DNA from: Arthrobacter sp. Leaf234
GTDB taxonomy: Bacteria; Actinomycetota; Actinomycetes; Actinomycetales; Micrococcaceae
Reading direction: 5' to 3'
NCBI RefSeq assembly: GCF_001422665.1
Contig: NZ_LMLU01000001.1
Span: forward strand, 1,328,732 to 1,392,731
DNA: 64,000 nucleotides
A program made the translations under genes and the position numbers. Under the pieces are notes generated by a model. That model was not told the DNA's origin. It was given only the letters and a program-made list of their open reading frames with translations, and made no database searches. The first letter of the stretch is position 1, and the number at the start of each line of letters is the position of its first letter. Below, piece after piece: positions 1-64,000 of this stretch.

Positions 1-368
1 CCCCAGGCCCCGAGCCAACCCGTCATCGTTTCGATCTCGGGGTCCTGGGCGTTCCTGATCGTGGTCGCCAGCCCGGTGACCTGCGGCTCGAGGCCGTCCT
101 TGGCGAGGATCATCCCGCTCATCTCCACTGCCTGCCGGTGATGCGGGATCATCATCTGCGCGAACAGGACGTCCGCGTCGTTGTGCTCGGTCGAGGCCTC
201 GTCAGGGGCACCCGACGAAGCCCCGGCGCCGGACCCGGCGGTGGGGGCGGCGGAACTCTCCTGGGCCATGTCCATCCCCTCCATGGTTCCGCCGGAGGAG
301 GAACCGCAGGCGGAGAGGGTGATCAGGGCGGTCAGGGACAGGGCTGTAAGGGGGAGTGGACGCTTCAC
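1..368 (-). CDS. DUF305 lipoprotein, C-terminus beyond window
   Basis: About 122 codons are visible and the 3' end lies outside the window. The GTG start at 366-368 follows a GAAGGA ribosome site ten bases upstream. The N-terminus is a lipoprotein signal: basic KR, a hydrophobic stretch, then lipobox LSAC, so the mature protein should be a membrane-anchored extracytoplasmic lipoprotein. A Ser/Ala/Gly-rich linker with Met-Asp runs (MEGMDM) leads into the DUF305 motif HNDADVLFAQMMIPHHRQA. DUF305 proteins are four-helix, ferritin-like domains of unsettled function, often found near copper or multicopper-oxidase genes. The closest neighbour here is the aminotransferase ending 75 bases upstream on the same strand. 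The family call is firm; the function is unknown. Confidence 0.85.
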   Translation of the reverse strand, partial: MKRPLPLTALSLTALITLSACGSSSGGTMEGMDMAQESSAAPTAGSGAGASSGAPDEASTEHNDADVLFAQMMIPHHRQAVEMSGMILAKDGLEPQVTGLATTIRNAQDPEIETMTGWLGAW

Positions 369-442
369 GATGGTCGGATCCTTCGATGGTCACGGGAAGG
401 GATGACCGGCCTGGGCCGCCGCGGCACCTGCGGCATTTGAGG

Positions 443-1651
443 CTACTGAGCGACGAAGGCGCCGAGCCCGGCCAGGAGGCGGTCGACGTCGTCGTCGTCG
501 TTGTAGGGAGCCACGCCGATGCGCAGCGCGGCGCTGTCCTCGAGATCCAGCCGGCAAAAGGCCTCGTAAGCGTAGAAGGACCCTGCCGGCGCGAGGACGT
601 CGCGATCCGCGAGATATCGGTAGGCGTCGGCGGAGGACCGCCCCGGGAATGTCACCAGCAGCGTCGGTGTCCGCTCCCGTGCCCGGCTGTGCAGCGTGAC
701 GGCCTCGCCGAGCTCGGCCAGCCCTGCCTCCAGGCGGTGCCGCAGCGTGAGTTCGTGCGCGTCGAGTACCTGGGCGGAGGCGAGGAGGCGCGCGCGGCGC
801 CCGGTCGCCGTGCCCGGCGCGATCGCGGCGAGGAAATCGACGGTGGCCGTGACCCCGGCCATGATCTCGTACGGGAGGGTGCCGAACTCGAACCGCTCGG
901 GCACCTCGTTCGTGGAGGGCAGCAGCTTGTCCGGCCGCAGCGACCCCAGCAGTTCCGGGTCGGCCACCAGGACCCCGCAGTGCGGCCCGAGGAACTTGTA
1001 GGGCGAACAGGCGAAGAAGTCGGCTCCCAGCTCCTGCACATCGACCGCGGCATGAGCGGTGTAGTGCACGCCGTCGACATAGACCAGGGCGCCGACCGCG
1101 TGCGCGGCATCCGCGATGCGGGGCAGCGGCGGTTTGGTGCCGAGGAGGTTCGACGCGGCGGTGACGGCCACGAGCCTGGTACGCCCGGTGATCGCGGCTG
1201 CGACGGACGCTTCGTCGATCTCCGTGGTCCCCGGATCGAACTCGATCCACCGTACGGTGGCGCCGACCGCCTCGGCGGCCTGCAGCCAGGGGCGAATGTT
1301 CGAGTCATGGTCCAGGCGCGACACGACGACCTCGTCACCGGGCCCCCAGGACTTGGCGAGGTGGCGGGAGAAGTCGTAGGCGAGCTGCGTGGCGCTCCGC
1401 CCGTAGACGACGCCGCGGGGATGGGCGCCGAGCAGGTCGGCCATCGCCTGCCGGAATCCGCCGACCGCTGCGTCTGCGTTGGTCTCCGAGAGCACGCCGG
1501 AGCCGCGGTTGGACAGCGGCCCGGTGATGGCCCCGGCCATCGCCGCTCCCACGGCTGCGGGGGCCTGCGTTCCGCCCGGCCCGTCGAAGAAGGCGATGCC
1601 GGTGAGCAGGGCGGGGAAGTGCGCACGGAATGCGGCGATGTCGAGGTTCAT
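443..1651 (-). CDS. cysteine desulfurase-like class V aminotransferase
   Basis: 402 aa, close to full length for the cysteine-desulfurase-like subfamily of PLP-dependent class V aminotransferases. The PLP lysine is expected at K219 in CSPYKFLGPHCG. D193 and H196 in the YVDGVHYTAH segment match the cofactor-ring contacts of the fold. No obvious mobile-loop catalytic cysteine of the IscS/SufS type is seen in the C-terminal part, so a true sulfur-transfer role is uncertain; it could be an isomerase- or lyase-like relative. It lies 118 bases beyond the sirohydrochlorin chelatase gene on the same strand and 75 bases before the DUF305 lipoprotein, with no clear terminator between. The family is confident; the substrate is unknown. 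Confidence 0.85.
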   Translation of the reverse strand: MNLDIAAFRAHFPALLTGIAFFDGPGGTQAPAAVGAAMAGAITGPLSNRGSGVLSETNADAAVGGFRQAMADLLGAHPRGVVYGRSATQLAYDFSRHLAKSWGPGDEVVVSRLDHDSNIRPWLQAAEAVGATVRWIEFDPGTTEIDEASVAAAITGRTRLVAVTAASNLLGTKPPLPRIADAAHAVGALVYVDGVHYTAHAAVDVQELGADFFACSPYKFLGPHCGVLVADPELLGSLRPDKLLPSTNEVPERFEFGTLPYEIMAGVTATVDFLAAIAPGTATGRRARLLASAQVLDAHELTLRHRLEAGLAELGEAVTLHSRARERTPTLLVTFPGRSSADAYRYLADRDVLAPAGSFYAYEAFCRLDLEDSAALRIGVAPYNDDDDVDRLLAGLGAFVAQ

Positions 1652-1769
1652 CCCAACACTGTGTCAGGTGGGGGCCGGCGCGGGAAGGAGGGCGGGGTGG
1701 CGTGGCTGATGCCGGCGCTGATTCCTCGGACACGCCCGTGCCCGGGGAGCGAAGATCGGCGCCGGGGTG

Positions 1770-2570
1770 TCAGGCGGTCTGCAGCGCTGCGCTGCGCACG
1801 CAGGTCGGGACCAGCGCGCGGCAGGGACGTGGACAGGGCGTCGTCGCGCGGGCCGGACCGGGGATGAGCGCGACGGCGTCGTCGTACCGCGCCACCGCGA
1901 GCTCGGCGAGGAGGGGGCTCGGCAGCAGGGGAGCGGTGACGACGTCGGCCTGTGCCCGGGCCAGCTGGTCGTGGAAGTATCCGGGAGCCAGGAGGTAGGA
2001 GGCGAGCGCCACCCGTTCCTGCCCGGCCGATCGGAACGCGGCGACCGCCGCCGGCACGGACGGCGAGGCCTTCGACCCGAAACCGGCGCTCACCGGCCCG
2101 GTCCGGAGGCCGGCGAGGACCGCGAGCACCTCGCCCACGTCCTCCGCCGCGCAGGCATCCGAGGATCCGGCGGCAGCGAGGACCACGGCGGCATCGTCGG
2201 GCACCCCCGCGTCGGCGAGCCGCTCCTGCAGGACCCGGGCCAGGCGAGGGTCCGGGCCCAGCGGCAGGGCGGAGACCGTTCCCGGCCTGCGGGCGGCCGC
2301 CCGCGCGATGTCCACCTTCACGTGGTAGCCGACCGAGAGGAGCAGGGGGACGATGACGGCGGACCGCCCCTCGGGGAGCGCGGCGATGACGTCCACGAGG
2401 TCGGGCTCCTGCACGTCCACATAGGCCTCGACGACGTCGAGGTCCGGTCGGAGGGCGGAGATGCCGGCGCGGACGGCATCGATCTCGCGGCGTCCCTGCG
2501 CGTTGTCCGTCCCGTGCGAGCAGGCGATGAGGACCGGCGGACCGGCGGCGTCGAGGATCATGGGTGACAT
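1770..2570 (-). CDS. sirohydrochlorin chelatase (CbiX/SirB family)
   Basis: 266 aa, two CbiX-like half domains in one chain. The first half starts with LIACSHGTDNAQG, where the His is the metal/tetrapyrrole ligand, and continues to PLLLSVGYHVKVDI with the second His. The second half repeats the fold in degenerate form (VVLAAAGSSD, ASYLLAPGYFHDQLA). The enzyme should insert Fe2+ into sirohydrochlorin to make siroheme, the cofactor of the NirB nitrite reductase encoded next door. It follows nirD by 19 bases on the same strand. The start could also be the internal ATG at 2561, since neither has a strong ribosome site. The last 25 residues are Pro/Arg/Ala-rich and probably disordered. Confidence 0.88.
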   Translation of the reverse strand: MSPMILDAAGPPVLIACSHGTDNAQGRREIDAVRAGISALRPDLDVVEAYVDVQEPDLVDVIAALPEGRSAVIVPLLLSVGYHVKVDIARAAARRPGTVSALPLGPDPRLARVLQERLADAGVPDDAAVVLAAAGSSDACAAEDVGEVLAVLAGLRTGPVSAGFGSKASPSVPAAVAAFRSAGQERVALASYLLAPGYFHDQLARAQADVVTAPLLPSPLLAELAVARYDDAVALIPGPARATTPCPRPCRALVPTCVRSAALQTA

Positions 2571-2589
2571 TCAAGCATCCGGCCCGGCA

Positions 2590-2961
2590 TCACGCAGCGC
2601 GGCCGACCTGGACGACGCCGTCCACGCTCCGGACGGGATAGGTCAGGAGGCCCTCGCCGCCCGAGAGGCAGGCGCCGGTCGCGAGGTCGTACACCTCCTT
2701 GTGCAGCGGAGAGGCGATGGTGGGTGCTGCGCCCCTGGACCCCACGATCCCGCGGGCCATCACCGCCGCGCGGGTCCGGGGGTCGATGTTGCCGACGGCG
2801 TGGAGCCTGTCGCCGGGCAGCCGGAACAGGGCGATCTGCTCGCCGTCCACGAGGGCGGCCTCGCCCCAGCACTCCTCGAGGTCGTCGAGGCGGCACACCG
2901 GACGCCAGGTGGGCTCCGTGGTTCCCGCGTCCACGGCACGCTGCAGGACGAGTTCGGTCAT
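2590..2961 (-). CDS. nirD: nitrite reductase (NADH) small subunit NirD
   Basis: 123 aa. A Rieske-like NirD protein with the PVCRLDDLEE start, QIALFRLP, VGNIDPRTRA, SPLHKEVYDLATGACLSG and a YPVRSVDGVVQV end typical of the small subunit of assimilatory NAD(P)H nitrite reductase. The [2Fe-2S] ligands of true Rieske proteins are absent, as usual for NirD. The start at 2961 was chosen for the AGGAGA ribosome site; the reading frame stays open to 3222 but the extra N-terminus is not NirD-like. It partners NirB, yet it is divergent from nirB rather than downstream of it, and sits in an operon with the siroheme chelatase. Confidence 0.92.
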   Translation of the reverse strand: MTELVLQRAVDAGTTEPTWRPVCRLDDLEECWGEAALVDGEQIALFRLPGDRLHAVGNIDPRTRAAVMARGIVGSRGAAPTIASPLHKEVYDLATGACLSGGEGLLTYPVRSVDGVVQVGRAA

Positions 2962-3114
2962 GTCGGTTCTCCTGTCGGGCAGAGGTCGGGCAGAGGTAGG
3001 GCTGCATCCCACGCTAGGCACCGCGCGTGTCGGGTGCGTCCCGCCGCTGTTGCGCGCGGGTAACTTCGGGCTCACCGCGGTCGGGCTGCCGCGTGAGCCG
3101 GAAGTTAACGTTGC

Positions 3115-3130
3115 GACACATCGGTGACAC
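3115..3130 (+). promoter_or_regulatory. GACAC-N6-GACAC direct repeat in the nirD-nirB intergenic region
   Basis: Two GACAC pentamers spaced by six bases lie between the divergent nirD and nirB genes, about 70 bases before the nirB start, with a possible -10 (TACTGT) at 3152-3157. The 5-6-5 geometry resembles actinobacterial GlnR half-sites (GTNAC-N6-GAAAC), but the bases match only partly. Regulation by nitrogen status is therefore inference from the gene context. Confidence 0.3.
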
Positions 3131-3200
3131 ACGGGAGAAATTGCCCGTTCGTACTGTGGGAGCCAAGGAACGGGACACCAGGTCCGGACGGAAGGCACCC

Positions 3201-5876
3201 ATGAGCGAGACGCGATCACCACGGCCCGCCGGGGACTCCCCGCAAGGAGCGGAGCGCCGCATCGTCGTCGTCGGTGGCGGCCCGGCGGCCCACCGCTTCG
3301 TCGAGGCGCTCTGGCGGCGCGGCACGGACGGACTGCACATCACCGTCCTGACCGAGGAGGAGCACGCGCCCTACGATCGCGTGGCGCTGAGTTCGGCGCT
3401 CACGGGCGACGTCGATCTCACCCTCGGTGAACCCCTCATGTGGCGCGAACCCACCATCCGCCTCGTCACGGGTGAGCGCGCCGTGCGGCTCGACACGGCG
3501 GCACGCTGTGTCATCGGCGCGTCCGGGACGGTCTACGCGTACGACGACGCCGTCCTCGCCACAGGCTCCGATGCCGTGCGGTTGCCGGTGCCCAACGGCG
3601 AGCACGCTGCCGTCTACCGCACGCTCGACGACGTGCAGTGGCTGCGGACTGAGACGGCGAGACTCGCGGAGGACCTCGGGCGGCCGCCGCGCGCCGTCGT
3701 GGTGGGCGGCGGGCTCCTCGGGCTCGAGGCCGCGGGCGGGCTGCAGGTCCTCGGCGCCGACGCCACGGTGGTGAACCGCGCCGGCTGGCTCATGAACGCA
3801 CAGCTCGACCAGGGCGGCGGCCAGGCCCTCGGCCGCCTCATCGCCGCCAAGGGGCTCGGCCTCCACTGCGGCGGGGCTCCGACCTCGATCGACAGGGACG
3901 ACGACGGCCGGGTCACGGCCGTGGGCCTCAGCGACGGGGCGGTGCTCCCCGCGGATCTGGTGGTCTTCGCCGTCGGTATCCGCCCCCGGGACGAGCTGGC
4001 CCGCGATGCGGGCCTGGCCACTGCACCGCGCGGCGGCGTGGTCATCAGCGCCTCCTGCGAGACGTCGGTGCCGGGCGTTTGGGCGATCGGCGAGGTGGCC
4101 AGCTACGGTGGCGTCAGCATGGGGCTGGTGGCGCCGGCGAACGCCATGGCCGAGGTCTGCGCCGACGGGATCCTCGGCGGGGTCTCGAGCTTCGCGGGCT
4201 TCGACACGGCGACCAAGCTCAAACTCTCCGGCGTGGAGGTGGCGAGTTTCGGGGATGCGCTCGCCGACACCGAGGGCAGCCTCGAGATCGTCTACGCAGA
4301 TCCCGCACGCGGGCTCTACCAGAAGCTCGTGGTCACCGACGATGCGAAGACCCTGCTCGGCGGGATCTTCGTGGGCGACGCGGCCCCCTACTCGGCGCTG
4401 CGACCGCTCCTCGGACGCGAACTCCCCGCCGAACCCGGCGCGTACCTCTCCTCCGCGGGCGGCAGCGAGGCGCCGCAGTCCGAGCTGCCGGACGACGTCG
4501 TGCTCTGCTCCTGCAACAACGTGACGGCGGGGGCCTGCCGTTCGGCGGTCCATGGGACGGCGGAGGACGGCTCGGCGGTGGAACCCGCCCTCGACCTGCC
4601 GTCACTCAAGGCCTGCTCGCGGGCGGGGACGCAGTGCGGCTCCTGCGTCCCGATGCTCAAGAAGCTCCTCGACGGTGAACTCACGAAGGCCGGGCGGACG
4701 GTCTCCCGGGGGCTGTGCGAGCACTTCGGGATGTCCCGGCCCGAGCTGTTCGAGGCCATCCAGGCGCTCGACCTCAGCTCCTTCACCGACATCATCCGGC
4801 GTTTCGGCACCACCGACGAGGCGAGGGCCGGTCACGGCTGCGACATCTGCAAGCCGGCCATCGGGTCCATCCTCGCGACCCAGCGTGGCGAGTACGTGCT
4901 CGACGGCGGCCGCGGCACGCTGCAGGACACCAACGACCGGGCGCTGGCGAACATGCAGCGCAACGGCACCTACTCCGTGGTGCCGCGCATCCCGGGAGGT
5001 GAGATCACCCCGCAGAAACTCGCGGTGATCGCGCAGGTCGCGGAGCAGTTCGGCCTGTACGTGAAGCTGACGGGCGCGCTGCGCATCGACCTCTTCGGCG
5101 CGCGGCTCGAGCAGCTGCCGGACATCTGGAAGATCCTCGTCGAGGCCGGGTTCGAGTCCGGCCAGGCGTACGGCAAGGCGCTGCGGAACGTGAAGTCCTG
5201 CGTCGGGTCCACCTGGTGCCGGTTCGGCGTCCAGGACTCGGTGGCCATGGCGATCGACCTCGAACTGCGGTACCGCGGGCTGCGCGCGCCGCACAAGTTC
5301 AAGATGGGCGTCTCGGGGTGCGCCCGAGAATGCGCCGAGGCCCGCAGCAAGGACGTCGGCGTGATCGCTACGGACCAGGGCTGGAACCTCTACGTGGGCG
5401 GCAACGGGGGGTTCCAGCCGGCCCACGCACAGCTCCTCGCCCAGGACCTCGACGGGGAGACCCTGATCCGGTACATCGACCGCTACCTCATGTACTACAT
5501 CCGGACGGCGGACCGGATGCAGCGCACCGCCCGCTGGATGGACGACCTCGACGGTGGTCTCGACCATGTGCGCAGCGTCGTCGTCGAGGATTCCCTCGGT
5601 ATCGGCGAGGACCTGGAGGCGGCCATGGCCCGGCACGTGGAGCACTACGAGGACGAGTGGGCCGCGACGCTCAGGGACCAGGACCGGCTCCGCCGTTTCC
5701 GGTCCTTCGTCAACGCGCCGGACGCCGCGGACCAGTCGATCGTCCTCGTCGAGGAACGCGGCCAGCGACGCCCGGCCACGGAGGCGGAACTCGAGGCCCG
5801 GGCGCGGCGGACCGATCTCGGCTCCGCGATCCCCGTACGCGCCGGGGCCGGCCCCATGCCACGAACGGAAGGCTGA
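3201..5876 (+). CDS. nirB: nitrite reductase (NAD(P)H) large subunit NirB
   Basis: 891 aa. Reduces nitrite to ammonium in the cytoplasm using NAD(P)H. Domain order: FAD/NAD-binding pyridine nucleotide oxidoreductase (RRIVVVGGGPAAHRFVEAL at the N-terminus, second Rossmann motif VVVGGGLLGLEAAGGL), a BFD-type [2Fe-2S] domain with CSC at C436/C438 and the ACSRAGTQCGSC cysteines, then the sulfite/nitrite reductase half with the siroheme-[4Fe-4S] ligands C667-x5-C673 and C707-x3-C711. All key cysteines are present. The start at 3201 follows GGAAGG; the open frame further upstream is not NirB-like. cobA follows after two bases, so enzyme and cofactor synthesis are co-transcribed. Confidence 0.96.
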   Translation: MSETRSPRPAGDSPQGAERRIVVVGGGPAAHRFVEALWRRGTDGLHITVLTEEEHAPYDRVALSSALTGDVDLTLGEPLMWREPTIRLVTGERAVRLDTAARCVIGASGTVYAYDDAVLATGSDAVRLPVPNGEHAAVYRTLDDVQWLRTETARLAEDLGRPPRAVVVGGGLLGLEAAGGLQVLGADATVVNRAGWLMNAQLDQGGGQALGRLIAAKGLGLHCGGAPTSIDRDDDGRVTAVGLSDGAVLPADLVVFAVGIRPRDELARDAGLATAPRGGVVISASCETSVPGVWAIGEVASYGGVSMGLVAPANAMAEVCADGILGGVSSFAGFDTATKLKLSGVEVASFGDALADTEGSLEIVYADPARGLYQKLVVTDDAKTLLGGIFVGDAAPYSALRPLLGRELPAEPGAYLSSAGGSEAPQSELPDDVVLCSCNNVTAGACRSAVHGTAEDGSAVEPALDLPSLKACSRAGTQCGSCVPMLKKLLDGELTKAGRTVSRGLCEHFGMSRPELFEAIQALDLSSFTDIIRRFGTTDEARAGHGCDICKPAIGSILATQRGEYVLDGGRGTLQDTNDRALANMQRNGTYSVVPRIPGGEITPQKLAVIAQVAEQFGLYVKLTGALRIDLFGARLEQLPDIWKILVEAGFESGQAYGKALRNVKSCVGSTWCRFGVQDSVAMAIDLELRYRGLRAPHKFKMGVSGCARECAEARSKDVGVIATDQGWNLYVGGNGGFQPAHAQLLAQDLDGETLIRYIDRYLMYYIRTADRMQRTARWMDDLDGGLDHVRSVVVEDSLGIGEDLEAAMARHVEHYEDEWAATLRDQDRLRRFRSFVNAPDAADQSIVLVEERGQRRPATEAELEARARRTDLGSAIPVRAGAGPMPRTEG

Positions 5877-5878
5877 CC

Positions 5879-6985
5879 ATGCAGCTCGACGTCGATCTGG
5901 CCGGGCAACGCGTCGTGGTCGTCGGTACCGAGCAGGCCTCGCGCCGGGTCCTGGCGCGGTATCGCGCTGCCGGGGCCGACGTCGAGCGCGTGGGCGGTGT
6001 GGCGGCGCTCCATCGGGGCGCGTTGGCGGGCGCGCGCCTCGTCGTCCTCGTCGAGGGCGCGGCCGGGGGCGGATGCACGCCTTCGGCCGCGGACGTTCCG
6101 TCCGTGGCTGCCGGATCGGGGCCGGCGGGACCGGACCGGACCGACGTCGCCGGGGATCTGCGGGAACGCTGCCGGCACGCCGGTGTCCTGGTCGTCCGGG
6201 AGGAGGCCGCAGCCGGGGGGCCCGGCCACGTGACGCTGATCGGCGGCGGTCCGGGAGCGCTCGGCCTGCTCACGCTCGACGCCGCGGCCGCCCTCCGCGA
6301 GGCCGACGTCGTGCTGTACGACAGGCTGGCACCCACCGAGGACCTCGCCGTCCTCGCCCCGGCCGCGGAGCTGATCGACGTCGGCAAGCTGCCGGGGCAC
6401 CACCGCGTCCCGCAGTCCGGCATCAACGACCTGCTCGTCCGGCACGCGCTGGAGGGGCGGCACGTGGTGCGGCTGAAGGGCGGGGACCCGTTCGTCTTCG
6501 GGCGCGGCAGCGAGGAGCTCGCTGCCTGCCTGGAGGCACGCGTCCCGTGCCGGGTGGTCCCCGGCGTCAGCTCCGCGATCTCGGTGCCGGCCGCGGCGGG
6601 CATCCCGGTCACGCACCGGGGCGTCAGCCACCTGTTCACGGTGGTCTCGGGCCACGCGCCCCTCTCCGAGGAGGAGCACCTGCACCTCGCCGGGCTCGGC
6701 GGGACCATCGTGGTCCTCATGGGCGTCTCGACGCTGCCCCAGCTGGTCGCGGGCCTCGGCCGCGCGGGGATGCGGCCGGACATGCCGGTCGCCGTCGTCG
6801 AGCGCGGCTACAGCGCGTCGCAGCGGACGACGGCGGGGACGCTCGCCACGATCGTGACCGCGGCGGGTGCCGCGCGCTGCCAGTCGCCGGCGGTGCTCGT
6901 GATCGGTGAGGTGGTGCGCGTGGGTCTGGAGCTGCAGGGCGGAGCGGCGCACCTGGCCCGCCTCACGGAATCGCTGGCCTCATGA
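5879..6985 (+). CDS. cobA: uroporphyrinogen-III C-methyltransferase with degenerate siroheme-synthase N-domain
   Basis: 368 aa. The C-terminal ~250 residues are a complete SUMT (GGGPGALGLLTLDAA, VVLYDRL, RLKGGDPFVFGRGSEE, VVPGVSSAISVPAAAGIPVT), which methylates uroporphyrinogen III twice to precorrin-2 on the way to siroheme. The N-terminal ~115 residues resemble the CysG dehydrogenase/chelatase Rossmann domain, but the NAD-binding GGGxVA loop reads VVVVGTEQASRRVL and the rest is shortened. Precorrin-2 dehydrogenase activity is therefore doubtful. Iron insertion is probably done by the CbiX-type protein at 1770-2570. The start lies two bases after nirB and the 3' end overlaps hemD by four bases (ATGA). 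Confidence 0.93.
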   Translation: MQLDVDLAGQRVVVVGTEQASRRVLARYRAAGADVERVGGVAALHRGALAGARLVVLVEGAAGGGCTPSAADVPSVAAGSGPAGPDRTDVAGDLRERCRHAGVLVVREEAAAGGPGHVTLIGGGPGALGLLTLDAAAALREADVVLYDRLAPTEDLAVLAPAAELIDVGKLPGHHRVPQSGINDLLVRHALEGRHVVRLKGGDPFVFGRGSEELAACLEARVPCRVVPGVSSAISVPAAAGIPVTHRGVSHLFTVVSGHAPLSEEEHLHLAGLGGTIVVLMGVSTLPQLVAGLGRAGMRPDMPVAVVERGYSASQRTTAGTLATIVTAAGAARCQSPAVLVIGEVVRVGLELQGGAAHLARLTESLAS

Positions 6986-8103
6986 CCGAGACCCTCCGCA
7001 TCGACACGTCCGGCGGACAGCTCGCCGGGTTCCGGATCGGGGTCACGTCCGACCGGCGCTCCGGCGACCTCATCGACGCCCTGGAACGGCGTGGGGCCTC
7101 CGTGTTCCACGCCCCCGCGCTGAAGATCGCGCCCATCGCCGAGGACGTCGACCTGCTCGCCGACACGGCCGCCATCGTCGAGGCCCGGCCCGATCTCTTC
7201 CTCATCACGACGGCGTACGGCATGCGCCGGTGGTTCGAGGCCGCGGACGCCGCGGGCCTCGGTGACGATCTCCTGGACGTGCTCGGGAGCGGCCGGATCT
7301 ACGTCCGCGGCCCGAAGGCGCGGGGTGCGGTGCGCGCCGCAGGGCTCGACGACGTCGGCATCAGTTCCGACGAGACCACGGCGACGCTCGTGGACGAGCT
7401 GCTGGAGCAGGACCTCGCCGGGCTGACGATCGGCGTGCAGCTGCACGCCTACGCGGATGCGCATCAGCTGGAACGCCTGCGGTCAGCCGGCGCCGCCCTC
7501 CTCACCGTGACGCCCTACCGGTGGATCAAGCCCGAGGGATCCGAGCGGTTGCCCCGCCTCATCGAGGCCGTGTGTGCGGGCCGGCTGGACTGCGTGACGT
7601 TCACGAGTGCACCGGCCGTCGACGCGCTGTTCAGCACCGCTGCGGAACAGGGGCTGCAGGAGGAACTGATCCAGCGTTTCCGGCGGAGCGTCCTCGCCGC
7701 CGCCGTGGGCCCGGTCACCGCGCAGCCCCTGGTCGATGCGGGGATCGAGCCGATCGTCCCCGAGCGCTTCCGTATGGGCGCGCTGATCCGCCTCGTGTGC
7801 GACCACCTCGCGGAACACCACGTGGAGCAGCTCCGCACGCGCGCCGGATACGTGGAGGTGCGCGGCCGGTCCGTGCGGGTCGACGACGTCGAGGTGGACC
7901 TCGCCCCCGCGCAGCTGGTGCTGTTCAAGGCGCTGCTCTCCGCCCGCGGCGCGGTGCTGAGCCGGGACGCGCTCACTTCCCTGCTCGCGCACACCGGGGC
8001 CGGGCACGCACTGGACATGAACGTGAACCGCCTGCGGAAGTCGCTGCCCGACCCGCACCTCGTCGAGACGGTGGTCAAGCGCGGGTACCGGCTGCACGTC
8101 TGA
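6982..8103 (+). CDS. hemD: uroporphyrinogen-III synthase fused to a C-terminal winged-helix domain
   Basis: 373 aa. Residues 1 to about 265 form a HemD-type two-lobe synthase (FRIGVTSDRRSGDLIDAL, ITTAYGMRRWF, VTFTSAPAVDALF, AAVGPVTAQPL), which closes and inverts ring D of hydroxymethylbilane. The last ~95 residues form an OmpR-like winged helix (VDLAPAQLVLFKALLSARG, MNVNRLRKSLPD, VETVVKRGYRL) with no receiver domain. This fusion is known in actinobacteria, sometimes named a uroporphyrinogen-III synthase/response regulator. It may be a regulator derived from HemD rather than the housekeeping enzyme. It is translationally coupled to cobA (4-base overlap) and converges on the nasB-like gene 15 bases away. 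Confidence 0.9.
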   Translation: MTETLRIDTSGGQLAGFRIGVTSDRRSGDLIDALERRGASVFHAPALKIAPIAEDVDLLADTAAIVEARPDLFLITTAYGMRRWFEAADAAGLGDDLLDVLGSGRIYVRGPKARGAVRAAGLDDVGISSDETTATLVDELLEQDLAGLTIGVQLHAYADAHQLERLRSAGAALLTVTPYRWIKPEGSERLPRLIEAVCAGRLDCVTFTSAPAVDALFSTAAEQGLQEELIQRFRRSVLAAAVGPVTAQPLVDAGIEPIVPERFRMGALIRLVCDHLAEHHVEQLRTRAGYVEVRGRSVRVDDVEVDLAPAQLVLFKALLSARGAVLSRDALTSLLAHTGAGHALDMNVNRLRKSLPDPHLVETVVKRGYRLHV

Positions 8104-8118
8104 GCACCCGTTGCCCGC

Positions 8119-9642
8119 TCACGGGGCCACTGCCGCCGCGTAATGCTGCTCGATCGCCGACCGGATGTCCTCGTGGCAGCCTCCGCACCCGGTGCCGGCA
8201 CGCGTCCCCGCGGACACCTCCTGTACCGTCGTGCAGCCCGCGCGGACGGAGGCCTCCACCGTGCCCCGCGTGATGCCGGCGCACCGGCACAGCGTCGCCT
8301 CCGGTCCCGGACGGAGGGCCGGTGCCCCTCCCTCCACACCGTCGAGGCGCAGGAGGCTCGAGCGGTCGGCCGGCAGTTCGCTGCCCCGCTCGAAGAGCAG
8401 CACCAGTTCGGCGCCGGTCCGCGGCATGCCCACGCAGACCAGTCCCGCGAGGACGCCGTCGCGCGTCACCATCTTCGCGTAGCGGCCGTGGCCCGGGTCG
8501 GTCCATACGGCGACGTCGAGGCCGGGCTCCGTGGACCAGGGATCGGCGTCGGTCTCCCCGGCGGTCACGGCGTCGACACCGCGGGCCTTGAGGAGCAGGA
8601 GGGGGTCCCGCCGATCGGGCGGCCCGGCGGCGGCGGACGGGAGGGCGCCGGTGAGCTCGGCGGTGAAGGCCGCCCCGAGCTGGTCCGCCTGCTGCCAGCC
8701 CGGCCCGATCAGCCCCTGCGGCACGGTGGTTCCGGAGCATCCCGCGCAGGAGGGATCCCAGCAGCGCACTTCGGCGCAGTCGCCGATGGCCCAGATGTCC
8801 CCGGTGTCGAGCGCGCGGAGGTCGTGGTCCACGAGGATGCCGGCGGCGGTGTTGAGGTCGCAGCCATCCGCGAGCTCGGTCCGCGGACGGACACCGCAGG
8901 CGATCACCAGCGCCCCGCCCTCGACCTGCAGGCCGCCCTCGAGGGTGAGGCCCGAGAAACGCCCGTCCGTCAGGGTGATCCCTGTCGAGGCACCGCCCGT
9001 CACGGTGATACCGGTCCGGGCGAGCGCCGCTCCGAGGACGCGGGCGCCGTCGCCGAGATGGCGTTCCAGCGGAGCGCGGCCGGAGTGGACGAGCGTGACG
9101 CGTGCTCCCTCCTCGGCGGCGGCGAGGGCGGCCTCGATGCCGAGGATCCCGCCGCCGAGCACCACGATGCGCCGGTCCGCGGCCATGGCCGAGGAGAGCG
9201 CCCGCGCGTCGGCGAGATCCCGGAGGAAGCTGACACCGGCAGGCAGCAGAGCGTCGTCGATCCCGGCGAGCCGGGGGAGGACGGGGCGCGAGCCGGTCGC
9301 GAGGACCAGGCGGTCGTAGTCGACGCTCCCACCGTCGTCGAGCAGCACGCGCCGGAACGGCCGGTCCACCCGGGTGACGCGCGCACCGAGCCGGACGTCG
9401 ATGCCGAGGGTGGCCAGTGCCGCGGCGTCCGCGAGCCGGATGGCCCCCTCCCGGGTGCGGCCGACGGCGACATCCGCGACCAGGACGCGGTTGTATGCAG
9501 CCTCCGGCTCCTGGCCGATCACGGTCACCGCGACGGCGCCCGCAGCGACGAGCGGTTCGAGGTGTTCGAGAAGGCGTGCGGCGACGGGCCCGAAGCCCAC
9601 GATCACGATGCGCTCGGCAGCGGATCCGCCCATGGCCGTCAT
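8119..9642 (-). CDS. FAD/NAD-dependent oxidoreductase with BFD [2Fe-2S] domain, probable nitrate reductase electron donor (NasB-like)
   Basis: 507 aa. N-terminal pyridine-nucleotide disulfide oxidoreductase fold (IVIVGFGPVAARLLEHL, second NAD motif VVLGGGILGIEAALAAAEEG, flavin motif DIWAIGDCAEV) followed by a C-terminal bacterioferritin-associated-ferredoxin-like domain, with CRC at the start and GTGCGGC at the end as the [2Fe-2S] ligands. It likely passes electrons from NAD(P)H to the molybdenum nitrate reductase encoded upstream, with which its start overlaps by four bases (ATGA). The N-terminal part is also related to NirB, but the siroheme half is absent. Last gene of the narK-nasA-nasB unit. 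Confidence 0.88.
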   Translation of the reverse strand: MTAMGGSAAERIVIVGFGPVAARLLEHLEPLVAAGAVAVTVIGQEPEAAYNRVLVADVAVGRTREGAIRLADAAALATLGIDVRLGARVTRVDRPFRRVLLDDGGSVDYDRLVLATGSRPVLPRLAGIDDALLPAGVSFLRDLADARALSSAMAADRRIVVLGGGILGIEAALAAAEEGARVTLVHSGRAPLERHLGDGARVLGAALARTGITVTGGASTGITLTDGRFSGLTLEGGLQVEGGALVIACGVRPRTELADGCDLNTAAGILVDHDLRALDTGDIWAIGDCAEVRCWDPSCAGCSGTTVPQGLIGPGWQQADQLGAAFTAELTGALPSAAAGPPDRRDPLLLLKARGVDAVTAGETDADPWSTEPGLDVAVWTDPGHGRYAKMVTRDGVLAGLVCVGMPRTGAELVLLFERGSELPADRSSLLRLDGVEGGAPALRPGPEATLCRCAGITRGTVEASVRAGCTTVQEVSAGTRAGTGCGGCHEDIRSAIEQHYAAAVAP

Positions 9643-11816
9643 GCGTAGACCTCCTGTACCTGATCGTCCCCCTGGGCGCGCGCGAGGAGGCGGGTCACCC
9701 GTACCGGCGTCGTCTTGAACTCCGGCATGCCCGAGACCGGGTCGGTCGGCCCGCCCGTCAGGAGGTTCGCGCTCCCGGCGCCGGCGAAGTGGAAGGCGAG
9801 GAACACCGTGTCCTGGCGGATGTCCGGGGTCAGGTGGGCGGTGGCCTGCGCCTCCCCGTGCGTGCTGGTGACGAGGACGGGGTCTCCCTGGCCGATCCCG
9901 AGCCCCTGCGCCGTGGCGGGGTGCAGGTCCAGGCGGGGCCCTGGCCGGGCGGCGAGCAGCTCGGGCACGCGGCGCGTCTGCGTACCCGACTGGTAGTGCT
10001 CGAGCAGGCGGCCCGTCGCGAGGAGCAGGGGCGCCGGGATGCGGGCCGCCGCACTGTCGGCGCGCGGGGTGACGGGGACGAGGACGGCCCGGCCGTCGGA
10101 GTGGGCGAAGGTGTCGAGGAAGAGCCGGGGCGTGCCGGTGCTGCCGGTCGGATAGGGCCAGTAGGCGGGGGAGCCGCCGTCGAGCACGGCGTAGTCGAGG
10201 CCGGAGTAGTCGGCAGGGCCGCCGGCACTCGCGCGCGCCAGCTCGTCGAACATGGTCTCCGGGTCCTCGCTGAACACCGAGGGGGCCTCCAGCAGGCGCG
10301 CGAGTTCCTGCAGGATCCACAGCTCGCTCCGGGCGCCGGCCGGCGGCGTGACGGCGGCGCGGCGGCGGAGGACGCGTCCTTCGAGGTTCGTCACGGTGCC
10401 CTCCTCCTCGGCCCACTGCAGCACCGGGAGCACGATGTCGGCGAGGGCAGCGGTCTCGGAGAGGAAGAAGTCCGAGACGACCAGCAGGTCCAGGGACTCC
10501 AGGCCCGCGATGACCGCGGAGGCGTCGGGTGCCGAGACCGCCACGTTGGCTCCGTGGACGAAGAGGCAGCGCGTGGCGTCGGGTCGCCCCAGCGAGGCGA
10601 GCAGTTCGACCGCCGGAAGTCCCGGTCCGGGGATGGTGTCCTCGGGTACGCCCCACACGGATGCCACGTGCGCGCGGGCTACAGGGTCGGTGATCCTGCG
10701 GTAGCCCGGCAACTGGTCCGCCTTCTGTCCGTGCTCGCGGCCGCCCTGCCCGTTGCCCTGGCCCGTCAGGGTGCCGTACCCGTTTCCCGCGGTGCCGGGC
10801 AGGCCGAGGAGCAGAGCCAGGTTGATCGCGGCCGTGGTGGTGTCCGTGCCGTCGGCGTGCTGCTCGATGCCGCGCCCCGTGAGGATGTACGCACCGGGTC
10901 CGCCGGCCGTCCCGCTGCGGGCGCCGCGGGCGAGGAGCCTCGCCGTCGCGCGGATCAGCGGGGCCGGGACGCCGGTGACGGCCTGGACGCGCTCGGGCCA
11001 CCAGCGCGCCACTTCCCGGGTGACGTCCCCGTACCCCCGCGTCCGGGACGCGAGGAAGGCGCGGTCCTCGAGACCCTCGGCGACGACGACGTGCGCGAGT
11101 CCGAGCAGGAGGGCGAGGTCCGTCCCCGGGGTGGGCTGGAGGTGGAGGCCCTGCCCCTGTCCGGTCAGGCGTGCGGTGGCGGACCGGCGGGGGTCGACGA
11201 CGATCAGTCCGCCCGCCGCCTGTGCGCCGCGGAGGTGCTGGATGAAGGGCGGCATGGTGTCCGCCGCATTGGATCCGAGCAGCAGCACCACCGACGCGTC
11301 GTCGAGGTCGGCCAGGGGGAACGGCAGGCCGCGGTCGACGCCGAAGGCACGGTTCCCGGCGGCTGCCGCGGAGGACATGCAGAACCGGCCGTTGTAGTCG
11401 ATCCTCGAGGTGTGCAGGGCCAGCCGCGCGAACTTGCCGAGGGTGTACGCCTTCTCGTTGGTGAGCCCGCCGCCGCCGAAGACCGCGACGGCATCCTGAC
11501 CGTGCTCGGCCTGGATGCTCCGGACGCGTCGGGAGATGAGGGGGAGCACGGTGTCCCACGTCGATTCCCGGAGCACGCCGTCCGGTCCACGCAGCAGGGG
11601 AGCGGTGAGCCGGTCCGGGTGGCGGAGGAGGTCGGCGGCCGACCAGCCCTTCCGGCAGAGCCCGCCGCGGTTGGTGGGGAAGTCGCGGCCCGCGATCGTG
11701 GCGTCGTCGTGCCGTCCGGTGTCCCCGCGGACGCTCCGGGAGCCCGCCGTGACCGTCATGGCGCACTGGAGTGCGCAGTAGGGGCAGTGCGTCTCGGTTC
11801 CCACCTGGGTCAGCAC
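9639..11816 (-). CDS. nasA: assimilatory nitrate reductase catalytic subunit (molybdopterin oxidoreductase)
   Basis: 725 aa, the usual size for NasA/NarB. Reduces nitrate to nitrite in the cytoplasm. The N-terminal [4Fe-4S] ligands are C11-x2-C14-x3-C18 and C54. The Mo-ligating cysteine is expected at C146 in YNGRFCMSSAAAAGNRAFG. MGD-binding segments follow (LLLGSNAADTMPPF, YILTGRGIEQHADG, TGQGNGQGGREHGQKADQLPG) and a C-terminal molydopterin-dinucleotide domain (LLLATGRLLEHYQSG, DPVLVTSTHGE). The GTG start lies three bases after the narK stop, implying translational coupling. No Tat signal is present, which fits an assimilatory enzyme. Confidence 0.95.
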   Translation of the reverse strand: MLTQVGTETHCPYCALQCAMTVTAGSRSVRGDTGRHDDATIAGRDFPTNRGGLCRKGWSAADLLRHPDRLTAPLLRGPDGVLRESTWDTVLPLISRRVRSIQAEHGQDAVAVFGGGGLTNEKAYTLGKFARLALHTSRIDYNGRFCMSSAAAAGNRAFGVDRGLPFPLADLDDASVVLLLGSNAADTMPPFIQHLRGAQAAGGLIVVDPRRSATARLTGQGQGLHLQPTPGTDLALLLGLAHVVVAEGLEDRAFLASRTRGYGDVTREVARWWPERVQAVTGVPAPLIRATARLLARGARSGTAGGPGAYILTGRGIEQHADGTDTTTAAINLALLLGLPGTAGNGYGTLTGQGNGQGGREHGQKADQLPGYRRITDPVARAHVASVWGVPEDTIPGPGLPAVELLASLGRPDATRCLFVHGANVAVSAPDASAVIAGLESLDLLVVSDFFLSETAALADIVLPVLQWAEEEGTVTNLEGRVLRRRAAVTPPAGARSELWILQELARLLEAPSVFSEDPETMFDELARASAGGPADYSGLDYAVLDGGSPAYWPYPTGSTGTPRLFLDTFAHSDGRAVLVPVTPRADSAAARIPAPLLLATGRLLEHYQSGTQTRRVPELLAARPGPRLDLHPATAQGLGIGQGDPVLVTSTHGEAQATAHLTPDIRQDTVFLAFHFAGAGSANLLTGGPTDPVSGMPEFKTTPVRVTRLLARAQGDDQVQEVYA

Positions 11817-11819
11817 GAA

Positions 11820-13223
11820 TCAGACCTTGCCGACCGTGGACGAGCGGCGGAGGTAGAAGAACCAGGTGACGGCGAGCATCAGGACGTAGCCGGCCACGAA
11901 GCCGTAGAAGGCGTTGTCATAGCTGCCGGTCGCACTGTTCGACGCGTTGAGCACCTGGGGGATCAGGAAGCCGCCGTAGGCACCGACGGCGGAGATGAGG
12001 CCGAGGGCCGCGGCTGACTTTCGGGCGGTACTGACCGACTCACGGACCTCCCCTGCCTGTCCCGCTGCGCCGCGCCGGGCGAAGATGATCGGGATCATCC
12101 GGTACGTGGCACCGTTGCCGGCGCCGGCCGCCGTGAAGAGGACCAGGAAGAGGCCGAGGAAGAGCCAGAAGTTGCCCAGGGGCAGCGTCCAGACCACGGT
12201 GAGGGCAATGGCCGCCATCACGGCGAAGGCGCACACCGTGATGATCGCACCGCCGAAGCGGTCCGCGAGACGCCCCCCGAACGGGCGGGCGAGCGAGCCG
12301 ACCAGCGGGCCCAGGAAGGCCAGGGTGAGGCTGATCCCCATCATGTCGATGGTCCTGAAGGCCGGGAAGGAATCGGCGATCAGCTTCGGGAAGACGCCCG
12401 CGAAGCCGATGAACGAGCCGAACGTCCCGATGTAGAGGAGCGCCATGATCCAGAGGTGTGGCTCGCGGACCGCCGCGAGGGATCCGGCGAGGTCGCTCCT
12501 GGCGCTCGACAGGTTGTCCATGTACTTCCAGGCGCCGAACGCGGCGACCAGGATCAGCGGGACCCAGACCCACCCGGCGAGGGGGATGCCCAGGGAGAAG
12601 GCCGCTCCGAGGCCGATCACGACGGGGACCACGAACTGCGCGACGGCGGCACCGAGGTTGCCGCCCGCGGCATTCAGCCCGAGCGCCCAGCCCTTCTCGC
12701 GGGCAGGGTAGAAGAAGGTGATGTTCGCCATCGAACTGGCGAAGTTGCCGCCACCGAGACCGGCGAGGGCGGCGACGGCGAGCATCACGCCGAACGGCGT
12801 CTCCGGGTTCGAGACGCACAGGGCCAGTCCGACGGCCGGGATGAGCAGGAGCAGGGCCGAGATGATGGTCCAGTTGCGTCCGCCGAATCTCGGCACCATG
12901 AAGGTGTAAGGGATGCGCAGCGTCGCACCGACGAGGGACGGCATGGAGATCAGCCAGAAGATCTGCGACGTCGTGAAGGTGAAGCCCGCCGCCGGCAGGT
13001 AGACGACGACGATGGACCAGAGCTGCCAGACCACGAAACCGAGGAACTCGCAGGCGATGGACCACTGCAGGTTGCGTCTCGCGATGGACCTGCCGACGCC
13101 GTTCCACTGCGCGGTGTCCTCGGCATCCCAGCCGTCGATCCAGCGGCCGGGGCGATGGGTCAGCGCGGTGACGCCCGATGGTGGTGGGGCAAGGGTGGGG
13201 GATGCTGCCTCGTCGATGCTCAC
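11820..13223 (-). CDS. narK: nitrate/nitrite transporter, MFS NarK family
   Basis: 467 aa, a polytopic MFS protein with about 12 predicted membrane segments. Family signatures are AALAGLGGGNFASSMANI in the first half and AAGAGNGATYRMIP in the second, with the NarK-type arginine in TLRIPYTFMVPRFGGR. It should import nitrate and/or export nitrite for the reductase encoded immediately downstream. The GTG start at 13223 has a GGAGGACTCC ribosome site, and the ~45 residue N-terminal extension is polar and cytoplasmic. First gene of the three-gene leftward operon. Confidence 0.94.
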   Translation of the reverse strand: MSIDEAASPTLAPPPSGVTALTHRPGRWIDGWDAEDTAQWNGVGRSIARRNLQWSIACEFLGFVVWQLWSIVVVYLPAAGFTFTTSQIFWLISMPSLVGATLRIPYTFMVPRFGGRNWTIISALLLLIPAVGLALCVSNPETPFGVMLAVAALAGLGGGNFASSMANITFFYPAREKGWALGLNAAGGNLGAAVAQFVVPVVIGLGAAFSLGIPLAGWVWVPLILVAAFGAWKYMDNLSSARSDLAGSLAAVREPHLWIMALLYIGTFGSFIGFAGVFPKLIADSFPAFRTIDMMGISLTLAFLGPLVGSLARPFGGRLADRFGGAIITVCAFAVMAAIALTVVWTLPLGNFWLFLGLFLVLFTAAGAGNGATYRMIPIIFARRGAAGQAGEVRESVSTARKSAAALGLISAVGAYGGFLIPQVLNASNSATGSYDNAFYGFVAGYVLMLAVTWFFYLRRSSTVGKV

Positions 13224-13977
13224 GGAGTCCTCCAGGGATGGTGTTCGAGCGTTTCCCCGAGGCTAGTGAGGCCGCGTTTCAGGTCTTAGCGCGCTGCGTG
13301 AACGACTCGTGACGATCACCTATCCGCGGCGCAGGTGCATCGTGAGAAGTTCCGGCGCGGTCCTCCTCCGGCGTCGACCCGTGTGCCGTGCCGGCCGGCT
13401 GGAGGCACCGGGGCCGGCAGCCGCTGGACGCGAAGAAGCAGGATCAGGGGTCTTGTCCTCGATGAGCCGTGCCGACCGGATCCAGGAGGGTGCGGCCGTG
13501 AGGAAGGAGTGCCTGTCGCAGGTCAAGAACCTGCTGGCGGGCCTGAACGCCCTCGGTGAGCACGGGCCGTTCGGCCAGCGGACTCCGAAGCAGCTCCCGC
13601 TCACCTCGTCCTGCATGCTTGTGGCGTGCCGTTGAGCGTCTCAAGCCACTCGACGATGGCGGCGCGCGCAATCAGTAGCGCTGGATTCGGTAAGATCGAC
13701 TGTCGAGCATCGACCGCCGACGAATCCGCTACGACGAACAGATCGGCTACTACGTAGGGATCGCTGATCAGGCACTGTCGAAGAGGTGCCGATCGTGGGG
13801 CCTCAGACGATGCGCTGGCGGTCACCCGGCGTCACCAGGGTCCACCCCGCGTCCTGTGTACCTCGAGGCCGCGGTCACCATCGACCGACACCAACACGCC
13901 AGCTGTCGTGAAGACGCACTGATGCCTCATCTGTACGCCCACAGCCTGCCCACACCCCGCCCTTTTCAAGGAGAATC
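13224..13977. other. 754-base region without a recognisable gene
   Basis: This stretch holds the narK promoter region on its left (including GTGAA-N6-GTGAC near 13301-13316) and the adh leader on its right. Short open frames exist on both strands, for example a minus frame at 13601-13825 encoding ALLIARAAIVEWLETLNG. None has a convincing start, ribosome site or family motif. I could not identify a transposase or RNA gene in it. It could contain decayed coding sequence. Confidence 0.5.
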
Positions 13978-15024
13978 ATGCGCACCGTCAACGCCGTCGC
14001 GGCACCGTCCGCCACCGAACCACTGATCAGGACCACCATCGAGCGCCGCGACGTCGGCCCCAAGGACGTCCTGATCGACATCGCCTACTCCGGCGTCTGC
14101 CATTCCGACATCCACACCGTGCGCGGCGAGTGGGGCGACATCCAGTACCCCCAGGTCGTCGGCCATGAGATCGTCGGCACCGTGAGTGAGATCGGCTCCG
14201 AGGTCACCAAACACGAGGTCGGCGACCGCGTCGGCGTGGGCTGCATGGTCAACTCCTGCGGTGAGTGCGAATACTGCGTCCGCGGTGACGAGCAGTACTG
14301 CAGCAAGGGCAACATCCAGACGTACGGCGGCGTCGATCCCGCCGACGGCACCATCACCCAGGGCGGCTACTCGCAGGCCGTCGTCGTCACCGAGGACTTC
14401 GTGCTCCGCGTCCCCGAGAGCCTCGACTTCGAGAAGGTGGCCCCGCTGCTCTGCGCCGGGATCACCCTTTATTCGCCGCTGCACCACTGGAAGGCAGGCC
14501 CGGACACGAAGGTGGCCATCGTGGGCCTCGGCGGTCTCGGCCACATGGGCGTGAAGATCGCCGCTGCCCTCGGCGCCGAGGTCACGGTGCTCTCGCAGAC
14601 GACCTCAAAGAAAGAGGACTCCCTGCGGTTCGGCGCGAAGGCCCACTACGCCACGAAGGAGCCGGAGACCTTCACGGAGCTCGCCAACTCGTTCGACCTG
14701 ATCATCAATACGGTCTCGGCGAAGGTGGACATGGGTGCCTACCTCGGCCTCCTCAAGGTGGACGGGACCCTCGTGAACGTGGGCGCTCCTTCCGAGCCCC
14801 TCGGTGTCCCCGCGTTCGCCCTGATCCCGGGCCGCCGCAGCTGGGCAGGTTCGATGATCGGCGGAATCCGCGAGACGCAGGAGATGCTCGACTTCTGCGC
14901 TGAGCACGGCATCCACCCCGAGACGGAGCTCATCGGTGCCGACGGGATCAATGACGCCTACGAGCGTGTGCTGAACTCTGACGTCCGCTACCGCTTCGTC
15001 ATCGACGCCGCCACCTTCGCCTGA
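13978..15024 (+). CDS. zinc-dependent NAD(P) alcohol dehydrogenase (CAD/YahK type)
   Basis: 348 aa medium-chain dehydrogenase. Catalytic zinc ligands: the Cys in [11 protein letters not shown], the His-Glu in [12 protein letters not shown], and a later Cys in [13 protein letters not shown]. Structural zinc: [15 protein letters not shown]. The nucleotide site is [19 protein letters not shown]. The overall pattern fits the cinnamyl-alcohol/YahK aldehyde reductase group, which prefers NADP(H) and reduces aldehydes. A clean ribosome site (AAGGAGAATC) precedes the ATG and a strong intrinsic hairpin follows the stop, so it is probably transcribed alone. The physiological aldehyde is unknown. Confidence 0.92.
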
Positions 15025-15037
15025 CGCGTGCGAAGGA

Positions 15038-15084
15038 GGAACGGGTCACCTTCACCCCCCCCCTCGGTGAAGGTGACCCGTTCC
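15038..15084 (+). terminator. strong hairpin after the alcohol dehydrogenase gene
   Basis: A perfect 18-bp stem (GGAACGGGTCACCTTCAC with its complement) encloses a C-rich 11-base loop, starting 14 bases after the adh stop. It has no long T tract, as is common for actinobacterial terminators, and being symmetrical may stop transcription both ways. Confidence 0.8.
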
Positions 15085-15372
15085 GCCACCACACACGCGG
15101 GGCTGATACCCCCACGGATGACGACCACTTCAGACGGCGGAACCTATCGCTGCGCCCGTCAACTCTCGGCAGCGTCGACCTGCCTGATGAGGAAGTGGAC
15201 ACTTCAGCCATGGACGGAGTGGTGTGCGCGGGTAGAACTGCCGGCGAAACCTTCTGGGGCATGACTGCCCGACAGCCCGTTCCGGAGGGTCAAGGCACGC
15301 CGGCTGCGGTGCCGGTCCTAGGTGAGCCGTTCCTGCGTGGCTGGATCCGGACGTCGGGTGTTGACTGCTTCC

Positions 15373-16089
15373 ATGACAGATGAACAGGGTCTGGTAGAGC
15401 CCCATGACAGTGGTGTTGCGGCACGGTTGAACTGGCTGCGGGCTGCCGTGCTGGGAGCTAACGACGGGATCGTGTCCACAGCGGCCACGGTGATCGGAGT
15501 CGCCGGCGTGACGAACATCCTCGCGCCGATCCTGGTCGCCGGCACCGCCGCGGTGGTGGGCGGCTCCGTCTCGATGGCCCTCGGCGAGTACGTATCGGTC
15601 AGTAGCCAGAAGGACAGCCAGGAAGCCCTGATCGAGAAGGAGAGGCAGGAGCTGCGGGAGGATCCCGACGGTGAGCTCGACGAGCTGGCCGGATTGTACG
15701 AGGCCAAAGGCCTCACGCCCGCCACGGCCCGGCAGGTTGCTGTCGAACTGACGGGTCATGACGTCCTGGCCGCCCACCTCTCAGCCGAACTGAACATCGA
15801 CGAACTCGAGGTCGTCAACCCCTGGCATGCAGCGTTAGCTTCCGCTGCAGCGTTCGCGGCTGGTGCCGTCCTACCGCTGCTCGCGATCCTCCTTCTGCCG
15901 AAGGAGGTCCGCATACCACTGACCTTCGTCGCGGTCCTGGTGGCGCTGACCATCACCGGGGCTGTCAGCGCCCACGTCGGCGGGAGCTCCCGGCGGCGTG
16001 CCATGCTCCGCCTCGTCCTCGGCGGCGCACTGGCGATGGCGTTCACCTACCTCGTCGGCGCCCTCCTCGGCACCACCGGCATGGTCTAG
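15373..16089 (+). CDS. VIT1/CCC1-family transporter
   Basis: 238 aa. N-terminal motif RLNWLRAAVLGANDGIVSTAATVIG is the family hallmark, followed by MALGEYVSVSSQKDSQEALIEKE, where a glutamate- and lysine-rich cytoplasmic helix begins as in plant and yeast vacuolar iron/manganese transporters. About five membrane segments are evident (near residues 35-60 and four in the C-terminal half, the last LVLGGALAMAFTYLVGALLG). It likely moves Fe2+ or Mn2+ across the cytoplasmic membrane. The start at 15373 gives the family N-terminus; the upstream in-frame extension is not conserved in character. It appears monocistronic. Confidence 0.88.
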   Translation: MTDEQGLVEPHDSGVAARLNWLRAAVLGANDGIVSTAATVIGVAGVTNILAPILVAGTAAVVGGSVSMALGEYVSVSSQKDSQEALIEKERQELREDPDGELDELAGLYEAKGLTPATARQVAVELTGHDVLAAHLSAELNIDELEVVNPWHAALASAAAFAAGAVLPLLAILLLPKEVRIPLTFVAVLVALTITGAVSAHVGGSSRRRAMLRLVLGGALAMAFTYLVGALLGTTGMV

Positions 16090-16161
16090 CCGCGGCATGC
16101 TCTCCGCGTTGGCGCCGTCGAGATGGCGAACAGGGACGGCAATGTCGACCGATTCCCCCTG

Positions 16162-16595
16162 TCAACCGAGGGGGAGGATGAGCAAGGACCCTGTGGCGGT
16201 CGCCACCAGCGCGCCACTGGCGTCAGTGACGGTGCCATCAGCGAAGGCGACCCGCTGTCCCGGCTTCGTCACGACCCCGACACAGGTCAGTTGACCGCTA
16301 TCGGACCGGGCCGGCCGCAGATAGTTCACTCTGATCTCGATCGACGTGTGGCCGACTCCTTTTGGGAGAGTCGTCTGCACAGCACAACCCAGAGCGGAGT
16401 CGAGGAGAGTGCACACCAGTCCGCCGTGAACCGTGCCGATCGGGTTGTCATGCGGTTCGTCCGGCGGCAGGTGAAGGGAGCCGTTCCGGGAGCCGCCTCG
16501 ACGAGCGTCACACCCATCACGTGGTTCATCGGCGGCGGAGGGAGTTCCTTCCCCATCATCGAGTGCAGGTAGTCGATCCCGCTCACCCCCGGCAT
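16162..16595 (-). pseudogene. PaaI-family (hotdog) thioesterase with an internal frameshift
   Basis: The N-terminal part (SGIDYLHSMMGKELPPPPMN, then VMGVTLVEAAPGTA) reads in one frame from 16595. The remainder (LHLPPDEPHDNPIGTVHGG, LLDSALGCAVQTTLP, SIEIRVNYLRPA) reads in another frame ending at 16162. The switch lies near 16471-16485. Joined, the two halves make a normal ~140-residue PaaI/YbgC-type acyl-CoA thioesterase with the HGG-containing catalytic helix intact. Either the gene is inactivated by a one-base indel or the sequence carries an error there. Confidence 0.8.
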
Positions 16596-16661
16596 TGCTT
16601 CGGCGCCGACAGACGGATCTTCCCACGTGATGTGCCGTCACGTTGTGTCACGCTGCTCCTC

Positions 16662-16742
16662 GATGTGTGCGATGTGTGCGATGTGTGCGATGTGTGCGAT
16701 GTGTGCGATGTGTGCGATGTGTGCGATGTGTGCGATGGGTGC
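16662..16742 (+). repeat. 9-bp tandem repeat, eight perfect copies plus one variant
   Basis: GATGTGTGC is repeated eight times without error from 16662 to 16733, then once as GATGGGTGC to 16742. The period of nine keeps every frame open. It lies upstream of the disrupted thioesterase gene and outside any supported gene. Perfect copies suggest recent slippage expansion, so copy number may vary between isolates. Confidence 0.92.
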
Positions 16743-16866
16743 TCCGGGTGCTCCGGGGATGATCTGCGTCCTACTGACATTCGCCGACAATTGATCTTCT
16801 GTCCGGTGCCTCAGCACCTGACAGGCTGCCCGAGCGAGTGGGATGCGCTCGGTACTGTGCATGACC

Positions 16867-16901
16867 GAACCCAGACACCTCGACGACAGGTGTCTGGGTT
16901 C
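16867..16901. terminator. 14-bp-stem hairpin
   Basis: GAACCCAGACACCT and its exact complement flank a 7-base loop. On the + strand it is followed by CACGCCGTTTTATC with a short T run. It is the outer of two hairpins beyond the levanase gene and may act as a second or bidirectional terminator. Confidence 0.65.
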
Positions 16902-16919
16902 ACGCCGTTTTATCGTGCT

Positions 16920-16969
16920 CACAGGCGAGAGCCGGTAGCCCGTGTGTGGGCTACCGGCTCTCGCCTGTG
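16920..16969 (-). terminator. levanase terminator, 22-bp perfect stem
   Basis: A perfect 22-bp inverted repeat (arms 16920-16941 and 16948-16969) with a GTGTGT loop begins 44 bases after the levanase stop on the minus strand. It is the strongest hairpin noted in the window and probably terminates the levanase transcript. Confidence 0.8.
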
Positions 16970-17013
16970 GTGTTACCGATGATTCGAAGGACTGCGGCGC
17001 CTCCTCCTTGCAG

Positions 17014-19965
17014 CTACTTCTTCGCCTTCTGCACCACGACGGTCTGCTTGGTCGTCTCCGTTGCTCCCTTGCTGTTGGTGAGCACTGCGGTGTACACGTA
17101 CTTGCCCGGCGCCCGGTTGGTGATGTCCACGATGGCGTTCTGGGGCTTCGGGGTCGCCCATGCGAGCTTCTGGGTGTGGATCTGCTCGCCGTTCTCGTAC
17201 AGGGTGAAGCTGCTGCCGTTCTCCCCGCTCTTCAGGTCCATGGTGACGGTGTAGTTGCCGTCGTGGGGCCCTTTGTCCTTGCCGTGGTCGATGGACAGTT
17301 TGGCTTTACCAGGCGCCGTGGAGGCGTTGTCCTCGGGCTTCTCCGGTACTGGTCCGTGCCACATGGCGGGTGTCAGGGGGGTCACGGTCAGGCCCTCGAG
17401 GGTTGCTGTGCCGCCGGAGGAGAACAGGCCTATCTGGTTGGCGCCGACGTTGGGGAAGACCTGGTCGGTGATGGTGGTCAGCCCGTCGTTGGCGAAGACT
17501 TCGACGGAGGCCCGGTCGACGTAGACGCGCATGGCGACCTGGCCGTCTTTCAGCGGGACGGGGGCGTCCTCGATGGAGGAGAACGCGGGGTGGAAGCCTT
17601 CGTTGCCGGAATTGGTGCGATCCACGAAGAGCCTGCTGGTCTGTGCGTTGTAGCCGATCTTCGTGGCTTCGGTTCCGTCGCCGAGGACGCTGAGGCCGAA
17701 CGTTTCGGCGTCGCCCGGACTGAAGACGGCATCGATCTGGACGACGTCGCCTGAGACGGGGAGGGTCTCGGCGCCTTCGGCGATGGTCCGGGGTCCGGTG
17801 GTGTAGGCGGCATCGTCCTCGCGCAGGATGTCGATCTGGTCAACGACTTTCTGGACCAGGCGGGGGCCGTCTGCTGTTTCGGTCAGGTTCACTTCGCGGG
17901 GCAGTGACATGGAGCTGCGCCATGTGGTGGTGGGGATGTCATTGGCGTAGTCCCAGTTGCTCATCCAGCCGAGCATGATCCTCTTGTTGTCGGGGACGTT
18001 GCTGAAGGAGACGGCTGCGTAGTAGTCCTTGCCCCAGTCGAGCCAGTCGTAGTCCTCCAGGCGGGATACGGCCGGTTCGTCGGAGAGCATGAATTCGTCG
18101 GCGAGGATGTGGCCCCAGCCGCCGCGGTTGTTGTCGACGACGGTGATGCTGGCTTCTCGTCCCTCGAACTCGCTGACGTTCCAGCTCTTCCAGTCCAGGG
18201 TTTCGCTGTTGTTGCCGGTTGCGGTTCGGACGACTTCTCCGTCTACGACGAGGTTGACGGAGGTTTCATCGCTGCGGGTGAGGGCGGGTTCCTCGCCAAG
18301 GACGACGTGGTCGAAGGTGAGGTGTCCCCATCCTCCGGAGGCATTGTCGACGATTCGCAGGGTTGCTTGCTTGCCGGTGTAGGCGGTGACGTCCCAGTTC
18401 TGCCAGTTGAGCGATCCGGAGTTGTCTCCGGTAGCGGTGTGGACGACCTGGCCGTCGATGACGAGTTCGGCCTGCAGTGTTCCATCGGTACGTCGTCCGC
18501 CGCCGATCAGGAAGCTCAGATTCGTGTTGTCGATGGTGAACTCGGGAGATGTTAGTGTCCCGGAGTTGTTGTCACCGTCAGGTCCGGCTTCAAAGGTGTT
18601 GATGCGGCCGGTGCCGATGAAGTTCTCGCCGCCGGCTGTGGAGGGGTTGCGGGCGGCTTCGAAGTCTCCGTCGATGATCCACCCTTGATCGGTCAGGGTG
18701 CCTTGGGCGTATTCGAAGCCGTTGAAGAGGAGGGTTCCGGGTGCTGGGGTGTTTTCGAGCTGGCCGCCGGGGACGTGGGGGTGGTTGCCGCCGCCGACCA
18801 GGAAGTTGATGTGGTCCTGGCTTCCGACGGTGAAGGTGGGGGATTGGATGGTCCCGACGGGCCAGTCGCCGTCGTTGAAGCCGTTGATCAGCCCTGTCCC
18901 GGTGTGCCCGGAGACCGTGGTCTGGCCAGGAAGCGCGCCGGAAGCGGGGGTATCGGACCAGGGGCCGTTCTTCCAGTTCCCGGGTTCGTTGTTGACCGTC
19001 CAGCCGTTGTACGTTCCGTCGTTGAAACCGGCCAGTGTCGTGCCCTCGGGCACGGAGTCCACGGGTTCGGTCGTGTCCGAGGTGAAGGTGGTGCCGTCGA
19101 AGTCTCCGACGAAGTACTGGCCGCCGCTTCCTCCCGCGACAGCTCCCGGGTTGAGGTTGACGATCATCACCCATTTGATGTTGTTCGGGTCGCCGTCCAC
19201 CGCGATGGGGAAGAGGTCGGGGCATTCCCAGATGCCTGCGGTGGAGTTGGCGGGGCCGAAGTCGCTGAGGTGGGTCCAGTCCTTCAGGTTGTCGCTCTTG
19301 TAGAGGACGACCTTATGGTCGGTTGCCTCGACGGTTGTCATTACCCAGTACGATCCGGCAGGGCCGTCGTAGCGGAACACCTTGGGGTCCCGGAAGTTTG
19401 CCGAACTTCGGTCCAGAACGGGGTTCCCGTCGTACTTTGTCCAGGTCTGTCCCTCATCAATGCTGTAGGCGAGGGACTGGGCCTGCCGGCCGGCGAGGGT
19501 GGGATGCGCACCGGTGTAGGCACTCGTGTAAATCGCGAGTAGGGGCGGGTTCTCTGCGGTGCCGAACCCCGAGGAATTCGTTTCGTCGACGACGATCGAG
19601 CCCGAGAAGATGTCCTCGATCGCTACCCCGTCGGCATTGACAGTCTGCGGGATGGCCAGGGGCTGTTCTTCCCACTGCAGCAGATCCGTGGACGTGGCGT
19701 GCCCCCAGCTCATGTTGCCCCACGTCGTCCCGTAGGGGTTGTGCTGGAAGAACAGGTGGTACTGGCCCTTGTAGTAGACCATGCCGTTCGGGTCGTTCAT
19801 CCAGTTCTTCTCGGGACTGAAGTGGATGAACGGGCGGTACTGCTGGCTGGCAGGATCAATCGGTGCTTCTTCGGCCAGAGCGGGGCCGCTGGCGGCCAGG
19901 AGCGATGCGGCAAGAGCGGCGATCACACCTGCTGTGAGGGTTTGGCTGCGGGTTCCGGACTTCAT
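17014..19965 (-). CDS. secreted GH32 levanase/fructan hydrolase with inserted accessory modules
   Basis: 983 aa. Signal peptide about residues 1-31, cleaved after GPALA. GH32 catalytic residues: nucleophile D58 in NWMNDPNG, transition-state D193 in FRDPK, acid/base E247 in WECPDLF. The propeller is interrupted near residue 305 by about 330 residues of beta-sandwich-like modules and resumes near 635 (DYDWLDWGKDYYAAVSF). A GH32 C-terminal sandwich follows (DRASVEVFANDG, about 840), and the last ~95 residues look like an Ig-like ChiA-N-type domain with no sorting signal. It should release fructose from levan or inulin outside the cell. The promoter region carries a LacI operator; neighbours are a sugar kinase, LacI and a fructose importer. 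Confidence 0.93.
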   Translation of the reverse strand: MKSGTRSQTLTAGVIAALAASLLAASGPALAEEAPIDPASQQYRPFIHFSPEKNWMNDPNGMVYYKGQYHLFFQHNPYGTTWGNMSWGHATSTDLLQWEEQPLAIPQTVNADGVAIEDIFSGSIVVDETNSSGFGTAENPPLLAIYTSAYTGAHPTLAGRQAQSLAYSIDEGQTWTKYDGNPVLDRSSANFRDPKVFRYDGPAGSYWVMTTVEATDHKVVLYKSDNLKDWTHLSDFGPANSTAGIWECPDLFPIAVDGDPNNIKWVMIVNLNPGAVAGGSGGQYFVGDFDGTTFTSDTTEPVDSVPEGTTLAGFNDGTYNGWTVNNEPGNWKNGPWSDTPASGALPGQTTVSGHTGTGLINGFNDGDWPVGTIQSPTFTVGSQDHINFLVGGGNHPHVPGGQLENTPAPGTLLFNGFEYAQGTLTDQGWIIDGDFEAARNPSTAGGENFIGTGRINTFEAGPDGDNNSGTLTSPEFTIDNTNLSFLIGGGRRTDGTLQAELVIDGQVVHTATGDNSGSLNWQNWDVTAYTGKQATLRIVDNASGGWGHLTFDHVVLGEEPALTRSDETSVNLVVDGEVVRTATGNNSETLDWKSWNVSEFEGREASITVVDNNRGGWGHILADEFMLSDEPAVSRLEDYDWLDWGKDYYAAVSFSNVPDNKRIMLGWMSNWDYANDIPTTTWRSSMSLPREVNLTETADGPRLVQKVVDQIDILREDDAAYTTGPRTIAEGAETLPVSGDVVQIDAVFSPGDAETFGLSVLGDGTEATKIGYNAQTSRLFVDRTNSGNEGFHPAFSSIEDAPVPLKDGQVAMRVYVDRASVEVFANDGLTTITDQVFPNVGANQIGLFSSGGTATLEGLTVTPLTPAMWHGPVPEKPEDNASTAPGKAKLSIDHGKDKGPHDGNYTVTMDLKSGENGSSFTLYENGEQIHTQKLAWATPKPQNAIVDITNRAPGKYVYTAVLTNSKGATETTKQTVVVQKAKK

Positions 19966-20003
19966 GGTCTAGGTACGCCCTTCATTGCGCGTGTCAGCTG
20001 TCC

Positions 20004-20017
20004 TGACAACGTTGTCA
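20004..20017. promoter_or_regulatory. LacI operator upstream of the levanase gene
   Basis: TGACAACGTTGTCA is a perfect 14-bp palindrome about 40 bases upstream of the levanase start. A TTGACA -35-like hexamer (minus strand, 20018-20013) overlaps it. It matches the two palindromes at the lacI/frcB divergence, so the adjacent LacI protein very likely controls the levanase. Confidence 0.85.
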
Positions 20018-20168
20018 ATTGGTGAGTGTGATGCTACGCACTGTCTACCGGACAATTCAAGGACGACGTTCCGGCTTCATGGGCCGAGGATTGGGGGCCC
20101 GATACAGCCAGAGATCCGAAGCCATGTTCTTAACGAAATCTGCGGCGAGGCGTAGAGGGTGGCGGCGC

Positions 20169-21140
20169 TCAAGGCTGCCGCAGGAGGGCGCCGGGCTCAC
20201 GGCAGGTGGCGGCTGCGATGAGCATTGCTTCCGCCAGCGCGGCTCTCGTCTCGGAGGCTGCCCCGGGCATTCCGTGTCGGACGAGTGTGGACACCATGGA
20301 CGCCAGGGTGGCGTCACCGGCGCCCATGGTGTCGATGATCGGTCCCTCGCCAGGGGCTATGGGTTGGTGGACCGCGGGCTCATTGGCGCGCAGGAGCCAG
20401 GCGCCCAGCGGCCCGGCGGTGGCGAGGATGGTGGGCGCTCCGGCGTCGAGGAGGCGCTGACTGAATGTGTGGAGGTCTTCGGCGGCGAGGAGGGCTGCGT
20501 CGTCGTCGCCGACTTTGCTGAGGAAGCTCCGGGTTGCCATGGCCGTGAAGTTGGCGAGGAAGAGCTCCCTGTTGGCCATCATGCCCGAGCGAGGATTCGG
20601 GTCGATGACAAGGCGGCGCTCGGGCCGGCTGATCAGGGCCGTCAGCGCATCGACTTCCCTCTGGTTGTCGAAGGGGAAGCAGCTGACGGCGATGAACTCT
20701 GCCTGCGCCATGGCCACACGGTGTGCGTCCTGGTAGAGCAGGGTTCGGTGCCTCGCGGCGTGGTTGAAGGCGTAGCGGGGCTCACCGTCGGTGCGATCCG
20801 AGACGGCACGGGAGGTGCCGTAGGGCGCAGGTGTTGCGAGCAGCTCGACACCGTGAAGGTCCAGGAACCCTTTGATACGCCGGCCGTCCTCGTCGTCGCC
20901 GACCATGGCGATGAGTGTTGTCGGTACTCCGAGCAGGGTCAGCCCGACGGCGACATTCAGAGCTGCGCCGCCCACGAAGGACTGCGACCCGCCTGGCTCG
21001 CGTAATTCATCGATCAGCGCGTCGCCGACGACGACCACGCGCGAGGCACCAGGGCCTCCAGGATTTCCAGGGCGTGCGGCGGGTCGATGCTCGGTGCGCG
21101 GTGAGGATTGGGCGACGTCCTTCAGGGCGTGAGTGGTCAT
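20169..21140 (-). CDS. PfkB/ribokinase-family sugar kinase, probable fructokinase
   Basis: 323 aa. N-terminal signature SFVGGAALNVAVGLTLLGV, with the GG hinge and substrate contacts, and C-terminal PfkB motif IDTMGAGDATLASMVS, where the Asp of GAGD is the catalytic base. The start at 21140 has an AAGGA site; the ~30 residue N-terminal tail is Pro/Gly/Arg-rich. It follows lacI by 17 bases on the same strand, so the two form an operon. The context (levanase, fructose ABC importer) suggests fructose as substrate, giving fructose-6-phosphate or fructose-1-phosphate. The regiochemistry cannot be told from sequence. Confidence 0.88.
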   Translation of the reverse strand: MTTHALKDVAQSSPRTEHRPAARPGNPGGPGASRVVVVGDALIDELREPGGSQSFVGGAALNVAVGLTLLGVPTTLIAMVGDDEDGRRIKGFLDLHGVELLATPAPYGTSRAVSDRTDGEPRYAFNHAARHRTLLYQDAHRVAMAQAEFIAVSCFPFDNQREVDALTALISRPERRLVIDPNPRSGMMANRELFLANFTAMATRSFLSKVGDDDAALLAAEDLHTFSQRLLDAGAPTILATAGPLGAWLLRANEPAVHQPIAPGEGPIIDTMGAGDATLASMVSTLVRHGMPGAASETRAALAEAMLIAAATCREPGALLRQP

Positions 21141-21157
21141 GGGTTTTCCTTCTGTTC

Positions 21158-22213
21158 TCAAGGCTGCACGGAGCGGATCTCGCCGCTGCCGCGGACGATC
21201 AGGGTGGTGGGCACGATGCACGTGCGCGCCGGCGTCGCTTCTCCGTCGAGCCGGCCGATGAGGCGCTGAGCAGCTGTCCGTCCGATTTCCTCCGGGTCCT
21301 GGGCGACGACGGTGACACCGGGATCGAGAAGATCGGAGAGCTGGAAGTCGTCGAAGCCGACAAGTGCTGTGCGGCGGTGCGCCTCACGGGATCTCAGTGC
21401 CCGTATAGCGCCGATAGTCACAAGGTTCTGGCTGGTGAACACGGCCGAGGGGGGTGTGGCGGAGTCAAGGAGGGCGAGCATGGCCTGCGCTGCGGATCGC
21501 TCGTCGTGGAGGTTCTCGATGACCGGGATGTCTCCGGTCGGGATTCCCGCGCGGCCGAGAGCGTCGAAGAACCCGGCGCGGCGCTGAGCGGCGGTATAGA
21601 TGTCGCTGCGGTCTCCGAGGTAGGCGATCCGCCGGTGACCGTGATCGAGCAGGTGGTTGGTGGCTGTGGTGGCCCCCGCGCGGTTGTCGCTCATGACGCA
21701 GTCGCCGGTGATCCCGGCGGGCTCCCGGTCCACGAAAACGATCGGGGTGCCGTGACGCATCTCGGATGCGAGATAGGACTGGTCACGGGAAATCGTCGTG
21801 AGGATCAGCCCGTCGACCCGTCGGCGTAGAAACGCCGCTACTGATGACTGCTCCCGTTCGGCATCGTCGTCGAGACTCGAGGCGAACACTGCAATCCCCC
21901 GTTCCAGGGCGAGGTCCTCGATGGCCCTATGCATGGCCCCGGCGAAGGGGTTGTCGACGCTGCTCACCAGAAGGCCGAGAGTCCTGGTCCGCCCGTCTGC
22001 TCGCCTCAGGTTCCCCGCCTGCTCATCAGGGTGGTAGTCCAACGACCGTGCGGCGTCCATCACCTTCGCGATGGTCGCGGCTGAAACGTTCGGTTCCTGA
22101 TTGATGACCCGCGAGACCGTCTTGATCCCTACGCCGGCCAGGGCGGCGACGTGGCGCATCGTGGGGCGCGAACGCGGCGCGTGCGCTGAGCTTTTACCTG
22201 ACATCGATGTCAC
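21158..22213 (-). CDS. LacI-family regulator of the fructan locus
   Basis: About 351 aa. Helix-turn-helix TMRHVAALAGVGIKTVSRVIN with the hinge helix NLRRADGRTRT, then the periplasmic-binding-protein-like effector domain (LGLLVSSVDNPFAGAMHRAIED, PIVFVDREP, AYLGDRSDIYTA, AVFTSQNLVTIGAIRAL, TALVGFDDFQLSDLL). I prefer the GTG at 22213 because GGAG lies eight bases upstream; the ATG at 22204 is too far from any ribosome site. A perfect operator palindrome covers 22199-22212, on its first codons, so autoregulation is likely. It should repress the levanase and frcBCA until fructose or a phosphate derivative binds. Confidence 0.92.
   Translation of the reverse strand: MTSMSGKSSAHAPRSRPTMRHVAALAGVGIKTVSRVINQEPNVSAATIAKVMDAARSLDYHPDEQAGNLRRADGRTRTLGLLVSSVDNPFAGAMHRAIEDLALERGIAVFASSLDDDAEREQSSVAAFLRRRVDGLILTTISRDQSYLASEMRHGTPIVFVDREPAGITGDCVMSDNRAGATTATNHLLDHGHRRIAYLGDRSDIYTAAQRRAGFFDALGRAGIPTGDIPVIENLHDERSAAQAMLALLDSATPPSAVFTSQNLVTIGAIRALRSREAHRRTALVGFDDFQLSDLLDPGVTVVAQDPEEIGRTAAQRLIGRLDGEATPARTCIVPTTLIVRGSGEIRSVQP
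22199..22212. promoter_or_regulatory. LacI operator overlapping the lacI start
   Basis: TGACATCGATGTCA, a perfect palindrome, overlaps the first codons of the lacI gene. It is a sister of the sites at 20004 and 22277, giving the consensus TGACAWCGWTGTCA. A repressor bound here would block its own transcription. Confidence 0.85.
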
Positions 22214-22241
22214 GTTCGAATCTCCATCGTTCCGGAAAGGG

Positions 22242-22271
22242 TTGACTGTGAGCCAGATCATAGTCTATACC
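22242..22271 (+). promoter_or_regulatory. probable frcBCA promoter
   Basis: TTGACT (22242-22247) and TATACC (22266-22271) are spaced by 18 bases, close to the sigma-70-type consensus. The operator at 22277 begins six bases after the -10 and so would cover the transcription start, consistent with repression by LacI. Confidence 0.65.
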
Positions 22272-22276
22272 TGAAA

Positions 22277-22290
22277 TGACATCGTTGTCA
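22277..22290. promoter_or_regulatory. LacI operator upstream of frcB
   Basis: TGACATCGTTGTCA differs from a perfect palindrome at one central position and matches the other two fructan-locus operators. It lies 36 bases before the frcB start, directly after the -10 box. Confidence 0.85.
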
Positions 22291-22326
22291 GGGAGGATGC
22301 CTCCCGCCACCAAAGGAGATTCAAGG

Positions 22327-23442
22327 ATGAATCGCATGACATCCCATCCGTCCCACTCGACCCGCCGGCGTCTGATGACAGCGGGTTCCGTCGTGACCCT
22401 GTCGCTCCTGGCTCTGACGGCCTGCGGGGGAGGAGACGCGTCGTCCTCGTCGGGCGACAGTGCTGGCTCCGGTGACGGTCCGATCGGTGTCTCACTGATC
22501 GTCAAGACCACCACGAACCCCTTCTTCGTCGCGATGCAGGAAGGCGCCCAGGCAGCAGCCGAAAGCGAAGGAGTCGAGCTGACCCTCGCTGCCGGCGAGG
22601 AAGACGGCGACGAAGACACCCAGATCCAGGCCATTGAGAACGCCATCTCCAAGGGCGACGCCGGCATCCTCATCACGCCCAACGGCCCGGCCGTCGAGGA
22701 TGCGCTCACAAAGGCCCGCGACGCCGGCCTGTTCGTCATCGCGCTCGACACCCCACCGTCGGATCCTGAAGCCGCAGACATCACCTTCGCAACCGACAAT
22801 TTCGTCGCCGGGCAGGAGATCGGCAAGTGGGCTGCTTCGAAACTTGCCGGTGAGAAGGCGACCATCGCCATGATCGACCTGTTCGACGACAAGATCGTCT
22901 CGGTCGACTACAACCGTGACCAGGGTTTCCTGGATGGGATGGGTATCGACACGGCCGATGCCGAGACGAACGGGGACGAAGAGAAGACCGGTTCCTACAG
23001 CGGCGGCGACTACGAGATTGTCGGCAACGAAGCTTCCCAGGGCGCCGAGGACGGCGGCCGTACTGCAGCTGAAACCCTTCTGAGCGCCAACCCCGACATC
23101 AACGTCGTCTACACGATCAACGAACCGGCCGCCTACGGCGCCTACGAGGCCTTCAAGGCCGCCGGCAAGGACGACGTGATCGTCGTGTCCATCGATGGGG
23201 GGTGCGCCGGCGTAGGTCAGGTCGATGAGGGAATCATCGACGCGACCAGCCAGCAGTATCCCGTGAAAATGGCTGAGCTCGGAGTCCAGGCGATCGCTGA
23301 CCTGGTCGAGACGGGTGAGGCTCCCGAGCCTACCGACGGCAAGGACTTCTTCGACACCGGCGTAGCGCTGGTCACCAACGAGCCGCAGGATGGCCTCGAG
23401 TCCATCGATGCCGCTGCCGCCAGCGACATCTGCTGGGGATAA
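22327..23442 (+). CDS. frcB: fructose-type ABC transporter substrate-binding lipoprotein
   Basis: 371 aa. Lipoprotein signal with RRR, a hydrophobic core and lipobox LTAC, then a Ser/Gly/Asp-rich linker. The mature part is a ribose-type (type I) sugar-binding protein: VKTTTNPFFVAMQEGAQAA, GILITPNGPAVEDALTKA, ALDTPPSDPEAADITFATDN, VVYTINEPAAYGAYEAFKA, SIDGGCAGVGQ and TSQQYPVKMAELG. The last motifs strongly recall FrcB of rhizobial fructose importers. It captures the sugar outside the membrane and delivers it to FrcC. The start was chosen for the AAGGAG site. The promoter and LacI operator sit immediately upstream; a hairpin separates it from frcC. Confidence 0.92.
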   Translation: MNRMTSHPSHSTRRRLMTAGSVVTLSLLALTACGGGDASSSSGDSAGSGDGPIGVSLIVKTTTNPFFVAMQEGAQAAAESEGVELTLAAGEEDGDEDTQIQAIENAISKGDAGILITPNGPAVEDALTKARDAGLFVIALDTPPSDPEAADITFATDNFVAGQEIGKWAASKLAGEKATIAMIDLFDDKIVSVDYNRDQGFLDGMGIDTADAETNGDEEKTGSYSGGDYEIVGNEASQGAEDGGRTAAETLLSANPDINVVYTINEPAAYGAYEAFKAAGKDDVIVVSIDGGCAGVGQVDEGIIDATSQQYPVKMAELGVQAIADLVETGEAPEPTDGKDFFDTGVALVTNEPQDGLESIDAAAASDICWG

Positions 23443-23455
23443 GACACCCCTCGAC

Positions 23456-23498
23456 ATAGTCGGTCCGCGGGTCGACACTTTCCCCGCGGACCGACTAT
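23456..23498 (+). other. intercistronic hairpin between frcB and frcC
   Basis: A 16-bp stem (ATAGTCGGTCCGCGGG and its exact complement) with an 11-base loop lies 14 bases after the frcB stop. No T tract follows and the operon continues. It may stabilise the frcB message or cause partial termination, so that binding protein is made in excess of permease. Confidence 0.75.
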
Positions 23499-23523
23499 CA
23501 GCACCGACCAACGGAGTTCTTCC

Positions 23524-24567
23524 ATGAACCAGACAGTGAAAGCGGCTCCTTCAGCGGGCAGCCACGATCTTGCCGGCGAGTTCCTCGACCGCACAACACC
23601 ACTTACCCGAGTCCGCAACACCCTCCACCGCTACCCTGCCCTCAGCCCCGCCATCGTGCTGGTCATCGCCATCATAGTGTTCGGGCTCCTCAACGAACGC
23701 TTCCTCGCTCCGGCTAACCTCTCACTGATCACCCAGCAGGTCGCAGTCGTCGGCACCCTCGCCATCGCGCAGACGCTCATCATCCTGACCGCCGGCATCG
23801 ATCTCTCCGTCGGGGCAGTCATGGTCCTCACCTCCATGGTGATCGCCCAGACCAGCTCACAGAACGGCATCCCCGGGTTCGTCGCACTGATCCTGGGACT
23901 CGTCGTAGGCCTCGCCGCCGGCGCATTCAACGCCTTCCTGGTCACCAAGTTCAGATTGCCCCCGTTCATCGTCACCCTCGGCACGTTGAACATCTTCATC
24001 GCCCTGACCTTGCTGTACTCGGCAGGCGCCACCGTCCGCGGAGCCGAGATGCCCGGCGTGCTCACCGCCACCGGCACGACCTTCAGCCTCGCAGGCGTGA
24101 ACATCACCAACGGCGTCGTTCTCATGCTCCTGCTCTACGTCGCCGTCGCCTTCATCCTCGGCAAGACCGCCTGGGGCCGCCACGTCTACGCCGTCGGCGA
24201 CGACAAGGAAGCTGCGCGCCTTGCAGGCATCAGCGTCAACCGCGTCCTGGTCAGCGTCTACCTCGCCGCAGGCGCCATCCTCGCCGTCGGCGCCTGGATC
24301 CAGATCGGCCGCAGCAACGCGGCGTCCCCCAACGCCGGCGCCGACCTGAACCTGGACTCCATCACCGCCGTCGTCATCGGCGGAACAAGCCTCTTCGGTG
24401 GCCGCGGCACCATCTGGGGCACCCTCCTCGGGGCGCTGATCGTCGGCGTCTTCCGCAACGGCCTCTCCCTCGCCGGACTGGACGTCCTGTGGCAGACCTT
24501 CGCCGTGGGTGTCCTGATCATCATCGCCGTCTCCGTCGACCAGTGGATCCGAAAGGTACGCAAGTGA
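23524..24567 (+). CDS. frcC: fructose-type ABC transporter permease
   Basis: 347 aa, RbsC/AraH-type permease with about ten hydrophobic segments. Family motifs are ITQQVAVVGTLAIAQTLIILTAGIDLSVGA near the N-terminus (the TAGIDLSVG signature), GRHVYAVGDDKEAARLAGISV (the coupling loop contacting the ATPase) and AVVIGGTSLFGGRGTIWGTLLGALI near the C-terminus. A single permease gene is present, so it should form a homodimer. Its stop overlaps the frcA start by four bases (GTGA), which implies translational coupling. Confidence 0.93.
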   Translation: MNQTVKAAPSAGSHDLAGEFLDRTTPLTRVRNTLHRYPALSPAIVLVIAIIVFGLLNERFLAPANLSLITQQVAVVGTLAIAQTLIILTAGIDLSVGAVMVLTSMVIAQTSSQNGIPGFVALILGLVVGLAAGAFNAFLVTKFRLPPFIVTLGTLNIFIALTLLYSAGATVRGAEMPGVLTATGTTFSLAGVNITNGVVLMLLLYVAVAFILGKTAWGRHVYAVGDDKEAARLAGISVNRVLVSVYLAAGAILAVGAWIQIGRSNAASPNAGADLNLDSITAVVIGGTSLFGGRGTIWGTLLGALIVGVFRNGLSLAGLDVLWQTFAVGVLIIIAVSVDQWIRKVRK

Positions 24568-25370
24568 CCGACACAGCAAGCACGACCCTCCCAGCACCGG
24601 GCAACGATCCTAACCGCCGGCCCATCCTGGAAGCCCGCAACCTGGTCAAGACCTTCGGCAAGGTCGTCGGCCTCGATGGAGTGTCCCTGTCCCTCTACCC
24701 GGGAGAAGTCCTGGCGATCATCGGGGACAACGGCGCCGGTAAATCGACCCTGATCAAATGCCTGACCGGAGCCGAAGTCCCTGACCAGGGCGAACTGCTC
24801 CTCGAAGGACAGCCCGTCCACTTCAAACGGCCCCAGGACGCGCGGCAAGCCGGCATCGAGACCGTGTACCAGAATCTCGCCGTCTCACCAGCACTCGACG
24901 TCGCCGCGAACCTCTTCCTCGGACGCGAAGAACGCCGCAAAGGGATCCTCGGTTCCGTGTTCCGCATGGTCGACACCAAAGGCATGCGCCAGAAAGCCCG
25001 GGCTGAACTCACCGAGCTCGGCATCAGTACGCTTCAGGATGTCACCGTGCCGGTCGAAAACCTCTCCGGCGGCCAACGCCAAGCCGTCGCCGTCGCCCGC
25101 GCAGCGGCCTTCGGATCCAAGGTCGTCGTCCTCGACGAACCCACCGCGGCCCTCGGCGTCCGGGAATCGAAGCAGGTCCTCGAACTGGTCAAAAACCTTC
25201 GGACCCGGGGAATTCCGGTCATCCTCATCAGCCACAACATGCCGCACGTCTTCGAGGTAGCTGACCGCATCCACATCCAGCGCCTCGGAAAGTGCGCCAC
25301 GACCATCACCCCGCAAAGCCACACCATGACCGAAGCGGTGGCGATCATGACCGGAGCGCAGACAGCATGA
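24564..25370 (+). CDS. frcA: sugar ABC transporter ATP-binding protein, single domain
   Basis: 268 aa. Walker A GDNGAGKST, Q-loop region VYQNLAVSPALDV, signature LSGGQRQ, Walker B VVVLDEPTAALG and the switch His in LISHNMPHV are all present. It carries one nucleotide-binding domain, unlike the double-domain RbsA/AraG proteins, and matches FrcA-type fructose ATPases that act as homodimers. The GTG start inside the frcC stop region gives a normal N-terminus (about 30 polar residues before EARNLVKTFG). It overlaps the next gene by four bases. Confidence 0.93.
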   Translation: MTDTASTTLPAPGNDPNRRPILEARNLVKTFGKVVGLDGVSLSLYPGEVLAIIGDNGAGKSTLIKCLTGAEVPDQGELLLEGQPVHFKRPQDARQAGIETVYQNLAVSPALDVAANLFLGREERRKGILGSVFRMVDTKGMRQKARAELTELGISTLQDVTVPVENLSGGQRQAVAVARAAAFGSKVVVLDEPTAALGVRESKQVLELVKNLRTRGIPVILISHNMPHVFEVADRIHIQRLGKCATTITPQSHTMTEAVAIMTGAQTA

Positions 25371-25678
25371 CCCCACGGACCCAGGCAACCGTCGCCCTCT
25401 ACGCCGAGTTCACCGCCCAGGAGGGCAAGGCCGAGGAAGTTCAGGCGCTTCTGCTGGACCTCACCACCAAGGTGCGGGCTGAGCCGGGGAACATCACCTT
25501 CGACCCCCATCGCCGCAAGGAGTCGCCCAACGACTTCTTCGTCTACGAGATCTACAGCGACCAGGAAGCATTCACCACACACATCAGCGCCGACTACGGC
25601 AAGGTCTTCAACGAAGCACTCACCGAACTGATCGTAGGAGAAGGGTCCGCCCTGACTTTCCTCACACCCCTTCAGTAG
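25367..25678 (+). CDS. small ABM-family (putative quinol monooxygenase-like) protein
   Basis: 103 aa. Dimeric alpha+beta barrel of the antibiotic biosynthesis monooxygenase family: TVALYAEFTAQEGKAEEVQA, VRAEPGNITFDPHRR, DFFVYEIYSDQEAFTTHIS and YGKVFNEALTELI. Many proteins of this fold are YgiN-like quinol monooxygenases, but it also occurs in sugar mutarotases and uncharacterised operon partners. It is translationally coupled to frcA (ATGA overlap) and is the last gene before a clear terminator, so it belongs to the fructose uptake operon. A role in that pathway is inference only. Confidence 0.8.
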   Translation: MTPRTQATVALYAEFTAQEGKAEEVQALLLDLTTKVRAEPGNITFDPHRRKESPNDFFVYEIYSDQEAFTTHISADYGKVFNEALTELIVGEGSALTFLTPLQ

Positions 25679-25687
25679 GCGCTGGGA

Positions 25688-25724
25688 GAAGCCCCGAGGT
25701 TCGCGATGGGGACCTCGGGGCTTC
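25688..25724 (+). terminator. terminator of the frcBCA operon
   Basis: A 13-bp GC-rich perfect stem (GAAGCCCCGAGGT and its complement) with an 11-base loop starts nine bases after the last stop codon of the operon. Confidence 0.8.
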
Positions 25725-25959
25725 GTCATGCCCAACGACATCTGTCATCCCGGGACGAGACTGGGGCTTGGCAAAGCACCTTGGTGAATGGCCGATACTT
25801 TACCTTCTGTAAAGCTAGCTTGACGGGACGGAACCACGATAAAACTTGTTTCGATCGACTACCGCTGGTCAAGGCGCTGGGGATATCTCTCTGGGCTGCC
25901 AGCCATTGCAGCGTCGAGTTGCGAGCCTCTGCAGAAAGTACCCGGATGGATGATCTGGA

Positions 25960-26820
25960 TCAGTACGACGGCGCCGCCGGCAGCCCGAAGTGCTCCTCGA
26001 GGGTCCGGGTCCCGGCGTCCTGCATGGCGAGCGAGACGTCCCGTCCCACGAAGCGGAAGTGCCACGGCTCCGCCGAGAACCCGGTGGTCCCGTCGGAGCC
26101 GAGCGGGTAGCGGAGGATGATCCCGTACTCGGCGGCGTTCTCGGCCGCCCACCGGGCCGCCGCGGTGCCCGCGAAGCAGGAGACCAGCGTGCACGCGCCG
26201 TCCGCCTGGCCGATGTCGAACGCGAGCCCGGTCTGGTGCTCCGAGTGCCCCGGCCGCGCGGAGACGGTGTCCGCGCCGGCCTGGTCACCGTACTGACCCA
26301 CCCAGTACGCGTAGGTGGACTCCTGGTTCGCGTAGGACCGGTACCCGCTGACCAGGACGAGGCCGACGCCGTCGGCCGACGCGGCCGCGAACATCTCCTC
26401 CACGGCAGTGGCGGTGTCCGGCCGGAGCAGGCCGTTGTCGGTGGCCGTCGCGACGTCCGGCTGCCGCAGGCCTGACGGCGCGAAGTCGACGGGGACCAGG
26501 GGCCGGCGCTTGTTGACGACGACGTCGGTGGCTGCCGGATCCAGGTGCGTGTCGGAACTGCGGGCGGGAGCCGCCGGCGACGGCGTCGCGGGTCCTGCGG
26601 CCGCCGTGTCCTCCGTCACGGCGGGACCCGGGGTGCGCTGCGCGGGCGCGGGGAGCACGCCGGGTGGCGCCGGCAGGTCTGCCGCGCCCTGGGGGATGCC
26701 GGCCGGGGCGGACGCGGCCGCCGTCGAAGTATCGGCCGCCAGGACATCAGCGGCGGGGGAGGCGCAGGCCGAGAGGCCGACGGCGAGCACGAGTGCCGCC
26801 GCCAGCGGTGCCGCCCGCAC
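25960..26820 (-). CDS. VanY-type D-alanyl-D-alanine carboxypeptidase lipoprotein
   Basis: 286 aa. GTG start two bases after the coaA stop. A short lipoprotein signal (VRAAPLAAALVLAVGLSAC) is followed by a ~90-residue Ala/Pro/Thr-rich linker that spans the cell wall, then a peptidase M15B domain. Zinc site: SGYRSYANQES, the His and Asp of HSEHQTGLAFDIG, and EPWHFRFVG with its final His. It should trim D-Ala from peptidoglycan stem peptides outside the cell. It is co-transcribed with coaA, though the functional link is not obvious. Confidence 0.92.
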   Translation of the reverse strand: MRAAPLAAALVLAVGLSACASPAADVLAADTSTAAASAPAGIPQGAADLPAPPGVLPAPAQRTPGPAVTEDTAAAGPATPSPAAPARSSDTHLDPAATDVVVNKRRPLVPVDFAPSGLRQPDVATATDNGLLRPDTATAVEEMFAAASADGVGLVLVSGYRSYANQESTYAYWVGQYGDQAGADTVSARPGHSEHQTGLAFDIGQADGACTLVSCFAGTAAARWAAENAAEYGIILRYPLGSDGTTGFSAEPWHFRFVGRDVSLAMQDAGTRTLEEHFGLPAAPSY

Positions 26821-26822
26821 CG

Positions 26823-27800
26823 TCAGGTCTTCCGCAGGAGCATGCGGCGGACGGAGTGGTCCGCATCCTTGGTGAGGACGAGCTGGGCGCGCCCGCGCGT
26901 GGGCAGCACGTTCGCCACCAGGTTGGGCTCGTTGATGCGCTCCCAGATGTCGGTGGCCTTCAGCCGTGCTTCCTCGTCGGTCAGTGTGGCGTACCGGTGG
27001 AAGTAGGACTCCGGGTCGGCGAACGCGCTGGAGCGCAGCGACTGGAAGCGGTTGACGTACCACTGCCGGATGTTGCTGGTCTTCGCATCGACGTAGATCG
27101 AGAAGTCGAAGAAGTCGCTGAGGGCGAGCCCGGTGATGCCGTCCGGCCTCGGCCGGGCGGGTGCGAGCACGTTGAGCCCCTCGACGATCAGGACGTCCGG
27201 CCGCCGCACCACGACCTCCCGACCGGGGACGATGTCATAGGTGAGGTGCGAGTACCAGGGCGCGGTGACCTCGGCGGCGCCGCTCTTGACCTCGCTGACG
27301 AACCGCAGCAGGCGGCGCCGGTCGTAGGACTCCGGGAAGCCCTTGCGCTGCATCAGGCCGCGCCGTTCGAGTTCCGTGTTCGGGTAGAGGAAGCCGTCCG
27401 TGGTGATCAGTTCCACGTCGGGGGTGTCCGGCCACCGCCTCAGGAGCTCCCGCAGCACCCTCGCCGTCGTCGACTTGCCGACCGCCACGGACCCCGCGAC
27501 GCCGATCACGAAGGGCGTGCGCGTCGTGGTCTCGCCGAGGAAGGTGTTGGTGGCCTCGTGGAGCCGACCGGCCGCCGCGATGTAGAGGTTGAGGAGGCGG
27601 GAGAGCGGGAGGTAGACCTCCCGGACCTCGTCGAGGTTCAGCGCGTCGCCGAGACCGCGCAGGCGCTGCACGTCCTCCATGTTGAGCGGGCTCTCGATCT
27701 CATGGGAGAGCCGGGACCACATCTGGCGGTCCAGTTCGACGAACGGTGTGAAGGATTCGGCACTGGTGGCCTGCTGCGTCCCCGTGCTTCTGTCACTCAC
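26823..27800 (-). CDS. coaA: type I pantothenate kinase
   Basis: 325 aa, standard for prokaryotic type I CoaA. Walker [55 protein letters not shown] and [11 protein letters not shown] are all present. Catalyses the committed ATP-dependent phosphorylation of pantothenate in CoA synthesis. The GTG at 27800 lies six bases after CAGAAT (27812-27807), so the mRNA is probably leaderless. The divergent glmS starts 61 bases away and its -10 is equally close to its start codon. Confidence 0.95.
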
Positions 27801-27806
27801 CCGACG

Positions 27807-27812
27807 ATTCTG
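27807..27812 (-). promoter_or_regulatory. -10 box of coaA, leaderless arrangement
   Basis: CAGAAT on the minus strand is followed by six bases and the GTG start. No ribosome-binding sequence is present between them. Predicted transcription start at or within a base or two of the start codon. Confidence 0.5.
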
Positions 27813-27848
27813 CCCGGTGGCCTGCGCAAGAACAAACACGGCCCCCGG

Positions 27849-27854
27849 TACGCT
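27849..27854 (+). promoter_or_regulatory. -10 box of glmS, leaderless arrangement
   Basis: TACGCT is followed by seven bases (TGGACCC) and the glmS ATG, leaving no room for a leader or ribosome site. Confidence 0.5.
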
Positions 27855-27861
27855 TGGACCC

Positions 27862-29802
27862 ATGTGTGGAATTGTGGGGTATGTAGGCCGGGACCACGGC
27901 CAGGGATCATCGGCTCTCGAATCGGTCGCTCCGGCGTTCGATCAGGAAGCGGCGGACGCGCGGCACGGGGCGCTCGACGTCGTCATGGAGGGGCTCCGGC
28001 GCCTGGAGTACCGCGGGTACGACTCGGCAGGCGTCGCCGTGATCACGCCGGCCGGCATCGAGTCGCGGAAGAAGGCGGGGAAGCTCACCAACCTCGTCGC
28101 GGAACTGGCAGCGGACCCGTTGCCGCGCTCGCTCACCGGGATCGGCCATACGCGCTGGGCGACCCACGGCGGACCGACGGACCAGAACGCGCACCCGCAC
28201 CTCGCGGACGGCGACCGGCTCGCGCTGATCCACAACGGCATCATCGAGAACTACGCCGAGCTGAAGGCCGAGCTGACCGGTGAGGGGCTGACCTTCCTGT
28301 CCGACACCGACACCGAGGTGGCTGCCGGCCTCGTCGGCTACATCTACCGCGGACTCGTCGACAGCGGTGTCCAGGGCGACGTCCTGACCCTCGCCCTGCA
28401 GCAGGCCTGCCAGCGCCTCGAGGGCGCCTTCACCCTCCTCGCCATCCACCAGGACCAGCCGGGCGTCGTCGTCGCCGGCCGCCGCAACTCGCCCCTCGTG
28501 GTGGGGCTGGGCGACGGCGAGAACTTCCTCGGGTCCGACGTCTCGGGCTTCATCGACTTCACGCGCCGCGCCGTCGAGCTCGGCCAGGACCAGATCGTGA
28601 CGATCACGCCCGACGCCGTCGCGATCACCGACTTCTTCGGCGCGCCCGCCGAGGGCACGGAGTTCCACGTCAGCTGGGACGCCGCGGCCGCCGAGAAGGG
28701 CGGCTTCGACTCCTTCATGGAGAAGGAGATCCACGACCAGCCCGACGCCGTCGGCCAGACGCTCCTCGGCCGCTCCGACGTCTCCGGGAACCTCGTCCTC
28801 GACGAACTGCGCATCGACGAGTCGATCCTCCGCTCGGTCGACAAGATCGTGGTGCTCGCCTGCGGTACCTCCGCGTATGCCGGCCAGGTCGCCAAGTACG
28901 CGATCGAGCACTGGTGCCGCATTCCCACCGAGGTGGAGCTCTCCCACGAATTCCGGTACCGCGACCCGATCGTGAACGAGAAGACCCTCGTGGTGGCCAT
29001 CTCGCAGTCGGGCGAGACCATGGACACGCTCATGGCCGTCCGCTACGCCCGCGAGCAGGGTGCCAAGGTGGTCGCCATCTGCAACACCAACGGGTCCACC
29101 ATCCCGCGCGAAGCCGACGCCGTCCTCTACACGCATGCCGGACCGGAGATCGCCGTCGCCTCGACGAAGGCGTTCCTCGCCCAGATCACCGCCGCCTACC
29201 TGCTGGGCCTGTACCTGGCGCAGCTGCGCGGCAACAAGTACCGCGACGAGATCGCCGACGTGCTGACCGACCTGTCCGCCATCCCGGCGAAGATCCAGGC
29301 GATCCTCGACGACGCCGACAAGATCAAGCAGCTCGGCGTAGACATGGTGAACGCGAAGTCGGTGCTGTTCCTCGGCCGCCATGTCGGCTTCCCCGTGGCC
29401 ATGGAGGGTGCGCTCAAGCTCAAGGAGCTCGCGTACATCCACGCAGAGGGCTTCGCCGCCGGCGAGCTCAAGCACGGACCGATAGCCCTGATCGAGGAGG
29501 GCCAGCCCGTCGTCGTGGTCATGCCGTCCTCGAGCGCCCGCGACTCCCTGCACGCCAAGGTCGTCTCCAACGTCCAGGAGATCCGCGCCCGCGGCGCCGT
29601 GACGATCGTGATCGCCGAAGAGGGCGACACCTCGGTGGAGGCCTATTCCGAGCACGTCTTCTACGTGCCGGCCTCGCCGACGCTGCTGGCACCGCTGCTG
29701 ACCACCGTCCCGCTCCAGATCTTCGCCCTGGCCCTGGCCAGCGCGAAGGGCTACGACGTGGACCAGCCGCGCAACCTGGCGAAGTCGGTCACGGTTGAGT
29801 AG
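27862..29802 (+). CDS. glmS: glutamine-fructose-6-phosphate aminotransferase (isomerizing)
   Basis: 646 aa. N-terminal class II glutamine amidotransferase domain starting [11 protein letters not shown], where Cys2 becomes the N-terminal nucleophile after Met removal, with [16 protein letters not shown] and [12 protein letters not shown]. Two SIS sugar-isomerase domains follow ([73 protein letters not shown]), ending [13 protein letters not shown]. Makes glucosamine-6-phosphate for peptidoglycan and amino sugars. Length and ends are complete. Slightly longer than many homologues because of an insertion near residues 15-35 ([18 protein letters not shown]). Confidence 0.97.
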
Positions 29803-29844
29803 ATCCATCGGGATGCCGCCGCGGCTCCGTGCCGCGGCGGCACC

Positions 29845-30231
29845 GTGCGGGGCGTCCCGGTGATCGTCGGGATCGGCGTCGACGTGGTGGACATCGAGCG
29901 CTTCCGGAAGCAGCTCGAACGTACCCCCGCCCTGCTGGAGCGGCTCTTCGTACCGTCCGAGCGACTGCTGAACACGCGGTCCCTCGCCGCGCGCTTCGCC
30001 GCCAAGGAGGCCATCGCGAAGGCGATCGGCGCTCCCGTGGGGATGAACTGGCAGCACTGCACCATCGACGTCGACGCAGCGGGTGCGCCCTCGGTCGTCG
30101 TCGACGGGACAGTGGCCGACGCCGCCCGCGCCCGCGGGGTGGAGACGTGGCACCTGTCCATCAGCCACGACGGCGGCCTCGCCACGGCGATGGTCGTCGC
30201 AGAAGGCCATACACCGTCGGGCACCAGATAG
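29845..30231 (+). CDS. acpS: holo-[acyl-carrier-protein] synthase
   Basis: 128 aa (123 aa if translation starts at the GTG at 29860, which gives the canonical [15 protein letters not shown]). Metal-binding Asp in [10 protein letters not shown] and Glu in [13 protein letters not shown] are present; the end [16 protein letters not shown] is typical. Transfers phosphopantetheine from CoA to acyl carrier protein. It lies 42 bases after glmS and 44 before nnr, all on the + strand; no good ribosome site is visible for either start. Confidence 0.92.
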
Positions 30232-30262
30232 TAACCGTACTGATGACCGGCCCGCGAACCGC

Positions 30263-30268
30263 TAAGCT
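30263..30268 (+). promoter_or_regulatory. -10 box of nnr, leaderless arrangement
   Basis: TAAGCT followed by seven bases (CGACCAT) and the ATG at 30276. Supports that start over the ATG at 30243. Confidence 0.5.
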
Positions 30269-30275
30269 CGACCAT

Positions 30276-31838
30276 ATGCTTGAAGCTTTCTCCGGGGGAG
30301 ACGTCCGCGCCGCGGAAGCTCCCCTCATCGACGCCGGGCAGGGTGACGCCCTGATGCAGCGGGCGGCGCACGGGCTGTTCGGCGTCGCGCTCGGGCTGCT
30401 GCGTGAGGCCGGCCGCAGCACCTACGGCGCCACGGCCGTCGTCCTCGCAGGCAGCGGCAACAACGGTGCGGACGCCCTGTACGCGGGTGAGCGGCTCGTC
30501 CGCCGCGGCGTCGGCGCCACGGCCGTCCTCCTGTCGGACCGCGTGCACACCGCCTCGCTCGATGCCTTCCTCCGTGCCGGGGGCACGAGCGTCAGGCTCG
30601 ACGACGGCGCCGACGCGGAAGCGCTCGCCGTCCACGCCGCCAGTGCCGACCTCGTCCTCGACGGCATCATCGGCACGGGCTCGGGCGGGAACCTGCGCGG
30701 CACCGCCCGGAGCTTCGTCGAAGCCTTCACCACCGTCGCCGGACCCCGAGGACGGCGGACTGCCCTCGTGATCGCCTGCGACCTGCCGAGCGGGATCGGT
30801 GTCGACACGGGGCGCGTCGACGGACCGGTCATCGCCGCGGACGCCACCGTCACGTTCGGTGCCGCCAAGCCCGGACTCCTGCTCGGGGACGGTGCCCTGG
30901 CGGCGGGGGAGCTGAACGTCGTCGACCTCGGGCTGGATCTCTCCGCCCTCACCCCCGCGGTCCGGAGCCTGCTCGACGCCGATGTCGCCGCCCTCCTGCG
31001 CCGTCCCACGGCCCAGGACCACAAGTACTCCCGCGGGGTGCTCGGCGTCGCCGCCGGCTCGGCCCGCTACCCCGGCGCTGCGGCCCTGGCCGTCGGCGCG
31101 GCGCTCGCCATGGGCCTCGGCATGGTCCGCTATCTCGGTCCCGACGCCGTCGCGGCCCTCGTCCACCAGCGCAACCCCGAGGTGGTGGCCTCCGGGGGTT
31201 CCGTCGGCGAGGCCCGGTCGCAGGCCTGGCTCGTGGGTCCGGGCGCCGTGGACGACGAGGACCAGCGCGTGCGCGCCGTCGAGGCGATCGCCGCCGGACT
31301 GCCCGTGGTGGTGGATGCCGGTGCGCTCTCCGAGGTGCCCGAGCGCGTGGGACCCCAGGTGATCCTGACTCCCCATGCCGGTGAACTCAGCCAACTGCTT
31401 GCCGGGCGCGGTGTCGACGCCGACCGGGCGGCCATCGAGGCCGAGCCCGCGCACTATGCTCTCCGCGCAGCCGAGATGACCGGCGCCACGGTGCTGCTCA
31501 AGGGCTTCACCACCGTCGTCGCGGCGCCGTCGGGCACCCTGTTCGCGCAGACCGACGCGAGCCCCTGGCTGTCCACCGCGGGCTCGGGTGACACCCTCGC
31601 GGGCATCATCGGGGCGCTCGCCGCGACCCTGGCCGAGGACGACGGCGCCGCCGGTCGCGTCGGCGTCGCGCAGGAGGACCTCTGGGCGGCGGCCGCGGCC
31701 GCCGGGGCACTGCTGCACGGCCGTGCCGGACAGCGGGCCGCGCTGCGCGGACCCGTCGTCGTCTCGACCCTCCCGGCGGACATCGGAGCCGTCGTCGCCG
31801 ACCTCCTCGAAGGGCGTCGCCTAGCCGCCGTCCCGTAG
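30276..31838 (+). CDS. nnr: bifunctional NAD(P)H-hydrate epimerase/ADP-dependent dehydratase
   Basis: 520 aa. Repairs damaged NAD(P)H hydrates. N-terminal YjeF_N epimerase domain (RAAEAPLIDAGQGDALMQRA, VVLAGSGNNGADALYAGERL, LVLDGIIGTGSGG, VIACDLPSGIGVDTG) is fused to the C-terminal ribokinase-like dehydratase (QDHKYSRGVLGVAAGSARYPGAA, VILTPHAGELSQLL, LLKGFTTVVAAP, STAGSGDTLAGIIGAL). The start was placed at 30276 where the protein reads MLEAFSGGDVRAAE. The position after acpS is common in actinobacteria. Confidence 0.95.
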   Translation: MLEAFSGGDVRAAEAPLIDAGQGDALMQRAAHGLFGVALGLLREAGRSTYGATAVVLAGSGNNGADALYAGERLVRRGVGATAVLLSDRVHTASLDAFLRAGGTSVRLDDGADAEALAVHAASADLVLDGIIGTGSGGNLRGTARSFVEAFTTVAGPRGRRTALVIACDLPSGIGVDTGRVDGPVIAADATVTFGAAKPGLLLGDGALAAGELNVVDLGLDLSALTPAVRSLLDADVAALLRRPTAQDHKYSRGVLGVAAGSARYPGAAALAVGAALAMGLGMVRYLGPDAVAALVHQRNPEVVASGGSVGEARSQAWLVGPGAVDDEDQRVRAVEAIAAGLPVVVDAGALSEVPERVGPQVILTPHAGELSQLLAGRGVDADRAAIEAEPAHYALRAAEMTGATVLLKGFTTVVAAPSGTLFAQTDASPWLSTAGSGDTLAGIIGALAATLAEDDGAAGRVGVAQEDLWAAAAAAGALLHGRAGQRAALRGPVVVSTLPADIGAVVADLLEGRRLAAVP

Positions 31839-31844
31839 GAGAGG

Positions 31845-31868
31845 GTCGACGCCGTTAACCGCGTCGAC
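31845..31868. promoter_or_regulatory. inverted repeat before glgX
   Basis: GTCGACGC and its complement GCGTCGAC are separated by CGTTAACC, just after the nnr stop and 115 bases before glgX. It could be a weak terminator or an operator for the trehalose operon; nothing in the sequence decides between them. Confidence 0.4.
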
Positions 31869-31982
31869 AGACGAATGCGCTATGTATGGAGCAGGCGCTC
31901 CGGGGCACCAGGACCCCGGAGACTGCGAGCACCACCGCCACGGCCCCGAGGGGATCGTGGCGTATGACACCAAGGAGAACCA

Positions 31983-34169
31983 ATGGAACTATGGCCCGGC
32001 GATGCTTACCCCCTGGGAGCCACCTATGACGGCACCGGCACGAATTTCGCGCTGTTCAGCGAGATCGCGGACTCCGTGGTCCTCTGCCTCTTCGACGACG
32101 ACGGCACCGAGACGTGCGTCGAGCTGAAGGAGGTCGACGGCTACGTGTGGCACGGCTACCTGCCGCACGTGACCCCGGGCCAGAAGTACGGCTACCGCGT
32201 GCACGGCCCCAACAATCCGGCCGAGGGACACCGCTGCAACCCGAACAAGCTCCTGCTGGATCCCTATGCGAAGGCGATCTCCGGTGACCTGGACTGGGAC
32301 CAGGCCCTGTTCGGCTACAACTTCGGTGACGAGCACTCGGTCAACAACGAGGACTCCGCCGCCCACATGATGCTCGGCGTCGTCGTGAACCCGTTCTTCA
32401 ACTGGGACGGCGACCGCATGCCGCGGACGCCCTACCACCAGTCCGTCATCTACGAGGCCCACGTCAAGGGCCTCACGCAGCTGCACCCGGACATCCCCGA
32501 GGAGCAGCGCGGTACCTACGCCGGCGTGGCGCACCCGTCCGTCATCGCGCACCTGCAGAAGCTCGGCGTCACGGCGATCGAGCTCATGCCCGTGCACCAG
32601 TTCGTGAACGACAGCACGCTGCAGGAGAAGGGCCTCTCGAACTACTGGGGCTACAACACCATCGGCTTCTTCGCGCCGCACAACAAGTACAACTCCTCCG
32701 GCGACCAGGGTGAGCAGGTCCAGGAGTTCAAGGCGATGGTGCGCGAGCTGCACCTCGCCGGCATCGAGGTCATCCTCGATGTGGTCTACAACCACACCGC
32801 CGAGGGCAACCACATGGGCCCCACCATCTCGATGCGCGGCATCGACAATGCGGCGTACTACCGCCTGGTGGAGGACGACAAGCAGTACTACATGGACACC
32901 ACCGGCACCGGCAACTCGCTGAACGTCGGCAACCCGCACTCCCTGCAGCTGCTCATGGACTCGCTGCGCTACTGGGTCACCGAGATGCACGTGGACGGTT
33001 TCCGCTTCGACCTCGCCTCGGCCCTGGCCCGCGAGTTCTACGAGGTGGACCGGCTCTCGGCCTTCTTCGAACTCGTCCAGCAGGACCCGATCGTCTCGCA
33101 GGTGAAGCTCATCGCCGAGCCGTGGGACGTCGGCCCCGGCGGCTACCAGGTGGGCAACTTCCCGCCGCAGTGGACCGAGTGGAACGGCAAGTACCGCGAC
33201 ACCGTGCGCGACTTCTGGCGCGGCGAGCACTCGAGCATCGGCGAGTTCGCCTCGCGGCTCACCGGCTCGGCGGACCTGTACGAGCACTCGATGCGCCGCC
33301 CCGTCGCGTCCATCAACTTCGTCACGGCCCACGACGGCTTCACCCTGCGCGACCTCGTCTCCTACAACGAGAAGCACAACGAGGCCAACGGCGAGGACAA
33401 CAACGACGGCGAATCGCACAACCGCTCCTGGAACGGCGGGGCCGAAGGGCCCACCGATGATCCCGAGGTCCTCGCGATCCGGGTGCGCCAGCAGCGCAAC
33501 TTCATCGCCACCCTCCTGCTCTCGCAGGGCGTGCCGATGCTGCTGCACGGCGACGAGCTCGGCCGTACGCAGGAGGGCAACAACAACACCTACTGCCAGG
33601 ACTCCGAGCTCAGCTGGGTGCACTGGGACAAGATGGACCAGCCGCTGCTCGAATTCACCGCGGCCGTCAACCGGCTGCGGTCCGAGCACCCCACGTTCCG
33701 CCGCCGCCGCTTCTTCGACGGACGCCCCGTGCGCCGCGGCGAGGGCGAGGCGCTGCCGGACATCGTGTGGCTGGACACCGCCGGCGAGCTCATGGCCCCC
33801 GAGGACTGGGACAGCGGCTTCGGCCGTTCGATCGGTGTCTTCCTCAACGGCCAGGGCATCCAGGGGCGTGACGCCCGCGGCCAGCGGATCGTCGACGCCA
33901 ACTTCCTGCTGTACTTCAACGCGCACGACGAGGCCGTGGACTTCACGATCCCCTCGGACGAGTACGGGACGTCGTGGGACGAGGTGATCGACACGGCCGG
34001 CAAGTACGCGGACAGTGAGGCGATCCCGGCCGGCAAGACCATCGCGGTCGAGGGGAAGTCGATGGTCGTCCTGCGGGCGCACTCGGAGGTCGAGGACCTC
34101 GACCACTCGGTCGCGGCGTCCCTGGCCATCCTCGCCAACGAGGTCACGGCGAAGACCGGCACCCCCTAG
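31983..34169 (+). CDS. glgX: glycogen debranching enzyme GlgX/TreX
   Basis: 728 aa. N-terminal CBM48-like beta-sandwich ([26 protein letters not shown]), then a GH13 barrel: [10 protein letters not shown], nucleophile D343 in [12 protein letters not shown], acid/base E379 in LIAEPWDVG, and the third acidic residue in [15 protein letters not shown]. Isoamylase-type hydrolysis of alpha-1,6 branches of glycogen, giving linear maltooligosaccharides for TreY. AAGGAG ribosome site. First gene of a glgX-treY-treZ operon. Confidence 0.94.
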
Positions 34170-34195
34170 CACCACCCGGCACCACGCAGCACCAC

Positions 34196-34230
34196 GGGGT
34201 GCACCCGCGCAGTCCAGCCGGGTGCACCCC
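34196..34230 (+). other. inverted repeat between glgX and treY
   Basis: GGGGTGCACCC and GGGTGCACCCC, complementary and each itself largely palindromic, are 13 bases apart. They follow short GCACCAC direct repeats after the glgX stop. Likely an mRNA hairpin or partial terminator within the operon. Confidence 0.55.
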
Positions 34231-34290
34231 TCGCGCTCGACCCGAGCGCACCACCGCCTTCACCACCGCCCGTCCAGGAGGACCACCACC

Positions 34291-36603
34291 GTGCTGACAC
34301 CGACATCGACCTACCGGCTGCAGATCCGGAGCGAGTTCGACCTGCACCGGGCCGCGGCCCTGGTGCCGTACCTGCACGACCTCGGGGTGGACTGGGTCTA
34401 CCTCTCCCCGATCCTGACGGCGGAGAAGGGCTCCGGCCACGGCTACGACGTCACCGACCCCACCGCCGTCGACCCCGACCGCGGTGGACCCTCGGCCCTT
34501 GCCGCGCTCAGCGGGGCCGCCCGGGCCGCCGGGATGGGTGTCCTCGTGGACATCGTCCCGAACCACATGGGCATCGAGACCCCCGCGGACAACGCCTGGT
34601 GGTGGCAGCTCCTGAAGGAGGGCCGCACCTCGCGCATGGCGGAGGCTTTCGACGTCGACTGGGACGCCGACGGCGGCCGCCTCCGCGTGCCGGTCCTCGG
34701 TGACGGTGACGGCGAGCTCGATCAGCTCACCGTCGTCGACGGCGAACTGCACTACTACGACAACCGCTATCCCATCGCGGACGGCACAGCACACCCCGGT
34801 GACACCGGCGCCGCGGTGCACGACCGCCAGCACTACGAACTCGTCAACTGGCGCCGGGCGGACAGCGAACTGAACTACCGGCGCTTCTTCGGCGTCAACA
34901 GCCTGGCCGGGCTCCGGGTCGAGGTGCCCTGGGTCTTCCAGGAGAGCCACAGCGAGGTGAAGCGGTGGTTCGACGAGGGACTCGTGGACGGCCTGCGCAT
35001 CGACCACCCGGACGGCCTCGCCGATCCGAAGGGCTACCTCGACGACCTGCGGGCCCTCACCGGCGGCGCCTACGTGCTGGTCGAGAAGATCCTCGAGCCG
35101 GGGGAGAAGCTCCCCACCGACTGGGCCACCGAGGGGACCACCGGATACGACGCCCTCGCGGACGTCGACCGGCTCTTCACGGACCCGGCCGGCGAGCACG
35201 CGCTCACGGCCACCGTCCCCGTCGACCCGTTCCACGAGATGATCCACGGGACCAAGCGCGGCATCGCCGACGGCATCCTGCGCTCCGAGGTGCTGCGCCT
35301 CGCACGCCTCGTGCCCGCCGAGGCAGGGCTCGACGCCGCGGCGACGGCGGATGCGATCGCCGAACTGCTCACCTGCTTCCCGGTCTACCGCAGCTACCTC
35401 CCGGGCGGCGCCGAGTACCTCGCCGAGGCCGTGCGCGATGCGCAGGTCCGCCGTCCGGACCTCGCCGACACCATCGCCGCGCTGCACCCGCTGCTGAACC
35501 CCTTCCTCGAGGGCGACGGTGTGTGGACCGAACTCGCCCAGCGCTTCCAGCAGACCTCCGGCATGGTCATGGCGAAGGGCGTCGAGGACACCGCGTTCTA
35601 CCGGTACTCGCGGCTCGTCTCGCTGAACGAGGTGGGGGCGGACCCCGCGATCTTCGCGATCGACCCGCTCGAGCTGCACCGCCGGCTGCTCGAACGCCAG
35701 ACCGAGGCTCCCCTCGCCATGACGACGCTGAGCACGCACGACACCAAGCGCAGCGAGGACACGCGGACCCGGATCTCGGTCATCTCCGAGCTCGCCGACG
35801 AATGGACCGGTGTCCTCGCGCAGCTCGAGGAGCTGGCGCCCATCGGCGACCCCACCTTCGCGCCGCTGCTGTGGCAGTCGCTCATCGGCGCCTGGCCGCT
35901 CACGCGCGAGCGGGCCCATGCCTACGCGGAGAAGGCCTCCCGCGAGGCAGACCTCAGCACGCACTGGACAGCACCGGACGAGGACTTCGAGCGCGGGATG
36001 CACGCGGCCGTCGACGCCGCGTTCGACGACGGCGCCGTCTCGGCCCTCGTGTCCGCCTTCGTCGAGCGCATCCGGCAGGCCGGCTGGTCCAATTCGATCG
36101 GGCTGAAACTGCTGCAGCTCACCATGCCCGGCGTACCGGACGTGTACCAGGGCACCGAGTTCTGGGACACCTCGCTCGTGGACCCGGACAACCGCCGCGA
36201 GGTGGACTACGACGCCCGCCGGAAGGTCCTGACCGACCTCGCCTTCGGCGCGCTGCCGCAGCTCGGTGAGGACGCCCACGCCAAGCTGCTCGTCGTCACG
36301 CGGGCGCTCACCCTGCGCAGGGACCGTCCCGAACTGTTCACCGGGTACGCCGCCGTCGTCCCGTCCGGCGAGGCCGCCGACCACGTGTTCGGCTTCGACC
36401 GTGGCGGGGCGATCACGCTCATCACGCGCCTGCCCTACGGGCTCGACCGGCGTGGTGGGTGGGGCGACACCACCGTCGACCTGCCCGCCGGCAGCTACAC
36501 GTGCGCGCTCACCGGGGCCTCGGTCTCCGGGGGGACCGTCCGCGCGGCAGACCTCTTCTCCACCTTCCCCGCAGCCCTACTGGTCCAGGAGGACGCAGCA
36601 TGA
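34291..36603 (+). CDS. treY: maltooligosyltrehalose synthase
   Basis: 770 aa. Begins with the family signature [22 protein letters not shown]13 motifs are [26 protein letters not shown] (nucleophile Asp), [11 protein letters not shown] (acid/base Glu) and [15 protein letters not shown]; the C-terminal motifs [13 protein letters not shown] and [14 protein letters not shown] are typical of TreY. Converts the reducing end of maltooligosaccharides to an alpha,alpha-1,1 trehalosyl unit. The GTG start has an AGGAGG site; the stop overlaps the treZ start (ATGA). Confidence 0.95.
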
Positions 36604-38351
36604 GCCCCTTCGATGTCTGGGCGCCGCGCGCCCGATCCCTCATCCTCGTCGTCGAGGGGACGCAGTACCCCATGACGCAGGGCGACGGCGGCTGGTGGCA
36701 GCCGGCCGAGCCCCCCGCGTCGAGCGACGACGTCGCCTACGGGTACTTCGTGGACGGGTCCGACACCCCGGTCCCGGATCCGCGTTCACGCCGGCAGCCA
36801 GAGGGCGTCCATCAGCTGTCACGGACCTTCGACCCCTCCGCGCACGCGTGGCAGGACGGCGCCTGGCAGTCGCCCGGGATGAACGGCGGCGTCATCTACG
36901 AGATGCACCTCGGCACCTTCACGCCCGAGGGCACGCTCGACGCCGCCATCGGGAAGCTCGACCACCTGGTGGACCTCGGGGTGCAGTACGTGGAGCTGCT
37001 GCCCGTCAACGCCTTCAACGGCACGCACAACTGGGGCTACGACGGCGTGCTCTGGTACGCCGTGCAGGAGACGTACGGCGGTCCGGCGGCCTACCAGCGG
37101 TTCGTCGACGCCGCCCACCAGCGCGGCCTCGGAGTCATCCAGGACGTCGTATACAACCACCTCGGTCCCAGCGGCAACTACCTCGGGCTCTTCGGTCCCT
37201 ACCTGACCGAGGGTATGTCCAACACCTGGGGCGATTCGCTGAACCTCGACGGCCCGCAGTCCGACGAGGTACGGGAGTACGTCCTGCAGAACCTGCTCAT
37301 GTGGTTCACCGACTACCATGTGGACGGGCTGCGGCTCGACGCGGTGCATGCCCTGCACGACGAGCGCGCGGTGCACATCCTCGAGGAATTCGGTGCCCGG
37401 ACGGACGCCTGCGCCGAGGAGCTCGGGAAGCCCCTGTTCCTCATCGCCGAATCCGACCTGAACAACCCTCGACTGATCCAGACCCGTGACGTCGGCGGGT
37501 ACGGCCTCGCCGGCCAGTGGAGCGACGACTTCCACCACGCGGTGCACGTCAACCTGACGCGGGAGACCGAGGGGTACTACCTCGATTTCGATTCTGTCGG
37601 CGCGCTCGCCAAGGTCCTCGAGAAGGGCTTCTTCCACAACGGGACCTACTCCTCGTTCCGCGAACGCCACCACGGCCGCGAGATCGATCCGGCGCGCGTC
37701 ACACCCCTCCAGCTCGTCGTCTGCACGCAGAACCACGACCAGATCGGCAACCGGGCCGCAGGGGACCGCATCAGTGCCACGCTGAATCCGGCACAGCTGG
37801 CCCAGGCCGCGGTCCTCAACATCCTCGGGCCGTTCACCCCGATGCTGTTCATGGGTGAGGAGTACGGCGCGTCGACGCCCTGGCCGTTCTTCACCTCCCA
37901 CCCGGAGCCGGAGCTCGGCAAGGCGACGGCGGAGGGACGGCTCAAGGAGTTCGAACGCATGGGCTGGCGCCCCGAGGACGTCCCCAACCCGCAGGACCCT
38001 GCGACGTTCGCCTCGGCGAAGCTCGACTGGGCCGAGGCGGAGCAGGGACACCACGCCGAGCTGCTCGCCACCTACCGGCACCTCATCAGCCTCCGCCGTG
38101 ACCGCGCGGAACTCCGGGATGCCGATTTCACCACCGTCTCCGTCGAGTTCGACGAGGACAGTCGCTGGATCGTGCTGCACCGGGGGCACACCTCGGTGCT
38201 GCTGAACCTCGGTGAGCACCAGGCGTCGGTCCCCGTGCGCGCAGCCGGCGCCGAGGTCCTCCTGTCCACCGTCGACGGGGTCGGACTGCTCGATGACATG
38301 GTCCAGCTCCCGCCGTACGCCTCCCTCGTGCTGGCGCGGGCGGAGGCCTAG
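36600..38351 (+). CDS. treZ: malto-oligosyltrehalose trehalohydrolase
   Basis: 583 aa. N-terminal CBM48-like domain ([17 protein letters not shown]), then GH13_10: [19 protein letters not shown], the nucleophile in [14 protein letters not shown], the acid/base in [29 protein letters not shown], and [18 protein letters not shown] typical of TreZ. Cleaves trehalose from the maltooligosyl-trehalose made by TreY. Translationally coupled to treY. Together with glgX it forms a complete glycogen-to-trehalose route. Confidence 0.95.
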
Positions 38352-38514
38352 CCCGCGGGCTCAGGAGAACGGCAAGGTTGGGGCAGGACCGTCCGCCGCG
38401 GGCCGTGAGGGTCGGTGCGCTCCTGCATACTGGGCTGGAGATTCCTCCCGGCTGGGGGGCGGACCGCGTGGCCGAGTGTCGGCCGGGTTCGGGAGAGGCG
38501 AGGCGGATCACATC

Positions 38515-39720
38515 ATGACCCTGGACATCACGACCCTGCGGGTGGCTTTCGGAGCCGTTTCCGTCACCCTCTTCGTGCTGTTCTACACGGTGTCGTTCCG
38601 CCAGACCCGCTCCGCGTACAGCGCCTGGTGGTGTGCCGCGATCGCGTTCTTCTTCACGGGGTCCACCGGCTACCTGCTGGACGGCACGGTCCACCAGGTG
38701 TGGGCGAACCCCCTGTCCAACACGCTGCTCGTCATGGGGACGGTCAGCGTCTGGGCCGGCGCGCGGACCCTCAGGACCAGCAAGCCGGCCTGGCTCCAGC
38801 TCTCCGTGGCACCGCTGCTGACACTGCTGGCGTCGGTGGTGGACACTCCGGCAACGAACACGTGGTCGGGCGGGCCGGTCTTCCTCGGGATGATGTCCCT
38901 GACCATCGGGCTCGCCTCCTGGGAGCTCTGGCGCCTGCCGAGCAGCTACAGCCGTGTCGAGGCACCCCTCGCGGTCGTCTCCGCGCTGGTGTCCGTGCTG
39001 TACCTCGTCCGGTGCGTCGTGTTCATCGCCGAAGGGCAGAACGGCGACGTCTTCACCACCTACGTCGGCTCGGGTGTCACCACGCTGATCACCCTGGTGC
39101 TGCTCGTGGTCGTCTCCTTCAGTGCCGCCGCCCTCAGCGCCGAGCAGATCGCCACCGACCTGCGGACGCGGGCTGACCGCGATGCCCTCACGGGGCTGCT
39201 CAACCGTTCGGGGTTCCTCGATCTCGCAGCGCTGCACACCGATCGCCTCGCGCGGACCGCCCGTCCGGGCGCCCTCATCCTCGCGGACCTCGATTTCTTC
39301 AAGGCCGTCAACGACACGTACGGGCATGCTGCGGGCGATTCCGTGCTCAGGGCCTTCGCCGAGGCCTCGACCGAGACGGTGCGTTCCACCGATCTCGTGG
39401 GCCGTTACGGCGGCGAGGAGTTCATCTTCCTGCTGCCCGGCGCGTCGGCCGCGCGCAGCGAGGACATCGCGCGGGACGTCAGTATGGCCCTCCAGGGCCG
39501 CAGTGCGCCGGACGGATTCGAGATGCCGACGGTCAGCTATGGCATCGCCGCCCTCGACGCCCTGAACTACGATCTCGACGCCGCCATCGCGGCGGCCGAT
39601 CAGGCCCTGTACGCGGCGAAGGCGGGTGGCAGGGACAAAGCGGTCCGCGCCATCCGCCCCGCGGACACCACCGGAGGGTCTTCCGCCGAACCACCGAACG
39701 GTCCAGTCCGCACCCCCTGA
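38515..39720 (+). CDS. membrane-bound diguanylate cyclase (GGDEF)
   Basis: 401 aa. The first ~200 residues contain about seven hydrophobic segments (for example residues 8-27, 37-54 and 180-202), a probable integral-membrane sensory region. The GGDEF domain follows (RDALTGLLNRSGF, ILADLDFFKAVNDTYGHAAGD), with active-site GGEEF at 299-303. An RSTD inhibitory site at 290-293, five residues upstream, is the standard RxxD feedback site for c-di-GMP. It should make c-di-GMP with product inhibition. Purine-rich ribosome site (GGGAGAGGCGAGG). It stands 163 bases after treZ and may be separately transcribed. Confidence 0.93.
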   Translation: MTLDITTLRVAFGAVSVTLFVLFYTVSFRQTRSAYSAWWCAAIAFFFTGSTGYLLDGTVHQVWANPLSNTLLVMGTVSVWAGARTLRTSKPAWLQLSVAPLLTLLASVVDTPATNTWSGGPVFLGMMSLTIGLASWELWRLPSSYSRVEAPLAVVSALVSVLYLVRCVVFIAEGQNGDVFTTYVGSGVTTLITLVLLVVVSFSAAALSAEQIATDLRTRADRDALTGLLNRSGFLDLAALHTDRLARTARPGALILADLDFFKAVNDTYGHAAGDSVLRAFAEASTETVRSTDLVGRYGGEEFIFLLPGASAARSEDIARDVSMALQGRSAPDGFEMPTVSYGIAALDALNYDLDAAIAAADQALYAAKAGGRDKAVRAIRPADTTGGSSAEPPNGPVRTP

Positions 39721-39760
39721 GGGGTGACCTCCGAAGACGGTGGGCGACGTACCGCTCACC

Positions 39761-39766
39761 TAGGAT
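39761..39766 (+). promoter_or_regulatory. -10 box of the aldo/keto reductase gene, leaderless arrangement
   Basis: TAGGAT is followed by six bases (GAGGAC) and the ATG at 39773. The GAGG could alternatively serve as a very close ribosome site. Confidence 0.45.
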
Positions 39767-39772
39767 GAGGAC

Positions 39773-40818
<1,046 letters not shown>

Positions 40819-40819
<1 letters not shown>

Positions 40820-41358
40820 TGCTTCGCTTCCGGGAGGCAACGGCCGGGGACTGGCCGGCCGTTTGGGCCCTGATGGAACCCGTGGTCCGGGCAGGGGAGA
40901 CCTACTGCTGGGACCGGGACATGGACGAGGAAGCCGCCCGGCGGGAATGGCTCCCCGGACCTGCGGGACCCGATCCGACCCTCACGGTGTTCGTCGCCCT
41001 CGACCCGGCCACGGACCGTGTCCTCGCCACCGCCCAGGTGCATGCCAATCGCGGCGGACCGGGGGCGCACGTCGCCAACGCCTCCTTCCTGGTCGCAGCG
41101 GAGGCGGCAGGCCGAGGCGTCGGACGGGCCCTCGCCGGTCACGTGCTGGCAGAGGCCCGGACCAGGGGGTACACGGCCATGCAGTTCAACGCCGTGGTGC
41201 AGACCAACGAGCGGGCGGTGGCCCTGTGGACGTCGCTCGGGTTCGGCGTCATCGGTACCGTGCCCCGTGCGTTCGATCACCCCGTCCTCGGCCCCACGGG
41301 CCTGCACATCATGCATCGCTTCCTCGAGTCGCCTGTACCGGCCGGCGGGGCGGGCTGA
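40819..41358 (+). CDS. GNAT-family N-acetyltransferase
   Basis: 179 aa. LRFREATAGDWPAVWALM start; core motif SFLVAAEAAGRGVGRALAGHVL with the acetyl-CoA pyrophosphate loop RGVGRA, followed by MQFNAVVQTNERAVALWTSLGFGVIGTVP. It resembles L-amino-acid or small-molecule acetyltransferases of the YncA/RimL-like group. The substrate cannot be predicted. Translationally coupled to the aldo/keto reductase (overlap of one base). Confidence 0.88.
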
Positions 41359-41390
41359 CCGTCACGCTCGGAGTCCGTGGCGGTGGGGGC

Positions 41391-41396
41391 CACAAT
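41391..41396 (+). promoter_or_regulatory. -10-like box before the HpcH/HpaI aldolase gene
   Basis: CACAAT followed by GGGAGC and the ATG at 41403. Spacing fits a leaderless start, though GGGAG could also be read as a ribosome site. Confidence 0.35.
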
Positions 41397-41402
41397 GGGA
41401 GC

Positions 41403-42203
41403 ATGACTGCCGATGCGACCGTCCATGATCCGCTGCTGGGTGTCTGGGCGACACTCGGCGAAGCCCGCCTGACTCGCGAACTCGCCGGCGCGGGCGCCGG
41501 CTGGGTAGGGCTCGACGCGCAGCACGGGCACTTCGACGACCGCTCCCTCCGCGAAGCGCTTCTCCACCGCCCTGCGGGCTCCGCCCCGATGCTCGTCCGG
41601 GTCGGGGCGAACGATCCCGCCCTGATCGGGCGTGCCCTGGACGCGGGCGCCGACGGCGTCGTCGTCCCCCTCGTGGACAGTGTCGCCGACGCCCTGGCAG
41701 CGTCGTCCGCCAGCCACTATCCGCCGCTCGGTACCCGGAGCTGGGGTCCGCTCCACGGCAGCCTGCCCGTCCATGCGCCGGGTGGCGACGCCGGGCCTCA
41801 CGCGGTACCGCTCTGCGCCGTGCTGATCGAGACCGCCGCGGGACTCGACGCGGCCGGGGAGATCGCTGCGCTCGACGGCGTGGACATGCTGTTCGTGGGG
41901 CCGTTCGACCTGTCCCTGGCCCTGGGGCTGCAGGTGGACGAACTCCTGGCGGCGACCGACGACGACGCGCCGCTGCCGAGGATCCTCCGGGCCTGCCGCG
42001 ACGCCGGGATCACCGCCGGCGCGTACGCCGGCTCGCCGGAACGGGCAGCGCTCCTCGCGGCGTCGGGTTTCCACTGGATCGCCTCCACCACGGACGCGGC
42101 CCTGCTCGCGCTCGGCGTGTCGGGTCTCCGCGAGAAGCTGCGCCGGGCCGCCTCCGATCAGTCGGTCCAGAACTCCGCCAGTGCGGGGAACGCCCTCTCG
42201 TAG
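41403..42203 (+). CDS. HpcH/HpaI aldolase family protein
   Basis: 266 aa TIM-barrel class II aldolase. Motifs: GVWATLGEARLTRELAGAG, GLDAQHGHFDD (catalytic His), LVRVGANDPALIGRALDAGADGVVVPLVDS, LCAVLIETAAGLDAAGEIA (metal-binding Glu), and GVDMLFVGPFDLSLALG (metal-binding Asp). Cleaves or forms 2-keto-3-deoxy acids with pyruvate; macrophomate synthase relatives share this core. Its 3' end overlaps the convergent GH4 gene by 46 bases. The natural substrate is unknown. Confidence 0.88.
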   Translation: MTADATVHDPLLGVWATLGEARLTRELAGAGAGWVGLDAQHGHFDDRSLREALLHRPAGSAPMLVRVGANDPALIGRALDAGADGVVVPLVDSVADALAASSASHYPPLGTRSWGPLHGSLPVHAPGGDAGPHAVPLCAVLIETAAGLDAAGEIAALDGVDMLFVGPFDLSLALGLQVDELLAATDDDAPLPRILRACRDAGITAGAYAGSPERAALLAASGFHWIASTTDAALLALGVSGLREKLRRAASDQSVQNSASAGNALS

Positions 42204-43606
42204 CCCGCGAGGACGGCCGTCGCGGCGTGGAACGAGTCGATCAGTGGATGGCCCGCGAAGGCACGGAGGGCCGCCGTTCGATCGCGGTGCACCGCAGCCC
42301 GGACGGTGTCCTGCTCCACGGCCTTGACGGCGGCCATCAGCCCCAGCTGGTGCGCGGTCAGCGGAGCCGCGGGACGCGGCGCGGCCCCTGAGGCGTCGAC
42401 GACCGCCGGCACCTCCACGACAGCGGTCTCCGGCAGTTCGGGGAACGTGGTCCCGTTCCGCACGTTGAGCACGAGTTCGGCCGGCCTGCCGGTCAGTAGT
42501 GCCCGCATGACCCGCAGCGCCACGCGTTCGTAGCCGCCACCGGCGAGATCGGCCTCGTCCCGCTGCTCGCCGGCGGGACGCGCCTCGGCGAGGTAGCCGG
42601 ATTCGCGCTCGCGGCGCGCATCCTCCCAGGCACCGAACGGGTCGACGGCCTCGGCGAGGCGGGGGTAGAGGCCCTGCTGCTGATCACGGAGGATCTCGCC
42701 GCGCGTCCTGTCCGCACCCCGGATGGCGCGCAGGGCCTCGCGGTGGAAGTAGTAGTAGAACAGGTACTCGTTCGGCAGGGCGCCGAGACTGCTCAGCAGG
42801 CTCGGTCCGAACAGCCGGCCCTCCTCGAAGGAGCCGAGCCGCAGGGGATCCGCGAGCAGGGCCGGCAGCCTGTCGCCGTCCCGTGCGGCGGGCGACGGCG
42901 ATCCGCCGTCGTGCCCGCGTTCCTGCCCGGCGGACGCGCCGCCGTCGAGCCTGCGCAGCCACCCGAGATGGTTCAGGCCCACGTAGTCGACGCCTGCGAG
43001 CGAGTCCCCGAGGTCCAGGCCGACGGCGCGGGCGGCACGGGTGACGAGCCCCGAGGCGGAGTCGCAGATGCCGATGACCCGGTGGCACAGGACGCCCGAG
43101 ACCGCCTCGGTGACCATCCCGGCGGGGTTCGTGAAGTTGATCAGCCAGGCCTCCGGGGCGAGCTGCCGCATCGCGGTGGCCAGCCGCAGCATGTCGGGGA
43201 TGGAGCGCAGGGCGTAGGAGATGCCGCCTGCTCCGACGGTCTCCTGGCCGAGCAGGCCCGCCTCGAGGGCCACGCGTTCGTCCAGCACGCGCCCGTCCGC
43301 CCCGCCGCTGCGCACGGCCGCGAAGACGATGTCCGCGCCGGGGAGGGCGTGCGCGAGATCGGTCTCCACGCGGACCGCCGGGGCGGGGCTCCCCGTCGGC
43401 GGGGGCATCGCGTGCAGCACCCGGGCGATCGCGCGCGCCCGTTCCGCAGAGGCGTCGAGCAGGACGACGTCGGACACGAGGCCGGCGAACGGCCCGTCCG
43501 CCAGCGCCCGGTACACCAGTGGCACGCGGAAGCCGCCGCCGCCGACGATCACGAGGGTGGCTCCCGGTCCGGTCGATGAGCGCACTGCTGGACCCGCTTC
43601 CGTCAT
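42158..43606 (-). CDS. GH4 family glycosidase, 6-phospho-beta-glucosidase type
   Basis: 482 aa. N-terminal NAD-binding Rossmann motif VIVGGGGFRVPLVYRAL, then FAAVRSGGADGRVLDERVAL, INFTNPAGMVTEAVSG, GICDSASGL (metal-ligand Cys), VGLNHLGWLRRL (metal-ligand His) and LPNEYLFYYYFHREAL. GH4 enzymes use NAD+ and Mn2+ in a redox-elimination mechanism and usually act on 6-phospho-glycosides. No PTS gene is seen nearby. It overlaps the 3' end of the HpcH/HpaI aldolase gene and is divergent from a PfkB kinase. Substrate specificity is uncertain. Confidence 0.88.
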   Translation of the reverse strand: MTEAGPAVRSSTGPGATLVIVGGGGFRVPLVYRALADGPFAGLVSDVVLLDASAERARAIARVLHAMPPPTGSPAPAVRVETDLAHALPGADIVFAAVRSGGADGRVLDERVALEAGLLGQETVGAGGISYALRSIPDMLRLATAMRQLAPEAWLINFTNPAGMVTEAVSGVLCHRVIGICDSASGLVTRAARAVGLDLGDSLAGVDYVGLNHLGWLRRLDGGASAGQERGHDGGSPSPAARDGDRLPALLADPLRLGSFEEGRLFGPSLLSSLGALPNEYLFYYYFHREALRAIRGADRTRGEILRDQQQGLYPRLAEAVDPFGAWEDARRERESGYLAEARPAGEQRDEADLAGGGYERVALRVMRALLTGRPAELVLNVRNGTTFPELPETAVVEVPAVVDASGAAPRPAAPLTAHQLGLMAAVKAVEQDTVRAAVHRDRTAALRAFAGHPLIDSFHAATAVLAGYERAFPALAEFWTD

Positions 43607-43679
43607 CGTGGGGGGCGGCCGGTGCTCCGCCGCCCGTGGTGGTGCGGGCGTTCATGGCCCGCTGCCCGCGTCTTGCAAG

Positions 43680-43685
43680 TATTGT
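43680..43685 (+). promoter_or_regulatory. -10 box of the PfkB kinase gene, leaderless arrangement
   Basis: TATTGT followed by seven bases (GCCGTAC) and the ATG at 43693, which supports that start over the longer upstream reading frame. Confidence 0.5.
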
Positions 43686-43692
43686 GCCGTAC

Positions 43693-44832
43693 ATGTCCCC
43701 ACAGCACCGGTTCGATCCGCTGGCGGCCACGCGTGGCTCGGACGGCCCCGAGTTCGACCTCCTCCTCGCCGGGCAGGTGTTCTTCGACATCATCTTCACG
43801 GGCCTCGAGCAACTGCCGTCACCGGGGACCGAGGTGTGGACCGACGGGATGGGGTCCGGGCCCGGGGGGATCGCGAACCAGGCCATCGCGGCGAGCAGGC
43901 TGGGCCTGCGCACCACACTCGCGGCTGCTTTCGGCGATGACGGGTACGGACAGTTCAACTGGGACGTCCTGCAGGACCAGGAGCACGTGGACCTGTCGCG
44001 GTCGCGGGTGTTCGGGCACTGGCACTCGCCCGTCACGGTGTCGCTCTCGGTGCACCAGGACCGGTCGATGATCACGCACGGGCACCCGTCGCCGCTGCGC
44101 GCCTCGGAACTGATCGGGACGCCGCCGTCGTGCCGCGCCGCCGTCGTCGGTGTGGAGCAGGAGGTGGAGCCCTGGGCGCGTGCCGCCGCAGCTGCGGGGA
44201 CGAAGCTGTTCGGCGACGTGGGCTGGGACCCGGAGGGGGAGTGGGCGCCCGAGACGCTGGCTTCGCTCGAACACTTCTACGCGTTCATGCCGAACGCCGT
44301 GGAGGCCATGGCGTACACGCGGACCGAGGACCCGTGGGCCGCGCTCTACTCCCTCGCCGATCGCGTGCCGGTCGCCGTGGTGACGGTGGGCCAGCAGGGC
44401 GCCATCGCGATCGACTCGCTGACGGGTGAGGAGGAGTGGGTGCCGGCGCTCCCGGTCTCTGCCTACGATCCGACCGGAGCGGGGGACTGCTTCGGGGCGG
44501 CATTCGTCATGGGCGACCTCGCCGGGTTCCCCCTGGCGGACCGGTTGAGCTTCGCCAATCTGTGCGCCTCCCTGTCGGTGCAGCACGTGGGCGGTTCCCT
44601 GGCGGCGCCCGGGTGGGGCGACATCGCCGACTGGTGGCACCGGGTCAACACCGGGCGCGACGGCGTCCGGAAGCAGTGGCTGCGGCGCTATGCCTTCCTC
44701 GAGGACCTGGTGTCCGACGTCCCCACGGAGGCCGTGCGCCGGGCTTCGGCGACCATCGCCCGGCATTCCGACGCCGCGCCGTCGTCGGGCCCGGCGGAGG
44801 CGAGGCGTGAGGGGATCGCCGACCTGGGCTGA
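43693..44832 (+). CDS. PfkB-family carbohydrate kinase
   Basis: 379 aa. DLLLAGQVFFDIIFTGLEQLP and MGSGPGGIANQAIAASRLGL form the substrate side, and YDPTGAGDCFGAAFVMGDLAG is the PfkB C-terminal signature with the catalytic Asp. The last ~75 residues extend past the usual family end with a Trp/Arg-rich segment (GDIADWWHRVNTGRDGVRKQ). Divergent from the GH4 gene; both may serve one sugar pathway. The substrate is not predictable. Confidence 0.88.
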   Translation: MSPQHRFDPLAATRGSDGPEFDLLLAGQVFFDIIFTGLEQLPSPGTEVWTDGMGSGPGGIANQAIAASRLGLRTTLAAAFGDDGYGQFNWDVLQDQEHVDLSRSRVFGHWHSPVTVSLSVHQDRSMITHGHPSPLRASELIGTPPSCRAAVVGVEQEVEPWARAAAAAGTKLFGDVGWDPEGEWAPETLASLEHFYAFMPNAVEAMAYTRTEDPWAALYSLADRVPVAVVTVGQQGAIAIDSLTGEEEWVPALPVSAYDPTGAGDCFGAAFVMGDLAGFPLADRLSFANLCASLSVQHVGGSLAAPGWGDIADWWHRVNTGRDGVRKQWLRRYAFLEDLVSDVPTEAVRRASATIARHSDAAPSSGPAEARREGIADLG

Positions 44833-44903
44833 GCGGTGGCGCCCCGGGGGCCGAGCCGTGCCGGGCGTGGATCGACGGCCGAGGGAGTACCGCCCACCGG
44901 TCG

Positions 44904-44922
44904 GCCGACGGAAGGCGTCGGC
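44904..44922. terminator. short hairpin between convergent genes
   Basis: GCCGACG and CGTCGGC flank a GAAGG loop, midway between the convergent PfkB kinase and the unknown gene at 44947. Seven pairs without a T tract: a weak candidate. Confidence 0.35.
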
Positions 44923-44946
44923 ACGGACCGTCGCGTCTCCCGGGTC

Positions 44947-46071
44947 CTAGGACTCGTCGAGGACCTCTCCCACGTACTGGATGGTCAGCACCGGCGATTC
45001 CAGTTCGTCGATGCCGGCCACCAGGGCGACATAGGCCTTCTCGCCCTCGAAGCCGGGCGCGATGTAGTGATAGCTCTTCCAGGCCGGGTGCTCGGCCGCC
45101 CCGTGCCATGCGATGTACAGGAGGAGGTCCTCCCACTCGGAGTCGGGCGGGAGTCCGGTGAAGTCCAGGGCGTCCAGGACGGCCTGCTCGACGGCGACGG
45201 GGCACAGGAAGTAGTGCCGCGAGGCGTAGGGGCTGATGTCGACGAGCTCACCGTTCCTGAGCGCCACCTGCCGCGAGGTCCCGGGGTACTTCTCGGGCAC
45301 CTCGCTGGTCACCTGGTGCTCGAGGAGGTCGATCTGCTCCGTGCTGGGCTGTCCCTCCGGATGGAGGTACGGATTCACGCGGGCCGCGGCGTCGTAGGGC
45401 GTGAACCACGATGACGCCGCGTCGTCGTCGCCGGACGTGCGCTGGTAGGTCGCCTGCAGCGCGTCCGTGTCCTCCAGGAGCCCGCTCACGATGCGGTCGA
45501 TCCCGATCGCCCCGAGCTTCGTGCCGTACTCGGCGTCGGCGTGCCGGACCCCGCTGCGGGCGAGACAGTAGACGGCAAGGCCGTGCGCGAACGTCCGCGC
45601 CCGGTCCCAGCCCAGCTCGAACTCCGCGGCGACCTCGGAGAGCACGACGGCGAAGCGCTGCAGGAAGCCGGAGGTGTAGTGGGACCGGTACGCGCGGGGC
45701 AGGGTGTCCACCATGCGGGCCGCGGCCGAGGTGACGTAGGCGCCTACGTCACCGTCGGTGGTCTCGAGGGTGCGCAGGGCGAAGATGTCCTCGAAGATGC
45801 CGTCGAGGACGATCGGGATGGATCGGCGGAGGGCGCCGCGCAGCAGTTGCGCCTGGACGAGGGCGTGGAGCCGATCCTCCGGGGAATCGTAGTTCGACGC
45901 GGGCAGCTGCCCGTCCTCGTCGAGCTGCATGCGGCCGATGCACGCGCCCTGCAGTTCCGGTCCACCGAAGTAGCCGAAGAGGGTGATGTCGATCCCCTCG
46001 AGCCTCCGGCCCTCGTTGATCAGGTCGATCTGCCGGGGCGGCAGGTTCTGCGGGTCGATCTCGGGTACCAC
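44947..46071 (-). CDS. conserved-looking protein of unknown function
   Basis: 374 aa; I do not recognise the family. The GTG start at 46071 has an AAGGAG site eight bases upstream and the frame shows normal coding bias. It is acidic and soluble, without signal peptide or membrane segments. Visible blocks include IDITLFGYFGGPELQGACIG, PIVLDGIFEDIFALRTLE, FELGWDRARTFAHGLAVYCL, SPYASRHYFLCPVAVEQAVL, WEDLLLYIAWHGAAEHP and YIAPGFEGEKAYVALVAGID. It lies alone between a convergent kinase gene and a 364-base gene-free gap. No function is proposed. Confidence 0.8.
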   Translation of the reverse strand: MVPEIDPQNLPPRQIDLINEGRRLEGIDITLFGYFGGPELQGACIGRMQLDEDGQLPASNYDSPEDRLHALVQAQLLRGALRRSIPIVLDGIFEDIFALRTLETTDGDVGAYVTSAAARMVDTLPRAYRSHYTSGFLQRFAVVLSEVAAEFELGWDRARTFAHGLAVYCLARSGVRHADAEYGTKLGAIGIDRIVSGLLEDTDALQATYQRTSGDDDAASSWFTPYDAAARVNPYLHPEGQPSTEQIDLLEHQVTSEVPEKYPGTSRQVALRNGELVDISPYASRHYFLCPVAVEQAVLDALDFTGLPPDSEWEDLLLYIAWHGAAEHPAWKSYHYIAPGFEGEKAYVALVAGIDELESPVLTIQYVGEVLDES

Positions 46072-46435
46072 TGTGCTCCTTGCTCGGCGTGGCGTCAGAC
46101 TAGCAGCAGCAGGGCCCGTCCTTCGGGCTCCGGGTCGACGCAGCCGGGCCACGGGGCTGGGTCGTGACGTGTGGGAGGATGCGCCCGTGAGCGGAAGGGG
46201 ACGTCATCCGTCGCCAGGTCCAGTGGTTCCGCGTCGCGGACCACCGGCTGAGCCGCTGCCGCTCACGGGCGGCAGGCATGCCGATCCGCCATTCGTGGGC
46301 CGTCCCGCACCTCCGATCCCGGCCCGCGTCCGATCGACAGGGCGGGCCGGGAGGAGCCGGCACCAGCAAGCGTCCGACCGGACCGGTCGATCAGGGCCCG
46401 AGGTCCTCCTCCAGGTCGGCACCGCGGGGAACGGC
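46072..46435. other. 364-base region without a recognisable gene
   Basis: It contains the leader of the unknown gene on one side and the 3' flank of the GIY-YIG gene on the other. Open frames here have no ribosome site or family features. I see no tRNA or clear hairpin in it. Confidence 0.5.
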
Positions 46436-47080
46436 TCAGCCTCGCAGGGCCGCCGCTTCGCCGAGCCAGCGCGCATACAGCGCCCAGGGATCGACGACGC
46501 CGGCGGACAGGCGCCCCACATGGGCCTCGAGGTCCGGGGTGGTGGTGAACCATTCCGACCTGTCGCGTCGTGACGCCGCGAACTGTGCGTGACGGCGGTG
46601 TTCCACGAGCCGGTCGCCCCGTTCGAAGGCGAGGAGCTCGTCGTGCCAGATCCGCGCCAGGCGTCGGCGCGGGCTCGCCGTGGTGCCGATCTTGATGCGG
46701 TCCCGGAAGCGGAGGTAGTAGACGACGTCCACCCTCGGGGGTGGGAGGCCGTCGTCGAGGACCGCGCCGACGGGCCATTCGCAGGCAGCGCACACCCAGC
46801 CCGACGGATACCGGACGCCGAGCCGAGACCCGCAGGCACGGCAGGCGGAGGGCAGGAGGTCGGTGATTCCCGACGTCGTGTCCGACCATTCGGCGACGAG
46901 GGCCACGTGCACAGCACAGAGGGCGAACGGTGCATCCTCCACCGGACGCCCGCAGAGCCCGCCGCCGCCGTCCGACAGGACGCAGCCGGGTGGGGATTCG
47001 ACCACGTCGTCGATCTTCCCGGCCGGTGGCAGGGAATGCAAGGTCGCGTCGAGCAGCGGCCCGAGCCGAGGTGGCGGCAT
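46436..47080 (-). CDS. GIY-YIG (T5orf172/Mug113-type) nuclease-like protein with zinc-ribbon cysteines
   Basis: 214 aa. The N-terminal half has four Cys-rich knuckles (CVLSDGGGGLCGRP, LCAVH, CRACGSRLG, CAACEWP). The C-terminal half is a GIY-YIG core of the T5orf172/Mug113 kind: VDVVYYLRFRDRIKIGTTAS (the two Tyr and the Lys-Ile-Gly element), RRRLARIWHDELLAFERG and the late catalytic-type Glu in SEWFTT after RLVEHRRHAQFAA. It starts within the stop of the small HTH gene (TAATG), so the pair is translationally coupled. Nuclease activity is likely but the target is unknown. Such proteins occur in mobile and defence contexts as well as alone. Confidence 0.82.
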   Translation of the reverse strand: MPPPRLGPLLDATLHSLPPAGKIDDVVESPPGCVLSDGGGGLCGRPVEDAPFALCAVHVALVAEWSDTTSGITDLLPSACRACGSRLGVRYPSGWVCAACEWPVGAVLDDGLPPPRVDVVYYLRFRDRIKIGTTASPRRRLARIWHDELLAFERGDRLVEHRRHAQFAASRRDRSEWFTTTPDLEAHVGRLSAGVVDPWALYARWLGEAAALRG

Positions 47081-47280
47081 TACTGCTTGCCGTACTTCCG
47101 GTGCACCGCCTGCTTGCTGACGCCGAGGGACTGGGCGATGGCTTCCCAGGAGAGACCGGCCTGACGGGCCCTGCGGACCAGCCCCGCCTCCGCCCGCCCG
47201 ATCTCCCTCTGCAGTTCCGCGACCGCCTGCAGTGATGCGGCAGGTCCTTCCCCGTCCATCGCGCCGATGAGTGTCTTCAT
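47080..47280 (-). CDS. small helix-turn-helix protein
   Basis: 66 aa. The start at 47280 follows GGAGG eight bases upstream; an in-frame ATG 15 bases earlier is less well placed. The C-terminal half is a Hin/recombinase-like HTH (AGLSWEAIAQSLGVSKQAVHRKYG), preceded by an amphipathic helix (LQAVAELQREIGRAEAGLVR). It is small enough to be a dedicated regulator or specificity subunit for the GIY-YIG protein encoded next, with which it shares one base. A GTCAAC-N4-GTTGAC inverted repeat lies 18 bases upstream of its start, a plausible autoregulatory site. Confidence 0.85.
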   Translation of the reverse strand: MKTLIGAMDGEGPAASLQAVAELQREIGRAEAGLVRRARQAGLSWEAIAQSLGVSKQAVHRKYGKQ

Positions 47281-47297
47281 GTGCTCCACCTCCATTC

Positions 47298-47313
47298 GTC
47301 AACATTAGTTGAC
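47298..47313. promoter_or_regulatory. inverted repeat GTCAAC-ATTA-GTTGAC upstream of the HTH gene
   Basis: Six-base perfect arms around a 4-base spacer, in an AT-richer pocket 18 bases before the HTH start. Likely an operator, possibly for the HTH protein itself. It differs from the MarR operators 500 bases away. Confidence 0.6.
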
Positions 47314-47375
47314 AAATGGCAGGAAGGGCAAGGGTGCCGTACGGGTATCGGGCGGCGGGCCGGGGAGGGCCGGCG

Positions 47376-47837
47376 TCATCCCTGGCCGCGCGGCACGTCG
47401 TCCTCGTGAAGCGACCGGACCATGCGCTGCAGCGCATGGAGGGCGTGCGACTGCTCCTCCCGCGTCATGCCCCGGAGCATCCGTGCCTCCACCGACCGGA
47501 CGGCCGTGCTCGCCTGCTCGAGGCGGCGCCTGCCCAGCGGGGTGAGCGTGACGGGGAGGGTCCTGCCGGCTGGAGCCTCGGCCGGCCGCGTCACGAATCC
47601 GTCCCGTTCCAGCGCATGCAACAGGACGTTCATCGACTGTCGAGTCACGAAGGCCCCGCGGGCGAGGTCGGAGTTGGACAGGCCGGGGCGCTGGGCGAGG
47701 AGTTCGAGGCAGGAGTAGTGCGTGACGGTCATGTCGAGGGGTCGGAGGACGGCGTCCATGGCCGCCCGGAGGCTGCTCGATGCCTCCTTCAGCAGGTACC
47801 CCACGGAGGATTCGAGTTCGATCCGGTCTTGACCCAT
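47376..47837 (-). CDS. MarR-family transcriptional regulator
   Basis: 153 aa. Winged helix: TVTHYSCLELLAQRPGLSNSDLARGAFVTRQSMNVLLHALERDGFVTR region, with the recognition helix in VTRQSMNVLLHALE and the wing in RPAEAPAGRTLPVTLTP. Divergent from the VOC-family gene at 47899, with two 18-bp palindromes in the 61-base gap, one covering its own start codon. It very likely represses itself and the VOC gene until a small ligand binds. The ligand is unknown. Confidence 0.93.
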   Translation of the reverse strand: MGQDRIELESSVGYLLKEASSSLRAAMDAVLRPLDMTVTHYSCLELLAQRPGLSNSDLARGAFVTRQSMNVLLHALERDGFVTRPAEAPAGRTLPVTLTPLGRRRLEQASTAVRSVEARMLRGMTREEQSHALHALQRMVRSLHEDDVPRGQG

Positions 47838-47853
47838 GTCAGAATTCTGACAT
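47836..47853. promoter_or_regulatory. MarR operator 1
   Basis: ATGTCAGAATTCTGACAT is a perfect 18-bp palindrome overlapping the marR start codon. Its centre is 28 bases from that of operator 2. Confidence 0.85.
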
Positions 47854-47863
47854 ACATTCTTTT

Positions 47864-47881
47864 ATGTCAGATAACTGACAT
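47864..47881. promoter_or_regulatory. MarR operator 2
   Basis: ATGTCAG-ATAA-CTGACAT, 7-bp perfect arms identical to operator 1, 18 bases before the VOC gene start. Confidence 0.85.
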
Positions 47882-47898
47882 GAGAGAAAGCAGTTCCC

Positions 47899-48267
47899 AT
47901 GCCCGTCACCGGCCCCGATTTCATCTCCCTCCAGGTCCAGCACCTCGACGCCTCACGGGCGTTCTACGAGCAGTACCTCGGTCTCGTCAGGTCCCCGACG
48001 GGACCACCGCACGCCGTCGTCTTCGAGACGACGCCCATTGCCTTCGCGCTGCGCAGCGTGATGCCTGGAACCGATCTCGCCTCCGCGTCGCACCCCGGGG
48101 TCGGAACGGCCGTATGGCTCCACTCCACCGATGTCCAGGCCATCCACGACGCCCTGGTGGCCGACGGCCACACCATCGTCACGAGTCCCGAGAGCGGGCC
48201 CTTCGGCCTGACCTTCACCCTCGCCGATCCCGACGGATACCGGATCACCCTCCACGACCGCGCGTGA
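47899..48267 (+). CDS. VOC-superfamily (glyoxalase/dioxygenase-like) protein
   Basis: 122 aa, two beta-alpha-beta-beta-beta modules: FISLQVQHLDASRAFYEQYLG, VVFETTPIAFALR, GTAVWLHSTDVQAIHDALVADG and FGLTFTLADPDGYRITLHDRA. Divergent from marR, which probably controls it. VOC proteins include glyoxalases, extradiol dioxygenases and drug-binding resistance proteins; metal ligands cannot be assigned with confidence. A GAGAAAG ribosome-like site precedes the ATG. Confidence 0.88.
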   Translation: MPVTGPDFISLQVQHLDASRAFYEQYLGLVRSPTGPPHAVVFETTPIAFALRSVMPGTDLASASHPGVGTAVWLHSTDVQAIHDALVADGHTIVTSPESGPFGLTFTLADPDGYRITLHDRA

Positions 48268-48367
48268 GGCAGGCCGCGCGGTCCACCCGGATCTGCGGCG
48301 GCACACCACCCCACAGAGCCGGCGACCGTCCCGGCGGTCGTCACCGGGCAGCGCGGGCACAAGCTGG

Positions 48368-48373
48368 CAGAAT
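48368..48373 (+). promoter_or_regulatory. -10 box of alr, leaderless arrangement
   Basis: CAGAAT followed by seven bases (GGACCGC) and the GTG at 48381. If the ATG at 48373 were used instead, the -10 would lie inside the reading frame. Confidence 0.45.
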
Positions 48374-48380
48374 GGACCGC

Positions 48381-49538
48381 GTGAGTTTCCCCGAGCGTGT
48401 TGCAGAGATCGATCTCGATGCACTGCGACACAATGTCCGCCAGCTGCGCGATGTGGCGCATCCAGCCCGCGTGATGGCTGTCGTGAAGGCCGATGCCTAC
48501 GGACACGGTGCTGTCCCGGTGGCCCGTGCGGCCCTCGAGGCCGGCGCCGCCTGGCTCGGTGTGGCCCACGTCAGCGAAGGGGTGGCCCTGCGCAGGGCCG
48601 GGATCGAGGCGCCGATCCTCGCATGGCTGCACACCGCCGGGACCGATTTCACGGCCGGTGTCGAGCACGGGCTCGATCTGGGCATCTCGGGCTGGGAACT
48701 CGAGCACATCGTGGCATCGGCGAGGGAGCTGGAGCGCCCCGCCATCGTGCACCTGAAGATCGACACCGGGCTGGGCCGGAACGGCTGCCCGCCGGACAAG
48801 TGGGACGCCCTGCTGAGCCGTGCGGTGGAGTACCAGGAGGAGGGGCTCATCCGCGTGGTCGGGATCTTCTCGCACCTCGCGGTCGCCGACGAGCCCGCCC
48901 GCCCGGAGACGGACCTCCAGGTCCACGCGTTCCGGGAGGCCGTCGCTGCCGCCGAGAACGCCGGGATCGACGTCGAGGTGCGGCATCTGGCCAACACCCC
49001 GGCCACGTTCTCCCGGCCGGACTGCCACTTCGACCTCGTCCGGGTGGGGCTCGGCATCTACGGGCTCTCGCCGTTCGCGGACCAGGGCTCCGCCGATCTC
49101 GGGCTGAAGCCCGTCATGACCTTCAGCACCGTGGTCTCGCACTGCAAGGAGGTGCCCGCCGGCCAGGGGGTCTCCTACGGCTACGCGTACCGCACGCAGA
49201 AGGCGACCACGCTGGGCCTCATCCCCGTCGGCTACGGCGACGGCGTGCCACGCATCGCCACCGGAGCACCCGTGCTCGTCGAGGGACGGATGTATCCGGT
49301 GGTGGGCAGGATCGCGATGGACCAGCTCGTCGTCGACTTCGGTGCGACGGGCCTCGCCGACACGCCGAACAGCCTGCTGGGCCGGCGGGCCGTCCTCTTC
49401 GGCGGAGCGGGGGCGCCCGCCGTCGAGGATTGGGCAGCGGCCGCCCAGACCATCAACTACGAGATCGTCACGCGGATCAGCGACCGCGTGGAGCGCGTGT
49501 ACCTCGAAGCGTCCCGGGAGAGCGATGACGACGCCTGA
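48381..49538 (+). CDS. alr: alanine racemase
   Basis: 385 aa. PLP lysine K36 in MAVVKADAYGHGAVPVAR. Other family motifs are HLKIDTGLGRNGC, GIFSHLAVADEP, FDLVRVGLGIYGLSP, QGVSYGYAYRT (region of the second catalytic Tyr), IPVGYGDGVPR and GRIAMDQLVVDFG. Makes D-alanine for peptidoglycan. The GTG start is chosen from the -10 spacing; three more residues would be added from the ATG at 48373. The 3' end overlaps tsaE by 14 bases. Confidence 0.95.
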   Translation: MSFPERVAEIDLDALRHNVRQLRDVAHPARVMAVVKADAYGHGAVPVARAALEAGAAWLGVAHVSEGVALRRAGIEAPILAWLHTAGTDFTAGVEHGLDLGISGWELEHIVASARELERPAIVHLKIDTGLGRNGCPPDKWDALLSRAVEYQEEGLIRVVGIFSHLAVADEPARPETDLQVHAFREAVAAAENAGIDVEVRHLANTPATFSRPDCHFDLVRVGLGIYGLSPFADQGSADLGLKPVMTFSTVVSHCKEVPAGQGVSYGYAYRTQKATTLGLIPVGYGDGVPRIATGAPVLVEGRMYPVVGRIAMDQLVVDFGATGLADTPNSLLGRRAVLFGGAGAPAVEDWAAAAQTINYEIVTRISDRVERVYLEASRESDDDA

Positions 49539-50076
49539 GTGGTCCGTGGCGTTCGAGGTCGCGTCGGCCGCGGAACTGCAGGCACTCGCGGAGCAGCTCG
49601 CGCACCAGCTGGCTCCGGGCGACCTGCTGGTCCTCTCCGGGGAGCTGGGGGCGGGCAAGACCACGTTCACGCAGGGGCTGGGGCGCGGGCTCGTCGTCGA
49701 GGAGCGCATCATCTCGCCGACCTTCGTCCTCGTGCGCCAGCACCCCTCCACCGTGTCCGGACCGGGGCTCATCCACGTCGATGCCTACCGCCTCGAGAGT
49801 GCTGCCGCGGTGGACGACCTCGACCTCGAGGCGACCCTCGCGGCGAACGTCACCGTGATCGAGTGGGGAGCGGGCCGCGTGGAGCACCTCAGCGACAGCC
49901 ACCTGCTCGTGGACATCGTCCGTCCCACCGGTGGCGCGGCGGCCGGCAGCGCGGGGGAGGCCGCCGTCCTGACCACCCACTTCGACGACGACGGCGAGGA
50001 CGAGGTGCGCGGCGTCACCCTGGCGGGCGTCGGCCCGCGCTGGCGGGGCGGGCCCTCGGCACTCGCGCTCGACTAG
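49525..50076 (+). CDS. tsaE: tRNA t6A biosynthesis ATPase TsaE
   Basis: 183 aa. Walker A SGELGAGKTTFTQGLGRGL, then ISPTFVLVRQH, LIHVDAYRLES and VTVIEWGAGRVEHL, all TsaE hallmarks. Works with TsaB and TsaD, encoded just downstream, to place threonylcarbamoyl on A37 of tRNAs. The start lies inside the end of alr (14-base overlap in another frame). The C-terminal ~45 residues are longer than in short homologues and include an acidic HFDDDGEDEV stretch. Confidence 0.95.
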   Translation: MTTPEWSVAFEVASAAELQALAEQLAHQLAPGDLLVLSGELGAGKTTFTQGLGRGLVVEERIISPTFVLVRQHPSTVSGPGLIHVDAYRLESAAAVDDLDLEATLAANVTVIEWGAGRVEHLSDSHLLVDIVRPTGGAAAGSAGEAAVLTTHFDDDGEDEVRGVTLAGVGPRWRGGPSALALD

Positions 50077-50079
50077 GCT
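50074..50079 (+). promoter_or_regulatory. -10 box of tsaB, leaderless arrangement
   Basis: TAGGCT, which includes the tsaE stop codon TAG, is followed by six bases (GGACCG) and the GTG at 50086. Suggests an internal promoter within the tsa cluster. Confidence 0.45.
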
Positions 50080-50085
50080 GGACCG

Positions 50086-50775
50086 GTGCTTCTCCTCGCC
50101 CTCGACACGTCCGCCGCGGCCACCGTCGCGCTCCTGGCCGACGACGCCGTCGTCGGCCGGTTCAGCAGCGGCGACACCCGCTCGCACGCCGAAGTGCTCG
50201 CGCCCGCCATCCAGGACATCCTGGCGGCTGCCGGCGTCTCCGGAGCCGATCTCGACGCGGTCGTCGCCGGCGTGGGGCCGGGTCCGTTCACCGGGCTGAG
50301 GGCCGGCCTCGTCACGGCGCGGACCCTGAGCTTCGTCTGGGACGTCCCGCTGCACGGCGTGATGAGCCTCGACGCCCTCGCCCTCGATGCCGTGGCGGCT
50401 GGCGCAGTCGACGCCGGAAGCACGTTCCTGGTGGGCACGGACGCCCGTCGGGGCGAGGTGTACTGGGCGTCCTACCGCGCGGGCGCCCCGCAGGGCAGGG
50501 ACGCGGCGACACCGGAGCTGCTGGACGGCCCGCACGTCGGCGCGGCCGGTACCCTCCCGCCGGGCGTGCCGCTGGTCGGACGGGCGGCGAGCCTGTACCC
50601 GGCCGACGTCGTCGGTGTCCCGGCCTTCGCCGCGGCTGATCCGGACGCCGTGTCCCTCGGCCGCGTCGCCCGGTCGCGGATCCTCCTGGGTCTGCCGTCG
50701 CTGGACACCACGCCGCTCTACCTGCGCGAATCCGATGCGCGCGTCCCCGGACCCCGGAAGCGGGCGACGGCGTGA
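50086..50775 (+). CDS. tsaB: tRNA t6A biosynthesis protein TsaB
   Basis: 229 aa. [33 protein letters not shown] and [25 protein letters not shown] are the ASKHA-fold TsaB signatures. Forms the heterodimer with TsaD that carries out threonylcarbamoyl transfer. The GTG start fits the family N-terminus. The stop overlaps rimI by four bases (GTGA). Confidence 0.95.
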
Positions 50776-51239
50776 GCTTCACCCTGCGCGGCCTCGCCTT
50801 CGAGGACATCGGGACCATCGGGCGGCTGGAGAACGAGCTGTTCCCCACCGACGCCTGGCCGCTCGAGATGTTCTACACCGAGTTCTTCCAGCCGGACACG
50901 CGGCGCTACATCATCGCCGAGGTCGACGGTGCGGCGGTGGGTTACGCAGGGGTGATGGTCATCGACACGACGGCGGACATCCAGACCATCGGCGTGCTGC
51001 CCCGCTTCGAGGGGCAGGGCATCGGGCGGGCCATGCTGGCGGAACTGCTCGACGAGTCCCGACGGCGAGGTGCGGAGACGGTGATGCTGGAGGTCCGCGC
51101 CGACAACCCGCGCGCCCAGCAGCTCTACGCCAGGTTCGGCTTCGAGCAGATCCACACCCGGAAGACGTACTACCGGGACGGGGTGGACGCGTGGGTCATG
51201 CGGCTCGTCCTGGCCCCCGCGGGAGGGGCGGCGTCATGA
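50772..51239 (+). CDS. rimI: ribosomal-protein-alanine N-acetyltransferase RimI
   Basis: 155 aa [24 protein letters not shown] is the RimI-type N-terminus, [19 protein letters not shown] the acetyl-CoA loop, and [21 protein letters not shown] with [14 protein letters not shown] the typical end. Acetylates the N-terminal alanine of ribosomal protein S18, or related targets. Lies between tsaB and tsaD, overlapping each by four bases, as in many actinobacteria. Confidence 0.93.
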
Positions 51240-52327
51240 GCGCGCAGCCGCTCGTCCTCGGGATCGAGTCCTCCTGCGACGAGACCGGCGTCGGCATCGT
51301 CCGCGGGACCGAGCTGCTGACCAACACCGTGTCCTCGTCCATGGACGAGCACGTGCGCTTCGGCGGCGTGATCCCCGAGATCGCGTCGCGGGCCCACCTC
51401 GAGGCCTTCGTGCCGACGCTGCGGGCCGCACTCGACGACGCCGGGGTGACGCTCGGGGAGATCGATGCCATCGCCGTCACCGCGGGGCCGGGCCTCTCCG
51501 GAGCCCTGATGGTCGGTGTCTCCGCGGCCAAGGCGCTCGCCGTCGCGACGGGCAAGCCGCTCTACGCGATCAACCACCTCGTGGCGCACGTCGGCGTCGG
51601 GGTCCTCGGCGGGACGTTCCCCGAGGGGCTGCCGCCGAACCTCGGCGCCCTCCTCGTCTCCGGCGGCCACACGGAGATCCTCCGCGTCGGTGACCTGGCG
51701 CACGACGTCGAACTGCTCGGGTCCACGATCGACGACGCGGCGGGCGAGGCGTACGACAAGACCGCACGGATCCTCGGGCTCGGTTATCCGGGCGGTCCTG
51801 CCATCGACCGGGTCGCTCGAGACGGTGACCCCAGGGCCATCAGGTACCCTCGCGGGCTGTCCCAGCCCAAGTACATGGGGACGGCCGACGAACCAGGGCC
51901 GCACCGCTACGACTGGTCCTTCAGCGGACTCAAGACCGCCGTCGCCCGGAGTGTGGAGCAGTACGAGGCCGCCGGACGCGACCTGCCGGTCGCGGACATC
52001 GCCGCGTCCTTCCAGGAGGCCGTGGTGGACATCATCACGTCCAAGGCCGTCCTGGCCTGCCGCGAACACGGGATCACGAACCTCCTCCTCGGCGGCGGGG
52101 TCGCCGCGAACCGTCGGCTGCGCGAGCTCGCCGCCGAGCGCTGCGACGCTGCAGGGATCACGCTGACGGTCCCTGCACCGTCGCTGTGCACCGACAACGG
52201 GGCGATGGTCGCAGCGCTGGGAGCGCAGATCGTCCTGGGAGGCCTACCGCCGAGCGGCATCACCTTCGGGACCGATCCCTCGCTCCCGGTCGCGCGCATC
52301 GCCCTGCCGGATGGGAACCATCAGTAG
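51236..52327 (+). CDS. tsaD: tRNA N6-adenosine threonylcarbamoyltransferase TsaD
   Basis: 363 aa. [50 protein letters not shown], the metal-binding HxxxH in [45 protein letters not shown] and [16 protein letters not shown] are all present. Catalytic subunit of t6A37 synthesis. The usual full length and motifs indicate a functional gene. Last gene of the alr-tsaEB-rimI-tsaD run; no strong terminator follows. Confidence 0.96.
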
Positions 52328-52349
52328 GCGTACCGCTAGGCAAACTAGC

Positions 52350-52378
52350 TTTACATAAACTGTACTAAGGGCTAGGTT
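52350..52378 (+). promoter_or_regulatory. probable promoter TTTACA-N17-TAGGTT
   Basis: A -35-like TTTACA and a -10-like TAGGTT with ideal 17-base spacing, in an unusually AT-rich patch after tsaD. Predicts transcription of the downstream small GNAT gene with a leader of about 45 bases. A related patch (CTAGCTTTAC on the minus strand) occurs near 25809-25818. Confidence 0.6.
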
Positions 52379-52428
52379 GGGTGCAGGTCGAGAAGACGGC
52401 CTGACCCCCTTTGACCACTGGTGACGCC

Positions 52429-53064
52429 ATGACCATTGCTCCAGCCTCTTCACACCCCTCCACCATCGCTGCCGGTGCTCCGGCCGACCTCCTCGAGATG
52501 TCCTCGCAGACCACGCACGGCGACGACGCCGGCTTCGATCGGTGGCCGGGGATGGCCTCGACGGGCGACCTCGGGGCCGTGTCCGCCGAGGCCGAGCCGA
52601 CGACCCTCCCGTGGTCGCTCGATGATGCGACGACGCGCCAGCTCCGTCGGTGGAGCAACCAGCTCTACAGGATCCTCGATTCCGATACCCCGCCCTTCTG
52701 GGCCTCCGACGACTACGAGCGGGTCGTCGACGAGCTCGGACGCCGCGAGGAGCAGGCGCGTGAGGGGTCGGCCGGGACCCGCCGTCGGGATTCCTTCCGC
52801 GACAATCCGCTCAACCGCCGCTTCGAGCTGTTCCAGGACGGCATCCTGGCCGGCTACGTGTCCTACTCCATGCGGGCCGGGTGCCTGCGGCTGCACCGGA
52901 CGGTCGTCGCCGAAGCCTTCGAGGGGGCCGGGCTGGAGCAGATCCTCATCCGCAACGTCCTGCTCGACGCCCATAGGCGGCGCCTGTCCGCCCTGCCCTA
53001 CTGCGGCGAGGTGCAGGCCTTCCTGGCGGGCAACCCGCAGTACAGGGCGCTGCTCGCCGGTTGA
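52429..53064 (+). CDS. protein with C-terminal small GNAT (YjdJ-like) domain
   Basis: 211 aa. The first ~125 residues are polar with low similarity to anything I know (Ala/Ser/Thr-rich, then a charged helical part, WSLDDATTRQLRRWSNQLY). Residues from about 128 form the short GNAT domain of the YidJ/CG type: NPLNRRFELFQDGILAGYVSY, TVVAEAFEGAGLEQILIRNVLL and LPYCGEVQAFLAGNPQYRALL. The usual acetyl-CoA GxG loop reads FEGAGLEQ. The start at 52429 is uncertain; a TTG at 52411 is in frame. A good promoter lies upstream. Confidence 0.75.
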   Translation: MTIAPASSHPSTIAAGAPADLLEMSSQTTHGDDAGFDRWPGMASTGDLGAVSAEAEPTTLPWSLDDATTRQLRRWSNQLYRILDSDTPPFWASDDYERVVDELGRREEQAREGSAGTRRRDSFRDNPLNRRFELFQDGILAGYVSYSMRAGCLRLHRTVVAEAFEGAGLEQILIRNVLLDAHRRRLSALPYCGEVQAFLAGNPQYRALLAG

Positions 53065-53220
53065 CCACAGCGTTCCCGAGGGATCTGCCGGCCAGGATGC
53101 GGCCGCCGACCACGAGGGCGCGAGACGGGCAAGCGCACGGCAGGGACGCTGCCATGACGGACCCCGTAATCCCGACAGCGTTCCGGGCACCGGGCGGTCC
53201 CGTCGGGTGAAGGCACGTAA

Positions 53221-53241
53221 CCTGGGGTGCTGCACCCCAGG
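53221..53241. promoter_or_regulatory. palindrome just upstream of the second MarR gene
   Basis: CCTGGGGTGC and GCACCCCAGG are separated by a single T, ending 13 bases before the marR-type start codon at 53255. The placement suggests an autoregulatory operator, but in RNA it would also form a hairpin close to the ribosome site. Confidence 0.55.
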
Positions 53242-53254
53242 AAGCGAGCAGGCC

Positions 53255-54460
53255 GTGTCCACCCGCGATGATCCCGCCGTTGCGCGCGACTACCCTGTCA
53301 GCGCGGCGATCCTGTCGATGGGCCACGGCCAGCGGGCTCTCGCGGCGTCGTACCTGGGCGGCCTGGGTCTCTTCCCCGGACAGGAACTTCTTCTCATGCA
53401 GTTGTGGGAGGAGGACGGGCTGTCCCAGAAGGCGCTCGGGATGCCTCAGGGACTGGACCACTCGACCGTCGCGAAGTCCGTCCGCCGGCTCGAGGCCGGG
53501 GGACTCATCACCCGGTCGCGGTCTCCCCGGGGCGGCCGGGTCACCTTCGTCCATCTCACCGAGGCCGGCCGCGCACTGCGCGGACCGGTCACCGCGGCCT
53601 GGGCAGAGCTGCAGGCGGCTGTCGCCGCCGAGCTGACAGTCGCGGAACAGGTCGACGTCCAGCGGCTCGCCCGGAAGATTGTGGTCGGGATCGACCGGGA
53701 TCGACCGGGCGAGTGCCGGACGGGACCCTCAGGGTCCCTGAACCACGACCTTGCCGCGCAGGTGCCCACCCTCGCTGAGGCGGTGGGCGTCGGGGAGCGC
53801 GGCGAGGGCGAAGGTGGCGGCGATCGACGTCGTGAGAACTCCCCGTGCGGCGAGATCGAGTGCGTCGGCGAAGCCGTCCGCCGTCAGCCGCATGGGGTCC
53901 CCGGCCGCCACCGCGACGCCCAGGCCCGGGGCAACATAATTCCGCGACGGCCAGTTCATGGAAGAGGACCGGCCCCCGAGGGGGTCCGGTCCTCTTCCGG
54001 CGTTGCGGTCCGTGCCGCATCCCTACCGGCAGGCGGCTACAGCGTGCCCCTGCGGTCGGTGCCGTTCCCGTCGAGGACGGTGCCGTCCTGCAGGCCGCCG
54101 GTCTCGGACGGGACCCCGGTCCCGGGGATGCCGTCGACGGCGGGGACGGGATCGACATCCACGACGTCGTCGTCCGCGACGATCGGCGTGGTCTCGGGCA
54201 CGACCGGGGCGGTCTCGGGGACCACCGGCGCGGCATCGACCACGGGCGTGACCTCCACCGTGGTGTCCTCGTCGTCCTTCTTGTTGGCTGCTGCCGCTGC
54301 GACTCCTGCGACCGCGGCGGCCGCGGCGACGCCCACTCCGGCGGCAACCTTGCCGGATACGCCGGCCTTGCCGCTGTCACCACGCGACGAGTCGGCGTCC
54401 TCGACCGTCGGCGTGCCGCCGATGCCCGGGACGGTGCCGCGCCACGCGCCGGTGGCGTAG
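53255..54460 (+). CDS. MarR-family regulator whose reading frame runs on antisense to the next gene
   Basis: Residues 1 to about 150 are a normal MarR protein: GLFPGQELLLMQLWEEDGLS, KALGMPQGLDHSTVAKSVRRLE, wing SRSPRGGRVTFVHLTEAGRAL and the C-terminal dimer helices to about LARKIVVGIDR. The frame does not stop there; it continues without a stop to 54460 (401 codons), crossing an oxidoreductase fragment and 424 bases of the antisense SRPBCC gene. The extra ~240 residues are low-complexity and look like antisense translation. The likely cause is loss of the native stop by a deletion that also truncated the convergent oxidoreductase gene. GTG start; true protein length uncertain. Confidence 0.6.
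   Translation: MSTRDDPAVARDYPVSAAILSMGHGQRALAASYLGGLGLFPGQELLLMQLWEEDGLSQKALGMPQGLDHSTVAKSVRRLEAGGLITRSRSPRGGRVTFVHLTEAGRALRGPVTAAWAELQAAVAAELTVAEQVDVQRLARKIVVGIDRDRPGECRTGPSGSLNHDLAAQVPTLAEAVGVGERGEGEGGGDRRRENSPCGEIECVGEAVRRQPHGVPGRHRDAQARGNIIPRRPVHGRGPAPEGVRSSSGVAVRAASLPAGGYSVPLRSVPFPSRTVPSCRPPVSDGTPVPGMPSTAGTGSTSTTSSSATIGVVSGTTGAVSGTTGAASTTGVTSTVVSSSSFLLAAAAATPATAAAAATPTPAATLPDTPALPLSPRDESASSTVGVPPMPGTVPRHAPVA
53729..53959 (-). pseudogene. C-terminal remnant of an NADP-dependent (quinone) oxidoreductase
   Basis: About 75 codons read MRLTADGFADALDLAARGV, IAATFALAALPDAHRLSEGG and HLRGKVVVQGP at the end, the recognisable C-terminus of medium-chain NADPH:quinone oxidoreductases (the AAEAHRxxEGGHxxGKVVL pattern). 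The N-terminal ~230 residues, including the nucleotide-binding domain, are missing; the upstream side abuts the terminator hairpin at 53960. MarR genes are often found next to such oxidoreductases, so this is probably what is left of the regulator's partner after a deletion. Confidence 0.7.
53960..53998 (-). terminator. terminator of the SRPBCC gene
   Basis: A near-perfect stem of 18 pairs (arms 53960-53977 and 53980-53998, one bulged T) with a two-base loop, 39 bases beyond the SRPBCC stop. Confidence 0.75.
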
Positions 54461-54873
54461 CTCTCGGACTCGATGAACTCCTTGAAGTTCTGCAGGTCCT
54501 TCTTGGCCTGGTTCTCGACGACGTTCAGCTTGTCGCCGACCTTCTCCACGAGCCCCTCGGGCTCGTACTCCAGGACGAGGTTGATCCGCGTGGTCCCGCC
54601 GAGGTCCTCGAAGGACACGGTGCCCGCGTTGGTGGCACCCTCGGTCGCGGCCCAGGAGACCTTGCGATCGGGGACCTGCTCGACCACCCTGGCTTCCCAC
54701 TGGCGGCGGATCCCGCCGATCTCCGCGACCCACTCCATGCGGTCGTCGCCGAGCTGGGTGATCTGCTTGACGCCACCCATGAAGTGCGGGAATTCCTCGA
54801 ACTGCGTCCACTGGTTGTAGACCGTGGTCACTGGAAGATTCACTACGACGGTTTCTTCGACCTTGGTGCTCAT
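54037..54873 (-). CDS. SRPBCC (cyclase/dehydrase-like) protein with Ala-rich hydrophobic segment and acidic tail
   Basis: 278 aa. Residues 1-150 form a START/SRPBCC fold: VEETVVVNLPVTTVYNQWTQ, FEEFPHFMGGVKQITQLGDD, QWEARVVEQVPDRKVSWAA, TNAGTVSFEDLGGTTRINLV and LEYEPEGLVEKVGDKL. Residues 176-196 are a run of Ala/Val/Gly that could be a membrane anchor, followed by KKDDEDTT and a Pro/Val/Asp-rich tail with the doubled unit PVVPETAPVVPETTPIV. Similar SRPBCC proteins in actinobacteria are stress-induced and of unknown function. A GGGAGG ribosome site and a clear downstream terminator suggest a single-gene unit. Confidence 0.88.
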   Translation of the reverse strand: MSTKVEETVVVNLPVTTVYNQWTQFEEFPHFMGGVKQITQLGDDRMEWVAEIGGIRRQWEARVVEQVPDRKVSWAATEGATNAGTVSFEDLGGTTRINLVLEYEPEGLVEKVGDKLNVVENQAKKDLQNFKEFIESESYATGAWRGTVPGIGGTPTVEDADSSRGDSGKAGVSGKVAAGVGVAAAAAVAGVAAAAANKKDDEDTTVEVTPVVDAAPVVPETAPVVPETTPIVADDDVVDVDPVPAVDGIPGTGVPSETGGLQDGTVLDGNGTDRRGTL

Positions 54874-55043
54874 TGTGCCTCCCTGGCGTTGTGCGTGCGG
54901 TCGCCGACAAACATCATCAGCATGCTTAGCTTATGGGTTGGGCACGCGTCCCGCCAGTACTTCACGCCGGAACAGGGGGGAGCGATCCGGCTCGGGAGCT
55001 GGGCGGTGGGGTGTCCCCACGCGTCGACGAGCCCCTCGGCGCC

Positions 55044-55430
55044 TCAGGGCAGATCGCCCACATCCGCGTACTTCCGGCGCCAGTCGCGGCCTTCCTCGCC
55101 GCCGTACATCGTCCAGTACTCGCGGCCGGAGGTGATGACGTCGTCCGCTACGGTCCAGAAGGAGACCACGCGGAAGATGCCCACGTCCTCCTGCGGGACC
55201 TGGACCTCAGAGACCACCGCCTCCCCGGCGTCGTACACGTTGAGGACGTCGATGCTCCAGCCGTTCGGGTGCTCGGAGTTCACGGCCACCATGTTCGCGC
55301 GTCCCCGGATGATCTCGCGCGTGACGGGCCAGAAGACCTCGACATCCTCGGCGAGGGTCCGTCCGACGGACCCCCAGTCCCTGCTCCAGACGGACTGCCA
55401 GTACTGCCGCACGACCTCGGTGGATTCCAT
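55044..55430 (-). CDS. SnoaL/NTF2-like protein
   Basis: 128 aa. Cone-shaped NTF2-like fold: VVRQYWQSVWSRDWGSVGRTLAEDVEVFWP, IIRGRANMVAVNSEHP, VVSEVQVPQEDVGIFRVVSF and ITSGREYWTMYGGEEGRDWR. The family covers ketosteroid-isomerase-like enzymes and ligand-binding proteins; no catalytic set can be asserted. It starts nine bases after the TIM-barrel gene, so it may be the last gene of the Gfo/Idh-DUF993 operon. However, TAGCAT six bases before its ATG could be its own -10. Confidence 0.82.
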   Translation of the reverse strand: MESTEVVRQYWQSVWSRDWGSVGRTLAEDVEVFWPVTREIIRGRANMVAVNSEHPNGWSIDVLNVYDAGEAVVSEVQVPQEDVGIFRVVSFWTVADDVITSGREYWTMYGGEEGRDWRRKYADVGDLP

Positions 55431-55439
55431 ACGCCGATG

Positions 55440-56333
55440 CTACCGGCGCAGACCCGCAGGCTGCTCGGCGAGGTGGGGTGCGACGGCCTGCTGGAAGCCC
55501 TCGACCGTCCGCGCGACGGCGGTGGCGGGGGCGGTGTCCCAGATCTCCTGGTTGAAGATCTCCACCTCGACATCGCCCGCGTAGCCGGCACGCTCCACCT
55601 CGGCCGTGATCGCGGCGAAATCGATGACGCCGTCCCCGGGGTAGTGGCGGGAGAGCAGCACGTCCGCCGCCAGGGGAGTGCGCCAGTCGCACACCTGGTA
55701 GCTCGCGATCCGGTCCTCGCGCCCGGCGCGGACGATCTGCGCCGCGAGGTCCGGGTCCCACCACACGTGGAAGGTGTCGACGACGACGCCCACCACGGCT
55801 GGGTCGAACGGGGCGGCGAGATCGAGCGCCTGCCCGAGGGTGGAGATGACGGCCCGGTCCGCGGCGTACATGGGATGCAGCGGCTCGAGGGCCAGCCTCA
55901 CTCCTGCTGCGCGCGCTTCCGGCGCGAGCTCGGCGAGGGCATCCCCCACCATGGAGCGGGCGCCGGCCAAGTCCCGCGATCCCTGCGGCAGGCCGCCGGC
56001 GACCATGACCAGGACGGCGACAGACCCCGGAGCGCCCGCGGCGGCGAGCTGCGCGGTCTCCTCGATGGCCCGGCGGTTGTCGTCCATGGCGGTGCGCCGG
56101 GCAGGTCCCTCCGGCACGGTGAAGAACCCTCCACGGCAGAGGCTCGAGAAGCGGAGCCCGGAGCCGGCGAGGAGCCGGCCGGCCTCGGGCAGGGAGGCGG
56201 CCTGCACCGAGTCCCGCCACAGTCCGATGCTGCCGATCCCCGCGGCGGCGGTGACCTGCAGGGCCTCGGCGAGGGGTGCGTACTTGATGGTGGCCTGGTT
56301 GATGGACAGCCGTGGATCCGGCGCGTGGGTCAT
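55440..56333 (-). CDS. sugar phosphate isomerase/epimerase-like TIM-barrel protein
   Basis: 297 aa, AP-endonuclease-2-like/IolE-IolI-type barrel: LSINQATIKYAPLAEALQVT, IGSIGLWRDS, RLALEPLHPMYAADRAV (metal-ligand Glu), VGVVVDTFHVWWDPDL (Asp and His ligands), IASYQVCDWRTP, RHYPGDGVIDF and VEVEIFNQEIWDT (final Glu ligand). It probably isomerises or epimerises a keto-sugar or inositol-like compound. Its start overlaps the DUF993 stop by four bases, so it is the third gene of the operon led by the Gfo/Idh oxidoreductase. Substrate unknown. Confidence 0.9.
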   Translation of the reverse strand: MTHAPDPRLSINQATIKYAPLAEALQVTAAAGIGSIGLWRDSVQAASLPEAGRLLAGSGLRFSSLCRGGFFTVPEGPARRTAMDDNRRAIEETAQLAAAGAPGSVAVLVMVAGGLPQGSRDLAGARSMVGDALAELAPEARAAGVRLALEPLHPMYAADRAVISTLGQALDLAAPFDPAVVGVVVDTFHVWWDPDLAAQIVRAGREDRIASYQVCDWRTPLAADVLLSRHYPGDGVIDFAAITAEVERAGYAGDVEVEIFNQEIWDTAPATAVARTVEGFQQAVAPHLAEQPAGLRR

Positions 56334-57484
56334 GCCTGGACCCCGCTGACCGACAGGAGCCCGTGCCAGCGCTTACGGGCGAGCTCCGGCTGCTCGAGTG
56401 CACCGCAGTCGTTCGCCAGCCGGACGATCTCCGAGAGGTGCGGCAGGCTGCGGGCCGCGTGCAGTCCGCCCACCATCCCCACGCCGGGCTGGTGCCCGTT
56501 GAGCCAGCTGAGGAACGCCACGCCGGTCTTGTAGTAGAACGTCGGCGTGCTGAAGATCTGGCGGGACAGCGCCTCGGTCGGCCCGAGGATGCGCTGGTAC
56601 GCGTCGTGATCGCCGGCGTCGAGCGCCTGGACCGCCGCGGAGGCGTGCGGGCCGAGCGCCGCGAAGGCGCCGAGCAGGGCATCCGAGTACCCCGAGGAGT
56701 CGCCGCCGATGAGCGAGACGTAGTTGAAGTCGTCGCCGGTGAACATGCGCGTCGGCGCGTTCAGCCGGCCGCGGACCGCACGCTCCGAGTCGGCGTCCAG
56801 CAGGCTCATCTTCACGCCCGCCACCTTGTCGGGGGCGTTGGCGATGATCTTCAGGAGGGTCGAGGATGCGGCGTCGGTGTCGGGGGACCCGAAGTAGCTG
56901 CCGAGTTCAGGATCGAACGCGGCGCCGAGCCAGTGGAGGATCACCGGGGCGCCGGCGGCGGCCAGGACCTCGGCGTACACGCGCTCGTAGTCCTCCGCGG
57001 AGCGCGCCGCCCTCGCCAGGTGACGGCTCGCCATCAGGACCACCGACGCACCGGCGTCCTCGGTCAGGTGCAGCTGGTGCTTGTAGGCGTCGACGACGGC
57101 ATCGAGGGTGATGACGGCGTCGTCCACGTGATCCGTGTTCACCCCGACCACGAGGCCACCGCCCACGGACTGCGCCTCGGCGGCACTGCGGGTGATCAGC
57201 TCGCGCGTCGCGGCGGCATCGAGGCCCATGTTCCGCTGCGCGGTGTCCATGGCGTCGGCCACACCGAGTCCCCAGGACCACAGGTGGTGGCGGAAGGCGA
57301 GGGTGGCGTCCCAGTCGAGGTCGGCGGGAGCGCCCGGGACGTTGTCCGCCGTCGTCCGCGGCACCACGTGGGCGGCAGCGTAGACGGTGCGGCTCGCGAG
57401 GGGCGCCGTGGGCCGGGCGAACGACGGCGCGGCGTTGAGTTCGACGGCGGAGGTGCGCCCCGCCGCATCGACGAGCGTGATCAT
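56330..57484 (-). CDS. DUF993 protein, dihydrodipicolinate-synthase-like aldolase fold
   Basis: 384 aa. VYAAAHVVPRTTADNVPGAP, DWDATLAFRHHLWSWGLGVADAMDTAQRNMGLD, VVGVNTDHVDDAVITLDAVV, GAPVILHWLGAAFDPELGSYF, VAGVKMSLLDADSE (Lys placed like the Schiff-base Lys of the DapA family), RMFTGDDFNYVSLIGGD and FYYKTGVAFLSWLNGHQPG. It probably acts as an aldolase or lyase on a keto-sugar product of the neighbouring oxidoreductase. It overlaps both neighbours by four bases. Biochemical role not known to me. Confidence 0.88.
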   Translation of the reverse strand: MITLVDAAGRTSAVELNAAPSFARPTAPLASRTVYAAAHVVPRTTADNVPGAPADLDWDATLAFRHHLWSWGLGVADAMDTAQRNMGLDAAATRELITRSAAEAQSVGGGLVVGVNTDHVDDAVITLDAVVDAYKHQLHLTEDAGASVVLMASRHLARAARSAEDYERVYAEVLAAAGAPVILHWLGAAFDPELGSYFGSPDTDAASSTLLKIIANAPDKVAGVKMSLLDADSERAVRGRLNAPTRMFTGDDFNYVSLIGGDSSGYSDALLGAFAALGPHASAAVQALDAGDHDAYQRILGPTEALSRQIFSTPTFYYKTGVAFLSWLNGHQPGVGMVGGLHAARSLPHLSEIVRLANDCGALEQPELARKRWHGLLSVSGVQA

Positions 57485-58668
57485 GCGGAGGCGACCGCAT
57501 CCTCGAGGGGGAGCGGGGTGGTGCGGACGTCCTCGAGTTCGAGGCGCCGGCCGGAGCGGGAGCTCTCGAGTCCCTGTTCCGCGAGGTACATGCCGCGGGC
57601 GCCCGCGAGGAAGTCGTACGGGTGGGGGCCGTCCTCGAGGACATGGCGGAGGAAGTCCTCCCACTGCGTCTTAAAGCCGTTCTCGAACACCTCGTTGGTG
57701 GGGACGTCGATCCAGTCCGCGTCGTAGTCGTGGGTGTCCTCGAGGTCGGGGTTCCACACGGGCTTCGGTGTGGCGTTACGGGGTTGGATCTTGCAGCCGA
57801 ACAGCCCGACGACGGCGGAACCGTGGGTGCCGTCCACCTGGAACTGCACCAGTTCGTCGCGGTTCACGCGGACCGTCCAGCTCGAGTTCAGCTGGGCCAC
57901 GATGCCGCCCTCCAGCTCGAACACGGCATACGCGGCGTCGTCGGCCGTGGCGCGGTAGGTCCGGCCCTGCTCGTCGACGCGCTCGTCGATGTGGGTGACG
58001 GCGCGGGCGTACACGGACTCCACCCTGCCGAAGAGGTTCTCCAGGACATAGCTCCAGTGCGGGAACATGTCGACGACGATCCCGCCGCCGTCCTCGGCGC
58101 GGTAGTTCCAGCTGGGACGCTGGGCGTCCTGCCACCCACCCTCGAAGACCCAGTACCCGAACTCGCCGCGCACCGAGAGGATCTGCCCGAAGAAACCGGA
58201 GTCGATGAGGCGCTTCAGCTTCTGCATGCCCGGAAGGTAGAGCTTGTCGTGCACCACGCCGTTCTTGATGCCGGCCGCCTCGGCCAGGTCGGCCAGCTCG
58301 AGGGCGTCCGCCGCCGTCTCCGCGGTGGGCTTCTCGGTGTAGATGGCCTTGCCCGCGGCGATCGCCTTGCGGATGGCGGCCGAACGCGCCTTGGTCACGA
58401 GGAAGTCGGCGTAGACCTCCCATGTCGGGTCCGCGAGCACGCTGTCGAGATCGGTGGACCAGTGCTCGATCCCGTGCTTCGCGGCGAGTTCTGCCAGTTT
58501 GGCCTCGCTCCGGCCGACCAGGATGGGCTCCACCTGGACGCGGGTACCGTCCGAGAGCAGCACCCCGCCCTGGTCGCGGATGGCGAGGATGGAGCGCACC
58601 AGGTGCTGCCGGTACCCCATGCGCCCGGAGACGCCGTTCATGATGATCCCGATTGTCCTCGTTGACAT
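57481..58668 (-). CDS. Gfo/Idh/MocA-family oxidoreductase, first gene of the DUF993 operon
   Basis: 395 aa. Rossmann N-terminus IGIIMNGVSGRMGYRQHLVR (GxxGRMG, unusual for the family and reminiscent of DapB-type loops), the family EKP motif in AIYTEKPTAETAADALELAD, and the C-terminal sheet with EFGYWVFEGGWQDAQRPSWN, GGGIVVDMFPHWSYVLENLFG and FDLVQFQVDGT-like elements. It should oxidise or reduce a sugar or cyclitol with NAD(P). A LacI-type operator lies 45 bases upstream. It begins a three- or four-gene catabolic operon. Confidence 0.92.
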   Translation of the reverse strand: MSTRTIGIIMNGVSGRMGYRQHLVRSILAIRDQGGVLLSDGTRVQVEPILVGRSEAKLAELAAKHGIEHWSTDLDSVLADPTWEVYADFLVTKARSAAIRKAIAAGKAIYTEKPTAETAADALELADLAEAAGIKNGVVHDKLYLPGMQKLKRLIDSGFFGQILSVRGEFGYWVFEGGWQDAQRPSWNYRAEDGGGIVVDMFPHWSYVLENLFGRVESVYARAVTHIDERVDEQGRTYRATADDAAYAVFELEGGIVAQLNSSWTVRVNRDELVQFQVDGTHGSAVVGLFGCKIQPRNATPKPVWNPDLEDTHDYDADWIDVPTNEVFENGFKTQWEDFLRHVLEDGPHPYDFLAGARGMYLAEQGLESSRSGRRLELEDVRTTPLPLEDAVASA

Positions 58669-58713
58669 TGATGCTCCTTGGCTTGCGGCGCGGCTGCTGT
58701 TCCCAGCGGCCTT

Positions 58714-58727
58714 GGAAAACGCTTACC
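58714..58727. promoter_or_regulatory. LacI operator upstream of the Gfo/Idh-DUF993 operon
   Basis: Read on the minus strand it is GGTAAGCGTTTTCC, matching GGTAAGCGCTTTCT at 62388. Such GGTAARCGNTTWCC palindromes are classical LacI-family sites. The nearby LacI protein encoded at 61228-62280 is the obvious candidate. Confidence 0.8.
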
Positions 58728-58823
58728 GCGAGTGTAGGTCAAGATCGTGGGAGCGGCAATAAGCCCGGTTCCGGCGGGGTGGCGCAACGGCCGGGGCAGC
58801 AGTAGCCGGACGCGGAGGGCGCG

Positions 58824-59123
58824 TCAGATCCCGGGCGCGGACCGACGCGGGATCTCACGCCGGGTGCACTGGTCCGGACGCACCCAGGCCTCGCGGGCTA
58901 TCGAGAACTCGATCCACTGGGCCAGCACCGCGGTCCGCGTCCACGCCATCGCGAACCCGCGGACGGTCTGCCGCGACCCGTCGGGGTACTCGAGGTCCAC
59001 CCAGAGGGCGGGCGCGGGCGGGACGGACTCCGTGATGCCTTCGGTGGGCGTCTCGAGCTGCACCGGCGGGAGGTACTGGTGTGTCGTGGGCGGCAGCCCG
59101 TGCCATCCGGCCGCCTTAGCCAC
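58824..59123 (-). CDS. small protein of unknown function, tandem paralogue A
   Basis: 99 aa from the GTG at 59123. The frame is open to an ATG at 59237, but that extension is Arg/Pro-rich and lacks the start seen in the paralogue. Shared blocks with paralogue B (59275-59571) are GWHG-PP, PALWVDLEYPDGSRQT, GFAMAWTRTAVLAQWIEFS and AREAWV. No signal peptide or catalytic motif. Short beta-strand-plus-Trp-rich pattern. Function unknown. Confidence 0.75.
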   Translation of the reverse strand: MAKAAGWHGLPPTTHQYLPPVQLETPTEGITESVPPAPALWVDLEYPDGSRQTVRGFAMAWTRTAVLAQWIEFSIAREAWVRPDQCTRREIPRRSAPGI

Positions 59124-59274
59124 GGCGTCGTCCCGTCGGCTGTCCTCCGCAGCGGACCGTGCGCCGCGGGGCGGGCGGCCGGCCGGACGGGCTCGACGGC
59201 GGTGCGGTGCTCGTCGTCGTCCGGTCCATGGCACCACTGTACGAGGGGGCGGGAGGCGGCAGGGGGAGGGTCCG

Positions 59275-59571
59275 TCAGGCCGGGTGGGTGGTGCGCGTGG
59301 CCAGGTCCCGTCGCCGGCAGCGCGTGGCCTCGACCCACGCCTCCCGCGCCCGCGAGTACTCGATCCACTGCGCCAGGACGGCGGATCCGGTCCATGCCAT
59401 CGCGAAGCCCTTCATGGTCCGCCTCGACCCGTCGGGATAATCGAGGTCCACCCACAGCGCCGGCGACGCGGGCGGCTCGGTGACGTGCCCGCCCGGCGTG
59501 TCCAGCTGCAGGGGAGGGACGTAGCGGTCAGCGCTCGGTGGGATGCCGTGCCACCCCGGTCGTTCGGCCAT
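59275..59571 (-). CDS. small protein of unknown function, tandem paralogue B
   Basis: 98 aa, start at 59571 (MAERPGWHGIPPSADRYVPP). Clearly homologous along nearly its whole length to paralogue A 151 bases downstream: PALWVDLDYPDGSRRT, GFAMAWTGSAVLAQWIEYS, AREAWV and a final Cys-x-Arg-Arg. The pair arose by tandem duplication. Tryptophan-rich and compact. I do not know the family. Confidence 0.78.
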   Translation of the reverse strand: MAERPGWHGIPPSADRYVPPLQLDTPGGHVTEPPASPALWVDLDYPDGSRRTMKGFAMAWTGSAVLAQWIEYSRAREAWVEATRCRRRDLATRTTHPA

Positions 59572-59683
59572 GCCACGAGGGTACGCCGCTGGTCCGACAC
59601 CCTGGCAGGGCCCTCCGGTGTCCCGCCGCACGCCGCTCGCCGGGACCGCTGGTTCCGAGCGGCCGGCCCGGCTCGCGACGGCG

Positions 59684-59980
59684 CTACTGCTCTGTGTCGT
59701 CCTCGGAAGCCGAGTGGGCCCGGACCAGGTCGTCGCAGAAGCGCGCCCTCCGCCTCGGCGGCAGGTCGTCGACCATCTCGTTCACGGCGAGCGCGAGCAG
59801 ATCGCACTCGAGCGGCGGCAGGGGGATCAGACCGGCCAGGTAGGCCTCGACCTCGTACTCCTCGACCTCGCCGCTGAGCGAGAAGTAGCGCAGCCACACC
59901 TCACCGGTCGAGAAGCCGGCCTCGACGATGGCGGCGTTGATCGATGCCCGCTGCTCCTCTGCGTAGGGGAATCCGGCCAC
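59684..59980 (-). CDS. small acidic protein of unknown function coupled to the GAF-ANTAR gene
   Basis: 98 aa, GTG start that shares one base with the GAF-ANTAR stop (TAGTG). Sequence blocks: EEQRASINAAIVEAGFSTGE, VWLRYFSLSGEVEEYEVEAY, LPPLECDLLALAVNEMVDDL and PPRRRARFCDDLVRAH. Mostly helical and acidic, without signal or membrane segment. Co-translation suggests a link to the regulator's output or an anti-/adapter role, but that is inference. Confidence 0.78.
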   Translation of the reverse strand: MAGFPYAEEQRASINAAIVEAGFSTGEVWLRYFSLSGEVEEYEVEAYLAGLIPLPPLECDLLALAVNEMVDDLPPRRRARFCDDLVRAHSASEDDTEQ

Positions 59981-60705
59981 TAGGCGTCACTGCCCTCGGA
60001 GGTACCGTGGCCGTTCACGATCTCCGCGGTGAGCCGGCGGAACGGAATGCCGGTGCTGCGGGCGCGGGCCGTCAGGGCGGCGAGCGCCTCCGCCTCCGTC
60101 AGGCCCTCACGCTGCATGATGATCCCCTTCGCGATGCCCACGAGGTCCCGCGATCGCAGGGACTCCCGGAGCTCCCTGCTGATGCGCGTGGACGTATCGG
60201 TGGTCTGCACGTGACCGAGCAGCGCCGAGGCTGCGACGGACCGGCTGCGGAGCCGGGTGCGGTCGGACTCGTCGAAGGCCGCCGGGGTGGTGGAGTAGAC
60301 CTTCATGGCGCCGATCGCATCGCGTCCCCGCATCAGCGGAACGCTGAAGCAGGCCCTGATGCCCGCGGCGTCCGCGGCGACGCTCCACGCCGGGAAGCGG
60401 CTGTCCGAGGCGGTGTCCTCGACGGTGACGGGCGACCGGGTGGCCCAGGCCGCCAGGCACGGGCCCTCACCCAGGCTGTACTGGAGGTCGTCCGCCGTGC
60501 GCACGAGGGCGTCGGTGGCACCGACGCTGGTGCGCTCCGCGTCGTGGATGAGGGAGACGCCGGCGCCGATCGCGTTGGGCGTGGTCTCCTGCGCGACCTG
60601 CGCGAGGACGTCCACGGCATGCTGCGCGGTCTCCTGCGTCAGCGTCAGGCCGCGGATGCGGCCCAGGGTGGCACCCAGCTCGCTGGAGAGGGGAAAGGAA
60701 TCCAT
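59980..60705 (-). CDS. GAF and ANTAR domain protein, probable RNA-binding antiterminator
   Basis: 241 aa. N-terminal GAF domain (AIGAGVSLIHDAERTSVGAT, YSLGEGPCLAAWATRSPVTV, FSVPLMRGRDAIGAMKVYS), a short coiled linker, then a C-terminal ANTAR domain: LVGIAKGIIMQREGLTEAEA and LAALTARARSTGIPFRRLTA, with the alanines and aromatic-equivalent positions of ANTAR three-helix bundles. It should sense a ligand through GAF and bind dual-hexaloop RNA to prevent termination. No target hexaloop RNA was identified in this window. Confidence 0.9.
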   Translation of the reverse strand: MDSFPLSSELGATLGRIRGLTLTQETAQHAVDVLAQVAQETTPNAIGAGVSLIHDAERTSVGATDALVRTADDLQYSLGEGPCLAAWATRSPVTVEDTASDSRFPAWSVAADAAGIRACFSVPLMRGRDAIGAMKVYSTTPAAFDESDRTRLRSRSVAASALLGHVQTTDTSTRISRELRESLRSRDLVGIAKGIIMQREGLTEAEALAALTARARSTGIPFRRLTAEIVNGHGTSEGSDA

Positions 60706-60975
60706 CAGTAGCCTCGAACGTCATGCCAGGCTTGATCCTGGCGCTGCGGGCCTTCTGCTGGACCACGATCGCACGTTTCCGGCGATCAGCTGACCCCATC
60801 GTAACCGTGCAGGTGCCGGGACCCGTCGCCGCTGGGAAATTGCTCCCCGAAAGCCGCGATCGTCTGGTTAGGATTGTCGCGACGACGCCACGGTCGCCGT
60901 GCCCACGGTCCCTGACCGATGGAATGGACGTGTCGGCGTCGTGCCGTCCCCAACGAGTGTGAGGTGCTCCGCGCC

Positions 60976-61200
60976 ATGACGAACGACGATTTGCAGAAGA
61001 TCCGCGTGGCCGCGGCGGACAAGGAGGACGTCGAGTTCGAGCTCGACCGCGCCGAGCTGGTCCTGCAGGAGGCGGTGGCAGAGGCGCTCGTCCACGGTGA
61101 GGACATCGCCGTCGTCGCGGAGCTGGCAGAACTCCCGGTCGAGGACGTCGCAAAGCTCGCGGCACAGGAGGCTGCCCCGGGCTCCGTCCTGCCCTTCTGA
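60976..61200 (+). CDS. small acidic helical protein of unknown function
   Basis: 74 aa from the ATG at 60976 (GAGG eleven bases upstream). Sequence blocks DDLQKIRVAAADKEDVEFEL, RAELVLQEAVAEALVHGEDI and VAELAELPVEDVAKLAAQEA are strongly helical and acidic, like a small adapter or antitoxin-like protein, but no partner toxin is adjacent. Divergent from the GAF-ANTAR gene with about 270 bases between. An upstream in-frame ATG at 60919 would add a Cys/Arg-rich leader that looks non-coding. Confidence 0.65.
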   Translation: MTNDDLQKIRVAAADKEDVEFELDRAELVLQEAVAEALVHGEDIAVVAELAELPVEDVAKLAAQEAAPGSVLPF

Positions 61201-61227
61201 CGGGATCCGGCCGGGGCCGGACGTGCC

Positions 61228-62280
61228 CTACCGCGGCGGAGTGCTCTCCCGGATGACGGTCTCCGTCGGAATCGCGCCAAACCCTGCCGAAGCGCCGGTC
61301 CCATCGCCGTCGTGGGCGGTACCCGTGGCGAGCCGGAGGGCGCGGCGTCCCACGTCCTCCAGGGGGATCCGCACCGTGGTGAGCGCGGGCGTGATGTCAC
61401 GGACGGTCGGGATGTCGTCGTAACCTGCCACGCCGATGTCCTGTCCGGGCACCAGGCCCGCATCGCGCAGTGCCGAGACGACGCCCACGGCCATGACGTC
61501 GTTGACCGCGAAGATGAGGTCCACGCCGGCGCCGGCGGCCAGGAGTTCCTGCGTGCCGCGGTATCCGCCGTCCCGCGTGAAGTCGGCGTGGATGATGCGC
61601 TCGGCCGGCAGCCGGACGCCGTGCTCCGCGAGCCCGGCCGTGAAGCCTGCGAGCCGCTCCTGGGCGGTCCTGATCTCGGCGGGCCCGGCGATCACGGCGA
61701 CGTCCCGGTAGCCGAGGCCGGCCAGGGCGACGGCGAGGTCCCGCGCGCCTCCGTGGTTGTCGAGCAGCACCGTCGCGAACGGCGCCGCGTCCTGGCTGAT
61801 GAAGGCGACCTTGCCGCCCGTGTCCTCGAAGGAGGACAGTTCCGCGCGCAGGTGCTCCTCGAAGGGCGATCCCGTGGTGCGGGACCCCGCGAGGATCATC
61901 ACCCGGGGACGCTGGCCGCGGAGGGCCCGGACGGTATCCAGTTCGCGCTGCGAGTCACGGCCGGTCACGGCGATGGTCACCACGAGGTTCTCCTCGCTCG
62001 CGGCGTCGATCACCCCGGCCGCGATGCTCGAGAAGTAGGGATCGGCGATGTCCGCCACGAGGAGCGCCACGGTGGTGGTGCTGCCCTTGGCGACCGCCTG
62101 GGCGAACAGGTTGGTGGTGTAGCCGAGCCGCTGCGCGGCCTCCACCACGCGGAGCCGGTAGGACTCGTTCACCTTGCGCGCGCTGCCGTTCAGCGACCGG
62201 GATGCCGTGGCGAGGGAGACGCCTGCCTCGCGGGCGACGTCGTGCAGCGTCGCGGGACTCTTGCTGGCCGGTGCCGACAT
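61228..62280 (-). CDS. LacI-family regulator of the Gfo/Idh-DUF993-PmoA regulon
   Basis: 350 aa. HTH TLHDVAREAGVSLATASRSLN with hinge LFAQAVAKGSTTTV, effector domain VALLVADIADPYFSSIAAGVID, VMILAGSRTTGSP, GGKVAFISQDAAPFATVLLD, AVNDVMAVGVVSALRDAGL and IGVAGYDDIPTVRDITPAL. AGGAG ribosome site. Divergent from a second Gfo/Idh gene, with an operator copy between and another copy 3.6 kb away before the first Gfo/Idh gene. It likely represses both operons until a sugar binds. Confidence 0.93.
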   Translation of the reverse strand: MSAPASKSPATLHDVAREAGVSLATASRSLNGSARKVNESYRLRVVEAAQRLGYTTNLFAQAVAKGSTTTVALLVADIADPYFSSIAAGVIDAASEENLVVTIAVTGRDSQRELDTVRALRGQRPRVMILAGSRTTGSPFEEHLRAELSSFEDTGGKVAFISQDAAPFATVLLDNHGGARDLAVALAGLGYRDVAVIAGPAEIRTAQERLAGFTAGLAEHGVRLPAERIIHADFTRDGGYRGTQELLAAGAGVDLIFAVNDVMAVGVVSALRDAGLVPGQDIGVAGYDDIPTVRDITPALTTVRIPLEDVGRRALRLATGTAHDGDGTGASAGFGAIPTETVIRESTPPR

Positions 62281-62387
62281 CGCTCGTACTCCTGGGGGTC
62301 CGGGCTCCGGCCGTCCGGCCGCACCCTGGTGGATCTTCCGCGTCAAAGGGCCATTCTTGCACGGTGCGAGGCCGGCCCTCCGAGGCT

Positions 62388-62401
62388 GGTAAGCGCTTTC
62401 T
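62388..62401. promoter_or_regulatory. LacI operator between lacI and the second Gfo/Idh gene
   Basis: GGTAAGCGCTTTCT, a near-perfect palindrome in the divergent intergenic region, 48 bases before the oxidoreductase start. Same motif as the site at 58714-58727. Confidence 0.82.
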
Positions 62402-62448
62402 CTGTTACTGTTCCGAGAACCGTACTGCCGACCGACCAGGGAGGATCC

Positions 62449-63633
62449 ATGCCCCAGCCCGTCCCGATCGGAGCGCCTGTACCGTCCGCCGACCCCACTG
62501 GGTCCGGCAGGGCCGATGGCCCGGCCCCGCTGCTCCGGGCCGCCATCCTGGGGACGGGCGGCGTGGCGCATCTCCACGCAGCTGCGCTCGCGGGCCTCGA
62601 CGGGGTGCACCTCGTGGCCGCCGCGGACCCTTCCGGGCAGCACCTGACGGACTTCGCCGACGCCTACGGCGTGCCCTCCCGGTTCTCCTCCCTCGAGGAG
62701 CTCCTCGAGGGAGGCGGCGTCGACGTCCTGCACATCTGCACGCCGCCCGGCGGTCATGCCGAGCAGACCGCCGCCGCCGTCCGCGCGGGTGCGCACGTCG
62801 TCGTCGAGAAGCCCGCGGCCCTGAGCCTCGACCAGCTCGACACCATGCTCGACGCCGCCCACGCCGCACGCCGCGGACTCGCCGTCGTGTTCCAGCAGCG
62901 GTCCGGGTCGGCGGCGGCCAGGGTCAAGGAACTGCTCGACTCCGGTGTCCTCGGCAGGCCGCTGTCCGCGCTCTGCCAGACGCACTGGTACCGCACACCC
63001 GAGTACTTCGCCGTGCCGTGGCGCGGTACCTGGGCCACCGAGGGCGGCGGCACCACCCTCAGCCACGGCAGCCACCAGATCGACCTGCTCGCATACCTCC
63101 TCGGTGAGTGGGAGTCGGTGCACGCGACGCTCTGGCGTCAGCAGCACGACATCGAGACCGAGGATCTGGCGCACGCATCGCTCGTCTTCGCTTCCGGGGC
63201 CGTGGCGTCGGTGGTCACCACCGTCCTCGGGCCCCGTCAGTCGAGTCTCATCAGGATCGACACCGAGCACGCGACCATCGAGCTGGAGCACCTGTACGGG
63301 CACGCGCACGCCGACTGGACGATCACCCCGGCGGCCCATGTCGACGAGGAGACGTCCTCGGCATGGGTCCTGCCCGAGCTCGAGATCCCCAGCGGGCACG
63401 ACGCGCTCCTCGCCGAGATCTACGCATCACTGCGCTCGGGTGGGGGCATGCCCCCGATCGTGTCCCACCCGAGCCGGGCGCTCGAGATCGTCACGGGGAT
63501 CTACGCGTCGGCGCGCGAGGGTCGCTGGCTGGCCCGCGCGGACCTCGCCGATCCGGCGCTGCGGGGGCCGCTGGCCGCCCCGGTCACGGATGGCAGGCGA
63601 CGCGCGGACGGGACCGGCGGGACGACGGCGTGA
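62449..63633 (+). CDS. Gfo/Idh/MocA-family oxidoreductase
   Basis: 394 aa. After a ~27-residue polar N-terminus: RAAILGTGGVAHLHAAALAG (NAD(P) loop), VDVLHICTPPGGHAEQTAAA, AHVVVEKPAALSLDQLD (the family EKP Lys) and the C-terminal sheet with GTWATEGGGTTLSHGSHQID (GGG...H..D active-site region with catalytic His). It probably oxidises or reduces a sugar, cyclitol or keto-glycoside. GGGAGG ribosome site. The stop overlaps the PmoA-family start by four bases (GTGA). Confidence 0.92.
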   Translation: MPQPVPIGAPVPSADPTGSGRADGPAPLLRAAILGTGGVAHLHAAALAGLDGVHLVAAADPSGQHLTDFADAYGVPSRFSSLEELLEGGGVDVLHICTPPGGHAEQTAAAVRAGAHVVVEKPAALSLDQLDTMLDAAHAARRGLAVVFQQRSGSAAARVKELLDSGVLGRPLSALCQTHWYRTPEYFAVPWRGTWATEGGGTTLSHGSHQIDLLAYLLGEWESVHATLWRQQHDIETEDLAHASLVFASGAVASVVTTVLGPRQSSLIRIDTEHATIELEHLYGHAHADWTITPAAHVDEETSSAWVLPELEIPSGHDALLAEIYASLRSGGGMPPIVSHPSRALEIVTGIYASAREGRWLARADLADPALRGPLAAPVTDGRRRADGTGGTTA

Positions 63634-64000
63634 GCGCCTCCGTCCCCCTCTCGGTCGGTGGGCGCCGGGCGGGACTCCTGCACGACGGCACCGACGAGCC
63701 CGCCGTCCACTCACCGCGCCCCTTCGTCCACCCGCTCCTCACGCCCGGCGGGCTGACGGTCTCCGGTGATCGGCCGTCCGACCACCCCTGGCACCACGGC
63801 CTGGGGATCGCCGTCTCGACGGTGACGGTCACCGGGCAGGCCCATCCCGTCAACTTCTGGGGAGGCCCCACCTTCCTGCGGGGCGAGGGCTACGTCCAGC
63901 TGCCGAACAACGGTGTCCAGCAGGTCGGCTCCGCCGACAGCGCTTCCACCGACGGCGCTTCCACCGACAGCGCTTCCACCGACGGCACCGACGGCCGCGT
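63630..64000 (+). CDS. PmoA/DUF6807-family protein, 3' end beyond window
   Basis: About 123 codons seen; the gene continues past the window. GTG start coupled to the oxidoreductase. Visible motifs: AVHSPRPFVHPLLTPGGLTV, DRPSDHPWHHGLGIAVSTV and VNFWGGPTFLRGEGYVQL, which are the conserved opening of the DUF6807 (methane oxygenase PmoA-like by annotation only) family, a beta-sandwich resembling aldose-epimerase/galactose-mutarotase folds. These proteins usually travel with Gfo/Idh oxidoreductases in sugar operons. The coding sequence contains three 15-bp repeats near 63939. Confidence 0.82.
   Translation, partial: MSASVPLSVGGRRAGLLHDGTDEPAVHSPRPFVHPLLTPGGLTVSGDRPSDHPWHHGLGIAVSTVTVTGQAHPVNFWGGPTFLRGEGYVQLPNNGVQQVGSADSASTDGASTDSASTDGTDGR
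63939..63983 (+). repeat. three 15-bp tandem repeats inside the PmoA/DUF6807 gene
   Basis: (A/G)GCGCTTCCACCGAC occurs three times head to tail, encoding SASTD-GASTD-SASTD in frame, then GTDG. A Ser/Thr/Asp linker expanded by slippage inside a domain that is normally compact. Confidence 0.85.

Follow-up and report, generated by a model that had tools for sequence, protein, structure and literature searches.

Within the window, the whole stretch of 64,000 nucleotides of Arthrobacter sp. Leaf234 DNA that was analysed, one gene encodes a GH32 enzyme whose catalytic domain contains a long insert. The locus raises the question of how this insert is built, in particular whether one module lies inside another of its own kind, and what such an arrangement could do for the enzyme. 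The ORF is the single match of its kind in the window's genome, and the N-terminus of its product looks like a signal peptide when read by eye. The parts of the gene are given below; the borders of the two outer half-modules and of the inner module were set by hand.

17014..19965, minus strand: GH32 enzyme gene with the nested insert, an intact ORF of 983 aa
19066..19842, minus strand: GH32 propeller, part 1 (aa 42-300), with the WMNDPNG, RDP and EC motifs
18058..19065, minus strand: whole insert, between two propeller strands (aa 301-636)
18766..19050, minus strand: N-terminal half of the outer module, A1 (aa 306-400)
18277..18744, minus strand: complete inner module, B1+B2 (aa 408-563)
18070..18276, minus strand: C-terminal half of the outer module, A2 (aa 564-632)
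17791..18057, minus strand: GH32 propeller, resumed (aa 637-725)
17371..17784, minus strand: GH32 C-terminal domain (aa 728-865)
17017..17358, minus strand: C-terminal extension (aa 870-983), with no accepted Pfam family

Pfam searches matched GH32N with an E value of 1e-91 (best stretch aa 48-300, covering 239 of 307 profile positions, with a second GH32N stretch also counted) and GH32C at aa 728-862 (E 5e-36), and the C-terminal extension gave only a sub-threshold match to ChitinaseA_N. The motifs WMNDPNG (from aa 55), RDP (from aa 192) and EC (from aa 247) are taken to be the GH32 catalytic motifs, with D58, D193 and E247 in the corresponding roles. No Pfam family matched within the insert up to E 10, so that annotation misses one third of the protein (about 330 aa), for which a substrate-binding role is likely. 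When the protein was compared by phmmer with the exo-inulinase InuAMN8 (8i12), which shares the catalytic fold but lacks the insert, aa 26-299 and 633-859 aligned to residues 26-285 and 294-518 of the chain, and about 333 aa of the levanase stood at a site where 8i12 has about 8. The preliminary description had placed the interruption of the propeller at about residues 305 to 635, and both Pfam and phmmer agree with it (insert at about aa 301-636). An AlphaFold2 model of aa 38-880 (843 aa, 81 sequences) had a mean pLDDT of 90.8 and a pTM of 0.84. In this predicted model the GH32 fold, a propeller followed by a beta-sandwich, was recovered, and 485 of the 489 residues of 8i12 superposed at 1.6 A (Z 53, 58% identity), indicating that the catalytic domain closes around the insert.

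Four half-modules, arranged A1-B1-B2-A2, make up the insert. Within the window protein itself, A1 aligned to B1 with a score of 85, against a best score of 76 in 1000 shuffles, and B2 aligned to A2 with a score of 199, against a best of 52, whereas the scores of the remaining four pairings were matched by 85, 135, 778 and 469 of 1000 shuffles. Profiles built from 28 diverse relatives gave the same pairing in hhalign (A1-B1, 99.6% probability, E 6e-24, 37% identity; B2-A2, 99.95% probability, E 5e-38, 45% identity), and the other four pairs had a probability below 1% each. Because both pairs exceeded all 1000 shuffles and the profiles paired in the same way, the reading A1-[B1-B2]-A2 is no chance impression. 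The module coordinates proposed earlier from the letters alone agree with ours to within about ten residues.

The insert was also modelled on its own (327 aa, 28 sequences; mean pLDDT 93.2, pTM 0.86). Comparison of this model with solved structures gave 942 matches with Z of at least 2, of which the 50 listed were tallied by hand, using the first and last superposed residue only as the range of each match. In 32 of these 50 listed matches, one small domain superposed on a range that starts and ends within a few residues of the two ends of the insert; the 137-aa carbohydrate-binding module (CBM) 8xmz_A, for example, aligned over 128 residues at 2.8 A (Z 12.1) with the range 1..325. In 11 others, one domain superposed on the middle of the insert, at about 97-261 (8a28_A: 134 aligned, 3.2 A, range 104..255). 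Four more covered mostly the middle together with stray end residues, three were multi-domain matches with rmsd above 14 A, and no low-rmsd tandem or crossed split was found among the 50 listed. Since a compact domain of about 130 residues spans 1..325 at about 3 A, both ends of the insert fold together, and the predicted structure thus has one complete domain enclosed by the two parts of a second. We looked for the outcome that would have spoken against the preliminary description, namely a model with two ordinary modules in tandem, and did not find it; in the prediction the outer domain is discontinuous and the inner one continuous. The half-module pairing, the insert model and the closure of GH32 together uphold the claim, made in that description, of a module inside its own paralogue inside the catalytic domain.

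CBMs were among the listed fold matches of the insert, with the porphyran-binding 8xmz at the top and CBM61, CBM16 and CBM36 further down. These are beta-sandwiches like the insert modules (Z about 9-12, about 9-17% identity), but each is a single uninterrupted domain. Meprin/MAM, reelin and insecticidal-toxin domains were also among the best matches, so that the comparison supports a common fold and not any particular ligand. A plain Foldseek search was set aside, as it was led by multi-domain matches with query TM-scores of at most 0.3. The insert profile gave seven rows against PDB sequences up to E 10, all of which we took as chance: two lectin-like alpha-amylase inhibitors (E 0.0008 and 0.002), a phage virion protein (0.24) and four EH-domain chains (0.42-0.45).

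On the propeller, the insert comes after the YFVGDFDG strand (aa 284 on) and stops shortly before the DWGKDYYAA strand (aa 643 on). In the model, the motifs of D58, D193 and E247 lie at or just before the starts of strands, which, from GH32 structures, we assume to be the first strands of their blades; the strand that follows the insert is presumably of the same kind. This shared strand kind would put the insert on the face of the propeller that bears the active site, with the pair of modules by the active-site mouth.

From a scan of named genomes, the best 80 of 585 relatives were kept for comparison; they came from Arthrobacter, Microbacterium, Agromyces, Cryobacterium, Streptomyces, Tessaracoccus, Neobacillus, Janthinobacterium and others. 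Within the window's family, 44 of 395 sampled genomes had a match to the insert, five of them in the same genus including the window's own, and the insert profile matched in 22 of 219 genomes of another family of the same order and in 4 of 396 of the window's phylum (starting genome counted). The corresponding numbers were 17 of 398 genomes in the class of Neobacillus, most of these not nested, and 2 of 369 in the class of Janthinobacterium (starting genome counted). The distribution of the module is patchy. All 111 module-bearing ORFs in loci L003-L111 had the order GHn-N-N-C-C-GHb-GHc (N and C denoting the half-modules); these 109 loci partly overlap and were chosen by likeness to the query, so that the count shows conservation and not frequency. 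Deeper nests (NNNCCC) were not seen by eye in the half-module patterns, in which the half profiles miss halves of divergent proteins. The full GHn-N-N-C-C-GHb-GHc order was also present in a 943-aa GH32 of Actinomyces oris (WP_271289540.1), which we take to be probably a levanase of the LevJ kind; its modules are divergent, and the outer one stands apart in the tree (end branch 0.93). In two Arthrobacter loci, a second nested GH32 gene, about 47% identical, lies close behind the first (L047:9707-12460 and L089:8953-11652), and frame-broken or partial copies of the nested levanase were seen in Arthrobacter sp. StoSoilB13 (L119) and in genome G387 (L170).

The module also occurs in other arrangements. 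Two GH32s of Catenovulum adriaticum (L117) carry a module of the same family at the same insertion site, but singly and un-nested, which bears out the earlier remark that some GH32 enzymes have one insert. At the same locus, a Catenovulum 'hypothetical protein' (L117:15145-17184) has three tandem modules and follows SusC/SusD-type genes; it may be a surface fructan-binding protein. A free NNCC unit was found at the C-terminus of two divergent GH32s, in which the propeller insert is absent:

L168 (genome G216), 2545-5064, minus strand: GH32 ORF with the free NNCC unit
L223, 202-2682: GH32 ORF with the free NNCC unit

Three more divergent GH32s (L178, L210 and L212) have a single module at the end. 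In the class of Neobacillus, ten ORFs (1493-2097 aa) that we take to be CFTase-like from their size and layout carry tandem modules ahead of GH32 and, behind it, one C half or more. The GH32 of L157 (1522-5172, minus strand) has about 490 extra residues at a different propeller site, comprising one module and a stretch that resembles DUF6250/GH43_C2. By Pfam and PDB search, a GH81-like (beta-1,3-glucanase-like) protein in L214 (685-6093, minus strand) has a single module in its N-terminal part; compared with the GH81 structure 6fop, query residues 138-338 stood against a much shorter chain segment (72-108), and the first flank scored only 6.7 bits. Large ORFs with one module each were also seen in L213 and L215-L218. 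Because single, tandem, nested-inserted and nested-free forms coexist in one module family, the steps between them can be compared directly. We tentatively suggest, as a possibility that we would not put at even odds, that this CBM-fold family is a self-nesting plug-in, in which the termini and one hairpin turn would make insert and socket, that entered GH32 (at two propeller sites), GH81 and its own paralogue, and that the nested pair travels as a rigid two-site binding unit.

The CBM38 of the Paenibacillus macerans CFTase may bear on the ligand of the modules. CBM38 is reported to comprise aa 32-389 of this enzyme, to have two predicted beta-sandwiches and to bind levan and inulin (PMC10076258). 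Its modules are in tandem before GH32, whereas in the window enzyme one module encloses the other and GH32 encloses both. Homologous modules were seen in a similarly placed region (about aa 63-403 in L151) of the CFTase-like proteins, a class assigned by layout: hhalign of the insert modules gave 95.9-97.4% against the first- and second-detected modules (10 and 7 proteins) and 98.3-98.7% against the third-detected modules (2 proteins). The occurrence of the same module type in the GH81-like protein means that fructan is not the sole possible ligand. In addition, the inner modules of the window enzyme and several near relatives have GGGRRTDG or alike, and outer modules and Streptomyces inner modules have a GGGxHP-like motif. 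With GGGxHP absent from the inner module of the window's group, the copies may recognise different ligands, or one of them may be inert. The window enzyme is predicted to hydrolyse levan or inulin. We consider it probable that it is a secreted GH32 fructan hydrolase of exo-levanase type with two paralogous, doubly nested CBM-fold beta-sandwich modules that serve in fructan anchoring. In this reading the outer module separates two blades of the propeller, and the inner one occupies the turn that joins two strands of the outer. Both would bind fructan and hold the enzyme on the polymer; the most likely role of the insert is to keep a fructose-scavenging levanase attached to fructan next to its active site.

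Other readings of the insert were weighed against this one. Tandem modules of the same family do occur in other proteins, and the insert could in principle be two ordinary modules in a row, with the split merely apparent. Such a reading is highly improbable and was rejected, since A1 resembles only B1 and A2 only B2, the ORFs tallied among relatives read NNCC without exception and never NCNC, and in nearly two-thirds of the listed structural superpositions one small domain covers the whole insert. It is also conceivable that the insert binds no sugar and is a structural spacer, or controls oligomerisation or substrate access. The loss of GGGxHP from the inner module of the window enzyme and several near relatives, and a fold that is common to non-CBM domains, would suit this explanation; we nevertheless regard it as unlikely, because the top fold match and several others are CBMs, the modules are homologous to those of proteins that resemble the fructan-binding CFTase (a likeness judged by layout), and the three tandem modules of Catenovulum adjoin SusC/SusD-type genes.

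The history of the nesting was addressed with trees of 104 of 271 modules (80% identity filter), or of 98 of those, built by quick searches from concatenated halves. In the midpoint-rooted 104-module tree, one group (SH-aLRT 88) took in both free outer modules and 33 of the 35 inserted ones, the free units of L168 and L223 had their outer modules with the outer and their inner modules among inner-like ones, and 48 of 101 inner forks had support below 80. The two Catenovulum single inserts fell outside the large clade in which nearly all outer and inner modules are found. These data are compatible with a single nesting, in which a second module would have gone into one that was already singly inserted, an event that probably took place once, with later spread of the pair as a unit. 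Nesting more than once, for example separately in the Janthinobacterium lineage, is an alternative to which we give a low probability. It draws on the outer modules of Actinomyces and Janthinobacterium, which fell outside the outer clade in the free tree, and on the outer and inner modules of the Janthinobacterium locus L099, which fell outside the main groups. Likewise, one clade of all inner modules was rejected in the first test (p 0.0009), and these stray modules, the weak forks and the initial rejection together leave room for more than one event. Against it, a tree with all 37 outer modules as one clade was not rejected, and its likelihood was higher (AU p 0.81; 0.91 for 36 modules without Janthinobacterium), and the inner clade was no longer rejected after six rows chosen after the first result had been dropped (p 0.18, 34 rows; 0.175 without L099 also, 33 rows). 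The six rows were L119_3014, which is the inner module of a frame-broken gene mislabelled as single in the first test, three oddly composed L117_15145 rows, and the long branches L179 and L219. Formally, NC could also have become NNCC if the N half and the C half had each been duplicated on its own, giving a nested fold with mixed ancestry of the halves. We think this improbable: the two duplications would have had to match, the concatenated tree brings most outer modules together, and both free inner modules join three complete single modules there (support 91).

Taking up a domain within its own paralogue, itself lodged in a third domain, is an unusual way for a protein to gain parts while keeping its fold. 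The arrangement is common in relatives and also present outside the catalytic domain. A domain caller that takes each stretch as a domain of its own would halve the outer module. In the open-access literature searched, judged by titles and the starts of abstracts, no nested module in GH32 was described; GH32, the CBM-fold module and insertion are each known, and self-nesting with a free unit was not found described there.

A kinase, a regulator and an importer are encoded beside the levanase:

20169..22261, minus strand: PfkB-type sugar kinase and LacI-type regulator, adjoining the levanase
22276..25370, plus strand: sugar ABC importer, with binding protein, permease and ATPase

Among the flanks of the 80 relatives, some of which are shortened by contig ends, 60 had a LacI-like match (a few only about 30% identical), and binding-protein-, permease- and ATPase-like matches were present in 57, 55 and 55, respectively. 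The PfkB kinase lay close to the levanase in no more than 4 of the 80; for two unrelated genes of the window that served as a control, the numbers were 1 and 0. This setting suits a secreted enzyme that supplies fructose for import, and the adjoining ABC importer would take up the fructose released by the anchored enzyme. On the 3' side of the levanase gene, a 9-bp tandem repeat (CGATGTGTG) is present in nine copies at window positions 16661-16742.
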